A stretch of DNA of 64,000 nucleotides from Lumbricus terrestris (Eukaryota; Annelida; Clitellata; Crassiclitellata; Lumbricidae), in the NCBI GenBank assembly GCA_949752735.1, contig OX457042.1, positions 27,406,478 to 27,470,477 of the forward strand, given 5' to 3'. How positions within the stretch are numbered: the stretch's first letter is position 1; each line of letters opens with the position of its first letter. Shown here piece by piece: positions 1-64,000 of the stretch. The notes beneath the pieces are model-generated. The model made no database searches, had not been told where the DNA came from, and saw only the letters and a list, made by a program, of their open reading frames with translations. The position numbers and the translations under genes are program-made.

Positions 1-557
1 AGAAGAGAACTTGAATATCTTAACTTTAAAAATTTGTCTCTTTTTGCTTAGTAATAAGTTAATATTGATGAAATTGTCGTTTAGTTTATGTAAATTCTTT
101 TAACTTCTTGCTTATGCGCTGAGGTATAGAAGGTTTAAAGTGGGTTAGGGGGAGGACTGCCCAGGTCAGAAAATGGTGATATCTTGTTGAGTGGCTGTTG
201 ACTCGAACTGTACTGTCGGTGTGTGATGAAAATATGGAAGGCTTGGACATTTTAGGTTAATGACTTTATTGGTGACTTAAAAAGTTTAAACCTACAGAGT
301 ACAGAAGTTTGAAATTAGGTTTTTAGATCTACTGTTTGGTTGATAAAAAATGATAAATTATATTTTTTGCATCTATTATTTTCTTAATCATAGAAATAAC
401 AAAAAAGAAAGAACATGTTTTGTTTCTTATTGGCTGGAATTTTTTTAATTACTTCACAGCATGGGGACTGTGATGTGTAAGACTATCATGCTGGACTGGT
501 AGCACTTAGCTGATAAGCTACCCAGGTACACTTGTTCAATTGTTCATAATTATGTTC
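1..557. other. AT-rich flank, nothing recognised
   Basis: AT-rich unique-looking DNA up to the target-site duplication of the first transposon. I see no coding exon, RNA gene or repeat here. Confidence 0.4.
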
Positions 558-1519
558 ATATGCACTAGGGCGCCCGTTAAGCCAATGAGAAAATTTTAAA
601 TTCGTAATTTTCTACACGGTACCCTCTGAAGTTGTTACACCTGGTCTGTGAAATAACAGAGTGAAATTGCAGAATTTTATGTTAATATTTACTGGGAGCT
701 CAACATGACTAAAGTTTATGCTATATCGCAATCTTTCGTACCTTTTCCAGTTTCGTTGTTTACAGTACCGGTATTTTGTTTCACATTGCACATGTTACTT
801 AGGCCTACTATGTTGTTATTATTCTATTTAGACTTATTAATGTGTTTAATATTACTGCTGCTCTCTCAGTCAACAGTTTATCCTTGGATTCTTTCAGCTA
901 GTTCATGTATAAAAATGAGTCCTTGTCATTGCAAAATCACAACAAACAGCTAAGGTTTTAATCTTAATTTAAAAATAACTGGACCCGCTACAAAACCACA
1001 AGAAGCACTAAGTTGTAAAGAAATTACATTTAAAGAGAACAGAAAAATGTAATATTCACAAAAGGTTACTGTTAGTAGGTTTTAGCTTATTATGGTCAAT
1101 GTCCATACAGTACTCACAAACAGAGTAAAATTGCTATATCTATTAATTGTGCAATTAGCATTCTGAAATCTGCACCATCACTTTCATTTAGCTGCAACAT
1201 GTTCCTTTTGTTAAAAAATATGCAATCCTTTTTTAATTTTGTGTGCACACTGTTCTGCGCAATTGGGGCAATGATGCAGTAACTGTTGTATTTAGTGTGT
1301 CAATGTTATAGTTGTCATACTAAAGCAGCTGCAGTATATCTAAATCACTGATAGTGCTTTCAGTTTTTTTGATTTAAAATCTTAGATTGATTAGTTAATT
1401 ACCAATAGAAAGTATGTCAGAAGTAGCTGCTTCACGACTTGTAACAGTCACACGTATAGTTCCGCTGACATTTGGTTGATTGATACGGTATCAGAAGAAA
1501 TACATGTGGAAGCAAGCTT

Positions 1520-2580
1520 CCAACTTACAATCAGGTGTTGTCTGTCTTTTTCCATCGGCACAAGATTCTTGCTAAGACAGTCAGAGACAGTTCAAGGTCT
1601 GTTGTACATGAAGTTCTTCACATTTGGTCAATGGCCCGTATCCCAACAACACTTGATAGGAATGCCATTGAAAAGTTGGAGGACATGTTTTATAGATGGG
1701 AGAAACTGAATAAGAACATGCATCGCAGAACTGAGCTAATGAAAGTACTATGATCGGAGATTTGGGAAAACTTTTGACATGTCACATACAGATGCTATGT
1801 CAATGACCACCATTGCTGAAAACAGGTTTTTCTTGGATGACCAACACTGTCCACGCATAGGCTAAATGGGTGGTGTAGACACAGCTCTGGCTAGAACAGA
1901 GGGCAGAAAGTTAAAGAGATTGAAGTGTGAGCATTATCTCAGAAGTAAAGAAGATGACAGAAAGAGAGCGAATATCACAGTTCAGAAAGATGATGAATTG
2001 ACTTCAGAAGAAGAATTGGCCACTATGGCTGCTAAAGTTGAGTCTTATCTAGAACCACGCTGCTCACATAGAGCTACCAAACGAGGGTCGGTGCCTGTTG
2101 TAACAGCAGAATTAAGTGCTGCACTTCATCGAGCCAATGTCAGCAGCCGCACAGCAACACTTATTCTGGCTGAGACTGCATAGAACCTTGGACATGACAT
2201 GTCTAGTTTCAACGTCAATCCTGAATCCATCAGAACAGCAAGACTAAAGTTTCGTCAACATACCGCTCAGGCTGGAAAAGCCATTTTCGAACCGTCCGTA
2301 CCTCTAGTTGTACATTGGGATGGCAAGATGTTACCATATATTGCAGGCAATGAGCAGGTTGACGCAGTCTTGGTATTAGGTTTGCATGTGGAGCAGCCTC
2401 TTGACGTGACAAAGCTTCTGGATGGTAGGGGGAAGCAACTAGCAATGCTGCTGTTTCAATGATGCGAGAGTGGGGAATAGAAAATCTAGTCAGGGCCATG
2501 TGCCTAGACACCCCAGCTTCCAATATGGGCAGACAAAGTGGGGTTTGTGGTGTGAAGATTTCGAGCTAAACAAGAAATAT
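1520..2580 (+). pseudogene. Transposase remnant, multiply frameshifted
   Basis: Conceptual fragments lie in two frames: 1535-1753, then 1866-2183 and 2199-2462 (one frame split by a TAG), then from 2459 in another frame. The pieces read like one protein. They contain an early segment with AKTVRDSSRSVVHEVL, a later VVHWDGKMLP block, and MCLDTPASNMGR near 2500. From memory these resemble an uncharacterised transposase-like family of invertebrates with a D-T-x-x-S-N-x-G-R motif; this is recognition, not a search result. Stops, frame changes and the nested insertion at 2589 mean it is not functional. It sits inside the TIR/TSD-bounded element 566-4562, which supports a transposase origin. Confidence 0.6.
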
Positions 2581-2588
2581 GTTAACAG

Positions 2589-4034
2589 CAACGTTCCCTC
2601 TAAGCTGCGCGGGTGCGCGGCCGCGCACCTCATTTTAAAACCCCGCGCAGCAGTTTCAAATCTCCGCTCACAAATTTTGGCAGGAAGTGCATATAAACTA
2701 AGGTTTTGTTAAATTTGTTTAACTTGACGTAAGTCATTGATTTTTGATCTCATATTTTCCCACCGAGTGGTCAAAATCTGTGTGCGCGGACGACTACCAA
2801 GCTGCCATCTAGCCATTCGACAGTCAATTATCCCCGGACGAATACCCCAACTAATGACTATAACCGCACCCCGTCCAGAGCTTTGTAATGACTGGACGCA
2901 GGCTGGAAACACGTAGCCTACGCTCCCACCTAGGTTGAATCTGAGGGACGATCTAGTCACGGCTTTGAAGAGAATAATTAATGCCCAGTGCGAGTTGAGC
3001 GCACCACTCATTGAGTCACAAACAGGAACATCTGTTAAGAGATAACTAATCACAAGGGATGCTCCAACCTCATCTTTAACTGTGTCAGTCATTAGCTGGG
3101 ACGTCCTGGCGACTCCTGCTATGACCCGAAACCAGAAGACCAGCTTGGCACCAACCAATTTAGAGGGGATGCTTGCTGATTCTTATCAGCTGCTCTGCCG
3201 TCATAGGCGGCTGCTCCGGCTGGTAAGTTAGTTCCAACAGGTGGAGCCAAAGAACCCTCCAGTCATCCACTATAGGTGAGTGGAAAACCCTAGGCCTAGG
3301 ACGATGCCGTATATTGCAGGCCTGTCTGTCAAATGGCAAACAGATCACCAGAGTTGGATTTCACTTTGGAGGTCGGTTTAATACAGGGTTATTTCTTAGT
3401 GAGTGAAATTTGTAAGCTACATGTATACCGAAACGTAAAGCGAATGAGAGTATATAAAACAGCATTTTAAAAGAAAAGGTATTCTTCTAATTTTAAAACT
3501 GATTGGCTTAGCGAGATCGTAAAGACGGAGCTTCCAGCGTCAGTAGAATAGAAACAACGAGACTTGGCCTGGCAGTCAATATCGACAGGATTAATTTTAT
3601 CAACAATTATGATCGTTGCTGAAAGATCGGAGGCAGCGATATTTTAGCGCTGAACATTATTTTGTTGCTAGATTAAGAACTACATGTATCCTCCATCATA
3701 TAGTCTCAGGTAGGTCTAAGGTAGGTTTAGTTCAGATTTTGCTTGGTATTATTTATCGTAGGCTAGCCTATCATTAATATTTTCATTTGTGATAACTGAT
3801 AAGTATTAAAACCATATATAGGGCCTACGTGATTTCTGCGCAATAGACTACATCATCTTTAATCTAAAAATGGACATTAGGCCTATTACAGGCGTGTAAT
3901 TAGTGTAGTTTGGCCTGTAGGTTTTTCAAACACAAATTTAATGTATCTGAAAATATGGTGCCCAGGCGGAAATTTGGGTTGCTCAAGCAACCGTCAGCTC
4001 CGCGCACACAGTAAAAATATTAGAGGGAACGTTG
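2589..4034. mobile_element. Nested hAT-like DNA transposon, non-autonomous
   Basis: A perfect 15-bp terminal inverted repeat, CAACGTTCCCTCTAA (2589-2603) and TTAGAGGGAACGTTG (4020-4034), is flanked by a perfect 8-bp duplication GTTAACAG (2581-2588 and 4035-4042). CA..TG ends with an 8-bp TSD are typical of hAT. The 1,446-bp interior is GC-rich at the left end (GCGCGG-type runs) and has no recognisable transposase, so it is probably mobilised in trans. It interrupts the older transposase remnant. Confidence 0.88.
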
Positions 4035-4761
4035 GTTAACAGTCTAGTCTGGCAGTGGTAAATGGCAGAGTAGAGTGAGCTGTGTAGCTGATATATGACT
4101 TCAACACCTCCATTACAACAAGTGATGAACAGAAACAATTTCTCAAGCCACAGAGCCAAGTGCCCAAAAGCGAGAAAGTCACTACTTGTCGGTGATGATA
4201 CAACAACAAAATACACTGACAACTAGACCCTAGTGACTTACAGCTTTAAAACGAAAATAAATGCTGCAATGTTCTTTGTTGTGGCAGTATTGTTATTAGT
4301 ATTCTGAATAGTTCAGTTTTGATTAGCATTTGACAGTGCTGTATTGATTTTGCATTGAAAATATTTGAATGATAAATAACTGTGAAATAAGTCAGAATAG
4401 CATGCTGTCTGATAATATTTCACTAACTTCACATACGTTGAGCTCCCTCTAAACATGCATCCAAAATTCTTAAAAAATTACCTGGAACTTCTCTCATGAT
4501 AGACAACAAAATGAGAGGGTACCACATAAGAAATTCAGAAAAAAATTTTAACGGGCACCCTAATATGCACTCTATAAATAGTTCTGTATCTAGATAAGTA
4601 CTTGGAGTAAATAATCAATGTTTTATCACCTTGGGTGTGATGTCCCTGGTAGTGTATGTGGGAGTGAGCTTAGAATTTAGTGCATCTGTCTCTGTTGGTA
4701 CATGTTTGCTTGTGTGTATGTGTGTTACTCTCTGTCCCTCCCTCTCTGTGTCTCTCTCCTA

Positions 4762-4939
4762 CAGGGCTTAAAGTGTGGCTGGACGGTCATGGACGGCGTC
4801 CATGCACTTATTTTAAAATCTGAACGCCGTCCAGCCACTTATTGGCCAGCAATGACTGGAAAGGTAAGGGGCGTCCAGGCACTTTTGTTGGAAAGATAAT
4901 GGGCGTCCAGGCACTTCTTTTTCCACACTTTAAGCACTG
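4762..4939. mobile_element. hAT-type MITE (CAGGGCTTAAAG family), full copy
   Basis: 178 bp with 17-bp inverted ends (CAGGGCTTAAAGTGTGG / CCACACTTTAAGCACTG, one mismatch) and a perfect 8-bp TSD CTCTCCTA (4754-4761, 4940-4947). The interior repeats GTCCAGGCACTT-like words. Related copies lie at 17427-17573, 60702-60822 and, split, at 62113-62755. It mimics a spliced exon (CTACAG before it, GTAAGG inside), but the TSD shows it is an insertion. Confidence 0.92.
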
Positions 4940-5319
4940 CTCTCCTATCATTACTGCCATCTATGTCTCTGTTCAGCTGTGTCCATATCTGTGGCTGATA
5001 TCAATCAGTCAATCAATCAATTTTTATTTATTCAGAACATCAAGCATGATCTGAGATGTCACTTTTTTATTTTGTGATCAAGTGTCCTTGTTTTGTGTTT
5101 TCAGAGCTGAGGTTTGGGCTTCGGATATGTGTGAATGAAAATCTGTGCCCCCCCACCATCTTTGTAGTTGAATTTTAAACAAGCTGTTTTTGCTGATAAC
5201 AATCCCACTTGAACGCCACTCATTATCTCTGACCTTTTTGGACTTGTCCATGTTTACTGTGTGTGTTTGTGTATGTGTGTTTTTGTGTTTATACTGTGTA
5301 TCTTTGTGGGCGTGTTTTA

Positions 5320-5670
5320 TGAGTGTCTGTCTGTTCAGTTTAAGTTCTATCTACATGGTGTTTAGATCATCTTATTGCGAAGCACTAAACCATCAGGTTT
5401 CTGAGAAGATCATTTTTACCCTCCATCGCAATCACTCACATCCATTTATCCTCTTTCTTTCCATTTCAATTTGCTTCTCCTGTTGTCCTAAATTCCGACC
5501 AAGGCACTGACATTATGTTTTATGTGAGCACTTTTTTGTTTTGATTGACTAAAAGGCTGCTGCTTTGGTTCAAAAGCAGGGATGCTGGAATAAGAGTTGA
5601 TATCAGCAGCAGCAGCAGCAGCAGCAGCAGGCTGTAGAACTTGATCTCTGTATTAGAATGTTGCCCAAAC
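5320..5670. repeat. Unclassified dispersed repeat, copy 1
   Basis: About 320 bp is recognisably similar to 10649-10965: both have CTGTCTGT, then a segment with GAAGATCA and CCTCCATC, then CCTAAATT(C/T)CGACCA.GGCACTGACA, and end in CAG-rich DNA. Both follow TG-rich DNA. No terminal inverted repeat or poly-A tail is visible. A (CAG)n run, 5608-5630, lies near the end. Confidence 0.6.
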
Positions 5671-6495
5671 AAAGTCAGACTGAACAAGGTATTGTCCACG
5701 ATGCCACGTTTGTGCATGAGGGAGAAGTGCTTGATTCACTTATGTGCATAAGCTGAATACAGGCCACAGTTATGCACTGCGCTGTGTATATCAACACTGC
5801 TTAACTGCATAAGCACCAGAGAACATTTTGGCCACCTAGGCAGTTCACCCGTGGACACCAACACGACTCTGACCATCAAGTGATCTCAAGTAGCGGAAGT
5901 TAGCTGTTCATGGTCCATATCAGCAATTAACCTAATATTTAATAACATTGCTTTCATAACTATTGAAAGCATTCCTCTTAGATTTTAGTAACTGAATGTT
6001 TGCTAAGAGTATTATAGTAATTCATGTCGGCTCCATACCTGCCATTAAGTTCCAGTACTTTTTGCCAATTACACACAGTACATTTGAACTTTTGCTGTGT
6101 GCATTATAAGTCAGTGCATAGGTTCAAGGCACTAACTACTATATAATTACTGTAGTATCAGCAACAGTTGCTGGCATAATTATGGTGAAAACAGAACAGT
6201 CATAGGATTGGTAGTTTTGTTCTTTTATTGTTAGTGGTTTTTTGTTCATTTAAAAAGATTGTCTGTCAATATAAAGGAAGAAGAAATAGTGTAACTAAAA
6301 TATATATAATAGGGCAGTCATTATTGCAAGACAAAATGATGCAGACAGTCAACCATCTTTTTTAATGCTGGCATTGACTGTTATGGTGCATTGTGAAGAT
6401 GCTGTCGGCCTATGTCTCGATACATATACACTGACACTGTCCTGTTGCAGTTTTATTTTGATGACAGTTATATAGCGCATGTATAGCACATATAT
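5671..6495. other. No recognisable feature
   Basis: AT-rich sequence without a supported exon, repeat or RNA gene. Confidence 0.35.
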
Positions 6496-6499
6496 AACT

Positions 6500-6586
6500 T
6501 ATGCACTTTGGCGTGAAACTCCAATTCAGTGTCCTGACGTATTCAGGAGCGCATCTGAGAAGAAATCCTGAAGGGCGCTATATGCT
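6500..6586 (+). mobile_element. SINE fragment, 5' truncated
   Basis: Matches the 3' third of the tRNA-derived SINE described at 18094: GGCGTGAAACTCC, then CAGTGTC, then the shared tail ending GGGCGCTATA. It runs directly into the CATA microsatellite. Confidence 0.75.
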
Positions 6587-6858
6587 CATACATACATACA
6601 TACATACATACATACATACATACATACATACATACATACATACATACATACATACATACATACATACATACATACATACATACATACATACATACATACA
6701 TACAATCATACATACATACATATACCTACATACATACATACATACATACATACATACATACATACATACATACATACATACATACATACATACATACATA
6801 CAATCATACATACATACATACATACATACATACATACATACATACATACATACATACA

Positions 6859-6890
<32 letters not shown>

Positions 6891-6938
6891 CCTACATACA
6901 TACATACATACATACATACATACATACATACATACATA
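6587..6938. repeat. (CATA)n microsatellite
   Basis: About 350 bp of nearly pure CATA with a few CCTACA/CAATCA interruptions, grown from the 3' tail of the SINE fragment at 6500-6586. It is open in several frames; those ORFs are artefacts. Confidence 0.95.
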
Positions 6939-7439
6939 GCATCAGCATATTGCATTCCATCCAGTGTAGATTTGAAGGCGAAAGAAACAACTTTAGGCAG
7001 ATCACGTCCATGAGCTGTATGCACAATGTAAATGAGGGCAGAGCATCATCACTTCAAACAACACTAAGAGGCAGAAACTTGATAAAGACGATGACAATGG
7101 TGATCCATCATTTGTTTGTACCCATCACCACCAGATGTCCGGTATCAGGAACAGATGACGAAGCGTACTGAAGAGATGTTTTTTCTGTTGTTAGTAAGTG
7201 TGAACCAAAGACTGAACATTTGATGTATGACATGAGCCACGGATTCCTGTTTGTTGTTTGTTGGGGGATTTCCATCTGACAGGAAGAGAAGAAATGTTTT
7301 GTATACATCGAACATATCATGCAACATCCTCTGCTAATTCGTTCTCGTTTTTCTCATTTCTGATCGTATTTCACTTATATAACTTCTAGTAACAATGTGT
7401 CGGTTGATGGCGCTTCAGTGTCAGGTTCTGTTTGTGTGT
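6939..7439. other. No recognisable feature
   Basis: Unique-looking sequence; no supported exon. Confidence 0.35.
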
Positions 7440-7835
7440 TTTAATATTTGAAAATTATGTGGGCATCTGTGTGTATGTGTGTGTGTGTGTGTGCGTGTGT
7501 GTGTGACTATTGAATATATGGGCATATCTGTGTGTATACTTAGACTATGCAGGCATCTGTGTGTGTAATTATGTAATAATAATAATAATTACAGAGTTTG
7601 TGGCCAAATCTGTGTATACACTTGAAAACTTTGTGGACATAATTATGTGTGGGTGTATGTACTTAAAGAGTATGTGGACATCTGTAGGTGTGTATACTTA
7701 AATGGATATGGTGGACATATCTGTGTGTATACTTAAAGAGTATATGGACATCTGTGGATGTGTACTTAAATAGATATTGTCGATTTCTTTCTGTGTGTAT
7801 ACTTAACGAGTATGTGGGCTCTCGTTTGTGTGTGT
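7440..7835. repeat. TG-rich minisatellite
   Basis: Degenerate units of roughly 45-60 bp built on TATGTGGACATCTGTGTGTAT..ACTTAAA recur, beginning with a (TG)n run at about 7467-7503. Confidence 0.6.
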
Positions 7836-8616
7836 GCGAAGGTAGGGCTTCTCTCCTTTTTGTAAACAGACATTTATTTTCTCATTTGACAATTCCTGCT
7901 GTTTTTTAAGCCTTTTACAGTTTTGACATAGTTTTTGGTTAAAATGAAAGACGAAGCTGTAGATCAGTGTATTGTATTGTATCATATCATTGCATGTATC
8001 GAGACTTCAGTGCCTTACATGGTGACGAACAAGACTTATATAAATAGGCGTAAAGACAATTTTGTCCCTACTTTATTGGGTCAGATTTCAAGAAGATGTT
8101 GTGGTAGCACATATTTAAATCTTAACATGAAACTAAATCGCTTGCAAAACATATTGGTACCATATTAAGATTCCAAAGTCTGCTGTATGCAAAGAAGAAT
8201 GTTTGTGACATAATTTATGTTTTATTTTATCTGTGCAATGTCAACTGCGTGCATGACATTAAAAACTGTGCCCAGAGTGAATATAAATCATATGAGCACT
8301 GTAGTTTTATATCCAATCGCATAATAATGAGTCAGTAATTGGGAATTCAGTTTCACTGTGCTTCCCCAGGGCTCTACTATCACTTGTTTACAACATCTCT
8401 TCACGTTCACTTGATACTCCAATCATCTGCTAGTTATCATATGATGACGACAGTATTAAGTGTCAACACATGTACAGATTTTCTCTAAGTTATGTGACTG
8501 ACTGTTCTTGGTTGTTGCTTTTATTCATGGACTATTGTATTAAAGACAATTCATCCATTCCACCAAAGTGAAGGGGTTAAAAGTAGAGGCACATGTTCAT
8601 TTTCAGGGTTGTCATT

Positions 8617-8648
<32 letters not shown>

Positions 8649-9560
8649 TATCATCATCATTATTATCCATCAAATCATAAGAGGAATAGATTATATTTTA
8701 TATCAGTCTCCTTTAATACAATGTATATCTTATTTATATCATACATATTATTTCAGAAAATATGTTTAATATACGAATCTCATGCAGTATAATATCTTAC
8801 TTCTATCATACATCTCTTAGATATGGTATGCCAGTATTGTGTCACATTTACACCTGTACGATGTACACAGAACTTTGCTGCCAAGGTCGACCTACCCAGC
8901 AGAGCTGTGGACCCGTGCTAGCTGGTCTGGTGACCCGAACAGCCTAGACCCCCCCCGTCGTTTTTTAGTTGGGGCAGTTTTGGGCCGTATTCGAGAGCTC
9001 TTCTGCAAGGTCAGGAGGCGGGGCTTGGCTCGGCTCGTCCTATCACTATCGTTGGAAATAGGTTACTAGGTCACTTCTTGATGGTAGGAGGTTTGAAATG
9101 CAGTTGTGTACGGAAGATGGTCTTGTGATCTCTAGATGTCATCTGCTGTAGTTGTTATCTGTCTGACTAGGATTCTGTATGATCTGCAGAACTTTGCCCA
9201 AAAAACCTTGGAAGGGTCTCAACTTCATTTAGTAGCGCCACTCCTTTTCCAGCTCTCTCTGTATTTATTTCCTTAAAAATATAAATGTACCGTGCTCGGA
9301 TTTCAAATAACCATCATATTTATTTTGGTCTTGACGCTGCTCGTTTAAAAAAAAATTGATCGGTTGAGATCCTTCACCACCGCTCGCCCGTTTGAATGGA
9401 TGCTCATCAGAACACCGAGACATCATCACATCGCTCAATCCTCAAGTTTGGAGATTACGATCACGCCATTAATTTAAGGTTCCCGTGTATGGAACATGCC
9501 AGTCCATAACTTGAACAAGAGTTATCTTGATTAATCTGAATGCGCTTAACCTCGACTTCA
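7836..9560. other. Intergenic, (CAT)n run and a GC-rich patch
   Basis: Contains a (CAT)n microsatellite at 8612-8669 and a GC-richer stretch at about 8870-9060 in otherwise AT-rich DNA. The first exon of the synthetase must lie upstream of 10094 and could be here, but I find no ATG exon ending in the required phase that I can defend. Confidence 0.3.
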
Positions 9561-9562
9561 TT

Positions 9563-9645
9563 GACCCCTTGACTTGCATGATGCCTTGACTTACATGACT
9601 CCTTAACTTGCATGACTCCTTGACTTGCATGATGCCTTCACTTAC
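9563..9645. repeat. Short tandem repeat, 16-18 bp unit
   Basis: About five imperfect copies of CCTTGACTTGCATGATG, immediately before the perfect hairpin at 9650. Confidence 0.65.
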
Positions 9646-9649
9646 TGCC

Positions 9650-9726
9650 TGTAAATCAATTAGATGACATAAAAGTCAGACTGGCGTCATTCCAGTCTGA
9701 CTTTTATGTCATCTAATTGATTTACA
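9650..9726. repeat. Perfect 35-bp inverted repeat (hairpin)
   Basis: Arms 9650-9684 and 9692-9726 are exact reverse complements over 35 bp with a 7-nt loop CGTCATT. No TSD is seen. It may be a small fold-back element or a small-RNA precursor. Confidence 0.9.
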
Positions 9727-9945
9727 TCACACGATGTTTACTTCAGTTGCCTTAGCTCACTTGTCTAAGTAAGTGAGAGTGAGTGTAATCTGTATTACTC
9801 CACTTGCAAGCAGACAATGGAATGTACAACATAAGACATTGTTGTATTATGGATAGAAGTAATAACTTATGGTAGTAATTGAAGATGCAAATGATATGAC
9901 TTTCAATTACCCTGACGTGGCTGCTAACTAGTGCCTTATGACTTG

Positions 9946-10045
9946 AACTTCCTTAGCTGTTGCTGGGCTGAGAGTGGCTCTGAGTAGGTCTTATGACGAG
10001 GTGCTATATAGATTCTCTGAATGAATGAATTGTGAATGAATCGTC
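9946..10045 (+). mobile_element. LINE 3' end fragment
   Basis: Degenerate match to the 3' end of the LINE at 16979-17391: GGGCTGAGAGTGGCTCTGAGTAG, then GGTGCTATATA, then GAATGAATGAAT. It ends just before the acceptor of the first recognised synthetase exon. Confidence 0.55.
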
Positions 10046-10093
10046 TGACTGATGATCTTGGTCTCAGACGTGTTTTTTTCCCCTTCTTTGCAG

Positions 10094-10191
10094 TTGCAAC
10101 GAGTTGCTGGCCGGAAGTGAACATTCCGGAGGTTCCGATCACCGACTACGTCTTCCGAGACTTCAACAAGTTCGGCAACCGACCAGCACTG
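10094..10191 (+). CDS. Synthetase exon A (first one recognised)
   Basis: Acceptor TTCTTTGCAG at 10084-10093 and donor GTGGGT at 10192. Encodes [18 protein letters not shown] and GNRPAL, the usual N-terminal strand of this family. Its first two bases complete a codon begun in an unseen upstream exon. An in-frame ATG at 10036 lies before the pyrimidine tract, in LINE-tail-derived DNA, and is unlikely to be the start. Confidence 0.88.
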
Positions 10192-12047
10192 GTGGGTAGC
10201 TGGCTATTTGTATGGGGCCTTTTGAAGTGCCTTGTAAAGGAATCTTATCATTGGCTGAATCTTGATTTTCACGTTGGATCATCGTCGTAAGTAAACAAGC
10301 CAATTACAAGCCCGATGCTGATAAAGACCGCTACTTACACACTTAGACTGAAGAGCATCCTGAAATCAGAGCAGCGTTTTTTGACTACCGAACCTGTTTC
10401 TGTCGTATATTCCGACGATGCAGTTATTCTTAAGGTGCTATATAAATTATTTGATAGGGCCTATATATTATATATGCAGGTATGGTCGTACTATAGGAGT
10501 CTGAGTTTGTTCAAGTTTTGAAGAAATTCATGATTCTCTTAAGTCACCTATGAATTTTGGCCTTTCTGATATGATTGACTTTTGTGTGTGTGCTTGTGTG
10601 TGTGTGTGTGTGTGTTTATGTGTGTGTGTGTGTGTGTGTGACTGCTTGTCTGTCCGTCTGTCTGTCTGTTCTACATTGTGGTTAGGTCATCTTTTTGTGA
10701 AACAATGACCCTCAGCATCTCTCAGAAGATCAATTTATCCTCCATCTCAATCTATCTGATCCATGTCTCCTCTTTCTTTTACTTTTCCTTATCCTGGTGC
10801 CCTAAATTTCGACCAGGGCACTGACAAGATCTTTTATATCACCACTTTTTGTTTTTATTGACATATGGCTGGCTGCGGCTTGGGTTCAAGAGCAGGGACG
10901 CTGTAATATAATCAGAGCCGACATCAACAGCAGCTGCTGTGGAAATAATTGATCTTTGAACAAAAATGTGTGTATGGGTGTGTGTGTGTGTGTGTGTGCG
11001 TGCGTGTGTGTGTGTGTGCGTTTGTGTGTGTGTGTGTGCGTGTGTGTGTGTGTTATTATATCAAACTGAATTTAGTGAATGGAAACATTGTCTTCTTTGG
11101 ACAAAATTGAGTTTTTTTGGTGTTATTTCAATGTAAACTTTGATTTCAATTAACGTCTAGCATTACCTTGCAGCTTTTCTTTATAATTTTGTGTGTTATT
11201 TTTGGCTGATGATTATAGATATTGTGTGTTGTCTAGGAACTTAAGAATTTATTAGAATAACTTCGGGAACGAAGAAAGTTTCTGATGCGTTTTGCAAACA
11301 CAAAACTTGCAATGCAAGTCGCTAGACATTTCTCAGAGGCCATTCAGTTTTTGAGAGTATATTATTATGCTTTGCATTTGGAAACAAATGACTCTCTATA
11401 CATGAATAAATATTAAATGTCCCCAGGCCTGCTACTTAACTCTGATTGGCTGGATCATGTTTCTTTGTTCATACTTGACATTGGAAATTCGTTCTTCTCT
11501 CTCTGTCTGTGTTTGTTTCTCTACCTCTGTGTCTTTGTCATTATCTGTCTCTCTGTTTGTCCTTAAGCTAAGTGATGCATAAATTGTATCTGACTTGTTT
11601 AGTACTTATTTATAGAATAAGCCTTGAAGGACAAATCTGCCTGCCCTACTCCTTGGAGCTTGACCTTGGAACCGATTTTAACCCTCTGCCTGTTGATTTT
11701 GTTTTGACTGAGCGCCTTTGAATAAGCTTGTTCCCATGACTTGATTTGATCATGGTTTGTGTGTTCTGATTGGGAGCACCTTCGTTATAGTTCTCTTGAA
11801 TTTGAATGGCATTAGTAATTATAAGTCCCCCTCAAGTCGCCTCGTAGGTACCCTGAGCAAGTCCTTCACTTGCAATTGTTCATGCGCTTCGGCGTGAAAC
11901 TCCGATTCAGTGTCCACTGTCCACGCTGTAGTCGGTAGCACTTTTGAGTAGTAATCTTGACGTGGCACTATACATACATACATACATGCTTACATACATA
12001 CATACATACATTCATACATACATACATACATACATACATACATACAT

Positions 12048-12079
<32 letters not shown>

Positions 12080-15000
12080 TTACATAATTGCTGAAGGATC
12101 GAATAGGCAAATGACCGAACAAATGAAACTATGTTTGTTTGATGTGCACATTCATGCGATCAAAGGTGAATTTCAACTACGAAGTGGCTTCGTCTATAAA
12201 TTCGTTGAACATAATTTATTTATTTTGACAGATCAACGGTCTGACAGGAGAGCAGTATACCTTCCTCGAGGTGAAGGACTACGTTCGGCGTATTGCCAGC
12301 GGCCTCACGCGTCTCGGCCTTGGCATGAATGATAAGCTGATGATAATAAGTGAGAATACGATGGAATACATTCTCATGTTCCATGCCGTCGTCTGTCTTG
12401 GTGGAACGGTCACGATGGTCAATCCACACTACCTTTCATGTACGTTTGAGTGTCATTTGTAATTAAATTTGTGGGGTGCGGTGGTGTAGTGGGTATGTTT
12501 GTTGCCTTGCAGCCGAAGGGTTGCAGATTCAAATCCAAATCATGTCGCCGCGTACGGCGCGTAGGGACCTTTGGCAAGTCCTTCACTCGCAATTGCTCAA
12601 GTGCTTCAGCGTGAAACTCCCGATTCAGTGTTCCCGCTGTAGGCAGGAGCGCTTCTGAGTAGATACCTTGAAGGGGCGCTATAACAAGTGCACATACATA
12701 AATACATACATACTTACATACATACATGCATGCATGCATACGTACGTATTTTGACTGTGCAATTCTACTCCATTTTAAGCCTGAACTGATTGACCTGCTT
12801 AAAATTCTAATGGGTAAGACTTGTAGGCACTTCGTATCACGATTGTCGTAAGGTGGTTTAATGCTGGCGATTAATTAGGTAGTTGTAACTGGATTGAGTG
12901 TCATCTATCATTCCGAAGAAGGTCGTATATAAATTACTGCTTTAGACACGTGCGACATGCGGCTGTAAATATTCTATCGGTTTATAACAGGGACAATGGG
13001 GGTGGGGAGGGTGGATGCGGTAGATGAGCAGATAACAACACGCTCTACTGTGTGGTGGTGTGTGGTTATAATGCGGAACTGTTGAGGTTGGGGAGGTCGG
13101 GTTTTATCCCTGCTAGGGTAGTAGGATATATTAATTTTAAAGAATTTTCTCCACTTCTGTTTTAGCAGATTCAGCTGTAGAATGACTACACTGACCATAC
13201 ATGCACGGTTGGTGGGAAGATCAGCTGGCTTGGGGAGGACAGACCATACATTCTCTGTGTCGAGGGTAAAGGGCGTAGTTGCTAATGCTTGATACCCCAG
13301 TTGCTTCATGGGGTTAGCTTGAGAGACTGTTCCTAATCTTTCAGCAGACACCAAGACTTTAATATTTAGTTATGATGCTGTAGACATTTAAAACAATGTC
13401 ACTTGGCATAAAGAAAGGCATACTAGAAACATGCGTAATTGCGTATTCAGCACGGCGTTGTGTGCATGCGAAACCTGGACACTAAAAAAGGAGGACAAAC
13501 AGAGGATAATAGCATTCGAAATGTACTGTTACAGGAGAATATTGCAGATAAACTGGACACAGAAAATAACTAACGTGGAAGTGCGAAGAAGACTCAACAG
13601 CAAATCAGATATGGTAGAAACTATAATGAAAAGGAAACTGAAACTATTCGGACACATCCAAAGAATGAGTGAGGATAGAAAGATAAAGAGCATAATGACG
13701 GGAGTTATGGAGAGATCGGGGAGAAGGGGAAGACCATGCAGAGAATGGTTGCAGGACATAGAAGAGTGGTGTGGGATGAATGCGTAGGAGCTGACACACC
13801 GGGCACGGGACAGGGAATCATAGAAGAGAGTATGTAGTCAAGTACGCAGTGGACACCTACGGGCTGTCAACCCATGAATAATGAAGAGGAAGTTCTAAGA
13901 AGAAGACATTTATATTTACATTACTTTTACGTTGTTTGTTTTTGAAGCGGACATTGCTAGACAAGCGGCTGATGCGAACGTTACGTACATTCTCTCTTCA
14001 AAACGTTTCATCTCAAAGTCACAGGAGGTTGCGTCTGCTCTCAACAACCAAATCAAGGTGTGAAAACGCGTTCAATCATTCATTTATTCATTCATTCATT
14101 CATTCAGAGCATTTATATAGCGCCCCTTCAAGAAACTACTCAGAGGCGCTCCCAGCCCAACCACGAACAAAGAAAAAAGACTTGAGAGACTTCTAGCCGG
14201 ATGGACCACAACGACCGAGAAAGCACGGTGCTGGTTAATCAAATGATGCAACTTTAGAAACTTATATCCTTTGTAATTAAACAATTTTTGATTAGTCACC
14301 AATCACCATTAATCGTTGCACAAATTCTCGGTTTCATTTTGAAGTATCAAGTGCATTTGTCATCTAAGCCTGGATTATTTGACAAGGATGTCTGTTGGAA
14401 AATAGCAGATTAAAAACAAGCTTTCAAGGTTTGGTGTTTCTTGAAATTCACCCAGATCTGTTTGCTTTCAGAAATGATATTACTAAATATTCTGTACAGT
14501 TTTTTTAAATTCACCAAAACCATGCTTGATTTCATTATTATAGTTGCTGTGTATGATATTTTTTTAATTCACCAAGGCTTTGCCTGCTTTCATTAAATTT
14601 TATGTAGTGTGGCCTTTGTACAATGTTATATTTTTTCTGTTCAGTATTTTAACTATTATCTCCAGATTTTCTTGGCGCATCAGAAAACTACCGTATTGAC
14701 ATAATATGCTCAGTCAAAGTAATATTGGTAGGCAGATTAGATTCCTTCTGTTGCTAGATTGGCAGGCAGGTATACACAAGTTTAATGTGGATGGTAGGTG
14801 CATGACTTTGCTGCATTGTTCAGTTCATTATTTGATTCGTTCATATCTGAACGTCATTGTTGTTTGAAACGGTTTTTTCGTATTTTTTCAAAAAAAGTCT
14901 TTCGTTTTTTATTTTTCGCCTCATTTTATTCGTTTTTTTTATTTTTTATGTAACCTTATATATGTATTTACTGTCTGCTATTATTTTCCTTAATTTTATT

Positions 15001-18000
15001 TTTGTCTGATATTCCTTACGTTTTCACCATACTCTCAAGGATTCAGCTAATTAATGTCATTAATTATTCAAATTCCTACAAATAAAGTTGTGGCATGCCG
15101 ATTTAAAAATAAATAAGATTTTAAAGTTTAAAATACAGTTTCAGATGTAACAAAGTCAAATTATTTTTCGTGTCCGTTATTTTGTCTTTTTTTCATTTTT
15201 TTCACTTTTTCGAATAAAAACGACATTTATTTCCACGTTTCATTCTTTTTCCATCGTTTTCACATAATATGCTGGAAGTCGATTGACTTCTTAATTAACT
15301 GTTTAATTATCCTTGAAAAGCTGTCGATGGTTTTTCAGAGGATCTTCGTGGTCGGTGACGCTCCTGGCTGCGTTCCGATGTCCGTTCTCATGTCAGACGA
15401 TGGATCAGCGTTTCCGAAGAACGGTCCGTCGTTCGACCCACGCACGCACGTTGCTCTGCTTCCGTTCTCCAGTGGCACCACTGGTCTGCCGAAGGGCGTC
15501 ATGCTCAGCCACTATAACATGGTCGCCAACACGGCTCAGACCGAGTACGATCATACTCCTTCTCTTTGTTTTGTGTTTTGTTTGTATGTGCAATTGTTAC
15601 AGCGCCCCTTCAAGCTCTCTACTCAGAGGCGCTCCCGACTGCAGAGCGGACACTGCATCGGAGTTTCACGCCGAAGCGCTGAGCAATTGCGAGTTAAGGA
15701 CTTGCCCAAAGTCCCTACGCGGCGACTTGAGGTGGATTCGAACCTCGAACCTTCCGGCTTCAAGGCAACGACGCCACCACTGCACCACTGTGCCCCACTC
15801 TTGTCATCATCATCATCATCACCTGATGATGACATTTCCACTGGAAGAGGAGGGCGAGAGGGAGGGGAGGAGGTGGAGCAAGAGTAGGGGGAGGAGGAAA
15901 GGGAAGAAGAAGAAAAAGGGGACAGTTCTTTAAGCTAGACCTGAGGCATGAGACCTGCTACCCGAATATTATGAATTTGTTAATTACTTCGTTTCTTAGC
16001 CTCGGAAGATGAGGGGCAGGGCAGGGCAGGTGGTTAATCCTCTCTCACCGACACTGTTAATGGCTTAATTAGCAAGATTGTGCATGTGGAGCAGATGCCT
16101 CTAACCAAATTTGTTCCCTGGTGGGGAATTGAACTCACGACCTCCCAACTCACAGTCCAGCATGCTTTTGCACTATTGACTATTGAGCGCCGCTGACCGA
16201 ACTTACTTTGTTGTTGCAAAAGATTTGAATATGACATACCCAATTAATTCTTAATTAGTGTTCTGGATGTTGAAAAAGTCTGTTTAATTTGACTGTTGAA
16301 CTGTTTGTGTTTTTATTAGCAAACTTATTACTCTCTCACAACATTCACCTGGTGCCGTCAGCTCTTGGAGCTCTGGCGACATTCATGATGTATCTTCTCC
16401 AGTGTCTCCTCTCATTACTCATTACTCACCTTTTTAATCACTGTAAAAAGGAACTTTCTTCTAAAAGTGGAAGTGTTTTTGTGGGGTGGAGCTGATCTGG
16501 GCATGTTCATGTGGGGTTCGGTGGTATAGTGGATATGTTAGTGGCCTTGCAGCTGAGGGTTGCAGGTTCGAACCCACCTCAAGCCGCTGCCTAAGGACCT
16601 TGTGCAATTCCTTCACTTGCAATTGCTCAGAGCTTCGACATGAAATTTCGATGCAGTGTCTGTCTGTGCTGTAGTCGGGAGCACCTATGAGGAGAAAGCT
16701 TGAAGGGGCGTTATAGAAATGGAGAAATAAATAAAGTTGATGATTTTCATTCTCTTCAGCCTCAGCTCGGATCCACAGGTTTACTTCGAGAGGGATGGCA
16801 CCATCAACCTTGCCTTGCTGCCGTTCTACCACATCTACGCCATCGTCATCAGCATGCTGGGAGCGCTTTCGTGCGGAGAGACGAGCGTGATTATTCCGGA
16901 ATTCAATCCACAGCTGTTCATTGATATGATCCAGAAGTACAAGGTGATGCCACACACGTAGTACGACAAATGGCTTACTCATTCATTCATTCGTTATTAG
17001 AATTTATATAGCGCCCCTTCAAGAAACTACTCTGAGGCGCTCCCAGCCCAGCCACGGCAAAAGAAAAAATATTTAAGAGATTTAAGAAATAAAGATTGAC
17101 TGGTCAGGTGGAGGAGATGGAGGTTAGGGGGGGAGGTCATTCCAGATTGACGGCCCCACAACCGAGAAGGCTCGGCACTGTCTGGTAGCTAAGCGAGCCC
17201 GTGGAACAAGCAGTTGTCCGTTCGCAGCAGAGCGAAGGGCCCGACGCACTTCAATGTCAGAGACCGGGCAACAGAGAACGCGCAGGTAAGATGGAGCACA
17301 ACCAAGGATACAGCGAGAAACCAGAGCAGCAATTCGATAATGGATGCGTTGGGCTATTGGCAACCAGTGCAGCACATCACGCATGCAAGCAGAGACAGGA
17401 AATTTATCTGACTTCTGTGACAGTGACAGGGCTTAAGGTGTGACTGGACGGTCATGGACAGCGTCCAGGCACTTATTTTATAATCTGAACGCCGTTCTGC
17501 CACTTGCCAGGTTAGCACAGCCTGGAAAAGTAAGAGGCGTTTATGCATTTCTTTTTCTACACTTTACGCACTGCAGGGACATGTCTTAAATGCTAGAAGT
17601 CGTCGTTTTCCGTCTTTGTCGTTGCCTTCATATATTAGTCATCCATGTCTTTTGTCTCCGTGACTCATCTCCCCAAGTGATCCTTATTGAGCTGTAAATT
17701 ATAATTATTGGCAATAATTTAAGTTTGATAATTCGAGAGTTGATTCTGATAATTCGAGAATTGCTCTTTGCAAATCTGGGCTTTCTTTCATCTTTTTTAC
17801 AAAGCTCCTTCAAGATAACTTTTTCAGAAGCGCTCCCGACCCAGTCCTGGCCAAAGATGAAAATCTTGAGTAGTTTTTAAAAAGAATTAGACAAGTCCTG
17901 CAGAAGGGAACGCAGGCCATAGGGGAGGCTATGCAAAACATAGAAACTCACAATCGAGAAACCACTATTCTGTCTGATGGCTGTGCGTGCATGTGGAACC

Positions 18001-19788
18001 ATAGAGTCGCCTCTAGAGGCTAAAGATTCTTAATAATTACTCGTATTTCTTTCTATTTATTCAAGTCAGGTTTGTTTACATTGGCTTCATGTCATGGGGC
18101 GCGGTGCCATAGTGGGTATGTTCGCTGCCTTGCAGCCGGAGGGTTGCAGGTTTGAATCCACCTCAAGTCGCCATGTAGGGACCTTGGGCAAGTCCTTCAC
18201 TCGCAATTGCTCAGCGCTTCCTCGTGAAACTCCGATGCAGTGTCCGCGCTGTAGTCGGAAGCGCCTCCGAGCAGAGACCTTGAAGGGGCACTATAACAAG
18301 TGCACATACAAACAAACAAACAAATGAACAAACATTAAGAACTGAGAAACCTTTTGAATGGAATCTACGTGTCGTTAATTTCGGAATTTGGTTCCTTTTT
18401 TTTTTAGGTGTCGTTGACATACGCTGTTCCGCCGATCATTCTCTTCCTTAACAAGCATCCACTCGCGACACAGGCGGACCTTTCGCCGTTGAGGCGCATC
18501 ATCTGTTCGGCCGCTCCTCTTTCAGCGGAGATGGTAAATGAAATGCACGATAAACGACCTCACTGCGTCGTCGGCCAAGGTTAAACGTCTTTTCCGTTTC
18601 AGTTACAGTTCTTCTCGTCTGTTTACATCTCTTTAAATGGGCAATGTAGGACTTAGTATCCGTTCAGTTGGACTGTGAAGGTACAGGTTTGTAATGTGGG
18701 GAGTACAGGTTTGAGCCTCCTCTGAGACTGTCATGCTGTAGGAACCTTCACTAAGTCATTCACTCAAAATTGCTCATCACCTTTGATTGATTTTTTTGTA
18801 TGTGCACCTGTTATAGCGCCCCTTCAAGCTCTCTACTCAGAGGCGCTCTCGAATGCAGCGCGGTCAGAACATAGATACAAACTGAATGGGTGAATGCATT
18901 CCATGTTGCTCACAGCTGTTGTGTTGTTTGGTTATATCTGAAGACCATGACCTGATTATATGTCCAATTAATCCAATGGTTCCCATCCCGTGGCCCGCCA
19001 GGCCTAAAAAGGCCCTCATCTCTCAAAGAATTAACAAAAATATATGAAAAATTGACAATTTGGGCCGGATAGAACACCTGATTAATTATTTTCTAGTACA
19101 AATTATTTTATTTTGACATCTATAAATAGCATCAGACATTCTATTTTGATTCAATTATGACAATTTTATATGCATTTAGTTAATTAAATTTTAGCCTTGT
19201 TTCCCCCTAATGTTCTTCAACTAATGAAAAGTGGCCCTCCTACTTAGAAAAAGTGGCCCTAAAGTTAAAATAGGTTGGGAACCACTCAATTAATCCAACG
19301 GACCATTATTTGCTGTGTGGCACTGTGCCTGCTCTAGTATGGAATTTTTTAGACAGTGTTTTGAGACATTACTATTTGTGGACAGAGATCATTTAATACT
19401 TAAGAATTCTAGGATTTTACAGGTAATTTTTTCCATTGTTTGTTTACAGAGAAAAATCTTGCCGATTGATTTCGTATATTTTTAATTGATGTTGTGAACA
19501 GCCTATGGCATGACTGAGACAAGTCCTGCTGTTTGCACCAATCCAATATCGCTTTGTTACACGAAACCAGCCTCATCCGGCATACCTTTGCCGAATACAA
19601 TGATTAAGGTGAGCAGGAGTTGATTGATTTAGATACAAATAATCAGTTTATGAGGTCAATTCAGATTTTAATAAATGATTAAGATTCGGTGAATAAAAAA
19701 AGTTTGCACTCTGTTTCACTTTAAGTAAGTTTCAGTGATCGCTATTGTTGCTGTTGTTGTTGTTGAACTTTGCTGTTGTTGGTGATGA

Positions 19789-19822
<34 letters not shown>

Positions 19823-22800
19823 GGTGGTGGTGATGTTGGTGATGGTGGTGGTAATGATGGTGGTGATGATGATGGTGATTCTTGTTGTTGTAGATTCATG
19901 ACAGCAACACAGGCAAGGAGTGTGGTACGAATGAGACTGGTGGGGTGTGCGTTAAAGGTCCACAGGTGATGCTCGGATATCTCAACAACAAGAAAGCAAC
20001 GGATGAAATGATTGACGCTGATGGATGGCTGCACACTGGTAGGACTGGGTGGGGGAGAGTCCACTGATGCCAGTGATGATGATTAGTAGATGTTCTTGGG
20101 TCAAGCTCTCCTACCTCTGTGATCTTATTAGGCGGCCTGTCTCAACTACCACTGGACGTCCTCTCCGCTCTTTTGACTGGCATGACTTTCTTGTACCACA
20201 ATCTCGGACTGCTACAGCCCAGCATCGTGCCTTTGCTTCTGTCGGCCCTTTGCTGTGGAATAGCCTCCCTACTATAATTCGTACTCAGATCTTATCTGGA
20301 AGCATTACTGTTTCTGCGCGTTTCCTTAAAACTTTTCCTTTTCCAAGGGGATTTTCGTGTTGGGAGCAATGCCTCTGATTAGTTTGTACTGTGAGAGGCG
20401 CTTTGTAAATCCAAAAATATTATAGTATAGTATGGTATGGTATAATATTGTTTAGTATAGTATAGTATGGTGTGTTATTGTATAGTATTGTTTACTATAG
20501 TATAGGTGCTGAAACTGTTTTAACTGATTATTACTGGTTGGCTTGCAGGTGACATCGGGTATTTGGACGATGGCAATAGTTTGTTTGTGGTCGACCGAAT
20601 CAAGGAACTCATCAAGTTCAAAGGTCTTCAGGTTTGTGGTCATTGTCTGAAAATTGTTTGTCTTGTTTTATTTCATTGTCTTGGAGCACTACTTTTGCTT
20701 AATGCTGCTAAATATACTGGCTTGTTTTTACGCTAATAATGACGGTTGTAGCGTTATGACTGCTTCTGATATCAACGTGTCTTTTTTGATCAGAAGTGTG
20801 CTTCAGGTTACTTTTGATTTCTGTGAATTGCCAATTTTCTTAGAAATTCGGGCTCTTTATAGTTAGCCAATGCTAGACAAAGCCAATGAGTTCAAATGTT
20901 CGCAGTATGAGGCATTGAACTTGGAGCAGATAGTATGCATTGTTTTTATAATTATGTTCTGATTTAGTCAAGAGTTGCAATAGCTTGAATGATTTTTGTC
21001 CAATTACCCATCAACTGGCAGTTATAATTAGATTTTCAACTGGACTTCCATTATGGTTTATGATTGCTGTACATTATTTTACCATAATAGTTTCCATCTA
21101 TTCTATCTTATTCTATTCACAGATTTATAAAGCGCCTCTCACAGTAAAACCTAATTGGAGGCACTCCCAGTGCAAAGAACCCTTGGAAGAGAAAAATCTT
21201 AAGACAACGGGCAGAAACAGTAGTGTTCCCACATTAAATCTTAGCACGAGTTGTAGCAAGAAGTTGGTTCCACAACAGAGGTGTAGGCACAGTGCTGCTG
21301 TGTCAGTCTGAGACCGTGGTATGGAAGGTCATGACAGTCTAATGAGCAGAGAGGACAGTCAGTGGTAGCTGAGATAGACCACTGATAAGATCATGGAGGT
21401 AGCGAGGAACTTGACCCAAAAACACCTTAGTGGTAAGAAAGAGAATTTTAAACTGAATCCAAGTGGCAAAGGGAAGTCAATGAAGATCTTCAGTCATAAA
21501 ACTTAGTCAAAATGCAAGAGAAATGGGGAAGGAATTTAAATCATATGCAAAGCAAGAAATTAAAGGTGGTTTAAAAACTGTTCAATGTTTAGCAACTTAG
21601 CAATTTCAATCATAGGCAAAAAATCAATTTGGTTTAAAAATTGCTGTACATTATTGACCAAAACAGTTTCAATCGCAGCAAAGCAAAAAATTAGATTAAG
21701 CCGTTAGCCGAAAAGAATGGTTTTAGAGATTAGTAAAAGGGAGAAGTATTTGTCCTTTGACGGTCTTTCCCACTGGTTGGGCCTGTGACGGAGCACACCT
21801 GGTGTTGCATGATGGAAGTGTTCGTGGGTTTTTGAGGATGCTCTTCAGATATACAGGGTGCCCCCAAAAAGTAATCCTCTAAAGGTGATATAACTTTTGC
21901 TCTGTTTGAAATATTTTTTTGTAAAATTTGCCTTTAAGACTGTAAAGTTTCATTTAAAAATTCGTATATTTTTTGGCGCACCCTGTTCAATACCCCATCG
22001 TCTTCTTTCAGAGGTTCTGATAAGTTTTCGTAGAAATTCTGAGATAATTACTTGCATCAGCTGCGTGTGTGTTAGGTTCCACCGGCTGAGCTCGAGGCGG
22101 TTCTTTGTTCGCATGATGCAGTTGCTGATGCTGCAGTTATTGGCATTCCGGATGATGATGCTGGTGAACTGCCGAAGGCCTTTGTCGCTCTGAAAGCAGG
22201 CAGCAGTGTCACTCCCGAAGAGCTTGTGAAATACGTTGCAAGTAAGACTCAATCTGTGGTTATATTATAGAATACCATTGTCAGTTCAAGTTTGATTGAA
22301 ACAGCTAAACCAACAAATCAATCAGAATTTATATAGCACCCTTCAAGGTACTTACTCAGAGGCGCTCCCGGCCGAGATCAAGTGAAAAAAACCAGTCTTT
22401 AAAAGTTTGTGAAATCGAGAACAGCTTGGGAGGTAACACATAGTCAAGGGAAGTCCATTCCAAGTTGTTGGACCAACCACAGAAAATGAACGCCTCTGCA
22501 TTGTTGCAGAGCGAGTGAAAGGAACCATTAAGTCACCATGGACAGCATAGAACAAGTATATGATAGTTGCCAAAGATTTAGCTGCCTTCAGCAGTGTGCC
22601 TTTGACTTATTGTCTCAAATCTAACATATACAGTGGTTTTGTTATGTTATGGTACTTAAAAGGTGCTAAATAAATAAATAATTGATGAATATAATTTGCG
22701 ATCATGTCTTATGAATTGGCAAGCTGTGAGTTTGCAATTCAAGTTGTCTATTGAACCCAGTATGCAAAGACAATTACAGTAACAAAATGGGGTCAGCGAT

Positions 22801-23348
22801 TAAGCAAATAAGCAAGTATAAAAAAGAAAACAGTAGCCAAACAGCAGTTAAGCAAATAATATAACAAAGAAATGATTAAATACCAGAATTTATAATGCAG
22901 TTTTTATCGGAGTTTCTGTTACTCTATTTAAATAAAAGATTAAGGGCAGGTGTGTGAGGTTCGTAAAACATACTATAGTACATGTCGCAATGCATACTCA
23001 CATAAATACAAGGTTATGATATTTTTAAATTACGGATGCCATATTAGATATTTATTTAACATCTAAGTGATTGCCATTGATGCAAAGGTGAGTAATTCAC
23101 GAGTGTTGATGAAAGGTGAGAAATTATCGTATTTACCTGTGCAGGTGTTCTAATAAGTCACTTTCAAGTGTGAATAGTCACTTCGTTGTTTTCTCGTTGT
23201 AGGTCGAGTCGTGTCATACAAGAGGCTGCGAGGTGGTGTGTCGTTCCTTCAACAGATTCCCCGTTCGCCAAGCGGCAAAATCCTTCGCAAGGACCTAAAA
23301 TTAGAGGCCGCAAAGACGCCGCCCACAGTGTCAGCAGCATCGCAATAG
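10094..23348 (+). CDS. 4-coumarate-CoA ligase-like acyl-CoA synthetase, 11 exons, N-terminus missing
   Basis: Joined exons: 10094-10191, 12232-12439, 13948-14057, 15339-15544, 16766-16943, 18408-18579, 19502-19608, 19894-20038, 20549-20631, 22076-22241, 23203-23348. All ten introns are GT-AG and every phase matches, giving 538 codons then TAG at 23346. Members of the ANL (adenylate-forming) superfamily activate a carboxylic acid with ATP and load it on CoA. Visible motifs are the P-loop [11 protein letters not shown] (about residues 182-192), YGMTE (325-329), [17 protein letters not shown] (hinge) and [10 protein letters not shown] with the catalytic lysine. Family members are about 540-560 residues, so only some 10-20 N-terminal residues are missing. 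The first exon seen starts with two bases completing a codon, so an upstream exon exists. The C-terminus (AASQ) lacks a peroxisomal SKL-type signal. The substrate (fatty acid, aromatic acid or luciferin-like) cannot be told from sequence. Confidence 0.93.
10649..10965. repeat. Unclassified dispersed repeat, copy 2, flanked by (TG)n
   Basis: Second copy of the repeat at 5320-5670, flanked by (TG)n at about 10578-10641 and 10965-11053. Lies in the intron between exons A and B. Confidence 0.6.
11827..12080 (+). mobile_element. SINE fragment with (CATA)n/(CA)n tail
   Basis: 5'-truncated SINE (about 11827-11972: CTCAAGTCGCCTCGTAGG, CTTCACTTGCAATTG, GGCGTGAAACTCC) followed by CATA repeats and then CA. 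Confidence 0.75.
12232..12439 (+). CDS. Synthetase exon B
   Basis: Acceptor TTTTGACAG, donor GTACGT at 12440. Encodes [13 protein letters not shown] and the helix through [15 protein letters not shown] up to [11 protein letters not shown]. Ends in phase 1. Confidence 0.92.
12472..12740 (+). mobile_element. tRNA-derived SINE, full length
   Basis: The head has a tRNA-like A box (GTGGTGTAGTGGGTATG) and a B box-like GGTTGCAGATTCAAATCC. The body has CAAGTCCTTCACTCGCAATT, and the tail GAGCGCTTCTGAGTAG..CTTGAAGGGGCGCTATA is shared with the local LINEs. Ends in CATA repeats. Starts about 30 bp after the exon B donor. Confidence 0.85.
13425..13905 (+). mobile_element. LINE fragment, C-terminal reverse-transcriptase region
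   Basis: The frame 13431-13787 encodes [36 protein letters not shown] and [14 protein letters not shown], the well-known C-terminal end of non-LTR retrotransposon endonuclease/reverse-transcriptase proteins. The upstream protein is missing (5' truncation). The 3' untranslated tail ends in AAG repeats near 13905. Different LINE type from those with GCGCTATATA ends. Confidence 0.8.
13948..14057 (+). CDS. Synthetase exon C
   Basis: Acceptor TTTTTGAAG, donor GTGTGA at 14058. Encodes [17 protein letters not shown].., the helix-strand where this family usually has an x-RQ-x segment. Restores phase 0. Confidence 0.88.
14075..14217 (-). mobile_element. LINE 3' end, 5' truncated
   Basis: On the minus strand it ends GGGAGCGCCTCTGAGTAG..CTTGAAGGGGCGCTATATAAAT followed by GAATGAATGAATG. 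Only about 120 bp is retained. Lies just after exon C. Confidence 0.75.
14400..15330. other. AT-rich intron, no repeat recognised
   Basis: Intron between exons C and D, very T-rich at about 14860-15260. No exon or mobile element recognised. Confidence 0.4.
15339..15544 (+). CDS. Synthetase exon D, AMP-binding signature
   Basis: Acceptor GGTTTTTCAG, donor GTACGA at 15545. Carries the ATP/AMP-binding P-loop, [20 protein letters not shown] minus-strand SINE begins only about 40 bp after the donor. Confidence 0.95.
15583..15798 (-). mobile_element. tRNA-derived SINE, full length
   Basis: Complete minus-strand copy; B box reads GGTGGATTCGAACCTCGAACC on the plus strand. Overlapping long ORFs are exon D read-through into the SINE and are not coding. 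Confidence 0.85.
16075..16200 (-). repeat. Possible second tRNA-related SINE fragment
   Basis: Minus strand contains GGAGGTCGTGAGTTCAATTC, a B-box-like word, within sequence unlike the main SINE. No copy elsewhere in the window; weak call. Confidence 0.35.
16511..16735 (+). mobile_element. tRNA-derived SINE, full length
   Basis: Head GGTGGTATAGTGGATATG, B box GGTTCGAACCC, tail CTTGAAGGGGCGTTATA followed by A-rich AAATAAATAAA. Ends about 25 bp before the pyrimidine tract of exon E. Confidence 0.85.
16766..16943 (+). CDS. Synthetase exon E
   Basis: Encodes [16 protein letters not shown].. and IDMIQKYK, the A4-type aromatic region of the substrate pocket. Donor GTGATG at 16944. Two in-frame acceptors lie 6 bp apart (TTCAG ending 16759, CTCAG ending 16765). 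Either keeps the frame and changes two residues (LS). Confidence 0.9.
16979..17391 (-). mobile_element. LINE 3' fragment with RT C-terminus
   Basis: The minus frame 17124-17384 encodes [32 protein letters not shown] and [16 protein letters not shown]. These are standard C-terminal words of CR1/L2- or jockey-like reverse transcriptases. The 3' UTR ends GCGCTATATAAATTC and then an AATG-repeat tail. 5' truncated. Confidence 0.85.
17427..17573. mobile_element. hAT-type MITE, second copy
   Basis: Begins CAGGGCTTAAGGTGTGA and ends CTACACTTTACGCACTG. Interior closely matches 4762-4939 (ACTGGACGGTCATGGACAGC). The 8-bp TSD is not preserved. Confidence 0.8.
17795..18015 (-). mobile_element. LINE 3' fragment, diverged
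   Basis: Starts AAAGCTCCTTCAAG..GAAGCGCTCCCGACCCAG on the plus strand, a diverged reverse complement of the LINE 3' end, continuing into decayed coding sequence. Confidence 0.65.
18094..18325 (+). mobile_element. tRNA-derived SINE, best-preserved copy
   Basis: Head GCGGTGCCATAGTGGGTATG, B box GGTTTGAATCC, body TTGGGCAAGTCCTTCACTC, GCTCAGCGCTTC and CAGTGTCCGCGCTGTAGTCG, shared tail ending GGGGCACTATAACAAG, then AAAC repeats. Ends about 80 bp before exon F. Confidence 0.88.
18408..18579 (+). CDS. Synthetase exon F
   Basis: Acceptor T(9)AG, donor GTTAAA at 18580. Encodes [15 protein letters not shown] and [18 protein letters not shown].., including the AAPL turn typical of the family. A GTAAAT inside at 18534 could be mistaken for the donor, but using it would remove the conserved link to YGMTE. 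Confidence 0.9.
18690..18870. mobile_element. Two SINE remnants, opposite strands
   Basis: About 18690-18790 (+) is a degenerate SINE body. About 18797-18870 (-) is a truncated copy, CACCTGTTATAGCGCC followed by CAGAGGCGCTC. Confidence 0.6.
18974..19287. mobile_element. hAT-type non-autonomous element, 314 bp
   Basis: Ends CAATGGTTCCCATCCCG and GGTTGGGAACCACTC, inverted and hAT-like. Perfect 8-bp TSD AATTAATC (18966-18973, 19288-19295). No coding capacity. Lies in the exon F-G intron. Confidence 0.88.
19502..19608 (+). CDS. Synthetase exon G, YGMTE motif
   Basis: Acceptor GTGAACAG, donor GTGAGC at 19609. Encodes [11 protein letters not shown].., the A5 motif that contacts the adenylate, and [11 protein letters not shown]. 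Confidence 0.95.
19786..19880. repeat. (GAT)n/(GGT)n microsatellite
   Basis: Trinucleotide run immediately upstream of the exon H acceptor. Confidence 0.9.
19894..20038 (+). CDS. Synthetase exon H
   Basis: Acceptor TTGTTGTAG, donor GTAGGA at 20039. Encodes [17 protein letters not shown] and DADGWLHTG, the strand region with the conserved GW.HTGD motif continued in the next exon. Confidence 0.95.
20095..20510 (+). mobile_element. LINE fragment with RT C-terminus, second subtype
   Basis: The plus frame encodes [33 protein letters not shown]. The 3' end reads GAGAGGCGCTTTGTAAATCC, followed by a degenerate TATAG tail to about 20510. Confidence 0.75.
20549..20631 (+). CDS. Synthetase exon I, hinge
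   Basis: Acceptor GGCTTGCAG, donor GTTTGT at 20632. Encodes [10 protein letters not shown] and [15 protein letters not shown]: the ATP-ribose-binding aspartate and the hinge where the C-terminal domain rotates. Confidence 0.95.
21105..21540 (-). mobile_element. LINE fragment, same subtype, reverse strand
   Basis: Plus strand reads TATTC repeats then AGATTTATAAAGCGCCTCTCACAGT, the reverse complement of the 3' end at 20395-20415, continuing into decayed coding sequence. Confidence 0.7.
21854..21985. mobile_element. Small mariner-type MITE
   Basis: Termini CAGGGTGCCCCCAAAAA and TTTTTTGGCGCACCCTG are inverted and resemble the mariner ends at 28795-31790. TA precedes the left end; the right flanking TA is not preserved. 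Confidence 0.7.
22076..22241 (+). CDS. Synthetase exon J
   Basis: Acceptor GTGTGTTAG, donor GTAAGA at 22242. Encodes [30 protein letters not shown] and PEELVKYVA, the mobile C-terminal domain. Confidence 0.95.
22316..22590 (-). mobile_element. LINE 3' fragment
   Basis: Plus strand has ATTTATATAGCACCCTTCAAG..CAGAGGCGCTCCCGG. The minus frame encodes [20 protein letters not shown] then TTWNGLPL, as in the copy at 16979. Confidence 0.75.
23203..23348 (+). CDS. Synthetase terminal exon K
   Basis: Acceptor CTCGTTGTAG. Encodes [20 protein letters not shown] then KILRKDL with the catalytic lysine, and a short tail ending AASQ before TAG at 23346-23348. No obvious AATAAA follows closely, so the poly-A site is undefined. 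Confidence 0.93.
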
Positions 23349-25867
23349 ACTGGTGCAGCTGGAGCGTATTGTCATATCTCTTTGAATTGTGTCGTTAATT
23401 ATTATTGCTGTAGCGTATTAATTTGCAACGAACTGCCTATGGATATATAGATGTATTGTCAGGTGTGTCTCTGGCTCCGGTTGCTGTCATTTCAGGACAG
23501 ATGTCTGGTGAATTGAAGAGAGATTTGAGACAGACGCACGGACTATGCTGGAGAGAAAATGAAAGTGAAAATTACAGTTTTTTTACAAGATAATGGTCTT
23601 GTGCTAATTTTATTTTAGAGACAGACTCAGCCAGAACTTGAGTCAGGGCTAGAGTCGGTGAAAGTGCGATGAATTTTTTTCTCTGGCATGGGGCGGGTAG
23701 ATAGACTGAAAACTTCAACGAATCTGCAAATTTACAGCAAATGTGAAACTGATTCTTTTTGGTCAGTTTAAGATCTGTCAGGTTCAATGTAATTATATAT
23801 ATATTTATAGTGTCATGTGAAATACGGCTGCAGTCGTAAATCATGTGAAAAATTTGAAATTCCATGCACTAATTAATGCACTGTTTAGTGTTTACTGAAC
23901 ATTGTTTTACGTGTCCTCCAACGTACTGTGCAGTGTTTTTGCTAGCTGCTGTAATATATGTATTCTTCGTGGTGACTGCATATAACATAAATCGCAAGTT
24001 TAATAACATCAATCCATTTTCAATCATGCTTGCCGATTTGCTCATCTCTACGAATTATTGCCTAATGTAAATGTTTTTATTGCAATTTTAAAGGGCTACC
24101 CCTTTTTGGTTGAGTGAAATTCGTATTTTATTCTGTTTACATATATTTTTGCATTTTTGGTTTTAATTTGGTGCGGATTTCAGCTTTCTGGGTTGGATTT
24201 TAACATTGTGATTTCTTTTCAGTTTGATTGTGTCTTGCTTGTATCGTGTCTTGCTTGTATCGTGTCTTGCTTGTATCGTGTCTTGCTTGTCGAACGTCGT
24301 TTGGAAATAGTTCAAAGATTTTTAAAATATTGTTGTTATTGGAACCGGTGCAAAGAAAAATTATTTTAGCTGATGTTGAAAAATATGTTGCTGTGCTTGA
24401 CGTTTGAGAATCTTGTGCATATAGATTGTTGAATTGAAGATCTGTTGACGTTTAAAGAAGTTGAAGAGAGACATCTATTGAAACCCGCGTGAATTAAACT
24501 GTTCTCCGGTAAAGTATTGTACAGAAATTTTAAGTGCCAACTTCAATTTCTTTCATTTGCTTATTATTGAAACTGTTCCGGTAAAACATTGTACAGCAAT
24601 TCTAAACCATCTTTAATTTCCTTGCTTTGCTGATGACATGTGGAATTGATACGTTTTGTTTTTTGCTGATGCTTAACTGTTGCTGGGATATGATACAGCC
24701 GTGGTATAATGGCACACTAATAAGTATGTGATAATGAATTAAGAAGGAGTTGTGCATTGTTCAAGACCAGTTTTTCAAGTGATTGTTAAGAGATCTGTTT
24801 GTCTATGTATGGCAAGAATTAAGGTCTGCTTCTCTCAGGCTCATTTTGTCTCGATTATTTTTCCAGTTAACTTATTGTAAATGAATAATAGATCATGATG
24901 TGGTGAAGTTTAACGTACGATGGGGCTGGTGAATTTGCGATCTGTTTCGAAGGAAGTGCAAGAGACGGGGGTCGCATGGTGGAACTTGGATGAATCGATG
25001 TTGTAGTAGTTCTTTCCTTTATCCACATATCAGCCGCTTCAAATTGTCCAAGCCCCAAGCAAGTTTTGTAGTTGTTCTTTTCTTTATCCACGTATCAGCC
25101 GTTTCGAATTGTCCAAGCTGCTCCCCCCCATCTTTTGTGGCCTCGTGTTGTGTGGCTATGGCTTTTGTGGCATCTTCTTTTATTGCCTTGCCTTCTGTGA
25201 CCTCGGTTTTGTGACCTCTGCTGTTTCCGCCTTGCCCTACATTTGCTTTGTGTATTTATGACATTGCTTTTTGTGGCTTCGCAATTGTGAACGAATACAT
25301 GCATTGCACGAATGGCATAAATTTGGTTTCGAAGTCTTAAGGATGTCCTAAGAGGTGTCCTATCAGACAGAACGTGCGCTCAAGCTACTGAATTGAAGGG
25401 ATCTTTCTGACTGTGCAATTAATAAATGTCTTAAAATACAATTGAACTGATTTTACGGAAACTGAAGACGATACTATCTTGCTACCGGTAGTTGTGCTGG
25501 TCGAATTGAAATTTAGGTTGAATTCTGTGTTTATTGCTATAGAAGTTTTAATTGAAATGCTTAATAAGAGGCTCAAACGTTCATGAGTATTTTCTATCCA
25601 CCATCCCTAGCAGGGATGGAGGAGGGACGAAGGGAGGGATTGGCGGGGAACAGCCCGAATCCTAAAATTCCCGGACAGGAACAATATTAATATTTATTCT
25701 TTTAGTATCTAAATAATTATTTGCCTAAGTAGGGGTAAAGTTTTAAATTGAAGTTTCCATTCAATCATACTTGAAACGTTACATGGAAAACGGAAGAAAT
25801 TGCAGAGAAGAGCCACCAAATGAGATATGGTGTTACAAGGATTTGAGCTATAACGAAAGGTTAAAAA
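23349..25867. other. 3' flank of the synthetase gene
   Basis: Presumably starts with the 3' UTR. Holds a 16-bp tandem repeat, TGTCTTGCTTGTATCG x about 4 (24233-24290), and a roughly 70-bp direct duplication (25003-25060 and 25068-25126: CTTTATCCAC(A/G)TATCAGCCG). No second gene recognised. A possible AATAAA lies near 25420 but is not assignable. Confidence 0.4.
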
Positions 25868-25869
25868 GG

Positions 25870-26088
25870 TATGTATGTATGTGCACGTGTTATTGCGCCG
25901 CTTCAAGCTCCCTACTCAGAGGCGCTCCCGATTACAGCGCGGACACTGCATTGGAGTTTCACGCCGAAGCGCTGAGCAATTGTGAGCGAAGGACCTGCCC
26001 AAGGTCCAGACGTGGCGACTTGAGGTGGATTCGAACCTGCAACCCTTCGGGTGGAAGGCGACGAACATACCCACTACACCACCGCGAA
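25870..26088 (-). mobile_element. tRNA-derived SINE, full length
   Basis: Complete minus-strand copy with GTGGATTCGAACCTGCAACC (B box) and CCCACTACACCACCGCG (head). Confidence 0.85.
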
Positions 26089-26099
26089 AAATATGTGGA

Positions 26100-27330
26100 A
26101 TAGCACCTTTGGAGAGATGGAGAAATAGATATCTTGTCGAAGTCTACAATAATAATATTATGATCACTTTGAAGCAGGAGGCAGTGCAGAGGTAGATAGG
26201 CCTATGGTTTGTTTAGCTAGCACTAAAGAAGGCAGCGAAGAACTTCAATAGGCCTACCTATAAATTATTTAAGAATGTGAATGGAACATTTGGGTAGGAC
26301 AGTTTATTTGCAGAAGTTGTAGATTTGTGGAATGATTAATATTCAATGCTTTGATGGATAGGCAGCCAGTGCATGCAAGGTATCAGACATGTAAGCCTAG
26401 GTGGTTTTTTTGGCAGAATATATCGGTAAGCCACCAATCATGCGAACAGCAGAACAGACTGATATGAAGGAAAGATGGCGGCTAGTAACCCAGATACGAA
26501 TCATTACCGAAACGACAGTGTAATGTAAATGACAGGTCGAGGATTACTTGGAAAACTGGCTGATTGCATGAAATCGTGCATGAATGACTCCTGTTTAAGA
26601 TGAATTGCTTGCAGTTTGGCTCTGCCCTCCCTGTCCCGCATATATACAGTATGAGAATTTCAGAAAAATAACTGTAGGTGGGGTCAGACGCTTATTTGTC
26701 GGGACGTGGGGTTTACACTGAGGACTAAATACTATGGGGTTATAAGAAACTATAAGAAAGACGGGGGGTCGAACCCCACAGCTCCGGCAATTCTCACCCT
26801 GCGTAGGCCTATGTGCCGGCATTTGACATTGACCTCCGACACGTTTTTCGACATCCAAAAACACCGGCGTATTACCCACTACCCAGCCCTACAGTAGATT
26901 ATAGCAGCGCTGTTGATATGGGGGAGGGTTGCAATATTGTTGATCTGGGGTGCAATGCGTCCAAAGCAATACAGATGATGGTCCGTCATCTGAGTGAAGT
27001 TGCTGTTTAGATGAGGACGTCCCCATTGGTGGCCATCCTCACCTCTTCCTTAGCCGCGACTGGGTCACACCCCCCTAGCCCCATCTGTTTAATCTCCGTG
27101 GACGTCCGACCCATCTGCGCAGGTCTCTGCAAACAAAATGCCAGCAGCAATTGATGAAATCGTTTGGTCGGTCGGTGAGTGGGTGTACGCAGTGTATAGT
27201 GTGCTGTTGATTCATTATGAGATTGACTATTATAGGCCTATGATAAATTGTGACTCTGCAGGCTGTTCGGAAAAATAAACTATGCCAATTAAACAGCTGG
27301 ATGTTTACTGAACAGTCAAGTTTGCTCGCC
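26100..27330. other. No recognisable gene
   Basis: Mixed-composition sequence with short ORFs only. Confidence 0.35.
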
Positions 27331-27339
27331 AGGAACATA

Positions 27340-27535
27340 TCATCATATCATCGTCATCATCGCCGTCGTCTTCGTCGTCGTCGTAGTCATCGTCGTCGTC
27401 GTCACCATCATCATCATTTCATCAATGTCATCGTCGTCATCATCATCGTCATCATCATCATCATTGTTGTCATAATCATCATCATCACCACCACAACCAC
27501 CACGATCATCATCATCATCAGCAGCAGCATCTTCG
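27340..27535. repeat. (CAT/CGT)n low complexity
   Basis: Trinucleotide-rich run, followed by CAGCCAGTCATTCAATCAG short repeats to about 27600. Confidence 0.9.
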
Positions 27536-28009
27536 TCCATCAGTCAGCCAGTCATTCAATCAGCCAGTCATTCAATCAGCCAGTCAGCCCTCCAGCCGGT
27601 GAGTGAGTCAGTTTGATCAAGCATATCTAATATTGCTGGTGGAGAGAACAGGAAACAGAACGACCGGAAGCAATCGCTGAAATAATATTTCCATATCAGA
27701 TTCTATGGTTGCTCTCCTGTTCGACAACGACCCTCTCCCTGAAGCTTCTTCCATCTCTTCCGCTACCATCCATCGCCTCTTCCTCTTCCTCTTAGTTCTT
27801 ACAGTACCACCCCTCCATTTTCTTCACCTGCCGTCTCCCTAGCTCTATCCTGCCGTCTCCCTCGGTCTCGTTTTTGTCTTCGCATCCCTTCACGTGGACT
27901 TCATTCTTCTTACATTTCCATCTCTACTATTCCTCTTCCTCGAAATTATTATTTTGATCATTCTCCTTCCTTCTCCTGAATTTAATTCTTGCTTCTCGTT
28001 CGCTTCTCG

Positions 28010-28500
28010 TAGGCGTCATCCTCATTCTCTCGCATCCTCTTGACTCATACGTCCGTCCTTCTGCTCTCACTTTTCTCCTCCTCCTCCTCCTCGTCTTCCT
28101 CCTCCTCCTCCTCGTCTTCCTCCTCCTCCTCCTCCTCTGACCTCTTCCTCCTCTGACCTCTTCCTCTTACACCTCCTCCTTTCCCTCTTTCTCATTTTCC
28201 TCTTCTACCTCGTCCTCTTCTTCTTTCTCCTCCTCCTCTTCTTAGTCAATCCTCGTCCTCCTCAATTTCATCTTTTCATTCTCACCCTCGTCCTCTTCCT
28301 CCTCCTCCTCCTCCTCCTCCTCCTCCTCTTCCTCCTCTTTCTCCATCTCTTTCTTCTTCTCTTCCTCTTCCTTCTCAACCTCTTCCTCCTCTTCTTCTTC
28401 TTTTTCCTTCTCCTCCTCTTCATCAACCTCTTCCTCCTTCTTCCTCATCCTGCCCCCTATTTCCTCCCTGCTCCATCTTCTCCTTCTCCTCCTGGTTCTG
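28010..28500. repeat. Long polypyrimidine tract (TCC/CTT)n
   Basis: Nearly 500 bp of C and T on the plus strand. Mirror-symmetric stretches could form H-DNA. The acidic ORF on the other strand is an artefact. Confidence 0.9.
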
Positions 28501-28949
28501 CTGCCATGTGCTGTCCGTCTGTCTGTTTGTCTACCACTCGTGTGATGAGACATGATTATATATATATATAATATTATATATAACATATACATTATATATA
28601 TCTATATATATATATATCAGCCACTAGACGACTATCCTTGGCGACACTTCCCATCTGCGTCCGCAACATCCGCATCCACGACTACAGCCATCCTCCTCCT
28701 CTTCATCCTCCTCCTCCGTCATAAAGCCATAAAATGCTTAGCAATCACCCATGACGACCACGCATGCACGCACACGCGAGCAGACGTGAATATACAGGGT
28801 GCGGCCAAAAAAAATAACCCATTACGAAAATTGCGATTTCTCGAAAACCGCTGAATATTTTCTTACAAATATTTTCATTCTTATTCGTAACATATTTCTG
28901 CATATTATTTGAAAATTTTATGTCAGTAGCTTTATATTTGTGATCATGA

Positions 28950-29690
28950 CATCAGGCAGAAGAAAGAACTGCATTTTTTTCAATTTAACACGGCATTCAC
29001 GAAATAGGAAATCATAATTTTACATAAAGTAGCCTGCAGTGTGCCATAATAAGGTTTTCTTCACCGATGAAAAGATCTTTTACATCAATCCACCCATTAA
29101 TATACTCAAAACAACCGCGTCTGGGCGAAGAAGAAAAAAGCCGATAGGCCTATCCATCCAAGCCGCCTGTTGGTCGAGAGAGCCAAGTTCTCTCCCAACA
29201 TCATGGTTTCTGCAGGTATCAGCTATGACGGCAAAGGACGCTTGCATTTCATTGACGAGAAGGCCAAAATCAATGCTAAGTATAGCCTACGTGGAGAATC
29301 TATTGCCTAAGCTTGTCGATGACTGTCACACTGTCTTGGAAAATCAGTTAACTTTTCAGCAAGATGGAGCGCCCGCTCACGGCGCCAAGCTGGCCCAAGA
29401 TTGGTTAACAAGTCACTGTCCGGACTTCATCGACAAGGATTCATGGCCGCCAAATTCCCCAGATATGAACCCACTCGACTATGCTGTCTGGGGTGCAATG
29501 CTTGAGACTTACAACAAACTTCCCACAAAGCCAGAGAACATTTTCTGAACTGAAAACTACGCTGCAAATCATCTGGAATGACTTGCCACTTGAGACCATT
29601 CAGAAGTCTGTTCTGGGCTTTCGGAAACGTCTGCAAGCTTGTGTAAAAGCAAACGGTGGTCACTTCGAACATTCATTGCACAAAACTTAA
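28950..29690 (+). pseudogene. mariner transposase remnant (DD37D)
   Basis: An N-terminal scrap near 28955 reads TSGRRKNCIFF then stops. A large deletion removes most of the DNA-binding half. From 29039 the catalytic part is visible: FTDEKIF (first D), QQDGAPAH (second D) and SPDMNPLDYAVWG (third D). The second and third D are separated by 37 residues, i.e. DD37D rather than the classic DD34D. About 29170-29280 shifts frame and back, and another shift near 29540 moves the C-terminus (LKTTLQIIWNDLP) to a second frame. Non-functional. Confidence 0.85.
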
Positions 29691-29808
29691 CAGTTTGGCC
29701 TAATATTGTCAATAACAAAAAGTAACCTTGCGCTTTGTTACATTTCTGTTTGCGTCGCTTCTTTGTTACTTATTGCTGCTATTGCTGTCACTAAATGTCT
29801 GTTGAAAT

Positions 29809-31597
29809 CACTGGCGGAGACCTAGGGGGGGACAGGGGGGGACGGTCCCCCCCAATGGAGGCGTTGGGGGGACGGCCCATGCATTTGTCCCCCCCAATGT
29901 TTAAGCGTTAGGGCATTTACACAAACACGTCAGTAGAGTTCTAGAGAAAGAAAACTTTAGCAGATGAAGTTCATATTTCTAATGATATGAATTCCCGGGC
30001 AATCCGGGCTCTAACCAATAGTTATTTAGTCCCACGTTGAGCAGTTTGCGAACATTATACTGTGTGGATAAGATACCTATTTTAACATATTACCGGTTAT
30101 TATAAAAACCTTGCCAACACCCAACGTCACAACTGATATAAAATTTATGGACTCCATCAGGATAAGGGAAGTTCAAATTCCCCAACTTAGGATTGTGGCA
30201 TGTTCTTAATAGCACTTGGCTGAAAGTGTTAGGTAAAGGCACAACAGACCTGTGTTCTAAATGCCAATTGCCTGAAACAACTGAGCATACGCTGCTTGCG
30301 TGTATAACGAATGATATACCAATCTTACTACTCAAAAAATGCGAGGAGAAAAAGGTGAAATGCACAGTTAAAAATCTTTAAAGACGTCAACAGCCTTTGT
30401 AGCTATAAGATGTCGTTAAACTTCTGATTAATAATCATAAATAACGCCACAACGTCATAATCGGGCTTCTGCTACATTTCCCTCAGGTTTCCTTCCGGCT
30501 AGAATCAACCCCCAGTTGCACATTGGGAATAATATGGAAAGTAAGTAAGTTAGTATGTAAGTATTTTGTTTATTACCGGGTACTCCTCTTGAAAACGAAC
30601 AATGTGACAAAGAACATCGTTATTATACATCGGATAAACAAAAGGTAATAAAAACGTACGATTTAAAATCCCAAGTTAAATGTAATATAATTACTAAACT
30701 ATTATCATCAAGCAAGTTAACTATTATTTTTTTAAACAGAAAATTCCAATTGGAGATGTCTCTTACACACCTCTTTTAACTTTGCTAAATTATTGTCATC
30801 AAACAAGTTAACTATTATTTTTTTAAACAGAGAATTCCAATTGGAGATGTCTCTTACACACCTCTTTTAACTTTGCTAAATTATTGTCATCAAACAAGTT
30901 AACTATTATTTTTTTAAACAGAGAATTCCAATTGGAGATGTCTCTTACACACCTCTTTTAACTCTACTAAACTATTATCTTCAAACAAGTTAACTAGTAT
31001 TATTGTTTTAAACGGAGAATTCCATTTGGAGATGTCTCTTACACACATCTTTTAATTTTACTAAAGTTATATCATCAGACAATTTAACTATTATTTTTAA
31101 ACAGAGAATTCCAATTGGAGATGTTTCTTACACACCTCTTTTAACTTTACTGAACTATTATCATCAAACAAATTAACTATTATTTTTTAACAGAGAATTC
31201 CAATTGGAAATGTCTCTTACACACCTCTTTTAACTTTACTATTCTATTATCATCAAACTAAGTGAACTATTTTTTTAAACAGAAAATTTCTGTTGGAGGT
31301 GTCTCTTACACACCTCTTTTAACTTTACTAAACAATTATCAATTCAAAGCATTTCGACATTGGCGGGGACACTTTTGAAGTCTTAAACAAAGACTATAAG
31401 CACTAAAATGACGAGAAAATTTGTTAATATGACTACCTGAAATGCTACCATTGTAGTGCTGAAAATCAAACTTTTTCGAAGTTTGGGGGCATATCTCCCT
31501 GCCCAAATCCTCCCCTGCGAGGCGCTTCCTGCCTCGGCGATCGTCATTCGGCCGCTCGTCCGTCCCCCACAAAGTTCGGACCAGGTCTCCGCCTATG
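29809..31597. mobile_element. hAT-like element nested in the mariner
   Basis: Termini CACTGGCGGAGACCT and AGGTCTCCGCCTATG are inverted with two mismatches. A perfect 8-bp TSD GTTGAAAT lies at 29801-29808 and 31598-31605. Interior: a G-run segment (29822-29900), a scrap with CSKCQLPETTEHTLLAC (about 30258-30308) like the terminal zinc-finger of LINE proteins, and a 90-bp tandem array. No transposase. Confidence 0.88.
30690..31335. repeat. Tandem array, about 90-bp unit, 7 copies
   Basis: The word CCTCTTTTAAC starts units at about 30770, 30861, 30952, 31046, 31135, 31224 and 31313, giving periods of 91, 91, 94, 89, 89, 89. Each unit has GAATTCCAATTGGAGATGTC. AT-rich. Confidence 0.92.
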
Positions 31598-32000
31598 GTT
31601 GAAATGAAAATAACATTGTTTCACTTCAGGGTTGCACCATTTTGGTGTTCATGAATCGAATTTCATTATATTTAGCCAAGTGGTAGATAGATATGTGTCA
31701 AATAGACTGGCGAAGTTTTATAACAAAATATTCAGCGGTTTTTGAGAAATCGCGATTTTCGTAATGGGTTATTTTTTTGGCCGCACCCTGTATATATATA
31801 TATATGATTATATATATATGTGATTTTATATACGTGAATATATATATACATACATGATTATATATATATATGATTTTATATGTACGATGTATATATAATT
31901 GAAACGTGTTCTCGCCTTTATTGGTTACTGCGATGCGCTTTTGTTGGTGGAGCTGAAAGTGACACTCGTGTTCCAAACGGGATGCATGGTCTGCAGTCGA

Positions 32001-32530
32001 ATGGATGGACGGATAGATGAATGGATGGATCGATAAATGGATGGTTAGACAGATGGATGGATGGATGGATAGATGAATGGATTGATGAATGGATGGATAG
32101 ATAGATGGATGAATGGATGGATAGATAGATGGATGGATGGATGGATGGATCGATGGATCGATGGATCGATGAATGGATAGATAGATGGATGAATGGATGG
32201 ATGGCTGGATGGATGGATGGATGGAGGAATGGATGGATGGATGGGTGGATGGATGGATGGATGGATGGATGGATAGATAGATGGATGGATGGATGGATGG
32301 ATGGATGGATGGATGGATGGATGGATGGATGGATGGATTGAGGGATGTATAGATGGATGGATGGATGGACGGATAGATGAATGGATGGATCGATGAATGG
32401 GTGGGTCGATAGGTGGATGAATGGATAGATGAATGGATGGATCGATGAATGGATGGATCGATGAATGGGTGGATGGATGGATGGATGGATGGATGGATGG
32501 ATAGATAGATGTATGGATGGATGGAAGGTT
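32001..32530. repeat. (GGAT)n microsatellite
   Basis: About 530 bp of GGAT with GATA/GAAT/CGAT variants. Long ORFs in all frames of both strands (HPSI, GWMD repeats) are artefacts. Confidence 0.95.
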
Positions 32531-32740
32531 GGGAGGCAGAGAGGAGGCAGACCGAGAGAAGGGGATGAAAGGAGACACGCAAGATGGACGGTCTGTTGAA
32601 GGAAATGATCAAAGGAATCGTGTAAAGCCATACTAAGCCAGGTGATGATCATAATCATAATGTAGATAATAGATTCGAAGCAATTATTATGCAATTACCA
32701 CCATCTGAAACCTTTACGACTCACCGACACACGACACACA

Positions 32741-33497
<757 letters not shown>

Positions 33498-33505
33498 AAC
33501 GGAGG

Positions 33506-33736
33506 CAGTGGCGGCGCCAGGATTTAAGTTTGGGGGGCCGAGTCCTCGCGGAGGAAATTGTCCATTCTCATCCGCCACAATTTCTGACGACCTTTTTTAG
33601 TCATCCGGTTGAAAAATCGGAGAAATATAGGCAGATTTGCGTTTAAAAAAACCCGGATGATCTTTTTTAAGGGGGCTTAGCTTTTGATAAGGGGGGGGGG
33701 GCTTAGCCCCCTAGCCTCCCCTTAGCGCCGCCACTG
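33506..33736. mobile_element. hAT-type MITE, 231 bp
   Basis: Ends CAGTGGCGGCG and CGCCGCCACTG. Perfect 8-bp TSD AACGGAGG (33498-33505, 33737-33744). Interior G-run and complementary GCTTAGCCCCCTAGCC. Confidence 0.92.
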
Positions 33737-33744
33737 AACGGAGG

Positions 33745-34250
33745 ACGACGTCACTGTCTCTGAAGGAGGCGAGAGCTCTTCACAAAGCACGTGTTTTATG
33801 TCATGGCTGCACATAAATGAATGCACCTTTGCTTTTAAATAGTGCCTCTTTGGGATCTCTTATAATGCTCGCACGAACATCGTTCTTAAAGCTTTCGACG
33901 TGGAAGCGGTGACTTACGGCTGCGGTTTGAACAATACAAAGTATTCGCGATTTCTTCAGACTTCGCCCATGCAGCTGTAGCTATAACTATAACGTAGCTA
34001 GGTTATTTATGAGACGTGAGTTCTCACTAATTTATAATAGGCTAATAGCAATAATTAAATAGGCCTATGGTTAAGGCGTATATATATACATGTATATGCT
34101 ACAAGTAAGGCACGACCCTGTTAAAATCGGCATCCCATGCTCCCTTTCCCTTTTCTTCCCACCCACCTATCCCTTCCAGTTCCCTTCCATCCGTTCACAA
34201 TAATAACAGCAAGGTTCACTGATGACTGATGAGAACGGGCACCCTACATG
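33745..34250. other. No recognisable feature
   Basis: Unique-looking DNA between a MITE and a minisatellite. Confidence 0.35.
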
Positions 34251-34254
34251 CAAC

Positions 34255-34735
34255 GAACAAGCATCATTTCGATAGGAACCAATTGTAACCGTCATTTTCA
34301 TGGGAACCAAGTGACCGCCATTTCCATGGGAAAGAAGTGACCGTCATTTCGATGGGAACCAAGTGACCGTCATTTTCATGGAAATCAAGTGACCGTCTTT
34401 CCATGGGAACCAAGTGACCGTCTTTTTATGGGAACAAAATGACCGTCATTTCCATAGGAATCAAGTGAACGTCATTTCCATGGGAACCAATCATTAAGTG
34501 ACCGTTATTTCCATGACAACCAAGTGACCGTCTTTTCCATGGGAAACAAGTAACCGTCATTTTCATGGGAACCAAGTGACCGTGTTTTCCATTAGAACCA
34601 AGTGACCGCCTTTTCATGGGAACAAAGTGACCGTCATTTCCATGGGAAATAATTTCCATGGAAACCAAGTGTCCGTCTTTTTCATGGGAACCGCGTGACG
34701 TCATTTCCATGGGAACTAAATGACCTTCACCAATC
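34255..34735. repeat. Minisatellite, about 25-35-bp unit
   Basis: Roughly 17 degenerate copies of AAGTGACCGTCATTTCCATGGGAACC with TTTTCATGG variants. Confidence 0.88.
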
Positions 34736-34820
34736 GGCATCTTTCGATCGTGAGAACGTATAGGCCGATATTGCAGCCTATTGGTTCATATTTCGCTACC
34801 ATAACGATTCTGTTGGTTTC

Positions 34821-34879
<59 letters not shown>

Positions 34880-35130
34880 GGTGACAATTTCCAACATGGC
34901 AAAAAAAAATTTAATTTTTAAAGTCTCACACCTCAAAAGTGTTCTCTATAATATCAGTACTACAGGTGAAAGTTTTTAATGAAGTTTGAAAACGTTTAGA
35001 GGTGGCCCAATGACCTTGAAGTTTCAATAGATAGGCCTACAAACAATGTTGAATATGTAATGTGCTAAATATTGTTTTGCTCCACCAATTACATCTCTAA
35101 TGCTTATTGCAATGTTTGTTTGTTTGTACC

Positions 35131-35490
35131 GTATGTGCACTTGTTATAGCGCCCCTTCAAGCTTTCTACTCAGAGGCGCTCCCGACTGCAGAGCGGACAC
35201 TGTATCGGATTTTCACGCCGAAGCACTGAGCAATTGTGAGCGAAGGACTTGTCTAAGGTCCTTACGCGGCGACTTGAGGTGACTGCAAGGCGACGAACAT
35301 ACCCACTACACCACCGCCATGGGCAGAGTTTATCAGGGGCTAGGGGGGGGCTAAGCCCCCCCCAAGAAGACCCAGATTCATTTTTTTTACCGTGCAAATG
35401 GTTTCTTTTCTCAGGCTTAGCCCCCTCCCAAGAAGGCTTTAGCCCTTCTAAGAATGGAAACCAAACTCCGCCCATGACCACCGTGCCCCA
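35131..35490 (-). mobile_element. SINE split by a MITE
   Basis: Minus-strand SINE body 35131-35317. Its head resumes at 35477 (ACCACCGTGCCCC) after the MITE. An internal deletion removed the B box (GACTTGAGGTGA|CTGCAAGG). Confidence 0.8.
35318..35476. mobile_element. hAT-type MITE inside the SINE
   Basis: Ends CATGGGCAGAGTTT and AAACTCCGCCCATG. TSD ACCACCG(C/T), 7 of 8 (35310-35317, 35477-35484). Interior GCTAGGGGGGGGCTAAGCCC fold-back. Confidence 0.85.
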
Positions 35491-35635
35491 ATGTTCTCTG
35501 TAATCACTCATGACATGCTTAGGGTATAGTTATTATTTAATTAAAAACCAATAAGTCAATTTGAAAATTATACAAGAAAGTCTTGCGGGCAATTAGTTAT
35601 GTTAAATCGACTTGTGCGCCTGCTGAAAAGAAGTT

Positions 35636-36660
35636 ATGAAGATCCAATGTCATTTGAGTGCATGTGTCACTGCAGTACTCAACAGGACTAAAATTAGTGG
35701 CATACATGCGGCACACATTCTAGCAGCCAAAGGACAATCAATGGGCCGTGATACTGTTGAAATTGCTATAAATCAGAATTCCATTAGACAGTCTCATCAT
35801 GAGACTTTTGTCAAAGAAATCTGTGCATCGTTAGGGCTTAAGTTCCGCATAAAGTTCATTGAGATGACAGGTTGTTGAAGCCTTTTACGTCGTATAGGAA
35901 CGCTGGCCTACTGTGCTCTCACCAGATGAAAGAACAACGAAATCTTAAAGGTTCCTTTACTGCCTAATGGAACAGGTGAAGCACAAGCTGCAGCCGTTTA
36001 ACTTGCTTGAAGAGCGGAATTTAGCTGGCCGCATACGATCTATATTTTTCACACCACTTCTATAGTCATCTACATTCTACAGCAATGCTGGTCTTCAATC
36101 AAGAGCATGTGTTCTTCTGAAACACGAGTCTCAGAAACTGTAGATCTCCTCAGCTTGGTGATAGTGGGGATAGTCTTCAATACTCTGAGGACAAACTCTT
36201 GCAGACCTACGAAAACACTGTTTGAAAGATTTGATATTTGTTCTTCAGGTAGATCTCAAGGCATTGGCACACAAGCCAATGTCCAACGTCAGCTCCCTGG
36301 AATGACTTGCAACTGTTGAAGCAGCCCATTGCTCACAAGGCAGTAATTGAGACCGCCGCTACAGCAGAAATACAGATCTTTTCGACCCATTTGAGGTACA
36401 TGAGTGAAATGTTGGTTCACCTGGTGTTGATTGATTCGGCTGTTGCAGATAACAGCGAGATTGCAATAGTAAAGCGTCCTGGATACGATGAACCTCTTCG
36501 ACATATCAAAGTTTATGTGCAGCAAGTAGCCTACCACTATATAAGAGCTGATTTTTTAAAGCTAAAAACACTAAGAAACTCTTCATTCCACTGGTCTGCA
36601 CTAGATATTCTTGTAAACTTCCTACAACTACATGTACATGATCTACATCCAAGCAGATAG
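35636..36660 (+). pseudogene. Transposase-like remnant
   Basis: Fragments 35636-35878 and 36307-36660 are separated by frame-broken sequence. The first (ISGIHAAHILAAKGQSMGRD..) resembles in pattern the VTAELSAALHRANVSSRT segment of the remnant at 1866-2183. The second begins with LLKQPIAHKAVIETAA. A common origin with the 566-4562 protein is inferred, not proven. Confidence 0.45.
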
Positions 36661-37395
36661 GGAGATAAAAGAAATCGTTCTCTTGGCTTGTCACTGAGCT
36701 GTTGGCCTGAATGTCGTAAATGATGCAGCTGAACGTGGTATCACACTGATCCATTCTTTCCATGAAGAACTTACAAACCAAGAAGAACCAAGCAATAGGC
36801 CTACCTATACTCCAAGAGCTTATGAAACACAGGAGGTAATAAGCCAGACTAAAAAAATAAGCAGCCATAGATGGACTTGATAAACAGTACTGTAATCAAA
36901 TACCGATAGATGTGTATTTGCACTGTGTTTAACACAGACTATTAGGCCAAACTTCTGATGCGTTGGGCCAGCAATAAACATTAATGAATTAATTTTTAAA
37001 AAATCATGCACACTTATTTAATAGTACATAACCATTTAAAAGGGTGAGACATGTGAAATTCAAATTTTTTTTTAACTGTCACCCTAATATATATATATAT
37101 ATAATATTATATATATACACATTACAATATCTTTATTATAAATAAGCAAGTAAGTAAATGAATAGATATATATATATATTCTTGATACAGTGCATTGTTC
37201 CACTTCTGTTATAGTCAGAAATTTGTGACGTTCGTTCGTTGAAGATAATAACATTGAACATTAAACTATCAATCAGTTTTCGGTTGGGAACGTCAGTCAT
37301 AGCCTGTTAGCAGCAATATTATTTCAGCTGAAATGGAAACACCATTTGGTCTGTTCAGCGAGGTGTTCTGCGTGTAGGCCCTTACGAGGCCCTAT

Positions 37396-37651
37396 GCATG
37401 TATGTAGATGTATGTATGTATGTATGTATGTATGTATGTATGTATGTATGTATGTATGTATGTATGTATGTATGTATGTATGTATGTATGTATGTATGTA
37501 TGTATGTATGCATGCATGCATGCATGCATGTATGTATGTATGTATGTATGTATGTATGTATGTATGTATGTATGTATGTTTGTATGTATGTATGTATGTA
37601 TGTATGTATGTATGTATGTATGTATGTATGTATGTATGTATGTATGTATGT
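37396..37651. repeat. (TATG)n microsatellite
   Basis: About 255 bp of TATG with a short CATG block at 37511-37530. ORFs here are artefacts. Confidence 0.95.
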
Positions 37652-37734
37652 ATCTATGCATGTTTGCATGCTCTCATAGCTGTGTGCGTGCGTGTGTGTG
37701 TGCGCTGCGTGAACGTATGCCCTATATATAGTCC

Positions 37735-40700
37735 TGTGGCGGCACGCCCCGTTCGTCACGGCCTCTCAAATCGTACTTAGGCCAATCCAACATTTCGGTT
37801 ACGACCGGGGAAGATTGTCTTAGCAAGGAAGCCCGGAACTGGGAATATAGTTCCGTCGCGTCGGAATCCACATCTGCCCCGTCCGCGGTCACCGGGGAGG
37901 TAACGACCCGAGCGCCAGGATGGCCAATGCTCGAAACAGGGTCCAATTTTCCACGGGCAGCCGATCCGCGCTTGGAACTCCCTTTTACCGCGACCGCCTT
38001 TGCCTTCTTCCCTACGCGGTCTTCTCTCTTTCGTACCATGTAACAACGAACGGTCGAGGCGCCTTCACTCCCGAGAGGCATGACCTGCGTTTGGCATCCA
38101 GTCGGCCATAGGTAACGGAACCAGTTCCATTCTAGGGGATTTAACCCTATACGAAGTAACGACACAGGCATTGTCTCGTATGCCAACACGACCAATAGGT
38201 CTTTTTCTGGTACCAGGCCTTTAGGGAGACCACCCTTGTATCGCTCGGAGGCGATTAACTTGTACAACGGCCGAACACGCCGAGATCAAAATAGCCAGAA
38301 TACGCGGCGGTTGCCAAGCGCGCGCGATTCTCTATCACTGAGCTTCCTGCACGCTATCCGAAGGAAATGCGTACGGTCGACTCTTTACTTCACTAAACCG
38401 CCGCAACAGGCGTCAACGGTAACTGACTTTTCTATCGCTTCTGTCTCGTGGTCACTGTCAACAGACCAGCATCGCTCCCGTATAGGGGGCTTAAAAATTA
38501 GCTAAGGGGTATACACTTCCTTAACTAAATTAACTTAGGGTAACGAACCGGTAACTGATGCAATTAAAGGGGGCTGTCTAGGCCAGCTGAGTTCTCCTAG
38601 ACAATGCGTACGCGATTTCCCTTGGTCGCGGAAATGCGCTTCTCGGTGACGACAAGCTTTCACCGTTTGCTACCACACGATATTCACCAACAGACGTTAC
38701 AGGGATATTACACTGGGCGTGCTGAGCAGATCAACACCCCGATCGTACAAGTCGGACTACAACTGACAAAGATACACTTCTCGACCGTTACGCTTCCGGT
38801 CTTTCGCGGTTCGGGGAAAACGCCGGTGGCAACCGTATGACGCTTCCGACACGAACTCGAATCACTGATACAGGTCACTGGCTCTCGACGTAGCTAGAGA
38901 GCGCTTGATTCACTGAGCAATATGACACCAACTTTTCGTTATTCGCACAACAACTCACAAAGTTACACTCACCCGACCAGTCGTGGCCGGTATCTACCTT
39001 GGACTTCAACCAACGCTGATCAACGGCGGCTGATATAGCCAAGCGATCGTATCAACAGGCTCTACTACTAGCCGATTCAAAGACCAGAGGTGAAAGGAAA
39101 GATATTCGGTAGTCAAAGAATATCGCAATACACTCGCAGACCTAGGGCACTGCGCGTTGCCCACACAGACTTGTCGGCGGCGGTCGTTTGCTTGACCGCG
39201 GCGCCGCGTAACCGAACTCTACGGGAAAAGACGGGAATAAACTCTTCGCGAGCTTATACCGTCGAAACCCTTCCAGATATCGCTTAACTCTCTTCCGACT
39301 GACTTGTCCCGCTCAACGAGACGTACAATCTGACACCAAGATTGTAAGGATCAGGTAACAATTGACAAAGTTTTCCCGTAAACCGGGTCGTTCGCTATCG
39401 GCCTTCGCGGCGTCAGGCGAAAGATCAGGAAATCGGCTAAGTCCACTTCACGCGCGAGGCGCTTCTTCCAGACTATACAGCCGAAACCGTAACAGGTACA
39501 GACAAACCTCCCACAGAGCAAGTCTTCTACTCGTCGAGATGAACCAGATTGTCGCTTAGTTCAAAACGATTGGACCACAGGATACAAAGTTATTCACGCT
39601 CGCACTTTAGTTGGCGGCCGAGTAGACCGGGGGAACCAAGTTTCGCGTCGGCTAAGTCCACTCACGCGCGAGGCGCTCTCACTAGACTGTAGCGTCGAAA
39701 CCTTAACAGATGCTGACAAACTCTCAACAGGAAAAGTCTTCTACTTGTTCGGGTGAACAAGTTTATCGCTTGGTTCGAAGCGATCCGATCACAGGATACA
39801 AAGTTATTCACGATGACACTTTCGTTGCCGTTATCCTGCGCATCCAGCCTATATTGAGCTCTAATAGGCAGCGCCAAACTGGTAGAGCCTCTACCGTTTC
39901 TCCAGGGACTCCCAGTTACCAACTCTCGGTATATTCACGACCACGCGGACCAGACGGAGGGTTTTGCTCCCGGCCTCGAGTGAATCGGACCACAGGTGAC
40001 AAAGTTATCCAGTGCGCAACTACTTCGTCCGGGCGACCGCTAGGATAGCACGCGAACAGAACAGCAACGCACTTCCGCTACTCTCAAGGCAAACTCACTT
40101 ATTCTGCTTCAGTAATGACTTTGTTCGTATTTGAATACTGTATGCGAAACGTAAGTATATTGTATCAACCTGTGGGCAATCCCTAGCAGGTATATTCAGT
40201 TTCTCGGACGAGGCCTTACCGTTTATCGACGGTTGCGCGCTCGCCTTGGCCGGCCGTGCAGATTGACCGACGCGGGCCGCCGAGGTAACGATTGTCAAAC
40301 TTCTTTCTTTTACGCTGCAAGCACTCAGCGGGTCTGATTTCACACGGCACTGTATGCCAGGAGACAGTTGCAAGTAAGACGGGATGAGCCACCACCAACT
40401 CTCCCTGGTGCGTCGAAGCGGGGCGATGCCCAGTCGGCCGCCGTTCGATCGTCACCGCAGGTAACGTATAACCTTCGCGTGTGCGAATTCGATCCGGATA
40501 CAATATTTCTCGTCAAATTCACCAGAAAGCGTTTGGACACCAACAAACCAACGTAGCAATGTCAATTCAACGGGCCGGGACTGCGTAGAGAGCAATGAAA
40601 CGAACAGAGTTAATATTCATTGCCCATGGAGTAATCGCCATTACTCCACGTATATAGCAGAGCATCGTGTGGCAGGCTTTATTCCACCGGAATATCGCTG

Positions 40701-41191
40701 TCTGCACGCTATGGTTTGGCTTGAAATCGACAATCGGTCTTCCGTATAGAAAAACCGTTATTAATTCGCCAAAAATCCATTTATTGTCGGATCGTCACCA
40801 GGTTTCTTTCTGTCGCCTCCCAAACGACTTCTTCGTAACTTACGCCCTAAATTAACGTTATTGGACCTACCTAGAATTAACTATGGAATTAAAACTAAGA
40901 TTAGCCCTACTCGTACACGCGTTTGAGATGCGGTTTGGCTGTGTTAGGCCTCGCCGTCGATCTCGTCTGCTTCCAGCAACGTTCTGCAGACTCTGACTTG
41001 TCGGTCGCGTTCTAATTGCGTGTGTTTCCGTAGCGCATTTCTGCTAAGGGAAATTATGCCTTACCTATTATTGATTCTAACTAGACGGTTTGGCTGCTTT
41101 AAGAGCGTAACCGTCGCTCCGGCCTTGTATCCAGCTTCAGTTTGACAAGGCAGCCGTTCGGAGTTTATCGTCTTGTGGCCGAAACGCCACA
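37735..41191 (-). repeat. 3' LTR of the retrotransposon, 3,457 bp
   Basis: Begins TGTGGCGGCACGCCCC and ends GCCGAAACGCCACA on the plus strand. I see two differences from the other LTR: one base absent near 38392 and T versus C near 39167. Confidence 0.97.
38754..40010. repeat. Degenerate ~200-bp tandem repeat within the LTR
   Basis: The word ACAAAG(T/A)TA recurs at about 38766, 38953, 39365, 39583, 39797 and 39999, with steps of 187, 412, 218, 214 and 202. The best-conserved pair shares CGGCTAAGTCCACT and GCGCGAGGCGCT 214 bp apart (39435, 39649). Same in the other LTR. Confidence 0.75.
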
Positions 41192-41205
41192 CTCTCCTCC
41201 TCTCC
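41192..41205 (-). promoter_or_regulatory. Polypurine tract
   Basis: On the element strand a 14-base purine run, GGAGAGGAGGAGAG, directly abuts the LTR start TGTGGCG: the plus-strand primer site. Confidence 0.92.
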
Positions 41206-41710
41206 GGCTGATGCGGAGCATCGGGGTCAACTAATCTACGATCTCTTCACGAGATATTTACCCTCCCGTCCCCGGGACTTATCTACCTAGATTTAAGCCC
41301 CTCGGAGGAAAACACTAACACGCTGTCCCCCGATCAAGACAACAGTCACATACAAGTACATAACATCATCCAAAATTTCACAATGCTATGCAATGTAATT
41401 CGATGTAGGCGTTGTTCTCAGCGTGTGTACTCGCTGTTTCTCGCCCATCGTATCCGCAAATTCGCTTTTCTCGTCACGACAGTCATCACTCGAGCTCCAG
41501 TCAACTCGCTCTCGTTTCCACGGCTTCACCTGTAACACGAAACACGAAACAATCTCACGCAGGGCTCTACTTAAGGAGTTTGTCCAACACCCAAAAGTCG
41601 AGTTCCCTTAGATTACTTGTACCAGCTCCACCAAGGAGTCCACTCTTAACGGTACTACAGTGCTCACTCACCGGTAGGTTCTGCGCTACCAAACGTCTGG
41701 CTCACCCAAA

Positions 41711-42310
41711 TCTATGTGATCAAGGCGTTGTCGAGACGCCGAGATCAGAAGTGGGGCCATGTTTACCAACGTTCCACTACCACCAACTTCTATGCGACCA
41801 AGGCGCTGCGAGCCGCCAGAGTCAGAAGTGGGTATCCTTTCACTCACGTCGTTTCAACGACTCTTTTCTCGCGGTAGGGTCTGCACTACCAAATTCACAC
41901 GACCACCAAATCTATCGACCGAGGTGCTACGAGCCACCAGAGTCAGAAGTGGGGTTATTACGTTCACACTCATTCACCGTCAAGTTCACCTCGTTCCCCA
42001 CACCTCTACGCGGTCAAAGCGTTGACGAGACGCCGAGTCCAGAAGTGGAGTACTCCGTTTTCACCGTCAATTCCTTTTTCCGTTCCCCTCATCTCCGTGC
42101 GGTCAGGGCGTCGTTGAGACGTCTAGACCAGAAATGGGGTACTCCATTCTCTGTCATTTCCTCTCTCCGTTTCTCTCGCCAACTAGCGATCAAGGCGCTA
42201 GGAGCCGCCAGGATCAGAAGTGGGGTTACCATCACCGTACGAACCGCTGCACTTTCTCCCTCAAATCTATGGATCAGGACGTTGTCGAGGCGTCGAGACC
42301 AGAAGTGGGG
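41711..42310 (-). repeat. Seven-copy array complementary to the PBS
   Basis: Conserved ~45-bp blocks end at 41756, 41832, 41954, 42050, 42139, 42225 and 42310 (steps 76, 122, 96, 89, 86, 85). On the plus strand each has TCTATG..ATCAAGGCG, a small hairpin and then (A)CCAGAAGTGGGG. On the element RNA strand this is the complement of the element's own PBS. Lies in the 2.3-kb non-coding stretch between the gag-pol stop and the polypurine tract. Confidence 0.88.
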
Positions 42311-43549
42311 TTTCCGTTAACTTCAAAAGAAACGTACAGTCGTACTCGCGTAGGACCTAACACGAATACATAGGCCAACCAAGAAAAACAGGATCGAACC
42401 TACAACAGTTAGCAGTGAGTCCACGGTTCGTTACCAGTAATTCGAACGTAAATTGCCCCTTGAAACGCTAAGCAGTGTCGCGTTTCATATACGATTCATC
42501 AAAAGAAACATAACCATCGTCGACCCGACGATTTCAATAATCTTCGCATTACGCGAACCAACGATCTGTGTCCACTGTATCTTTCCGTGCCGTTCATCGA
42601 CGCTACGCGCCGGCTTCAGGATCAGAGATTTCACACGCGACAAAAGCACTTCAACCCAGATTCGATTAGAGTGCAAGGAACCGTAAAGACAGTTGTAGAG
42701 TGTTCACCAAAACTCCAGGTGCAGGGACGATTACTCAAATCCGTGACCTAACGAGAATCCGCAACCAAGCACTAACATCCAACGCAGATGACGGCATTTA
42801 CGGCGCAAGACCTCAACACCGGAAAGCTTGACTTAATACCCCGCCCGACGTTACCTACGTCCGTCAGCTAGGCAGGCGCAAGACGATCCCAACTACCACC
42901 GGACATTCTCCCCAAGCACTACCTGGCATTTACGGCGCGAGAATTCCACTCACTCTACTGGTAGCTAGCTTCCCTCCTAGACTACCAACCTCAAGTGCCC
43001 CTCTGTCTCGAGACCTAGGCTCCACCCAACCCGTAGGCCGGGGGACCTTAAGAAGAGAAAAGTCGCCACACTATCTCTTCACCTGGGATGTCCGTCCATC
43101 CCATCACCTACCATTAAAAGAAACAGGTGATCAAAACGTAAAGTGACTCAGACTTTGAGTCTTCAGGCAAACTGCACTGAAAGTCCCACCGTGATCAGCG
43201 GTCAGCAGATTCAAAAGAACTCAACGAAACTTCACCAGTCTCAGGAAACAATCGCCATTACGCGAAGATAAGAAACGCCGAGAGCGCATCTCTGATCTTC
43301 TGTGTACCACTGAAATGACAGGCGTATAACTGAAAAGATGTCATCAAAAGGAAACCAAGTACGCTGTCCACCGACAGATTCACAAACCACCGCAATTACG
43401 CGGTGTAGAGACCCAGTTCGCGTCTCTCGCACCACCTGGCCCACACTTGTTGCCAGAACGAAAAGGTATATCATCAAAAAGTAACCGAGGCACTCACATT
43501 TCTCAAACTCACCGCAATTAAGCGGCTGGCTCACCAAAAGCCAACGGCT
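42311..43549 (-). other. Rest of the element's 3' untranslated region
   Basis: Non-coding. Further repeats: GGCATTTACGGCGC at about 42793 and 42927, and ACCGCAATTA(C/A)GCGG-like blocks near 43250, 43385 and 43510 (period about 130), each followed by CATCAAAA. Confidence 0.6.
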
Positions 43550-46500
43550 TCACTGCACGCTTACCCTGCGAGGATAACGCGTACTACGCCGACGGGGACT
43601 TTCGGCGCTGTCCAGTTCCGGAGCGGATGGGGCCGCTATCTCTTCTACAGTCTCGTCGTCGGTGTGGCCACCTTGGGACGAACTGTCTAGACCTTCCTCA
43701 TTGATCACAGTCTCTGTGTCTACGCCAGGCAACCAGCTCTTAGGAGGGTTCCCGTAGAACACTTTTAGTTTGTCCACATGCACAACTAGTGCGTTTGCTC
43801 GAGCGCTTCGTTGGATCCGATACAAGACAGGGCTGATTACCTGTACTACGAGGAACGGTCCCGTGTAAACCTTATTCCATTTGACCTTACTACCGCCTCG
43901 CCGTTGCGGATAGTAATAGTACACCCACGTACCCTGAGGAAACTTGACCGGTTTCACTCGCAAGTCGTACGCCTTCTTCCGGCGCTCGGCGACTCGTCCC
44001 AGCTGAGTCCGTACCAACGAATACGCAAATTCCATCTTTTCCCTCTGCTTCGCGGCATAATCTTCGACGTCAGGGTAGGACGGACGATCGAGATCAGCAA
44101 ATTGGGCAAGAATCAAATCCAACGGCGAATGGTTTTCACGACCAAGAAACAGGAAATTAGGAGTCCGCTGCGTGGCCTCATGCTCAGTAGATCGGTACGC
44201 CGCCATCACGTACGGAAGATGGACGTCCCAATCCTTCTGACATTCGGACACAACTTTACCAAGCAACGAGTTCAGAGTCCGGTGGAAACGCTCGATCATA
44301 CCGTTACCAGACGGATGATACGGTGTCGTACGCACCTTGTCAATCTCCATCCGTTTACATAACTCCTGAAACAACTCTGATTCAAAACAGGGACCTTGGT
44401 CTGTCAAAATCTGTCGCGGCATTCCGAAACGGGAGAACACGTGGTTCATCAAGGTTTCAGCGATTGTCGCAGCATCTTGATTTCTAATAGGCAGAGCTTC
44501 CGCCCACCTAGAGAAATAATCGATCGCAGTCAAAATGTACTTATTCCGGTTATTCGAGACGGGATGAGGACCGGTGATGTCGATCCCCAACCGCTCCATC
44601 GGTTCACCAGTCACGGGACACTGTAAACAACCTTGCCTCGGCGGCTTCTCACGCCGATACCGGGCACACACATCACATCGTTCGCCCCAACGTCGCACAT
44701 CATCTTTCCATGCCGGCCAGTACGCTCTTCGGCGTAACTTCTCTAGACTCTTACGTATTCCGAAATGTCCACCACCAAAGCTACCGTGCGTTAGCTTAAA
44801 CATTTCATGCCGGAGCACGACGGGCACAACCAACTGGTGTCTTTCTGTCTGACCAGTAGTCCCTCGGATCCACTGCCTGAAAAGAACGCCTTGACGAACT
44901 TCCAGTAAATCCCACTGACTCAACACTGTCTTCGCCTCCCCACTCAACGACATCCGCTCTTGCTCGGTCGGCCGATGGCCTGCTTCCTTCCACGCCAAGA
45001 CGGGACCAATTTGTCGATCGGCTAACTGTGCCTTGCGTAACGACTCCGTTGTCCAATCGGTAACCGGACACACGTCTTCACCAGGTGCGGCCGCAACAGG
45101 CCTTGCCTCGGCGACGGGACAGATCCACGCTGCGCTCTCTTCCGCAGCTTCTTCAGTCTCAGGCCCTGCTCCCATTGGACCTCTGGACATCGCGTCCGCG
45201 TTACCGTGTTTTGTACCAGCACGATGAACGATCTCGAAGTCAAACTCCTCTATCGTTTCGAGCCAACGAGCCTGTTGCCCAATGGGTTCCGGAGTCTTCC
45301 GTAGCCATTGCAACGCGGAGGGGTCTGTTCGCAGACAGAATTTCTTACCCAGCAAGTACTGGCGGAACTCTTTCAAAAAGTAGATCACGGCCAATAACTC
45401 GCGGCGTGTAACGTTGTAGTTTCGCTCAGCCGTAGACAGTAACCGACTGGCGTAACAGATAACCCTTTCTTCGCCTTCCTGTACTTGAGACAAGACCGCA
45501 CCTATCGCGTAGGCAGAAGCATCAGTGTCCAAGACATACTGACCCTCATCTTCAGGTAACGCTAGAATTGGAGACGACACCAATCTCCGTTTCAACTCCA
45601 CAAATGCGGTCTGGCACTCTTCAGACCATCGGAACGGGACATTCTTTCGAGTTAACACGTGCAAAGGCTGCGCTACTACCGCAAAGTCATGAATGAATCG
45701 ACGATAATAGGAGCACAAACCGATGAAGGATCGTACTTCACGCAGGTTTTTCGGAACACTCCAGTCCTCGACGGCCCTGATTTTACTCGGGTCCGTCGCG
45801 ACACCTTCCTCACTGAGGATATGACCAAGGAACAGTACCTCTTGCTGCATCAAGTGGCACTTAGACGGTTTCAGTTTAAGATTGTATTCCTGCAACCTCT
45901 TAAACACCATCTCTAAACGTTTCATATGAGTTTCGACGTCACGGGAAAACACGATGATATCGTCTAGGTAGACCAAGCAGATATCATAATTGAGACCAGT
46001 CAACACCAGGTTCATGAGTCGGCAAAACGAGGCGGGACTGTTACAGAGACCGAAGGGCAGCACCTTGAATTGGAAGCTACCTCTTCTCGTAATAAACCCA
46101 GTCTTATGCTTATCTCGCGGGTGCAAGGCCATCTGGTGATAACCTGCCCTGAGATCGAACGTGCTGTACCAACGGGCACCACCGAGAGTATCCAGACTCT
46201 CACGGATTAACGGCAACGGATGCGCGTCTTTCCGGGTCTTCAAATTCAACTGGCGGTAGTCGATGCAAAAGCGCATGTTCCCGTCCTTCTTCTTCACCAT
46301 CACGACATTCGACGCCCACTCCGACATGGAGGGCTCGATAATCCCTTGGGTCAACATATCTTCAACCTGGCGGTCGATTTCAGGTATCATCGCAAGCGGC
46401 TGACGTCTCAGTGTCTGACGAACAGGCTTCTCCTGCTGTGTATCAATCTCGTGCTGAATCACTGACGTAAAACCCAGGTCCTTGTCATCAAGAGAAAACG

Positions 46501-49500
46501 TGGAACGATATCTCAAGATGAGCTCACGTAACCGAACTTTTTCTTCTACCGTTACCGTGCCAGGAACCTCTTCCCACAGTCGCCTCAAGACTGTCTCGGC
46601 CTCCGTGTCGACCGACTGACTAGCCGTCATACATACTCTTGCCGGCGGTCGCCCATGGTGGCGCGACGCTTCCAGAGACGAGCTGGCGCTACTGAGTAAC
46701 TCCACTCGCTCCAACCGACACTCAGTTCCACTACCAACCACCACATCATTGTCGCCAACGTTCACCATTCGAATGTACACCGTCGACTCTTTACCTGTCA
46801 CTAGAGTTCGACCAATCACTAAGCCTCTGGACACTTCAGTAGGCGTAGTCGTCCAAGCTTCCGTGTCAGCTTGCAAATGGGGATACACCACAGACATCGG
46901 GACGTTCAATTCACATCTAGCCGGAACCATGATGTCGCTTTGCACGATAACCCTACGACACATAAGTTCGGTAGACAACTCTTTTAGCGGGATCTTTCTG
47001 TCGCCCAAAAAGACACAACGACCAGAAAAGTCCCATCGAGCCTGATTCACCTCTAACCATGACAATCCCAAGATGACCTCAGTCACTTGGTCCGTAACCA
47101 GACAAGGCAAGGCATACGACTGTTTACCGATACCGAGTCTCAACGTAGCTTCACCGTCTACTCGTATTTCGCTTCCGTTCGCAGCCAGTAACCGCTGACT
47201 GGACGACGTCACTTTACCAGGAGACACAAACGACCGAGGAACCAGGGACAATTCACTACCAGAGTCAAGGAGACAGTTTCGACGTGTCCCCTCCAGGCGG
47301 GCAACAACGTAAGCCATTCGGCTACCGTGAACCATTCGATTCTGTGACGGTTCCTTCGCAGATTCACTCTTCGGAGGCTCCGTGCCTTTCGTATCCTCTC
47401 TCCGCTCAGGCGCAGGCTGCGGACAATCTCTGACCACATGCCCTTTACGTCGGCATCGGAAACATTCAATCTCCGAATTTCGCCAGCGATCCGGCTGAAC
47501 GTCGCGACGTTGAAACGCCGGCCGCTCGCCTCGCCACGGCCCATCCGGTGCCCTACCCGGATTATTCCACCTCTCGTACTGCATCGGTTTTCCTGTCTGT
47601 ACACCAGAATCCTGTCTCATGTTCATCCGACCCAGTTCTCTTGTCAGATTTTCTAACTTCCTCTCGAGGTCCTCCACGCGACGATTCTGCTGTTCACTCG
47701 TCGCTGGGGCCTCTTTCGTCGTCTTCACCCTGCCATGTCTCCGGTCGACCTCCACTCCAGACGTGGCCGGACGACCGTACGCTTCTAACCGGACTGCGTG
47801 TTTGTAAGCCGACTCTAGGTTAACGGGTTCTCGTTCCCTCACCTTCTGAGCCAACTCTTGGTTCAACAACGCATCCATAAACGCGTCGCAAGCGACCGTC
47901 TCGACAACTTCATTCGTGGGTCCTGGGTAGGCTAAGACCATCAAGCGTCTTACCTCCTGCACCACGGCACTCAACGACTCGCTTGGGCCCTGTCGGTAAG
48001 CCCGAAGCTTCACACGATACAAGCTCGTCTGTTCGTCCGAACCGTATCTGGCCTTTAATTTCTCGACAAGGTCTTGCCACGTAACATCTTTCTGGGCTCC
48101 CATGTCCCATAACAACTGCGAAGCTGGTCCTGTCAACGCGCACATCAACTGGTCGGCTCTTTCCTGAGCACTCCAGTTATTGCATCGAGCACATACTTCA
48201 AACTTAGCCAAGAACGCGGCTATGGCTGTCTTACCATCGTACTTTTCTAACTTTATACGAATCCCACGATCAGCCGCTGTCATGCCTTTCTTACAATCAA
48301 CAGGCGACCGTCGTACTCCAACCCTGCGATGACCTCGTCGCGGGCGATCACTGTCGTCACCGGATTCGTCGTCATCTCCTGAACTCGGACTCCCGCGATG
48401 GCCGCTGGGTTTGCTCCTCCCAAGCGCCGTCGCCTTCTTACACGTTCGGCCAGAAGGCCTTATCGGTGAACTGTCTTCTTCACTCGACGGCTCCTTGTCA
48501 GGCTTCTTGGTTAGCCTCGCCGACCGACGCGGTCGCTGCTCTACAGCTTCACGAGCAGAGCGACCAGATTCTCGCACCACCTTACTCTTAGGCACCAGCG
48601 CGGCTGCCTTTTCGTTACCATCCACGTCGTCACTAAATCTCAATGCACGCGGACGTTCACCCGCCTTGTAAGCTTGCCGGCTTACCTTTTTCCGGTCAGG
48701 TGTCATCTTCCGATAATTAATATCAGCCTCGGTAGATGCATCGTCTGACGACATTATCCGTGCCTTGGCCTTTGCCGGTTTCTGGGACACACACGGCAGG
48801 TCTCGATACTCCGTTTCACTGTTAGGCCAAACTTCCATAGGAACCGTAGAGTCACGAACCCGTTCAGGTTTTCTCGTAACCTCTCGTTCACGGTAACTTT
48901 CCGTCAAGCGCCTGACCTCCGGCGGTCCTTGCACGCGAGACCATACTTCCATCGGCACCGTCTCTCTACGGGCCTCTCGATGCTCGGGGTAACTTTCTGC
49001 TCTCGACCGCTGCACTCGCATCGAATCATTGTCTCGTACCATTGGCGCTGGCCGGTCCTCTAACTTCCTCATCATCCACGCCATACCCTGTCGTAAGGCT
49101 AGCAGCTCCGCTTTCACATCAATCTCTTCCGCGTCTCTCCGTCGAGACCGAAATTCACCACCCGCTTCACCCACAGCTGAAGCACGTTCACTTGCCTCCG
49201 AGCGCTGTACTCGAGGACTACGACTCGCTCTCGGATCACGAACCAAATTCTCATCCGACACAACGGGCAACGGTAACTGTATTGTTTCACGTACGTAACC
49301 AGAAGTAACTGTGTTTTGTAATAATCTCGGTCGACTTCCGCCGCCGATTTCAGGGACAGAACGTAGCCAGTTCTCAACTCCAGACGTTGCAGAACGTGGA
49401 CCTCCCACAACAGACTCAGACGAACCAACTCCATCAAGCGTTATCAAATCACCAGTCGAGACTTGTGGCCGAACCTTTGGACGAGCACCAAAATAGTCAA

Positions 49501-50101
49501 CAGGAGGTCGACGGTCAGGCTGCCCGAAATCACCATACGCATCTCGCTCGGCCTCCGAATCGCCTTCGATCCGACCAGACTCACCCGCCGGTACCCTCTC
49601 AGAAGTGTGCTCCCCCGGATCATTTCCGTAGATGACCGGAAAAACCCCACTTCTGGTACCACTTTGTGGCGGCACGCCCCGTTCGTCACGGCCTCTCAAA
49701 TCGTACTTAGGCCAATCCAACATTTCGGTTACGACCGGGGAAGATTGTCTTAGCAAGGAAGCCCGGAACTGGGAATATAGTTCCGTCGCGTCGGAATCCA
49801 CATCTGCCCCGTCCGCGGTCACCGGGGAGGTAACGACCCGAGCGCCAGGATGGCCAATGCTCGAAACAGGGTCCAATTTTCCACGGGCAGCCGATCCGCG
49901 CTTGGAACTCCCTTTTACCGCGACCGCCTTTGCCTTCTTCCCTACGCGGTCTTCTCTCTTTCGTACCATGTAACAACGAACGGTCGAGGCGCCTTCACTC
50001 CCGAGAGGCATGACCTGCGTTTGGCATCCAGTCGGCCATAGGTAACGGAACCAGTTCCATTCTAGGGGATTTAACCCTATACGAAGTAACGACACAGGCA
50101 T
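43550..50101 (-). CDS. gag-pol: Gag-Pol polyprotein, single frame, about 2,183 aa
   Basis: The open frame extends upstream to 50213, but the first ATG is at 50101, inside the LTR; stop TGA at 43550-43552. From that ATG: a basic, arginine/serine-rich N-terminal region; a retrotransposon gag domain at about 615-780; a CCHC zinc knuckle C-F-R-C..H..C at 880-893; aspartic protease LLDSGSE with D946; reverse transcriptase with YLDD at 1378-1381; RNase H starting near 1525 (DTDASAYAIG); integrase zinc finger ending in C1809/C1812; integrase catalytic D1841, D1901, E1937 (D-x35-E); and a C-terminal YTGPF module near 2073 without a chromodomain. No stop or frameshift separates gag from pol, so the enzymes are made as a fusion. 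About 145 residues are LTR-encoded. All catalytic residues are present, so it looks competent. Splicing to a downstream start cannot be excluded. Confidence 0.95.
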   Translation of the reverse strand: MPVSLLRIGLNPLEWNWFRYLWPTGCQTQVMPLGSEGASTVRCYMVRKREDRVGKKAKAVAVKGSSKRGSAARGKLDPVSSIGHPGARVVTSPVTADGADVDSDATELYSQFRASLLRQSSPVVTEMLDWPKYDLRGRDERGVPPQSGTRSGVFPVIYGNDPGEHTSERVPAGESGRIEGDSEAERDAYGDFGQPDRRPPVDYFGARPKVRPQVSTGDLITLDGVGSSESVVGGPRSATSGVENWLRSVPEIGGGSRPRLLQNTVTSGYVRETIQLPLPVVSDENLVRDPRASRSPRVQRSEASERASAVGEAGGEFRSRRRDAEEIDVKAELLALRQGMAWMMRKLEDRPAPMVRDNDSMRVQRSRAESYPEHREARRETVPMEVWSRVQGPPEVRRLTESYREREVTRKPERVRDSTVPMEVWPNSETEYRDLPCVSQKPAKAKARIMSSDDASTEADINYRKMTPDRKKVSRQAYKAGERPRALRFSDDVDGNEKAAALVPKSKVVRESGRSAREAVEQRPRRSARLTKKPDKEPSSEEDSSPIRPSGRTCKKATALGRSKPSGHRGSPSSGDDDESGDDSDRPRRGHRRVGVRRSPVDCKKGMTAADRGIRIKLEKYDGKTAIAAFLAKFEVCARCNNWSAQERADQLMCALTGPASQLLWDMGAQKDVTWQDLVEKLKARYGSDEQTSLYRVKLRAYRQGPSESLSAVVQEVRRLMVLAYPGPTNEVVETVACDAFMDALLNQELAQKVREREPVNLESAYKHAVRLEAYGRPATSGVEVDRRHGRVKTTKEAPATSEQQNRRVEDLERKLENLTRELGRMNMRQDSGVQTGKPMQYERWNNPGRAPDGPWRGERPAFQRRDVQPDRWRNSEIECFRCRRKGHVVRDCPQPAPERREDTKGTEPPKSESAKEPSQNRMVHGSRMAYVVARLEGTRRNCLLDSGSELSLVPRSFVSPGKVTSSSQRLLAANGSEIRVDGEATLRLGIGKQSYALPCLVTDQVTEVILGLSWLEVNQARWDFSGRCVFLGDRKIPLKELSTELMCRRVIVQSDIMVPARCELNVPMSVVYPHLQADTEAWTTTPTEVSRGLVIGRTLVTGKESTVYIRMVNVGDNDVVVGSGTECRLERVELLSSASSSLEASRHHGRPPARVCMTASQSVDTEAETVLRRLWEEVPGTVTVEEKVRLRELILRYRSTFSLDDKDLGFTSVIQHEIDTQQEKPVRQTLRRQPLAMIPEIDRQVEDMLTQGIIEPSMSEWASNVVMVKKKDGNMRFCIDYRQLNLKTRKDAHPLPLIRESLDTLGGARWYSTFDLRAGYHQMALHPRDKHKTGFITRRGSFQFKVLPFGLCNSPASFCRLMNLVLTGLNYDICLVYLDDIIVFSRDVETHMKRLEMVFKRLQEYNLKLKPSKCHLMQQEVLFLGHILSEEGVATDPSKIRAVEDWSVPKNLREVRSFIGLCSYYRRFIHDFAVVAQPLHVLTRKNVPFRWSEECQTAFVELKRRLVSSPILALPEDEGQYVLDTDASAYAIGAVLSQVQEGEERVICYASRLLSTAERNYNVTRRELLAVIYFLKEFRQYLLGKKFCLRTDPSALQWLRKTPEPIGQQARWLETIEEFDFEIVHRAGTKHGNADAMSRGPMGAGPETEEAAEESAAWICPVAEARPVAAAPGEDVCPVTDWTTESLRKAQLADRQIGPVLAWKEAGHRPTEQERMSLSGEAKTVLSQWDLLEVRQGVLFRQWIRGTTGQTERHQLVVPVVLRHEMFKLTHGSFGGGHFGIRKSLEKLRRRAYWPAWKDDVRRWGERCDVCARYRREKPPRQGCLQCPVTGEPMERLGIDITGPHPVSNNRNKYILTAIDYFSRWAEALPIRNQDAATIAETLMNHVFSRFGMPRQILTDQGPCFESELFQELCKRMEIDKVRTTPYHPSGNGMIERFHRTLNSLLGKVVSECQKDWDVHLPYVMAAYRSTEHEATQRTPNFLFLGRENHSPLDLILAQFADLDRPSYPDVEDYAAKQREKMEFAYSLVRTQLGRVAERRKKAYDLRVKPVKFPQGTWVYYYYPQRRGGSKVKWNKVYTGPFLVVQVISPVLYRIQRSARANALVVHVDKLKVFYGNPPKSWLPGVDTETVINEEGLDSSSQGGHTDDETVEEIAAPSAPELDSAESPRRRSTRYPRRVSVQ
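49645..49661 (-). promoter_or_regulatory. Primer binding site, inside the reading frame
   Basis: On the element strand TGGTACCAGAAGTGGGG starts three bases after the LTR end. TGG matches a tRNA 3' CCA; the primer tRNA would end CCCCACTTCTGGTACCA. I do not assign the tRNA. The site is translated as part of SGTRSGV in gag-pol. Confidence 0.88.
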
Positions 50102-53100
50102 TGTCTCGTATGCCAACACGACCAATAGGTCTTTTTCTGGTACCAGGCCTTTAGGGAGACCACCCTTGTATCGCTCGGAGGCGATTAACTTGTACAACGG
50201 CCGAACACGCCGAGATCAAAATAGCCAGAATACGCGGCGGTTGCCAAGCGCGCGCGATTCTCTATCACTGAGCTTCCTGCACGCTATCCGAAGGAAATGC
50301 GTACGGTCGACTCTTTACTTCACGTAAACCGCCGCAACAGGCGTCAACGGTAACTGACTTTTCTATCGCTTCTGTCTCGTGGTCACTGTCAACAGACCAG
50401 CATCGCTCCCGTATAGGGGGCTTAAAAATTAGCTAAGGGGTATACACTTCCTTAACTAAATTAACTTAGGGTAACGAACCGGTAACTGATGCAATTAAAG
50501 GGGGCTGTCTAGGCCAGCTGAGTTCTCCTAGACAATGCGTACGCGATTTCCCTTGGTCGCGGAAATGCGCTTCTCGGTGACGACAAGCTTTCACCGTTTG
50601 CTACCACACGATATTCACCAACAGACGTTACAGGGATATTACACTGGGCGTGCTGAGCAGATCAACACCCCGATCGTACAAGTCGGACTACAACTGACAA
50701 AGATACACTTCTCGACCGTTACGCTTCCGGTCTTTCGCGGTTCGGGGAAAACGCCGGTGGCAACCGTATGACGCTTCCGACACGAACTCGAATCACTGAT
50801 ACAGGTCACTGGCTCTCGACGTAGCTAGAGAGCGCTTGATTCACTGAGCAATATGACACCAACTTTTCGTTATTCGCACAACAACTCACAAAGTTACACT
50901 CACCCGACCAGTCGTGGCCGGTATCTACCTTGGACTTCAACCAACGCTGATCAACGGCGGCTGATATAGCCAAGCGATCGTATCAACAGGCTCTACTACT
51001 AGCCGATTCAAAGACCAGAGGTGAAAGGAAAGATATTCGGTAGTCAAAGAATATCGCAATACACTCGCAGACCTAGGGCACTGCGCGTTGCCCACACAGA
51101 CCTGTCGGCGGCGGTCGTTTGCTTGACCGCGGCGCCGCGTAACCGAACTCTACGGGAAAAGACGGGAATAAACTCTTCGCGAGCTTATACCGTCGAAACC
51201 CTTCCAGATATCGCTTAACTCTCTTCCGACTGACTTGTCCCGCTCAACGAGACGTACAATCTGACACCAAGATTGTAAGGATCAGGTAACAATTGACAAA
51301 GTTTTCCCGTAAACCGGGTCGTTCGCTATCGGCCTTCGCGGCGTCAGGCGAAAGATCAGGAAATCGGCTAAGTCCACTTCACGCGCGAGGCGCTTCTTCC
51401 AGACTATACAGCCGAAACCGTAACAGGTACAGACAAACCTCCCACAGAGCAAGTCTTCTACTCGTCGAGATGAACCAGATTGTCGCTTAGTTCAAAACGA
51501 TTGGACCACAGGATACAAAGTTATTCACGCTCGCACTTTAGTTGGCGGCCGAGTAGACCGGGGGAACCAAGTTTCGCGTCGGCTAAGTCCACTCACGCGC
51601 GAGGCGCTCTCACTAGACTGTAGCGTCGAAACCTTAACAGATGCTGACAAACTCTCAACAGGAAAAGTCTTCTACTTGTTCGGGTGAACAAGTTTATCGC
51701 TTGGTTCGAAGCGATCCGATCACAGGATACAAAGTTATTCACGATGACACTTTCGTTGCCGTTATCCTGCGCATCCAGCCTATATTGAGCTCTAATAGGC
51801 AGCGCCAAACTGGTAGAGCCTCTACCGTTTCTCCAGGGACTCCCAGTTACCAACTCTCGGTATATTCACGACCACGCGGACCAGACGGAGGGTTTTGCTC
51901 CCGGCCTCGAGTGAATCGGACCACAGGTGACAAAGTTATCCAGTGCGCAACTACTTCGTCCGGGCGACCGCTAGGATAGCACGCGAACAGAACAGCAACG
52001 CACTTCCGCTACTCTCAAGGCAAACTCACTTATTCTGCTTCAGTAATGACTTTGTTCGTATTTGAATACTGTATGCGAAACGTAAGTATATTGTATCAAC
52101 CTGTGGGCAATCCCTAGCAGGTATATTCAGTTTCTCGGACGAGGCCTTACCGTTTATCGACGGTTGCGCGCTCGCCTTGGCCGGCCGTGCAGATTGACCG
52201 ACGCGGGCCGCCGAGGTAACGATTGTCAAACTTCTTTCTTTTACGCTGCAAGCACTCAGCGGGTCTGATTTCACACGGCACTGTATGCCAGGAGACAGTT
52301 GCAAGTAAGACGGGATGAGCCACCACCAACTCTCCCTGGTGCGTCGAAGCGGGGCGATGCCCAGTCGGCCGCCGTTCGATCGTCACCGCAGGTAACGTAT
52401 AACCTTCGCGTGTGCGAATTCGATCCGGATACAATATTTCTCGTCAAATTCACCAGAAAGCGTTTGGACACCAACAAACCAACGTAGCAATGTCAATTCA
52501 ACGGGCCGGGACTGCGTAGAGAGCAATGAAACGAACAGAGTTAATATTCATTGCCCATGGAGTAATCGCCATTACTCCACGTATATAGCAGAGCATCGTG
52601 TGGCAGGCTTTATTCCACCGGAATATCGCTGTCTGCACGCTATGGTTTGGCTTGAAATCGACAATCGGTCTTCCGTATAGAAAAACCGTTATTAATTCGC
52701 CAAAAATCCATTTATTGTCGGATCGTCACCAGGTTTCTTTCTGTCGCCTCCCAAACGACTTCTTCGTAACTTACGCCCTAAATTAACGTTATTGGACCTA
52801 CCTAGAATTAACTATGGAATTAAAACTAAGATTAGCCCTACTCGTACACGCGTTTGAGATGCGGTTTGGCTGTGTTAGGCCTCGCCGTCGATCTCGTCTG
52901 CTTCCAGCAACGTTCTGCAGACTCTGACTTGTCGGTCGCGTTCTAATTGCGTGTGTTTCCGTAGCGCATTTCTGCTAAGGGAAATTATGCCTTACCTATT
53001 ATTGATTCTAACTAGACGGTTTGGCTGCTTTAAGAGCGTAACCGTCGCTCCGGCCTTGTATCCAGCTTCAGTTTGACAAGGCAGCCGTTCGGAGTTTATC

Positions 53101-53122
53101 GTCTTGTGGCCGAAACGCCACA
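49665..53122 (-). repeat. 5' LTR of the retrotransposon, 3,458 bp
   Basis: Same sequence as 37735-41191 apart from two differences. It supplies the promoter and the first part of the gag-pol frame. Confidence 0.97.
52558..52587 (-). promoter_or_regulatory. Candidate LTR core promoter with palindrome
   Basis: On the element strand TATATA (52587-52582) is followed by a perfect inverted repeat TGGAGTAAT..ATTACTCCA (52558-52579, 4-nt centre). If this is the TATA box, U3 is about 0.56 kb and the leader before the gag-pol ATG about 2.4 kb. Also present at 40627-40656. Confidence 0.4.
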
Positions 53123-53930
53123 GTCCTATACCGCAGCGTAAGACACTAGACGTTCTTTGACAAGAAAACCTTTGTGATCGTTACCCTTTGCAGCTCGGCA
53201 TTAATAATGGTTCTGATTAAATCCATAATCACCAGCTGATTTGCAGGACCCAGTTGCAGCGATAAAGAAGAACGATGTTTGCGAGGAATTAGACCTACAT
53301 ATAATTATAATGCATAGCCCACTAACTGCGTGTAATAGTAGTATCCAGCGTCTTACGACAATTATTGTGTGTGTATATATATATATATATATACAAGAGC
53401 CATTGATGTCTACTTTGCCCGAGTATTATTATAGGCTATGCACATATTATTGTCCATATAATTGTGTATGTACATAATTATACACGTGTATACACTGTAC
53501 AATGTCATCTTGCCGGATGAGGATACGTATTGAAGAAGGCGATTGGAGGTATCATCGTATAGGACGAAAATAACGAAATTGACTTTGTCTTTTAAACCAA
53601 AAATACGTTTTGTTGTGTGTGTCTAAAAGTGAAAGTCCCAACAATCCCGGGGCATTTCTCTTTTGACATTTTAAGCACTGAATATATAAATCTTTATTAG
53701 TGTGTGGGTTTCTCTAATGCAATAAAGAAAATACAGGATAGGCTAACGATGTTAAGCCACCATTCTGAAGGGCTACACCACCAACATCAGCTGCGATTGA
53801 TTTGACCCCACCCCGTCTTCACATTCTGCTTCCTGTTGACTTGATTTTGATGTGGAAGGCAGTGCTTATAAGTTTGTCTCCTTGACACAGTTTTCAAGAG
53901 GAGCTAAGAAATTACGTTCGCATTACACTA
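53123..53930. other. No recognisable gene
   Basis: Flank of the retrotransposon; a short (AT)n at about 53370. Confidence 0.35.
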
Positions 53931-53934
53931 AATG

Positions 53935-54370
53935 ACAGACTGACTGATTAACTGGCTGGCTGATTGACTGGTTGGTTGATTGACTGATTGACTGGCCGAC
54001 TGGACCCTTTACCTGGTTGGGCAGGTTTGTTGACTGATTGCTGGACTGACTGATTAACTGATTGGCCGAATAGCTAACCGGCTGAATGACTGGCTGACTG
54101 ACTGATTGATTGACTGATTGATTGACTAACTCACTGATTGGCCTGATGACTGGTTTCCTGATTGATTGACTGACCGACTGACTTTCGATCTGATTGACTG
54201 AGTCTGACTGAATGCATGCATCAGAATATACGCTTTGAGAATGAATGAATTAATTCGTTGTGTGACTGAATCCATTCATGTGCATCTGAATGAATGCATG
54301 AATGAATGCATGAATGAATGCATGAATGAATGCATGAATGAATGCATGAATGAATGCATTCATGTGAATC
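53935..54370. repeat. Tandem repeats, TGAC/TGAT then 12-bp GAATGAATGCAT
   Basis: Degenerate GACTGATTGACTGGC words to about 54215, then about seven copies of the 12-mer at 54281-54370. AGAGAC repeats at 54515-54570. Confidence 0.85.
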
Positions 54371-54737
54371 TTAATGAATGCATTGTTTCACCTGATTCCA
54401 ATTCATCAAGCGATTATCGATGCAATTCCATTTTATCTGCATTAAATTAGACAGCGAGACTGAATTTAAGACAAAGACAGAGACTGAGATAGAGACAGAC
54501 GAAGCCTTTATAGTTATCGAGACACGGATACAGACATACATGTAGAGACAGAGACAGAGACAGAGACAGGCATAGAAGAAGAGACAGAAGGGAGTCGACT
54601 AATTAGTTGGTGTTTTGTTTGCTTTGATTCCTTCAGAGCTAATCACAGGCAGTGCACATGTGACTCGCCACCTATTTATCGTCGGCTTAACGTAGAGAAG
54701 CCATCATCCAGACGATTAGCTGTGTTCAGCCCAGCCT

Positions 54738-54854
54738 ATCATCGTCATTATCACAGTCATCATTATCGCCGTCATCATCATTATCGCCGTCATCATCATT
54801 ATCGCCGTCATCATCATCATTGTCATCGTCATCGTCATCGTCATCGTCGTCGTT

Positions 54855-54911
<57 letters not shown>

Positions 54912-54918
54912 ATCATCG
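54738..54918. repeat. (CAT/CGT)n low complexity
   Basis: Trinucleotide run ending in near-pure (CGT)n. Confidence 0.92.
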
Positions 54919-54919
54919 T

Positions 54920-55680
54920 TAATTTCCCGCCTTGGATTTTTCAACCTCTTGCTCACATACTTAGCCGTAGCCATTTGTGTTTCCCCTCCTACAGTATACC
55001 AAAATACCTGCGCGCGCCCGTGGCTGCAAGTGCAGCCTAAAATATTCAAATAATGCAATGCCATTTTATGCCACATCATATAAAATATTACATTGTTTTC
55101 ACATCATAATATATGCGGCCTATATACTATTATTAGATGCTGGCCTACGCATAAAATGAGAGAACAAATGAAATAATCGCTTAGTGTCGTCATTAGATAG
55201 GTCATTAGGCCTACTATTATAAACTACACAATACTAAAATCGTTAAAAACTAGCGGTTTTATATATAAATATATATATATTCAATAAATCCTCATGGCAC
55301 GCAGTGTCTTACATTGAACATCGATTGATCATTTGATCAACTTATTTTTTAAATTTAAAAATATACTTTAATTTAATGCTCTGATTTATTCAGTTTTCGC
55401 CATTATAATCGTGAATAGTGAAAAGTCATGAGCTGCTGTGAACAACCAATAAATTTCAATCAATCAAGTTAATATATAATTATAATATTTATCTTACTTA
55501 ATTAATTATTAATATAATTAATACAATAAATATAATAAATATCAGTCAATCAAGCTAAAATTTTACAATTATTTATTAAGCTTACGTGTATAACCAAAGC
55601 GAGGCAACAGGATGCGACGGCAACATCAATCAAGTAAGATAAATAATTTCTTAGGACCACCCTAGGCTACATAGATAAAC
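54920..55680. other. AT-rich, nothing recognised
   Basis: No supported exon. AATCAATCAA and TATA words only. Confidence 0.35.
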
Positions 55681-55727
<47 letters not shown>

Positions 55728-55779
55728 AGGAAGACTTCTCACTAACATATATATATATATATTAGTGAGAAGTCTTCCT
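55728..55779. repeat. 18-bp perfect inverted repeat around (AT)n
   Basis: AGGAAGACTTCTCACTAA (55728-55745) and its exact complement (55762-55779) enclose a 16-nt AT core, next to (AT)n at 55683-55725. Confidence 0.88.
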
Positions 55780-55982
55780 GGTAGCCATGGAGACCGTATA
55801 TTCGTCTTTGTCCTGTCCAATAATCGATGTGACGTATATTATACCCGTCGTCGTCGTCGTCTGCTTGGATTTGATTTATGTAGCACCCGATTGTTGTTTA
55901 CGATTGCCCGTCGAGACTGAGTATTCACTGCGTGTACGTCGTTTCATTCGCACCAGCAATTAGACCGATTCCATGGCAATTC

Positions 55983-56952
55983 ACCACCACCACCACCACC
56001 ACCACCACCAGCAGCACCAGCAGCAGCACCAGCAGCAGCTGCAGCAGCAGCAGCAGCAGCAGCAGCAGAGGCAGACCCACCGTGGCGTGTTATCAATGGT
56101 CCAGCGAAAATTCCTCATTTAGTACAAATCAACTCTCCTCATTATTTCGTCTCCCATCCCTCCTCATTCATATTGCTCCTCCTCTTCCTCCTCTCCATCC
56201 TTCTTCTACTCCTCCTCTTCCTGCTCTTTCTCCTCCTTCTTCTCCTCCTCTCCCTTCTCCTCCTCCTCCTCCTTCTCCTCCTCCTCCTCTCCCTTCTCCT
56301 CCTCCTCCTCCTTCTCCTCCTCCTCTCCCTTCTCCTCCTCCTCCTCCTTCTCCTCCTCCTCTCCCGTCTCCCCCTCCTCCTCCTTCTCCTCATCTCCCTC
56401 CTCCTTCTCCTCCTCCTCTTCCTGCTCTTCCTGTTTCTTCCTCTTCCGCTTCTGCTCCTTTTCTTCTTGCGCTTCCTATTCTTCCTATTTAATATTTCAT
56501 CCTCCTCCTCCTCGTCCTCACTTCCTCATTCTCCTTCTTCCACCCAATCTTTCTTCATCACCTGTCTTCCCCCCGCTTTCTCTTCCTCCCAATAATCTGT
56601 CTTCTCCCCACTTCTTTCTGCTCCCTTGTAAATATATCTTCCCGCCCTTTCTTCTTCCCGCTTTTTCTTCTTCCCCGCCCTTTCTTCTTCCAGCCCTTTC
56701 TTCTTCCCGCCCTTTCTTCTTCTTTCCGCCCTTTCCTCTTCCCGCCCTTTCTCCGCTGACGACTTCGTCTCATTAATTTAATCTCTCGAAGAATATTTTC
56801 TTTATATATATACAGATTACAAGTGAACCGCGAACTCCGCTTCCACTGCCTCCCAATCCCTCTCCTCCTCACTCCTTCTCCCTTCCCCATCCCTCTCTCC
56901 CTCCTCCTCCTCCTCCTCCTCCTCCTCCTCCTCCTCCTCCTCCTCCTCCTCC
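55983..56952. repeat. (CCA)n/(CAG)n and long polypyrimidine tracts
   Basis: (CCA)n then (CAG)n to about 56070; (CTC/CTT)n about 56160-56560; CCCGCCCTTTCTTCTT repeats about 56640-56760; pure (CTC)n 56900-56952. Leucine/serine/proline-repeat ORFs are artefacts. Confidence 0.92.
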
Positions 56953-57138
56953 CCTGTCCTCTTCCCTTTATACTTCCTTGTCGTTCGCTGTCACAGCCGA
57001 CGGCCATAAATCGAGATCTGGGCTTTCAGCGCTCTGTTGACCGCTGCAGCTTAGCCGATCAGAACGACGACAACTTCGAATGCCTACGACGTACACACTG
57101 ACGCACACGCACACAGACGCGGACAAAGCAGCCAAAGG

Positions 57139-57145
57139 ATAAGAA

Positions 57146-57206
<61 letters not shown>
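57139..57206. repeat. (AAG)n microsatellite
   Basis: Pure AAG run, followed by TCTCTGTG repeats at 57235-57290. Confidence 0.93.
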
Positions 57207-57207
<1 letters not shown>

Positions 57208-57388
57208 TTCCGTCGATCTGACAACACCTATCCCTGTCTCTGTGTGTCTCTGTGTGTCTCTGTGCGTCTCTGTATGTCTCTGTATGTCTCGCTCCCTCTC
57301 AATCTCGCTGCATCCGTTCGATCGCGTATACGTAATAGTCAGCAGCGGCGACGGCGCACACGGATTGAAGTCGCGAAACAAAGGTCGC

Positions 57389-57396
57389 TATATAAA
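57389..57396 (+). promoter_or_regulatory. TATA box, candidate promoter
   Basis: TATATAAA in a CpG-rich 200-bp stretch (57300-57500), about 390 bp upstream of a signal-peptide exon with a consensus donor. TSS would be near 57420. Confidence 0.45.
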
Positions 57397-57647
57397 TGTC
57401 TGCGACGTTGAAGAGTAGGAGTAGGAGGAGCAAGCTGATCAGTGAGAGGAGTCTGCTGCTAGTCGAAGAGTCGACATCGGTCGAAGAGGTTCGTCTGCTG
57501 ACGAAAGCTAGCGACGAACGAGGATTACCTAGATTAATCTAATCTTATCTAACCTAATCTAATCTTCAGAAGAAAGACAAGCAGAAAGAAGAGCAAGGAA
57601 GAGACAGAAGAAGAAGGACAAAGAACGACACAGCCAGCCAAACAGAC

Positions 57648-57755
57648 AGCCAAACAAACAGACAGACAGACAGCCAAACAGACGGACAGATAGACAGCCA
57701 AACAGACAGCCAAACAGACAGACAGACAGATAGACAGACAGACAGATAGACAGAG
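57648..57755. repeat. (CAGA)n/(CAAA)n in the candidate 5' UTR
   Basis: Tetranucleotide array ending about 25 bp before the candidate ATG. Confidence 0.9.
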
Positions 57756-57780
57756 CGGAGGCAGAAGTGTGGCAATAGCA

Positions 57781-57863
57781 ATGGATCGCGGTTGGCAGTT
57801 GGCGTTGCTGCTAATGACGAATTGGGTTCGGCTGATGATCTGTACGGAGGACAGTTTCACTGG
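57781..57863 (+). CDS. Candidate first exon encoding a signal peptide
   Basis: ATG at 57781 opens 27 codons plus two bases, then a perfect donor GTAAGT at 57864. The peptide has MDRGW, a hydrophobic core LALLLMTNWV and then CTEDSFT, as in a secreted or type I membrane protein. It lies about 360 bp downstream of a CpG-rich TATA promoter candidate. I cannot identify the protein: no later exon is recognisable in the remaining 6 kb, so the first intron would be long or the gene leaves the window. Short ORF plus donor can occur by chance. Confidence 0.45.
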
Positions 57864-58356
57864 GTAAGTCCATCCATTGCTCTATTACACCATCATGCAT
57901 CATCGGCCCATCACTCGACCGAATGACCGACCGAATGACCGATTGGCCGAAGCGCTAATCGCATTTGCTGTCCCATTCTCCGACCGTCGTCGTTGGTAGA
58001 ACTAATGATCTGTCGACATGCAACGAGACATGAGAGACAGCTAATATACAATGCAATGCAATACAACACAATGCAATACAATACAATGTGACGTCGCCAA
58101 CTATAATGGACGGACAGCGTTGAAATGCATTATTCAATAATTCTCGTGACGTAAGACAATCTAATTAGTTAAGTGAATATATATAAACATTATATATACT
58201 ATATACTATATATACATTATATATACATTCTATATCTACATGTATATATATGCAACGATTCTGAATTTCTTCATCTTCATCGTCGTCATCCTTCTTTTCT
58301 TCCGGACTCTGATGCTATTCACATTCCGTCTTCTGTTACTGTCCTCAGTTGCCTCA

Positions 58357-58443
58357 TCTCCTCCTCCTCCTCCTCCTCCTCCTCCTCCTCCTCCTCCTCC
58401 TCCTCCTCCTCCTCCTCCTCCTCCTCCTCCTCCTCCTCCTCCT
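58357..58443. repeat. (TCC)n microsatellite
   Basis: Near-pure TCC, about 29 units. Confidence 0.95.
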
Positions 58444-58560
58444 CTTCCAATTATGTCTTATCATTCTGCATTCTACCGCTTTCTTCTATTTTCCTCTCCT
58501 TTTCCCCTTCTTCCTTCTCCAAGCTATTTCGTCTCCTCCTCGTCGTCCTACTCTTTACCC

Positions 58561-60373
58561 CATGGGCGTCCGCAGGAATTTTTCTAGGGGGGCGCAGATT
58601 TTATAAATTGTCACAGTGGCTAAATAGGTTGTCGAAAGCAACCGATCACTCCGCCTTCGTCGCTCGCTTCTTCTGCTCTGGCTCCCTGTCGATCAGCTGT
58701 CACGGAACCCAACATGCGAAAAATCATAGACATTCATTGTAAAAACTGTTATGATAGTCAAATTTTATGTGACTGTAATCTGACCTTACTGTTGAAATAA
58801 CAATTGCAATCGTCTGGGTTCAATGGGTCCTTATATCCAAACTGATTTAGCACTTCACGAATCCGCTTCTGCTGTCTGAAATTGTTTCTGAAGTACGATA
58901 TACATGTACAATGTACATAGTTACACTCTTTAGGTCTATACAGAGACCTGATTAACGGTGGTCACTGGTTGTTGATCAAATGAATCCATGTTTCTACCCT
59001 CATATAAGTTCCATATTGAATTACCTTAATTTCTATGACAGGCCTACCCGATGTAGGCTATTCCTAAGCCTATATAGGCCTACTGGTATTTAGTTTTAAA
59101 AAGTCTGACCGTCTACAGAACTTAACTTCAAACGAAAATGAAACGCCCTTGACAGTGTGTTCAGTTCCCAAATCCCAACAAATTGCCCTTCGCTTTGAAT
59201 GAGCGGGAAGCTTTTGATCCCTTGTGTTGTGAGTCTTGTGACCTCAATGATCAATCTGCCAGCAAGGTCGTTATTCCTCTGCTTCCCTAAGCTCCCTTCC
59301 CTCTCCGCTCGTATATATATACATATATATATATATGTGTGTGTGTGTGCCACCCTATCAAGTATCAACTTTGATGTTACCCGGTATGTTTCCTCTTCTC
59401 TCCCTCCTCTCCCTTTCTTTCTCTGTCCCTTCTATACCCTTTCCTCTCTGTCTCTTGCTGGCACCCTCGCTATCTTGATCTGTTATCCCCTCTCTGAAAT
59501 CAACCAAGGCTGAGTCAACGCATCGTGTATAATAATAATGCACCTCATCCTATAGTATATGTATATATATATATTATATATAATATAGGCAGTATAATAT
59601 TATAGGACTCCATGTATAGTTGTATACTATAGAAATGCAGTAGTTCCGAAGCTAGCAGGATATTTAAAGTGTCAAAACGCGTGTTGGCTGGCATCTAAGC
59701 TGATTTTTTACATAGTCAGTGTCAGATACTGTCGCTTCAGTCAGTGCTAATTAAGTTTGTTTATATAAACTACACTACTATAGGCTATGCGACTACATTC
59801 GCGCAGGGCTGTTTTTAAGGAATTTTTAGAACTGCACAACCCCTTCTTTCCCTTCCCATCCTCCATGGTAAATTACTTCCAATTGGATGACAATGACCTT
59901 TTTTGCTAGTTTTCACTGCACAGAACTTGTGACATTACTGCTTCTACAACTGCACAAATCCATTTAGAACTGCACATTTTGTGTAGAACTGCACGTTAAA
60001 AAAGCCCTGCATTCGCGTTTCACCGGCTGACTCTCGTAGTTCTAGTGATCGCCTGTAACAACACAAGAGTCCCTGTTAGAGGTCACCCGATACCAATTGC
60101 TTAGCAATTAGGCGATACGACTGAATGGCATTTTGTCGTATCGCGTTAACAGTATGAATTTCCATATTACCACAAGAGAACTACAGGCTACCTATACGTT
60201 ATGCGTCCAAAGAAAGATAGGTCCAACCGATAGAACCCACCAATAATCATGTTGAAAATCGCATTGTAGATTTGTAATAGTCATAACCAAATAATATAAA
60301 GTTATCTGCAAATATGCGGAAAATCCAGGGGGGCGCACTTGCGCCCCCTTGCGCCCCCCTGCGGACGCCCATG
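58561..60373. mobile_element. hAT-like element, 1.8 kb, non-autonomous
   Basis: Perfect 16-bp inverted ends CATGGGCGTCCGCAGG (58561-58576) and CCTGCGGACGCCCATG (60358-60373). Perfect 8-bp TSD CTTTACCC (58553-58560, 60374-60381). No transposase visible. Contains a nested MITE at 59814-60009. Confidence 0.92.
59814..60009. mobile_element. hAT-type MITE nested in the 1.8-kb element
   Basis: Ends CAGGGCTGTTTTTAA and TTAAAAAAGCCCTG. Perfect 8-bp TSD CATTCGCG (59806-59813, 60010-60017). Interior repeats AACTGCACA. Confidence 0.93.
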
Positions 60374-60381
60374 CTTTACCC

Positions 60382-60693
60382 TCCTTGTCCTACTCGTTCC
60401 TGCATGTCCGCTTCCTTGTCCTCCTCTTTGCCATCATCTTGCCCTCCTTGTCTTTCTCCATCTTTCGCTTTGTCCTCCTTTCTGTCCTACTCTTTGCCCC
60501 ATGCTTCTTCTTCTCCTATTCCTCCTGTATATCAGTTTCCGCCTTGGGCCATGCCGCGCGTTTCCATCCCCAACAATAGCAGCCTAACTGGTTCCATATC
60601 CGCACAGTTCTCAGCACTCAGTTTCGCGTCCACATGGATATTGAATCAGAGCATCTTCTTATAAAAAGTAGAGTACAATATAGTTCATTTATC
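60382..60693. other. Pyrimidine-rich flank
   Basis: CCTTGTCCTCC-type low complexity continuing from the left flank of the 1.8-kb hAT-like element; no gene. Confidence 0.4.
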
Positions 60694-60701
60694 GGAATCG
60701 T

Positions 60702-60822
60702 CCGTGCTTAAAGTGCATAAAAAGAAGGACCTGGACGCCCTTACTTTTTCAGGCTGCAGCGCTGGCCCAATGAGTGTAAGGACGCCGTCCATGACCGTCC
60801 ATGCAGTCACGCTTTAAGCCTA
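60702..60822. mobile_element. hAT-type MITE (CAGGGCTTAAAG family), reverse copy
   Basis: Reverse orientation relative to 4762-4939: GTGCTTAAAGTGCATAAAAAG to ACGCTTTAAGCCTA. TSD GGAATCG(T/C), 7 of 8 (60694-60701, 60823-60830). Confidence 0.85.
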
Positions 60823-60830
60823 GGAATCGC

Positions 60831-61405
60831 AATAATAAATTGTGGTCTCGGGATTTCCACAGCGCCCTAAAAAGCGAAATCGCGACAACAAGATAAAAAA
60901 AATCGATTCGTTCAAGATCCAAGGAATTCACAGCTCATTCATTTACTTAGCGCCATAAAATTTGCGCGGATTGGGATACCTCCATATATATACATGCGCC
61001 TGCTGCTCACTCCGCCACCAGTCGCACTCTGCCAGTGCCAGTCCCAAGCCTGTATAATGGAGGAGGGCGTCGCTAATGGTCTTTGTTACCACACAGTGAC
61101 GTTAAGCTCCAATTACCACCGCTGCTAAGGATCCCCTCTGTCTCGTGCTATCGCAATCTTTAGAGTATCCCCTTTTTGCCGAGATTGGGTCGGATTGCTC
61201 CTGGGTAGTAGCGTTGAAGAGGCGCTATAAAAATTACCGTAATGAATGAAGGAAGTGTAGCCTAAGCGAATCATTCCAGGCAGTGTTGTCTTGATATCTT
61301 TGTCACAATTTCGCTATCTTCAAAGCTGTAAGGTCTAATCGCGTTGTGTAGCTGATGCGCTGGCGAAAAGAGACCCTCCCCTTTCGCAGAGGGTAGTGAG
61401 GCCTG
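60831..61405. other. Mixed DNA with a LINE 3' tail scrap
   Basis: GAAGAGGCGCTATAAAAATT..AATGAATGAA near 61210-61250 looks like a LINE 3' end. Nothing else recognised. Confidence 0.4.
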
Positions 61406-61409
61406 TGTC

Positions 61410-61815
61410 TGGCAACCAATACAATACATTACCATACGGTCCATACCGCAGGCAATAGGCCTACAATACATTACCATGCGACCTGCAATACAATGTCTTA
61501 CCATACCGCAAGCAATAGGCCTACAATACATTACCATACGGCTTGCAATACAATGCATTACCATGCATTCAGCAAGCAATAGGCCTACAATACATTACCA
61601 TATACGACCTGCAATACAATACATTACCATACCGCAAGCAATAGGCCTACAATACATTACCATACGGCTTGCACTGCAATGCATTACCATGCATTCAGCA
61701 AGCAATAGGCCTACAATACATTACCATACGACACGCAATAAAATGCATTACCATACCGCAAGCAATAGGCCTACAATACATTACCATACGGCTTGCAATA
61801 CAATGCATTACCATA
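61410..61815. repeat. Minisatellite, about 57-60-bp unit
   Basis: Seven or so units of GCAATAGGCCTACAATACATTACCATACGG then CAATACAATGCATTACCAT, with alternating variants (CCGCAAG / CATTCAGCAAG) suggesting a double-length higher-order unit. Confidence 0.88.
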
Positions 61816-62112
61816 CGACTGTATTTTGATACTACCCTCCTTCCGACGTTTAAAAGTCCATACACGATTCCACGACAGAGAATCAATGGCGCCAAGTAAT
61901 TATTAATGAAGCACTTCTTGGTCAAGGTCTTTACTGACTGACCGACTCCTCAATGCCAATGGAGACAAGCGAACCCACGTTGCACTTCTCGTTACTATAG
62001 CCAAACTCTCGATATATAATCCCTCAGCTGAGTCGGCGCGTGATTGAAGCACTTATATAATTATTATAGAGTCTAATTATGGTGTGTAAATCAGTGCTTG
62101 CGTTAAACACGG

Positions 62113-62755
62113 CCCTGCTTAAAGTGCAGAAAAAGAAGTGCCTGGACGTGACGTCCTTTCCCATTCCAGACTGTGTTGGCTTGATAAGTGGCAGGACGGT
62201 GTCACGAAATAGAGTATCCCCCATATTAATCGTATCCCCTCCTAGATGAAGAGAAGTTGAAAGAAGGCAATTCCGCGTGTATTTGTCTTTTCAAATTAAC
62301 TTCCATCTGCTTTGTTTTGAACAATGACACTAACGTGTAGCGGCTGTAGCCTATGTTTATTCCTACCAGAAAATTTTGCTTGCTTTGATTTTAGAGCACT
62401 TAGAACATTTAGCACGCTTAAGAACACTTGGAGCCACCAAGTAAATTCGAGTTGCCTTGCTCTGAACATTGTTTAGGACACTTAAAACAATTAGAGTAAC
62501 TTTAAATATTGATTATAACATAAACTTTTCAATTATACGCATTTTCAATAAGAGAGATATAATGGTTTATTCCCCCCCCCGGATAGTCTAGACCGGTATA
62601 TTCTATCCGGGGATAAATTAATTCACCATCGGATAGCTTTAAGGGGGATAGAATATCACGTGAAAACGGAGTTCAGATTTGAAAATAAATGCGTGCAAAA
62701 ATAATATGGAATCTGAGGATGCCGTTCATGATCGTCCAGTCATACTTAAGCACTG
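62113..62755. mobile_element. hAT-type MITE copy split by an insertion
   Basis: The left part 62113-62201 (CTGCTTAAAGTGCAG to GGCAGGACGG) and right part about 62668-62755 (GTTCAGATTTGAAAATAA to CTTAAGCACTG) are consecutive in the full copy at 4762-4939, reverse orientation. About 465 bp between them begins ATAGAGTATCCCCC and ends GGGGGATAGAATAT, an inverted pair. Confidence 0.7.
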
Positions 62756-63290
62756 CTGTAAATGTGACATTATGCTGGTATTATGGCATAACACGTAAGA
62801 GATATATGATAGAAATAAGATAATTTATTATTATATTGCATGAGAATCGTATATTAAAACATTATTATCTAAGATAATAATATTATGTATGACTGATATA
62901 TAGGTTATATTATATATATATTGTATAAAAAGAGACTGATATGAAATAGCATATATTCCTATTATGATTTCATGGAATCTATTATCCCATCAAGACTGAA
63001 ATAGTCAAAATGTACGTTGCAGTTTCATACCTGCTTGAACGGCGCAACAAATATTATGCTTAATACAAAATATATATTATATATATAATGTATGCATATA
63101 TATTATATATATATCTGCGATGATTGCATTTACAACGATCATTGCGACTGGTGGCCATAATCACCGGCGTCGTCGTTGTCGACCAACCTATATAGAGTGT
63201 GTTGCCTAGGTTACGATGTTTTATGCCAGGTATACATGCAAGGTTACCTAGGCAACCAACATTTAATAACAGCGGCGTTTAAATAAAACT
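62756..63290. other. AT-rich, nothing recognised
   Basis: TA-rich DNA with no supported exon. Confidence 0.35.
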
Positions 63291-63299
63291 TCGGTGGAG

Positions 63300-63840
63300 C
63301 ACTTGTGTTGGAGGCAGCAGAGGACGAAGAGGAGGGGGTGGACAAGGACAATGATGAGGACGAAGAGGAGGGAAAGGACAATGGTGAAGGACGAGGACAT
63401 GGAGGGTGCGGAAAAGTGGAGGACGAGGAGAAGAAGAAGGACGAGGAGAAGGACAAGGAGGACAATGAAGAGGACAAGGACATGGAGGGGTGCGGAAAAG
63501 AGGAGGATGAGGAGAAAGAAAAGGACGAAGAGAAGGACAAAGAGGACAAGGACAATGATGAGGACGAGGACATGGAGGGTGCGGATAAAGAGGAGGATGA
63601 GGAGAAGGAAAAGGACGAGAAGAAGGACAAGTAGGATCATCTGAAGGACAATAATGAGGACGAGGACATGGAGGGATGCGGAAAAGAGGAGGACGAGGAG
63701 AAAGGAAAGGACGAAGAGAAAAACATGGAGGATATATAAGGTATGAGATAAGGACAAAGAGGAGGAGAAAGGCAAGCAGAAGGAAGAGCAGGAGGGAGGA
63801 GGAGGAGGGAGGAGGAGAGAGGAGGAGTAGAAGGAGGAGG
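63300..63840. repeat. Purine-rich minisatellite
   Basis: GAGGACATGGAGGG(T)GCGG recurs near 63399, 63479, 63568 and 63665 (period 80-97) in GGA/GAA-rich DNA. The acidic/lysine-rich 109-residue ORF (63305-63634) is probably a by-product. Confidence 0.8.
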
Positions 63841-64000
63841 GAGAGGATTTGGAAGAGAAGGATGATACGGAAGAGCTGGAGCAAGGAATCACAGATTGCG
63901 TCTGCAGTAATTGAACGAGTGGATCTGAATGGGAGAAATTCTGACGAATTGATTGAAAAGCAGAGCGAAACCTAAAACTTTACGTCTGTCTGTCTGTCTA

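What the first reader, a model, noticed from the sequence alone, without database searches (positions are those of the whole stretch)
41711..42310. Retrotransposon carries a seven-copy array complementary to its own primer binding site
The PBS on the element strand is TGGTACCAGAAGTGGGG (49661-49645), continuing TTTT. Each of seven blocks between 41711 and 42310 carries (C)CAGAAGTGGGG on the opposite strand. Copy 7 (ending 42310) matches the PBS region over 16 bases, ACCAGAAGTGGGGTTT. In genomic RNA the array is therefore antisense to the PBS and resembles the 3' end of the primer tRNA. Possible roles (inference): end-to-end RNA circularisation, competition with or placement of the primer tRNA, a dimerisation site, or capture of reverse-transcribed tRNA sequence. 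I know of no described element with such an array.
Basis: partly seen in the sequence, partly recalled or inferred. Interest (0 to 1): 0.78.

Follow-up and report, generated by a model that had tools for sequence, protein, structure and literature searches.

The report
Retrotransposon array mimicking its primer tRNA
A family of animal retrotransposons carries, near one end, five to eight small RNA hairpins that copy the tip of the very tRNA that starts its copying and could pair with the start site at the other end, which suggests an unusual way of placing that primer.

Summary
Observation confirmed. A young Ty3/gypsy-like element (37735-53122, minus strand; LTRs differ at 2 positions) has a primer binding site (PBS) TGGTACCAGAAGTGGGG and, 0.5 kb before its 3' LTR, seven units carrying the complement. 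A host tRNA-Leu(UAA) gene fits the PBS 17/17. Chance is unlikely: 0 of 1000 shuffles of a unit match the PBS as well. In 26 arrays examined, 5-8 units each (174 counted).

Three things go beyond the finding. (1) Each unit is a sense-RNA hairpin with compensatory changes in its outer stem. (2) In units 1, 2, 4 and 6 the hairpin's 3' arm is complementary (15/15, wobble allowed) to the D-arm of the same tRNA; units 3 and 7 are not. (3) Another anti-PBS just downstream of the PBS can fold it shut (23 of 23 elements). Nine sampled relatives with other PBSs show no such array. Of ten sampled sites with the same PBS, none has the intact local anti-PBS.

Best reading: a multi-copy version of the bipartite or cyclisation elements known from Ty3 and Ty1; the array pairs with the PBS and may hold the primer. 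Pairing and function are untested experimentally. Five full-text searches listed no description.

The parts
49665..53122 (-). 5' LTR, 3458 bp, TG...CA
   Evidence: LTR alignment, 2 differences from the 3' LTR; GTCC on both flanks
37735..41191 (-). 3' LTR, 3457 bp
49645..49661 (-). primer binding site TGGTACCAGAAGTGGGG
   Evidence: exact complement of a host tRNA-Leu(UAA) 3' end plus CCA
49590..49607 (-). local anti-PBS: CACTTCTG (49600-49607) and GGTACC (49590-49595) in sense orientation, able to fold back on the PBS
   Evidence: CACTTCTG downstream of the PBS in 23 of 23 elements; both arms invariant in the 20 of 23 that were aligned
41711..41756 (-). array unit 1: anti-PBS word plus hairpin
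41788..41833 (-). array unit 2
41909..41954 (-). array unit 3
42005..42050 (-). array unit 4
42094..42139 (-). array unit 5
42180..42225 (-). array unit 6
42265..42310 (-). array unit 7
   Evidence: its word, within one mismatch, also in 28 of 29 other fetched loci with 99% identical pol, some of them tandem copies
41192..41205 (-). polypurine tract GGAGAGGAGGAGAG next to the 3' LTR
   Evidence: sequence
43550..50197 (-). single open frame of 2215 aa with gag, zinc knuckle, protease, RT, RNase H, integrase; begins inside the 5' LTR and reads through the PBS

Best explanation
The array is a cis-acting RNA element of primer placement. Shown from sequence: each unit in the element's RNA is a copy of the primer tRNA's 3' strand (ACCCCACUUCUG, complementary to PBS nt 7-17) followed by a hairpin; in most units the hairpin's 3' arm is complementary to the D-arm of the same tRNA-Leu(UAA); a second anti-PBS 10-37 nt downstream can fold the PBS shut. 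Inferred: in the packaged RNA the 3' array pairs with the PBS (favoured by computation over the local fold in 7 of 8 elements tried) and so brings the ends together, as the CYC or bipartite-PBS elements of Ty1/Ty3 are thought to do. It leaves PBS nt 1-6 (TGGTAC) free as a landing site for the tRNA's CCA end, and tRNA-Leu held by D-arm pairing in a neighbouring unit then displaces the array strand from the PBS. Several units would raise the odds that one is available.
For: Match to the PBS beyond chance. tRNA-Leu(TAA) gene whose 3' end fits 17/17. 26 arrays, 174 units: each of the 11 PBS-complementary positions is kept in 83-100% of units, the next six toward the CCA complement in 0-64% (units were found by this core with up to 2 substitutions, which flatters it). 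Core identity 0.967 against 0.906 for the rest of the unit and 0.883 for spacers, without that selection. Outer stem: 81 distinct units, 316 of 324 cells standard pairs on the sense strand, 73 of 81 fully paired (2000 shuffles: mean 47, max 56); 33 G.U against 2 A.C point to the sense strand; sliding the partner by 1-3 columns gives 0 fully paired on that strand. D-arm complementarity 15 of 15 in units 1, 2, 4, 6: for units 1, 2, 6 reached by 0, 1 and 4 of 3000 shuffles; by 3 of 5000 random hairpins of the same form; by 0 of 2449 other element windows. PBS nt paired to the array in cofold 12.7 of 17, ten shuffled arrays 0-3.2. Precedent: in Ty3 the D-arm of the primer interacts with RNA in U3 (PMC5371799, passage).
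Against: The D-arm complement is also the hairpin arm, so both pairings cannot hold at once. Units 3 and 7 lack the D-arm match at this site, and one of its columns fits the tRNA in only 54 of 81 units. The inner stem shows no excess pairing on the sense strand (333 of 405 cells, shuffle mean 330) and some on the antisense strand (328, mean 311, max 322). Single-unit fold energies do not separate the strands (z -2.4 to +0.4 sense, -2.9 to +0.8 antisense). Spacers after units 2 and 4 are as conserved as the units. One of ten other element segments (51001-51650, LTR) also pairs with the PBS in cofold (11.7 nt); one of eight elements (L013) prefers the local fold. PBSs of other families can also be buried by downstream sequence in predicted folds (13 of 17 nt in L079, 11 in L101, against 14 in the window) without being exact anti-PBS copies. 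Ten sampled sites with the same PBS lack the intact local anti-PBS. No RNA or function was measured.
Confidence: 0.48

Rival explanations
1. PBS masking and end-to-end contact only: the array and the local anti-PBS keep the PBS double-stranded until assembly (against premature priming, or against 3' tRNA fragments that pair with PBSs, the latter recalled), and the D-arm match is a by-product of the hairpin.
For: Local anti-PBS in 23 of 23 elements; in cofold the PBS pairs locally when alone and mostly with the array when it is present; the HTLV-1 PBS is also buried in a stable hairpin that hinders annealing (PMC13366004, abstract and passages).
Against: Random hairpins of the same form rarely reach the D-arm match (3 of 5000); a mask would not obviously need five to eight distant copies on top of a local one.
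Confidence: 0.25
2. Packaging or Gag-binding signal: a repeated hairpin recognised by Gag or another protein that also recognises the PBS stem or tRNA end, pairing with the PBS being incidental.
For: Repeated hairpins with variable spacers and a constant tail; one CCHC zinc knuckle in the polyprotein.
Against: Does not explain why the constant tail is the PBS complement and stops at PBS nt 7.
Confidence: 0.12
3. DNA-level repeat such as an array of protein binding sites or an insulator, as in the Su(Hw) array of Drosophila gypsy (recalled).
For: Units are conserved and palindromic; several copies near the 3' LTR.
Against: Outer-stem alleles change on both sides together (GATC/GATC, GGTC/GACC, AGTC/GACT) and wobbles are one-sided, 33 to 2, for the sense RNA; a DNA site would be expected to keep its letters.
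Confidence: 0.07
4. Passive capture: tRNA or PBS sequence copied into the 3' region during reverse transcription and amplified as a tandem repeat without function.
For: Unit number varies from 5 to 8; a genomic tRNA-Leu 3' half with CCA exists at L109; tandem repeats inside LTR elements are well known (recalled).
Against: Core better kept than spacers and compensatory changes; no run of tRNA sequence in the units beyond the anti-PBS word and the D-arm complement was noticed.
Confidence: 0.08

Closest known systems
Ty3 bipartite primer binding site (Saccharomyces cerevisiae)
   Same: Ty3/gypsy element; 5' PBS for the tRNA 3' end plus a distant 3' element, with the primer's D-arm contacting RNA in U3; proposed to cyclise the RNA (PMC5371799 and PMC11381356, passages)
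   Different: In Ty3 the 3' segment is described as hybridising to the tRNA itself; here there are 5-8 units, and their T/acceptor part has the tRNA's own sequence, so it is complementary to the PBS instead
Ty1 CYC5/CYC3 cyclisation sequences
   Same: Complementary words near the 5' and 3' ends (named in a legend of PMC11381356; details recalled)
   Different: Single copy, and CYC5 lies beside the PBS, not in it (recalled)
HTLV-1 PBS hairpin
   Same: PBS buried in a stable local hairpin that hinders annealing (PMC13366004, abstract and passages)
   Different: No distant anti-PBS copies are mentioned in the passages seen
HIV-1 tRNA-like element next to the PBS
   Same: Genomic RNA mimics part of its primer tRNA (PMC11181671, passages)
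   Different: Mimics the anticodon arm and binds LysRS, in the PBS segment at the 5' end
Sirevirus linker repeats (Ty1/copia, plants)
   Same: Multi-copy motifs upstream of the 3' LTR and palindromic repeats (PMC2829016, abstract and passages)
   Different: Motifs are PPT copies and CGG-CCG boxes, not PBS complements

Membership tests
Ty3/gypsy LTR retrotransposon | LTRs TG..CA, target duplication, PBS after 5' LTR, PPT before 3' LTR | tested here: met
Ty3/gypsy LTR retrotransposon | gag then protease, RT, RNase H, integrase in this order | tested here: met
   Pfam matches along the 2215-aa frame (the protease match, E=0.0036, is below its cut-off); the order as a defining feature is recalled
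Ty3-type bipartite PBS | 5' PBS complementary to the tRNA 3' end | tested here: met
   17 of 17 to host tRNA-Leu(UAA) plus CCA
Ty3-type bipartite PBS | 3' region complementary to the D-arm of the same tRNA | tested here: met
   15 of 15 in units 1, 2, 4, 6; 14 in unit 5; units 3 and 7 do not
Ty3-type bipartite PBS | 3' region complementary to the T arm / acceptor 3' strand of the tRNA | tested here: not met
   the unit word is identical to, not complementary to, the tRNA 3' strand
Ty3-type bipartite PBS | 3' region needed for initiation of reverse transcription | not testable with these tools
   needs an experiment
Ty1-type cyclisation elements | 5' and 3' words able to pair in cis | tested here: met
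   11-13 nt exact, cofold against controls; one LTR control segment of ten pairs too
Ty1-type cyclisation elements | co-variation of the two words between families | tested here: inconclusive
   the PBS hardly varies inside the family; nine sampled elements with other PBSs show no array

The most novel reading that the evidence does not exclude
A capture-and-hand-over device: array units hold tRNA-Leu by its D-arm, dock on the PBS with their copy of the tRNA's 3' strand, break the local PBS fold from its GGGG loop, and hand the primer over by strand exchange at the free TGGTAC. This would be a first multi-copy bipartite PBS with a built-in tRNA mimic.
Probability: 0.27. Interest if true: 0.85.

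Novelty: new variant of a known kind. Interest (0 to 1): 0.68.

Why it matters
How LTR elements place a tRNA on a structured PBS, and how they bring their two RNA ends together, is known mainly from yeast Ty1/Ty3 and a few retroviruses (recalled). Here an animal family offers a natural system with a foldable PBS, five to eight anti-PBS hairpins and a D-arm complement, in 26 examined arrays, so primer placement can be studied by comparison and with short RNAs.

Tried and rejected
Antisense protein: the 302-aa + strand ORF over the array has no Pfam match at E 0.01, and five of the six unit spacings (77, 121, 96, 89, 86, 85) are not multiples of three. Rfam and ARAGORN: no match in the array. 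Self-priming as in Tf1 (recalled): a cut after the local anti-PBS would separate the PBS from the downstream template; rejected by reasoning only. First relatives search in viral contigs found none; an alignment-based one found one element, L079. A viral-contig search for the PBS 17-mer gave two hits (L080, L081), not examined; one for a strict unit pattern gave none. A first tRNA pattern requiring ACCAGAA gave no match because the gene has ACCAGGA. I misread the orientation of minus-strand loci and redid it. One search failed on a key and was redone as with a looser length cut-off. Duplex energies of PBS and units against random element 24-mers are not used: the random 24-mers were not kept out of the array.

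Full report
The element. The array lies in an LTR retrotransposon on the minus strand, 37735-53122. LTRs are 3457 and 3458 bp with two differences (one substitution, one indel), GTCC flanks the insertion on both sides, the PBS starts 3 nt after the 5' LTR and a purine tract abuts the 3' LTR. One open frame of 2215 aa carries gag, a zinc knuckle, protease (weak match), RT, RNase H and integrase in Ty3/gypsy order. The frame starts inside the 5' LTR and reads through the PBS.

The observation. Seven units at 41711-42310 carry CAGAAGTGGGG on the + strand, exact in 4 of 7, within one mismatch in 7 of 7; the only other exact copy in the window is the PBS on the minus strand. A profile of the units finds the PBS as its only further hit, E=0.0064. 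Of 1000 shuffles of a unit none has an equally long exact match to the PBS.

The primer. A genome search for the expected tRNA 3' end gave two places. One (L108) is a complete tRNA-Leu gene with anticodon TAA; its 3' end plus CCA is the exact complement of the 17-nt PBS. The other (L109) holds a 3' half of such a tRNA with CCA in the genomic sequence.

The family. The array as a query gave 139 candidates in the genome; the 40 best were scored, 85-100% identical. I fetched 20 of these arrays and the 20 places where their PBS should lie, and 5 more pairs from 21 elements found with the relative P0005. The PBS was found in 17 of the 20 places and in 5 of 5; with the window that is 23 elements, 21 with the exact 17 nt and 2 with one substitution. 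Of 26 arrays 15 have seven units, 5 six, 3 five and 3 eight, 174 in all. Units were counted by the core with up to two substitutions; units with a worse core, with CTCG at its start or at the edge of a piece were not counted. The word of unit 7 is present within one mismatch in 28 of 29 other fetched loci whose pol is 99% identical; several of these are copies in one tandem. In the 20 arrays aligned to the window the PBS-complementary core has mean majority identity 0.967, the rest of the unit 0.906, spacers 0.883. The contrast comes mainly from units 5-7; the spacers after units 2 and 4 are as conserved (0.987, 0.960) as the units.

Extent of the match. Over the 174 units each of the 11 core positions agrees with the PBS complement in 83-100%, while the six positions toward the CCA complement agree in 0-64%. 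So the array covers PBS nt 7-17 and leaves nt 1-6 free. The two common core variants are C to T (30 and 24 units), which can still wobble with the PBS; they are mostly inherited with units 4 and 5 and count as few events.

The hairpin. Just 3' of the word in the sense RNA stands a hairpin. From 21 arrays I took 81 distinct unit sequences; unit sequences shorter than 40 nt were dropped before the count, their number was not printed. The outer 4-bp stem occurs as GATC/GATC, GGTC/GACC, AGTC/GACT, GACT/AGTC and others. On the sense strand 316 of 324 cells are standard pairs and 73 of 81 units are fully paired, against a shuffle mean of 47 and maximum of 56 in 2000; sliding the partner by 1-3 columns leaves none fully paired on the sense strand and one on the antisense strand. 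The + strand letters show 33 A.C and 2 G.T, that is 33 G.U and 2 A.C on the sense strand, which marks the sense RNA as the folding strand. Against this, the inner stem shows no excess on the sense strand (333 of 405 cells, shuffle mean 330) and one on the antisense strand (328, mean 311, max 322), and single-unit energies do not favour either strand. Shuffles do not keep relatedness; the slid partners do.

D-arm complementarity. In the sense RNA the hairpin's 3' arm can pair with the D-arm of tRNA-Leu (GUGGUUAAGGCGUUG, nt 15-29, or shifted by one nt) in 15 of 15 positions, wobbles allowed, in units 1, 2, 4 and 6, and 14 in unit 5. Unit 3 reaches 12 anywhere (as do 61 of 100 shuffles), unit 7 13 (2 of 100), both at other places. 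Controls: 0, 1 and 4 of 3000 shuffles reach 15 for units 1, 2 and 6; 3 of 5000 random hairpins of the same form; 0 of 2449 windows of the element outside the array. In the four columns of the outer stem all 324 cells are compatible with pairing to the tRNA, in the two columns of the internal loop 69 and 54 of 81. I saw this resemblance by eye first, with recalled tRNA sequences, and then tested it on the host gene; the same D-arm words also occur in other tRNAs (recalled), so it is no proof of specificity.

The local anti-PBS. Downstream of the PBS each of 23 elements has CACTTCTG at 10-37 nt, followed in 22 by GGTACC (L020 has AGTACC); in 22 of 23 predicted folds, by eye, CACTTCTG pairs with the PBS (L024 pairs by GGTACC). 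In the 20 elements aligned (L012, L018 and L020 were left out as too short) both arms are invariant, against 55% of the following 80 positions. The loop length varies, the arms do not.

Other families. Five elements of the same genome with a PBS of the type TGGCG(A/G)CGAGG and one metagenome element (L079) show no anti-PBS array in the 3' stretch read (2.3 kb; 486 nt in L079): no core word with one mismatch, one with two in L098, longest exact match 5-7 nt; the local match is 3-4 nt, 7 in L079. Three elements with a third PBS, TGGTCCCAGCCAGTGGGG, likewise (local 4-5, 3' stretch 6-7; one two-mismatch word each). These PBSs were placed by eye and motif at the LTR end, and the 3' LTR start was not fixed in all of them. 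In predicted folds some of these PBSs are buried too (13 of 17 nt in L079, 11 in L101, window 14), so burial as such is not special; the exact anti-PBS copy is. The Leu PBS itself is common: 1313 exact sites, control 0. Ten of these sites, picked by me from the places listed on contig C1, several for their short tandem spacing, show no intact local anti-PBS; one (L111) has a near copy. Their 3' regions could not be fetched. So the local anti-PBS belongs to this family and is not shared by other users of this PBS in that sample; whether those have arrays is open.

In silico pairing. Alone, the PBS zone pairs locally (13.9 of 17 nt in the window); with the array present 12.7 nt pair with the array; ten shuffled arrays give 0-3.2, nine of ten other element segments 0-0.3, and one LTR segment (51001-51650) 11.7. 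Eight elements were run of those prepared (18 at most); seven prefer the array, L013 the local fold. Only the two zones were folded, not the whole RNA.

Mechanism. The best-supported reading is a primer-placement and end-contact element. The shape resembles Ty3, whose primer tRNA touches both RNA ends and whose D-arm contacts U3 RNA (passages of PMC5371799 and PMC11381356); the latter also says that in vivo work does not support a PBS role in dimerisation and packaging. It differs in that the word next to the D-arm complement copies the tRNA instead of complementing it. A docked array leaves TGGTAC free, a natural landing site for the CCA end; this hand-over step is inference. In HTLV-1 a PBS hairpin is a real barrier that needs helpers (PMC13366004, abstract and passages), which makes a lock plus opener plausible. 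Pure masking is the main rival.

Novelty. Five full-text searches of an open-access library (one returned no paper, the others listed 10-15 of up to 477) showed, by titles and starts of abstracts, no element with repeated PBS complements. I saw passages of five papers and no paper in full. Bipartite PBSs, cyclisation words and PBS hairpins are known, so I call it a new variant of a known kind. On the second check I added the predicted burial of other families' PBSs and softened the claims on the sampled same-PBS sites; the odds did not need changing.

Noticed in passing
G000 C13:5831372-5878625, C1:40819943-40879380: Tandem multimers of the family: five and six array copies at regular spacing of about 11.66 and 11.7-11.9 kb, as expected for elements sharing LTRs.
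   Followed up: no
43550-50197; P0005; L079: The gag-pol frame starts inside the LTR and runs through the PBS; L079 also reads its PBS in frame (GDEDG), and protein P0005 holds WYQKWG, which would be this PBS in another frame (its DNA was not seen).
   Followed up: partly
L109: A 3' half of tRNA-Leu with CCA in the genomic sequence, perhaps a reverse-transcribed fragment.
   Followed up: no
L103, L105, L107 against L115, L116: Two sets with similar PBS flanks but different PBSs (TGGTCCCAGCCAGTGGGG and TGGTACCAGAAGTGGGG): perhaps a natural PBS switch inside one family.
   Followed up: no
43254, 43392, 43514: A second set of small hairpin-like repeats (CCGCAATTACGCGG type) in the same 3' region.
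   Followed up: no
51001-51650: An LTR segment that also pairs with the PBS in cofold.
   Followed up: no
L108: The tRNA-Leu gene that fits the PBS has a G.U pair in its acceptor stem (ACCAGGA/TTCTGGT); it is the only complete gene found with this 3' end by an exact pattern.
   Followed up: partly
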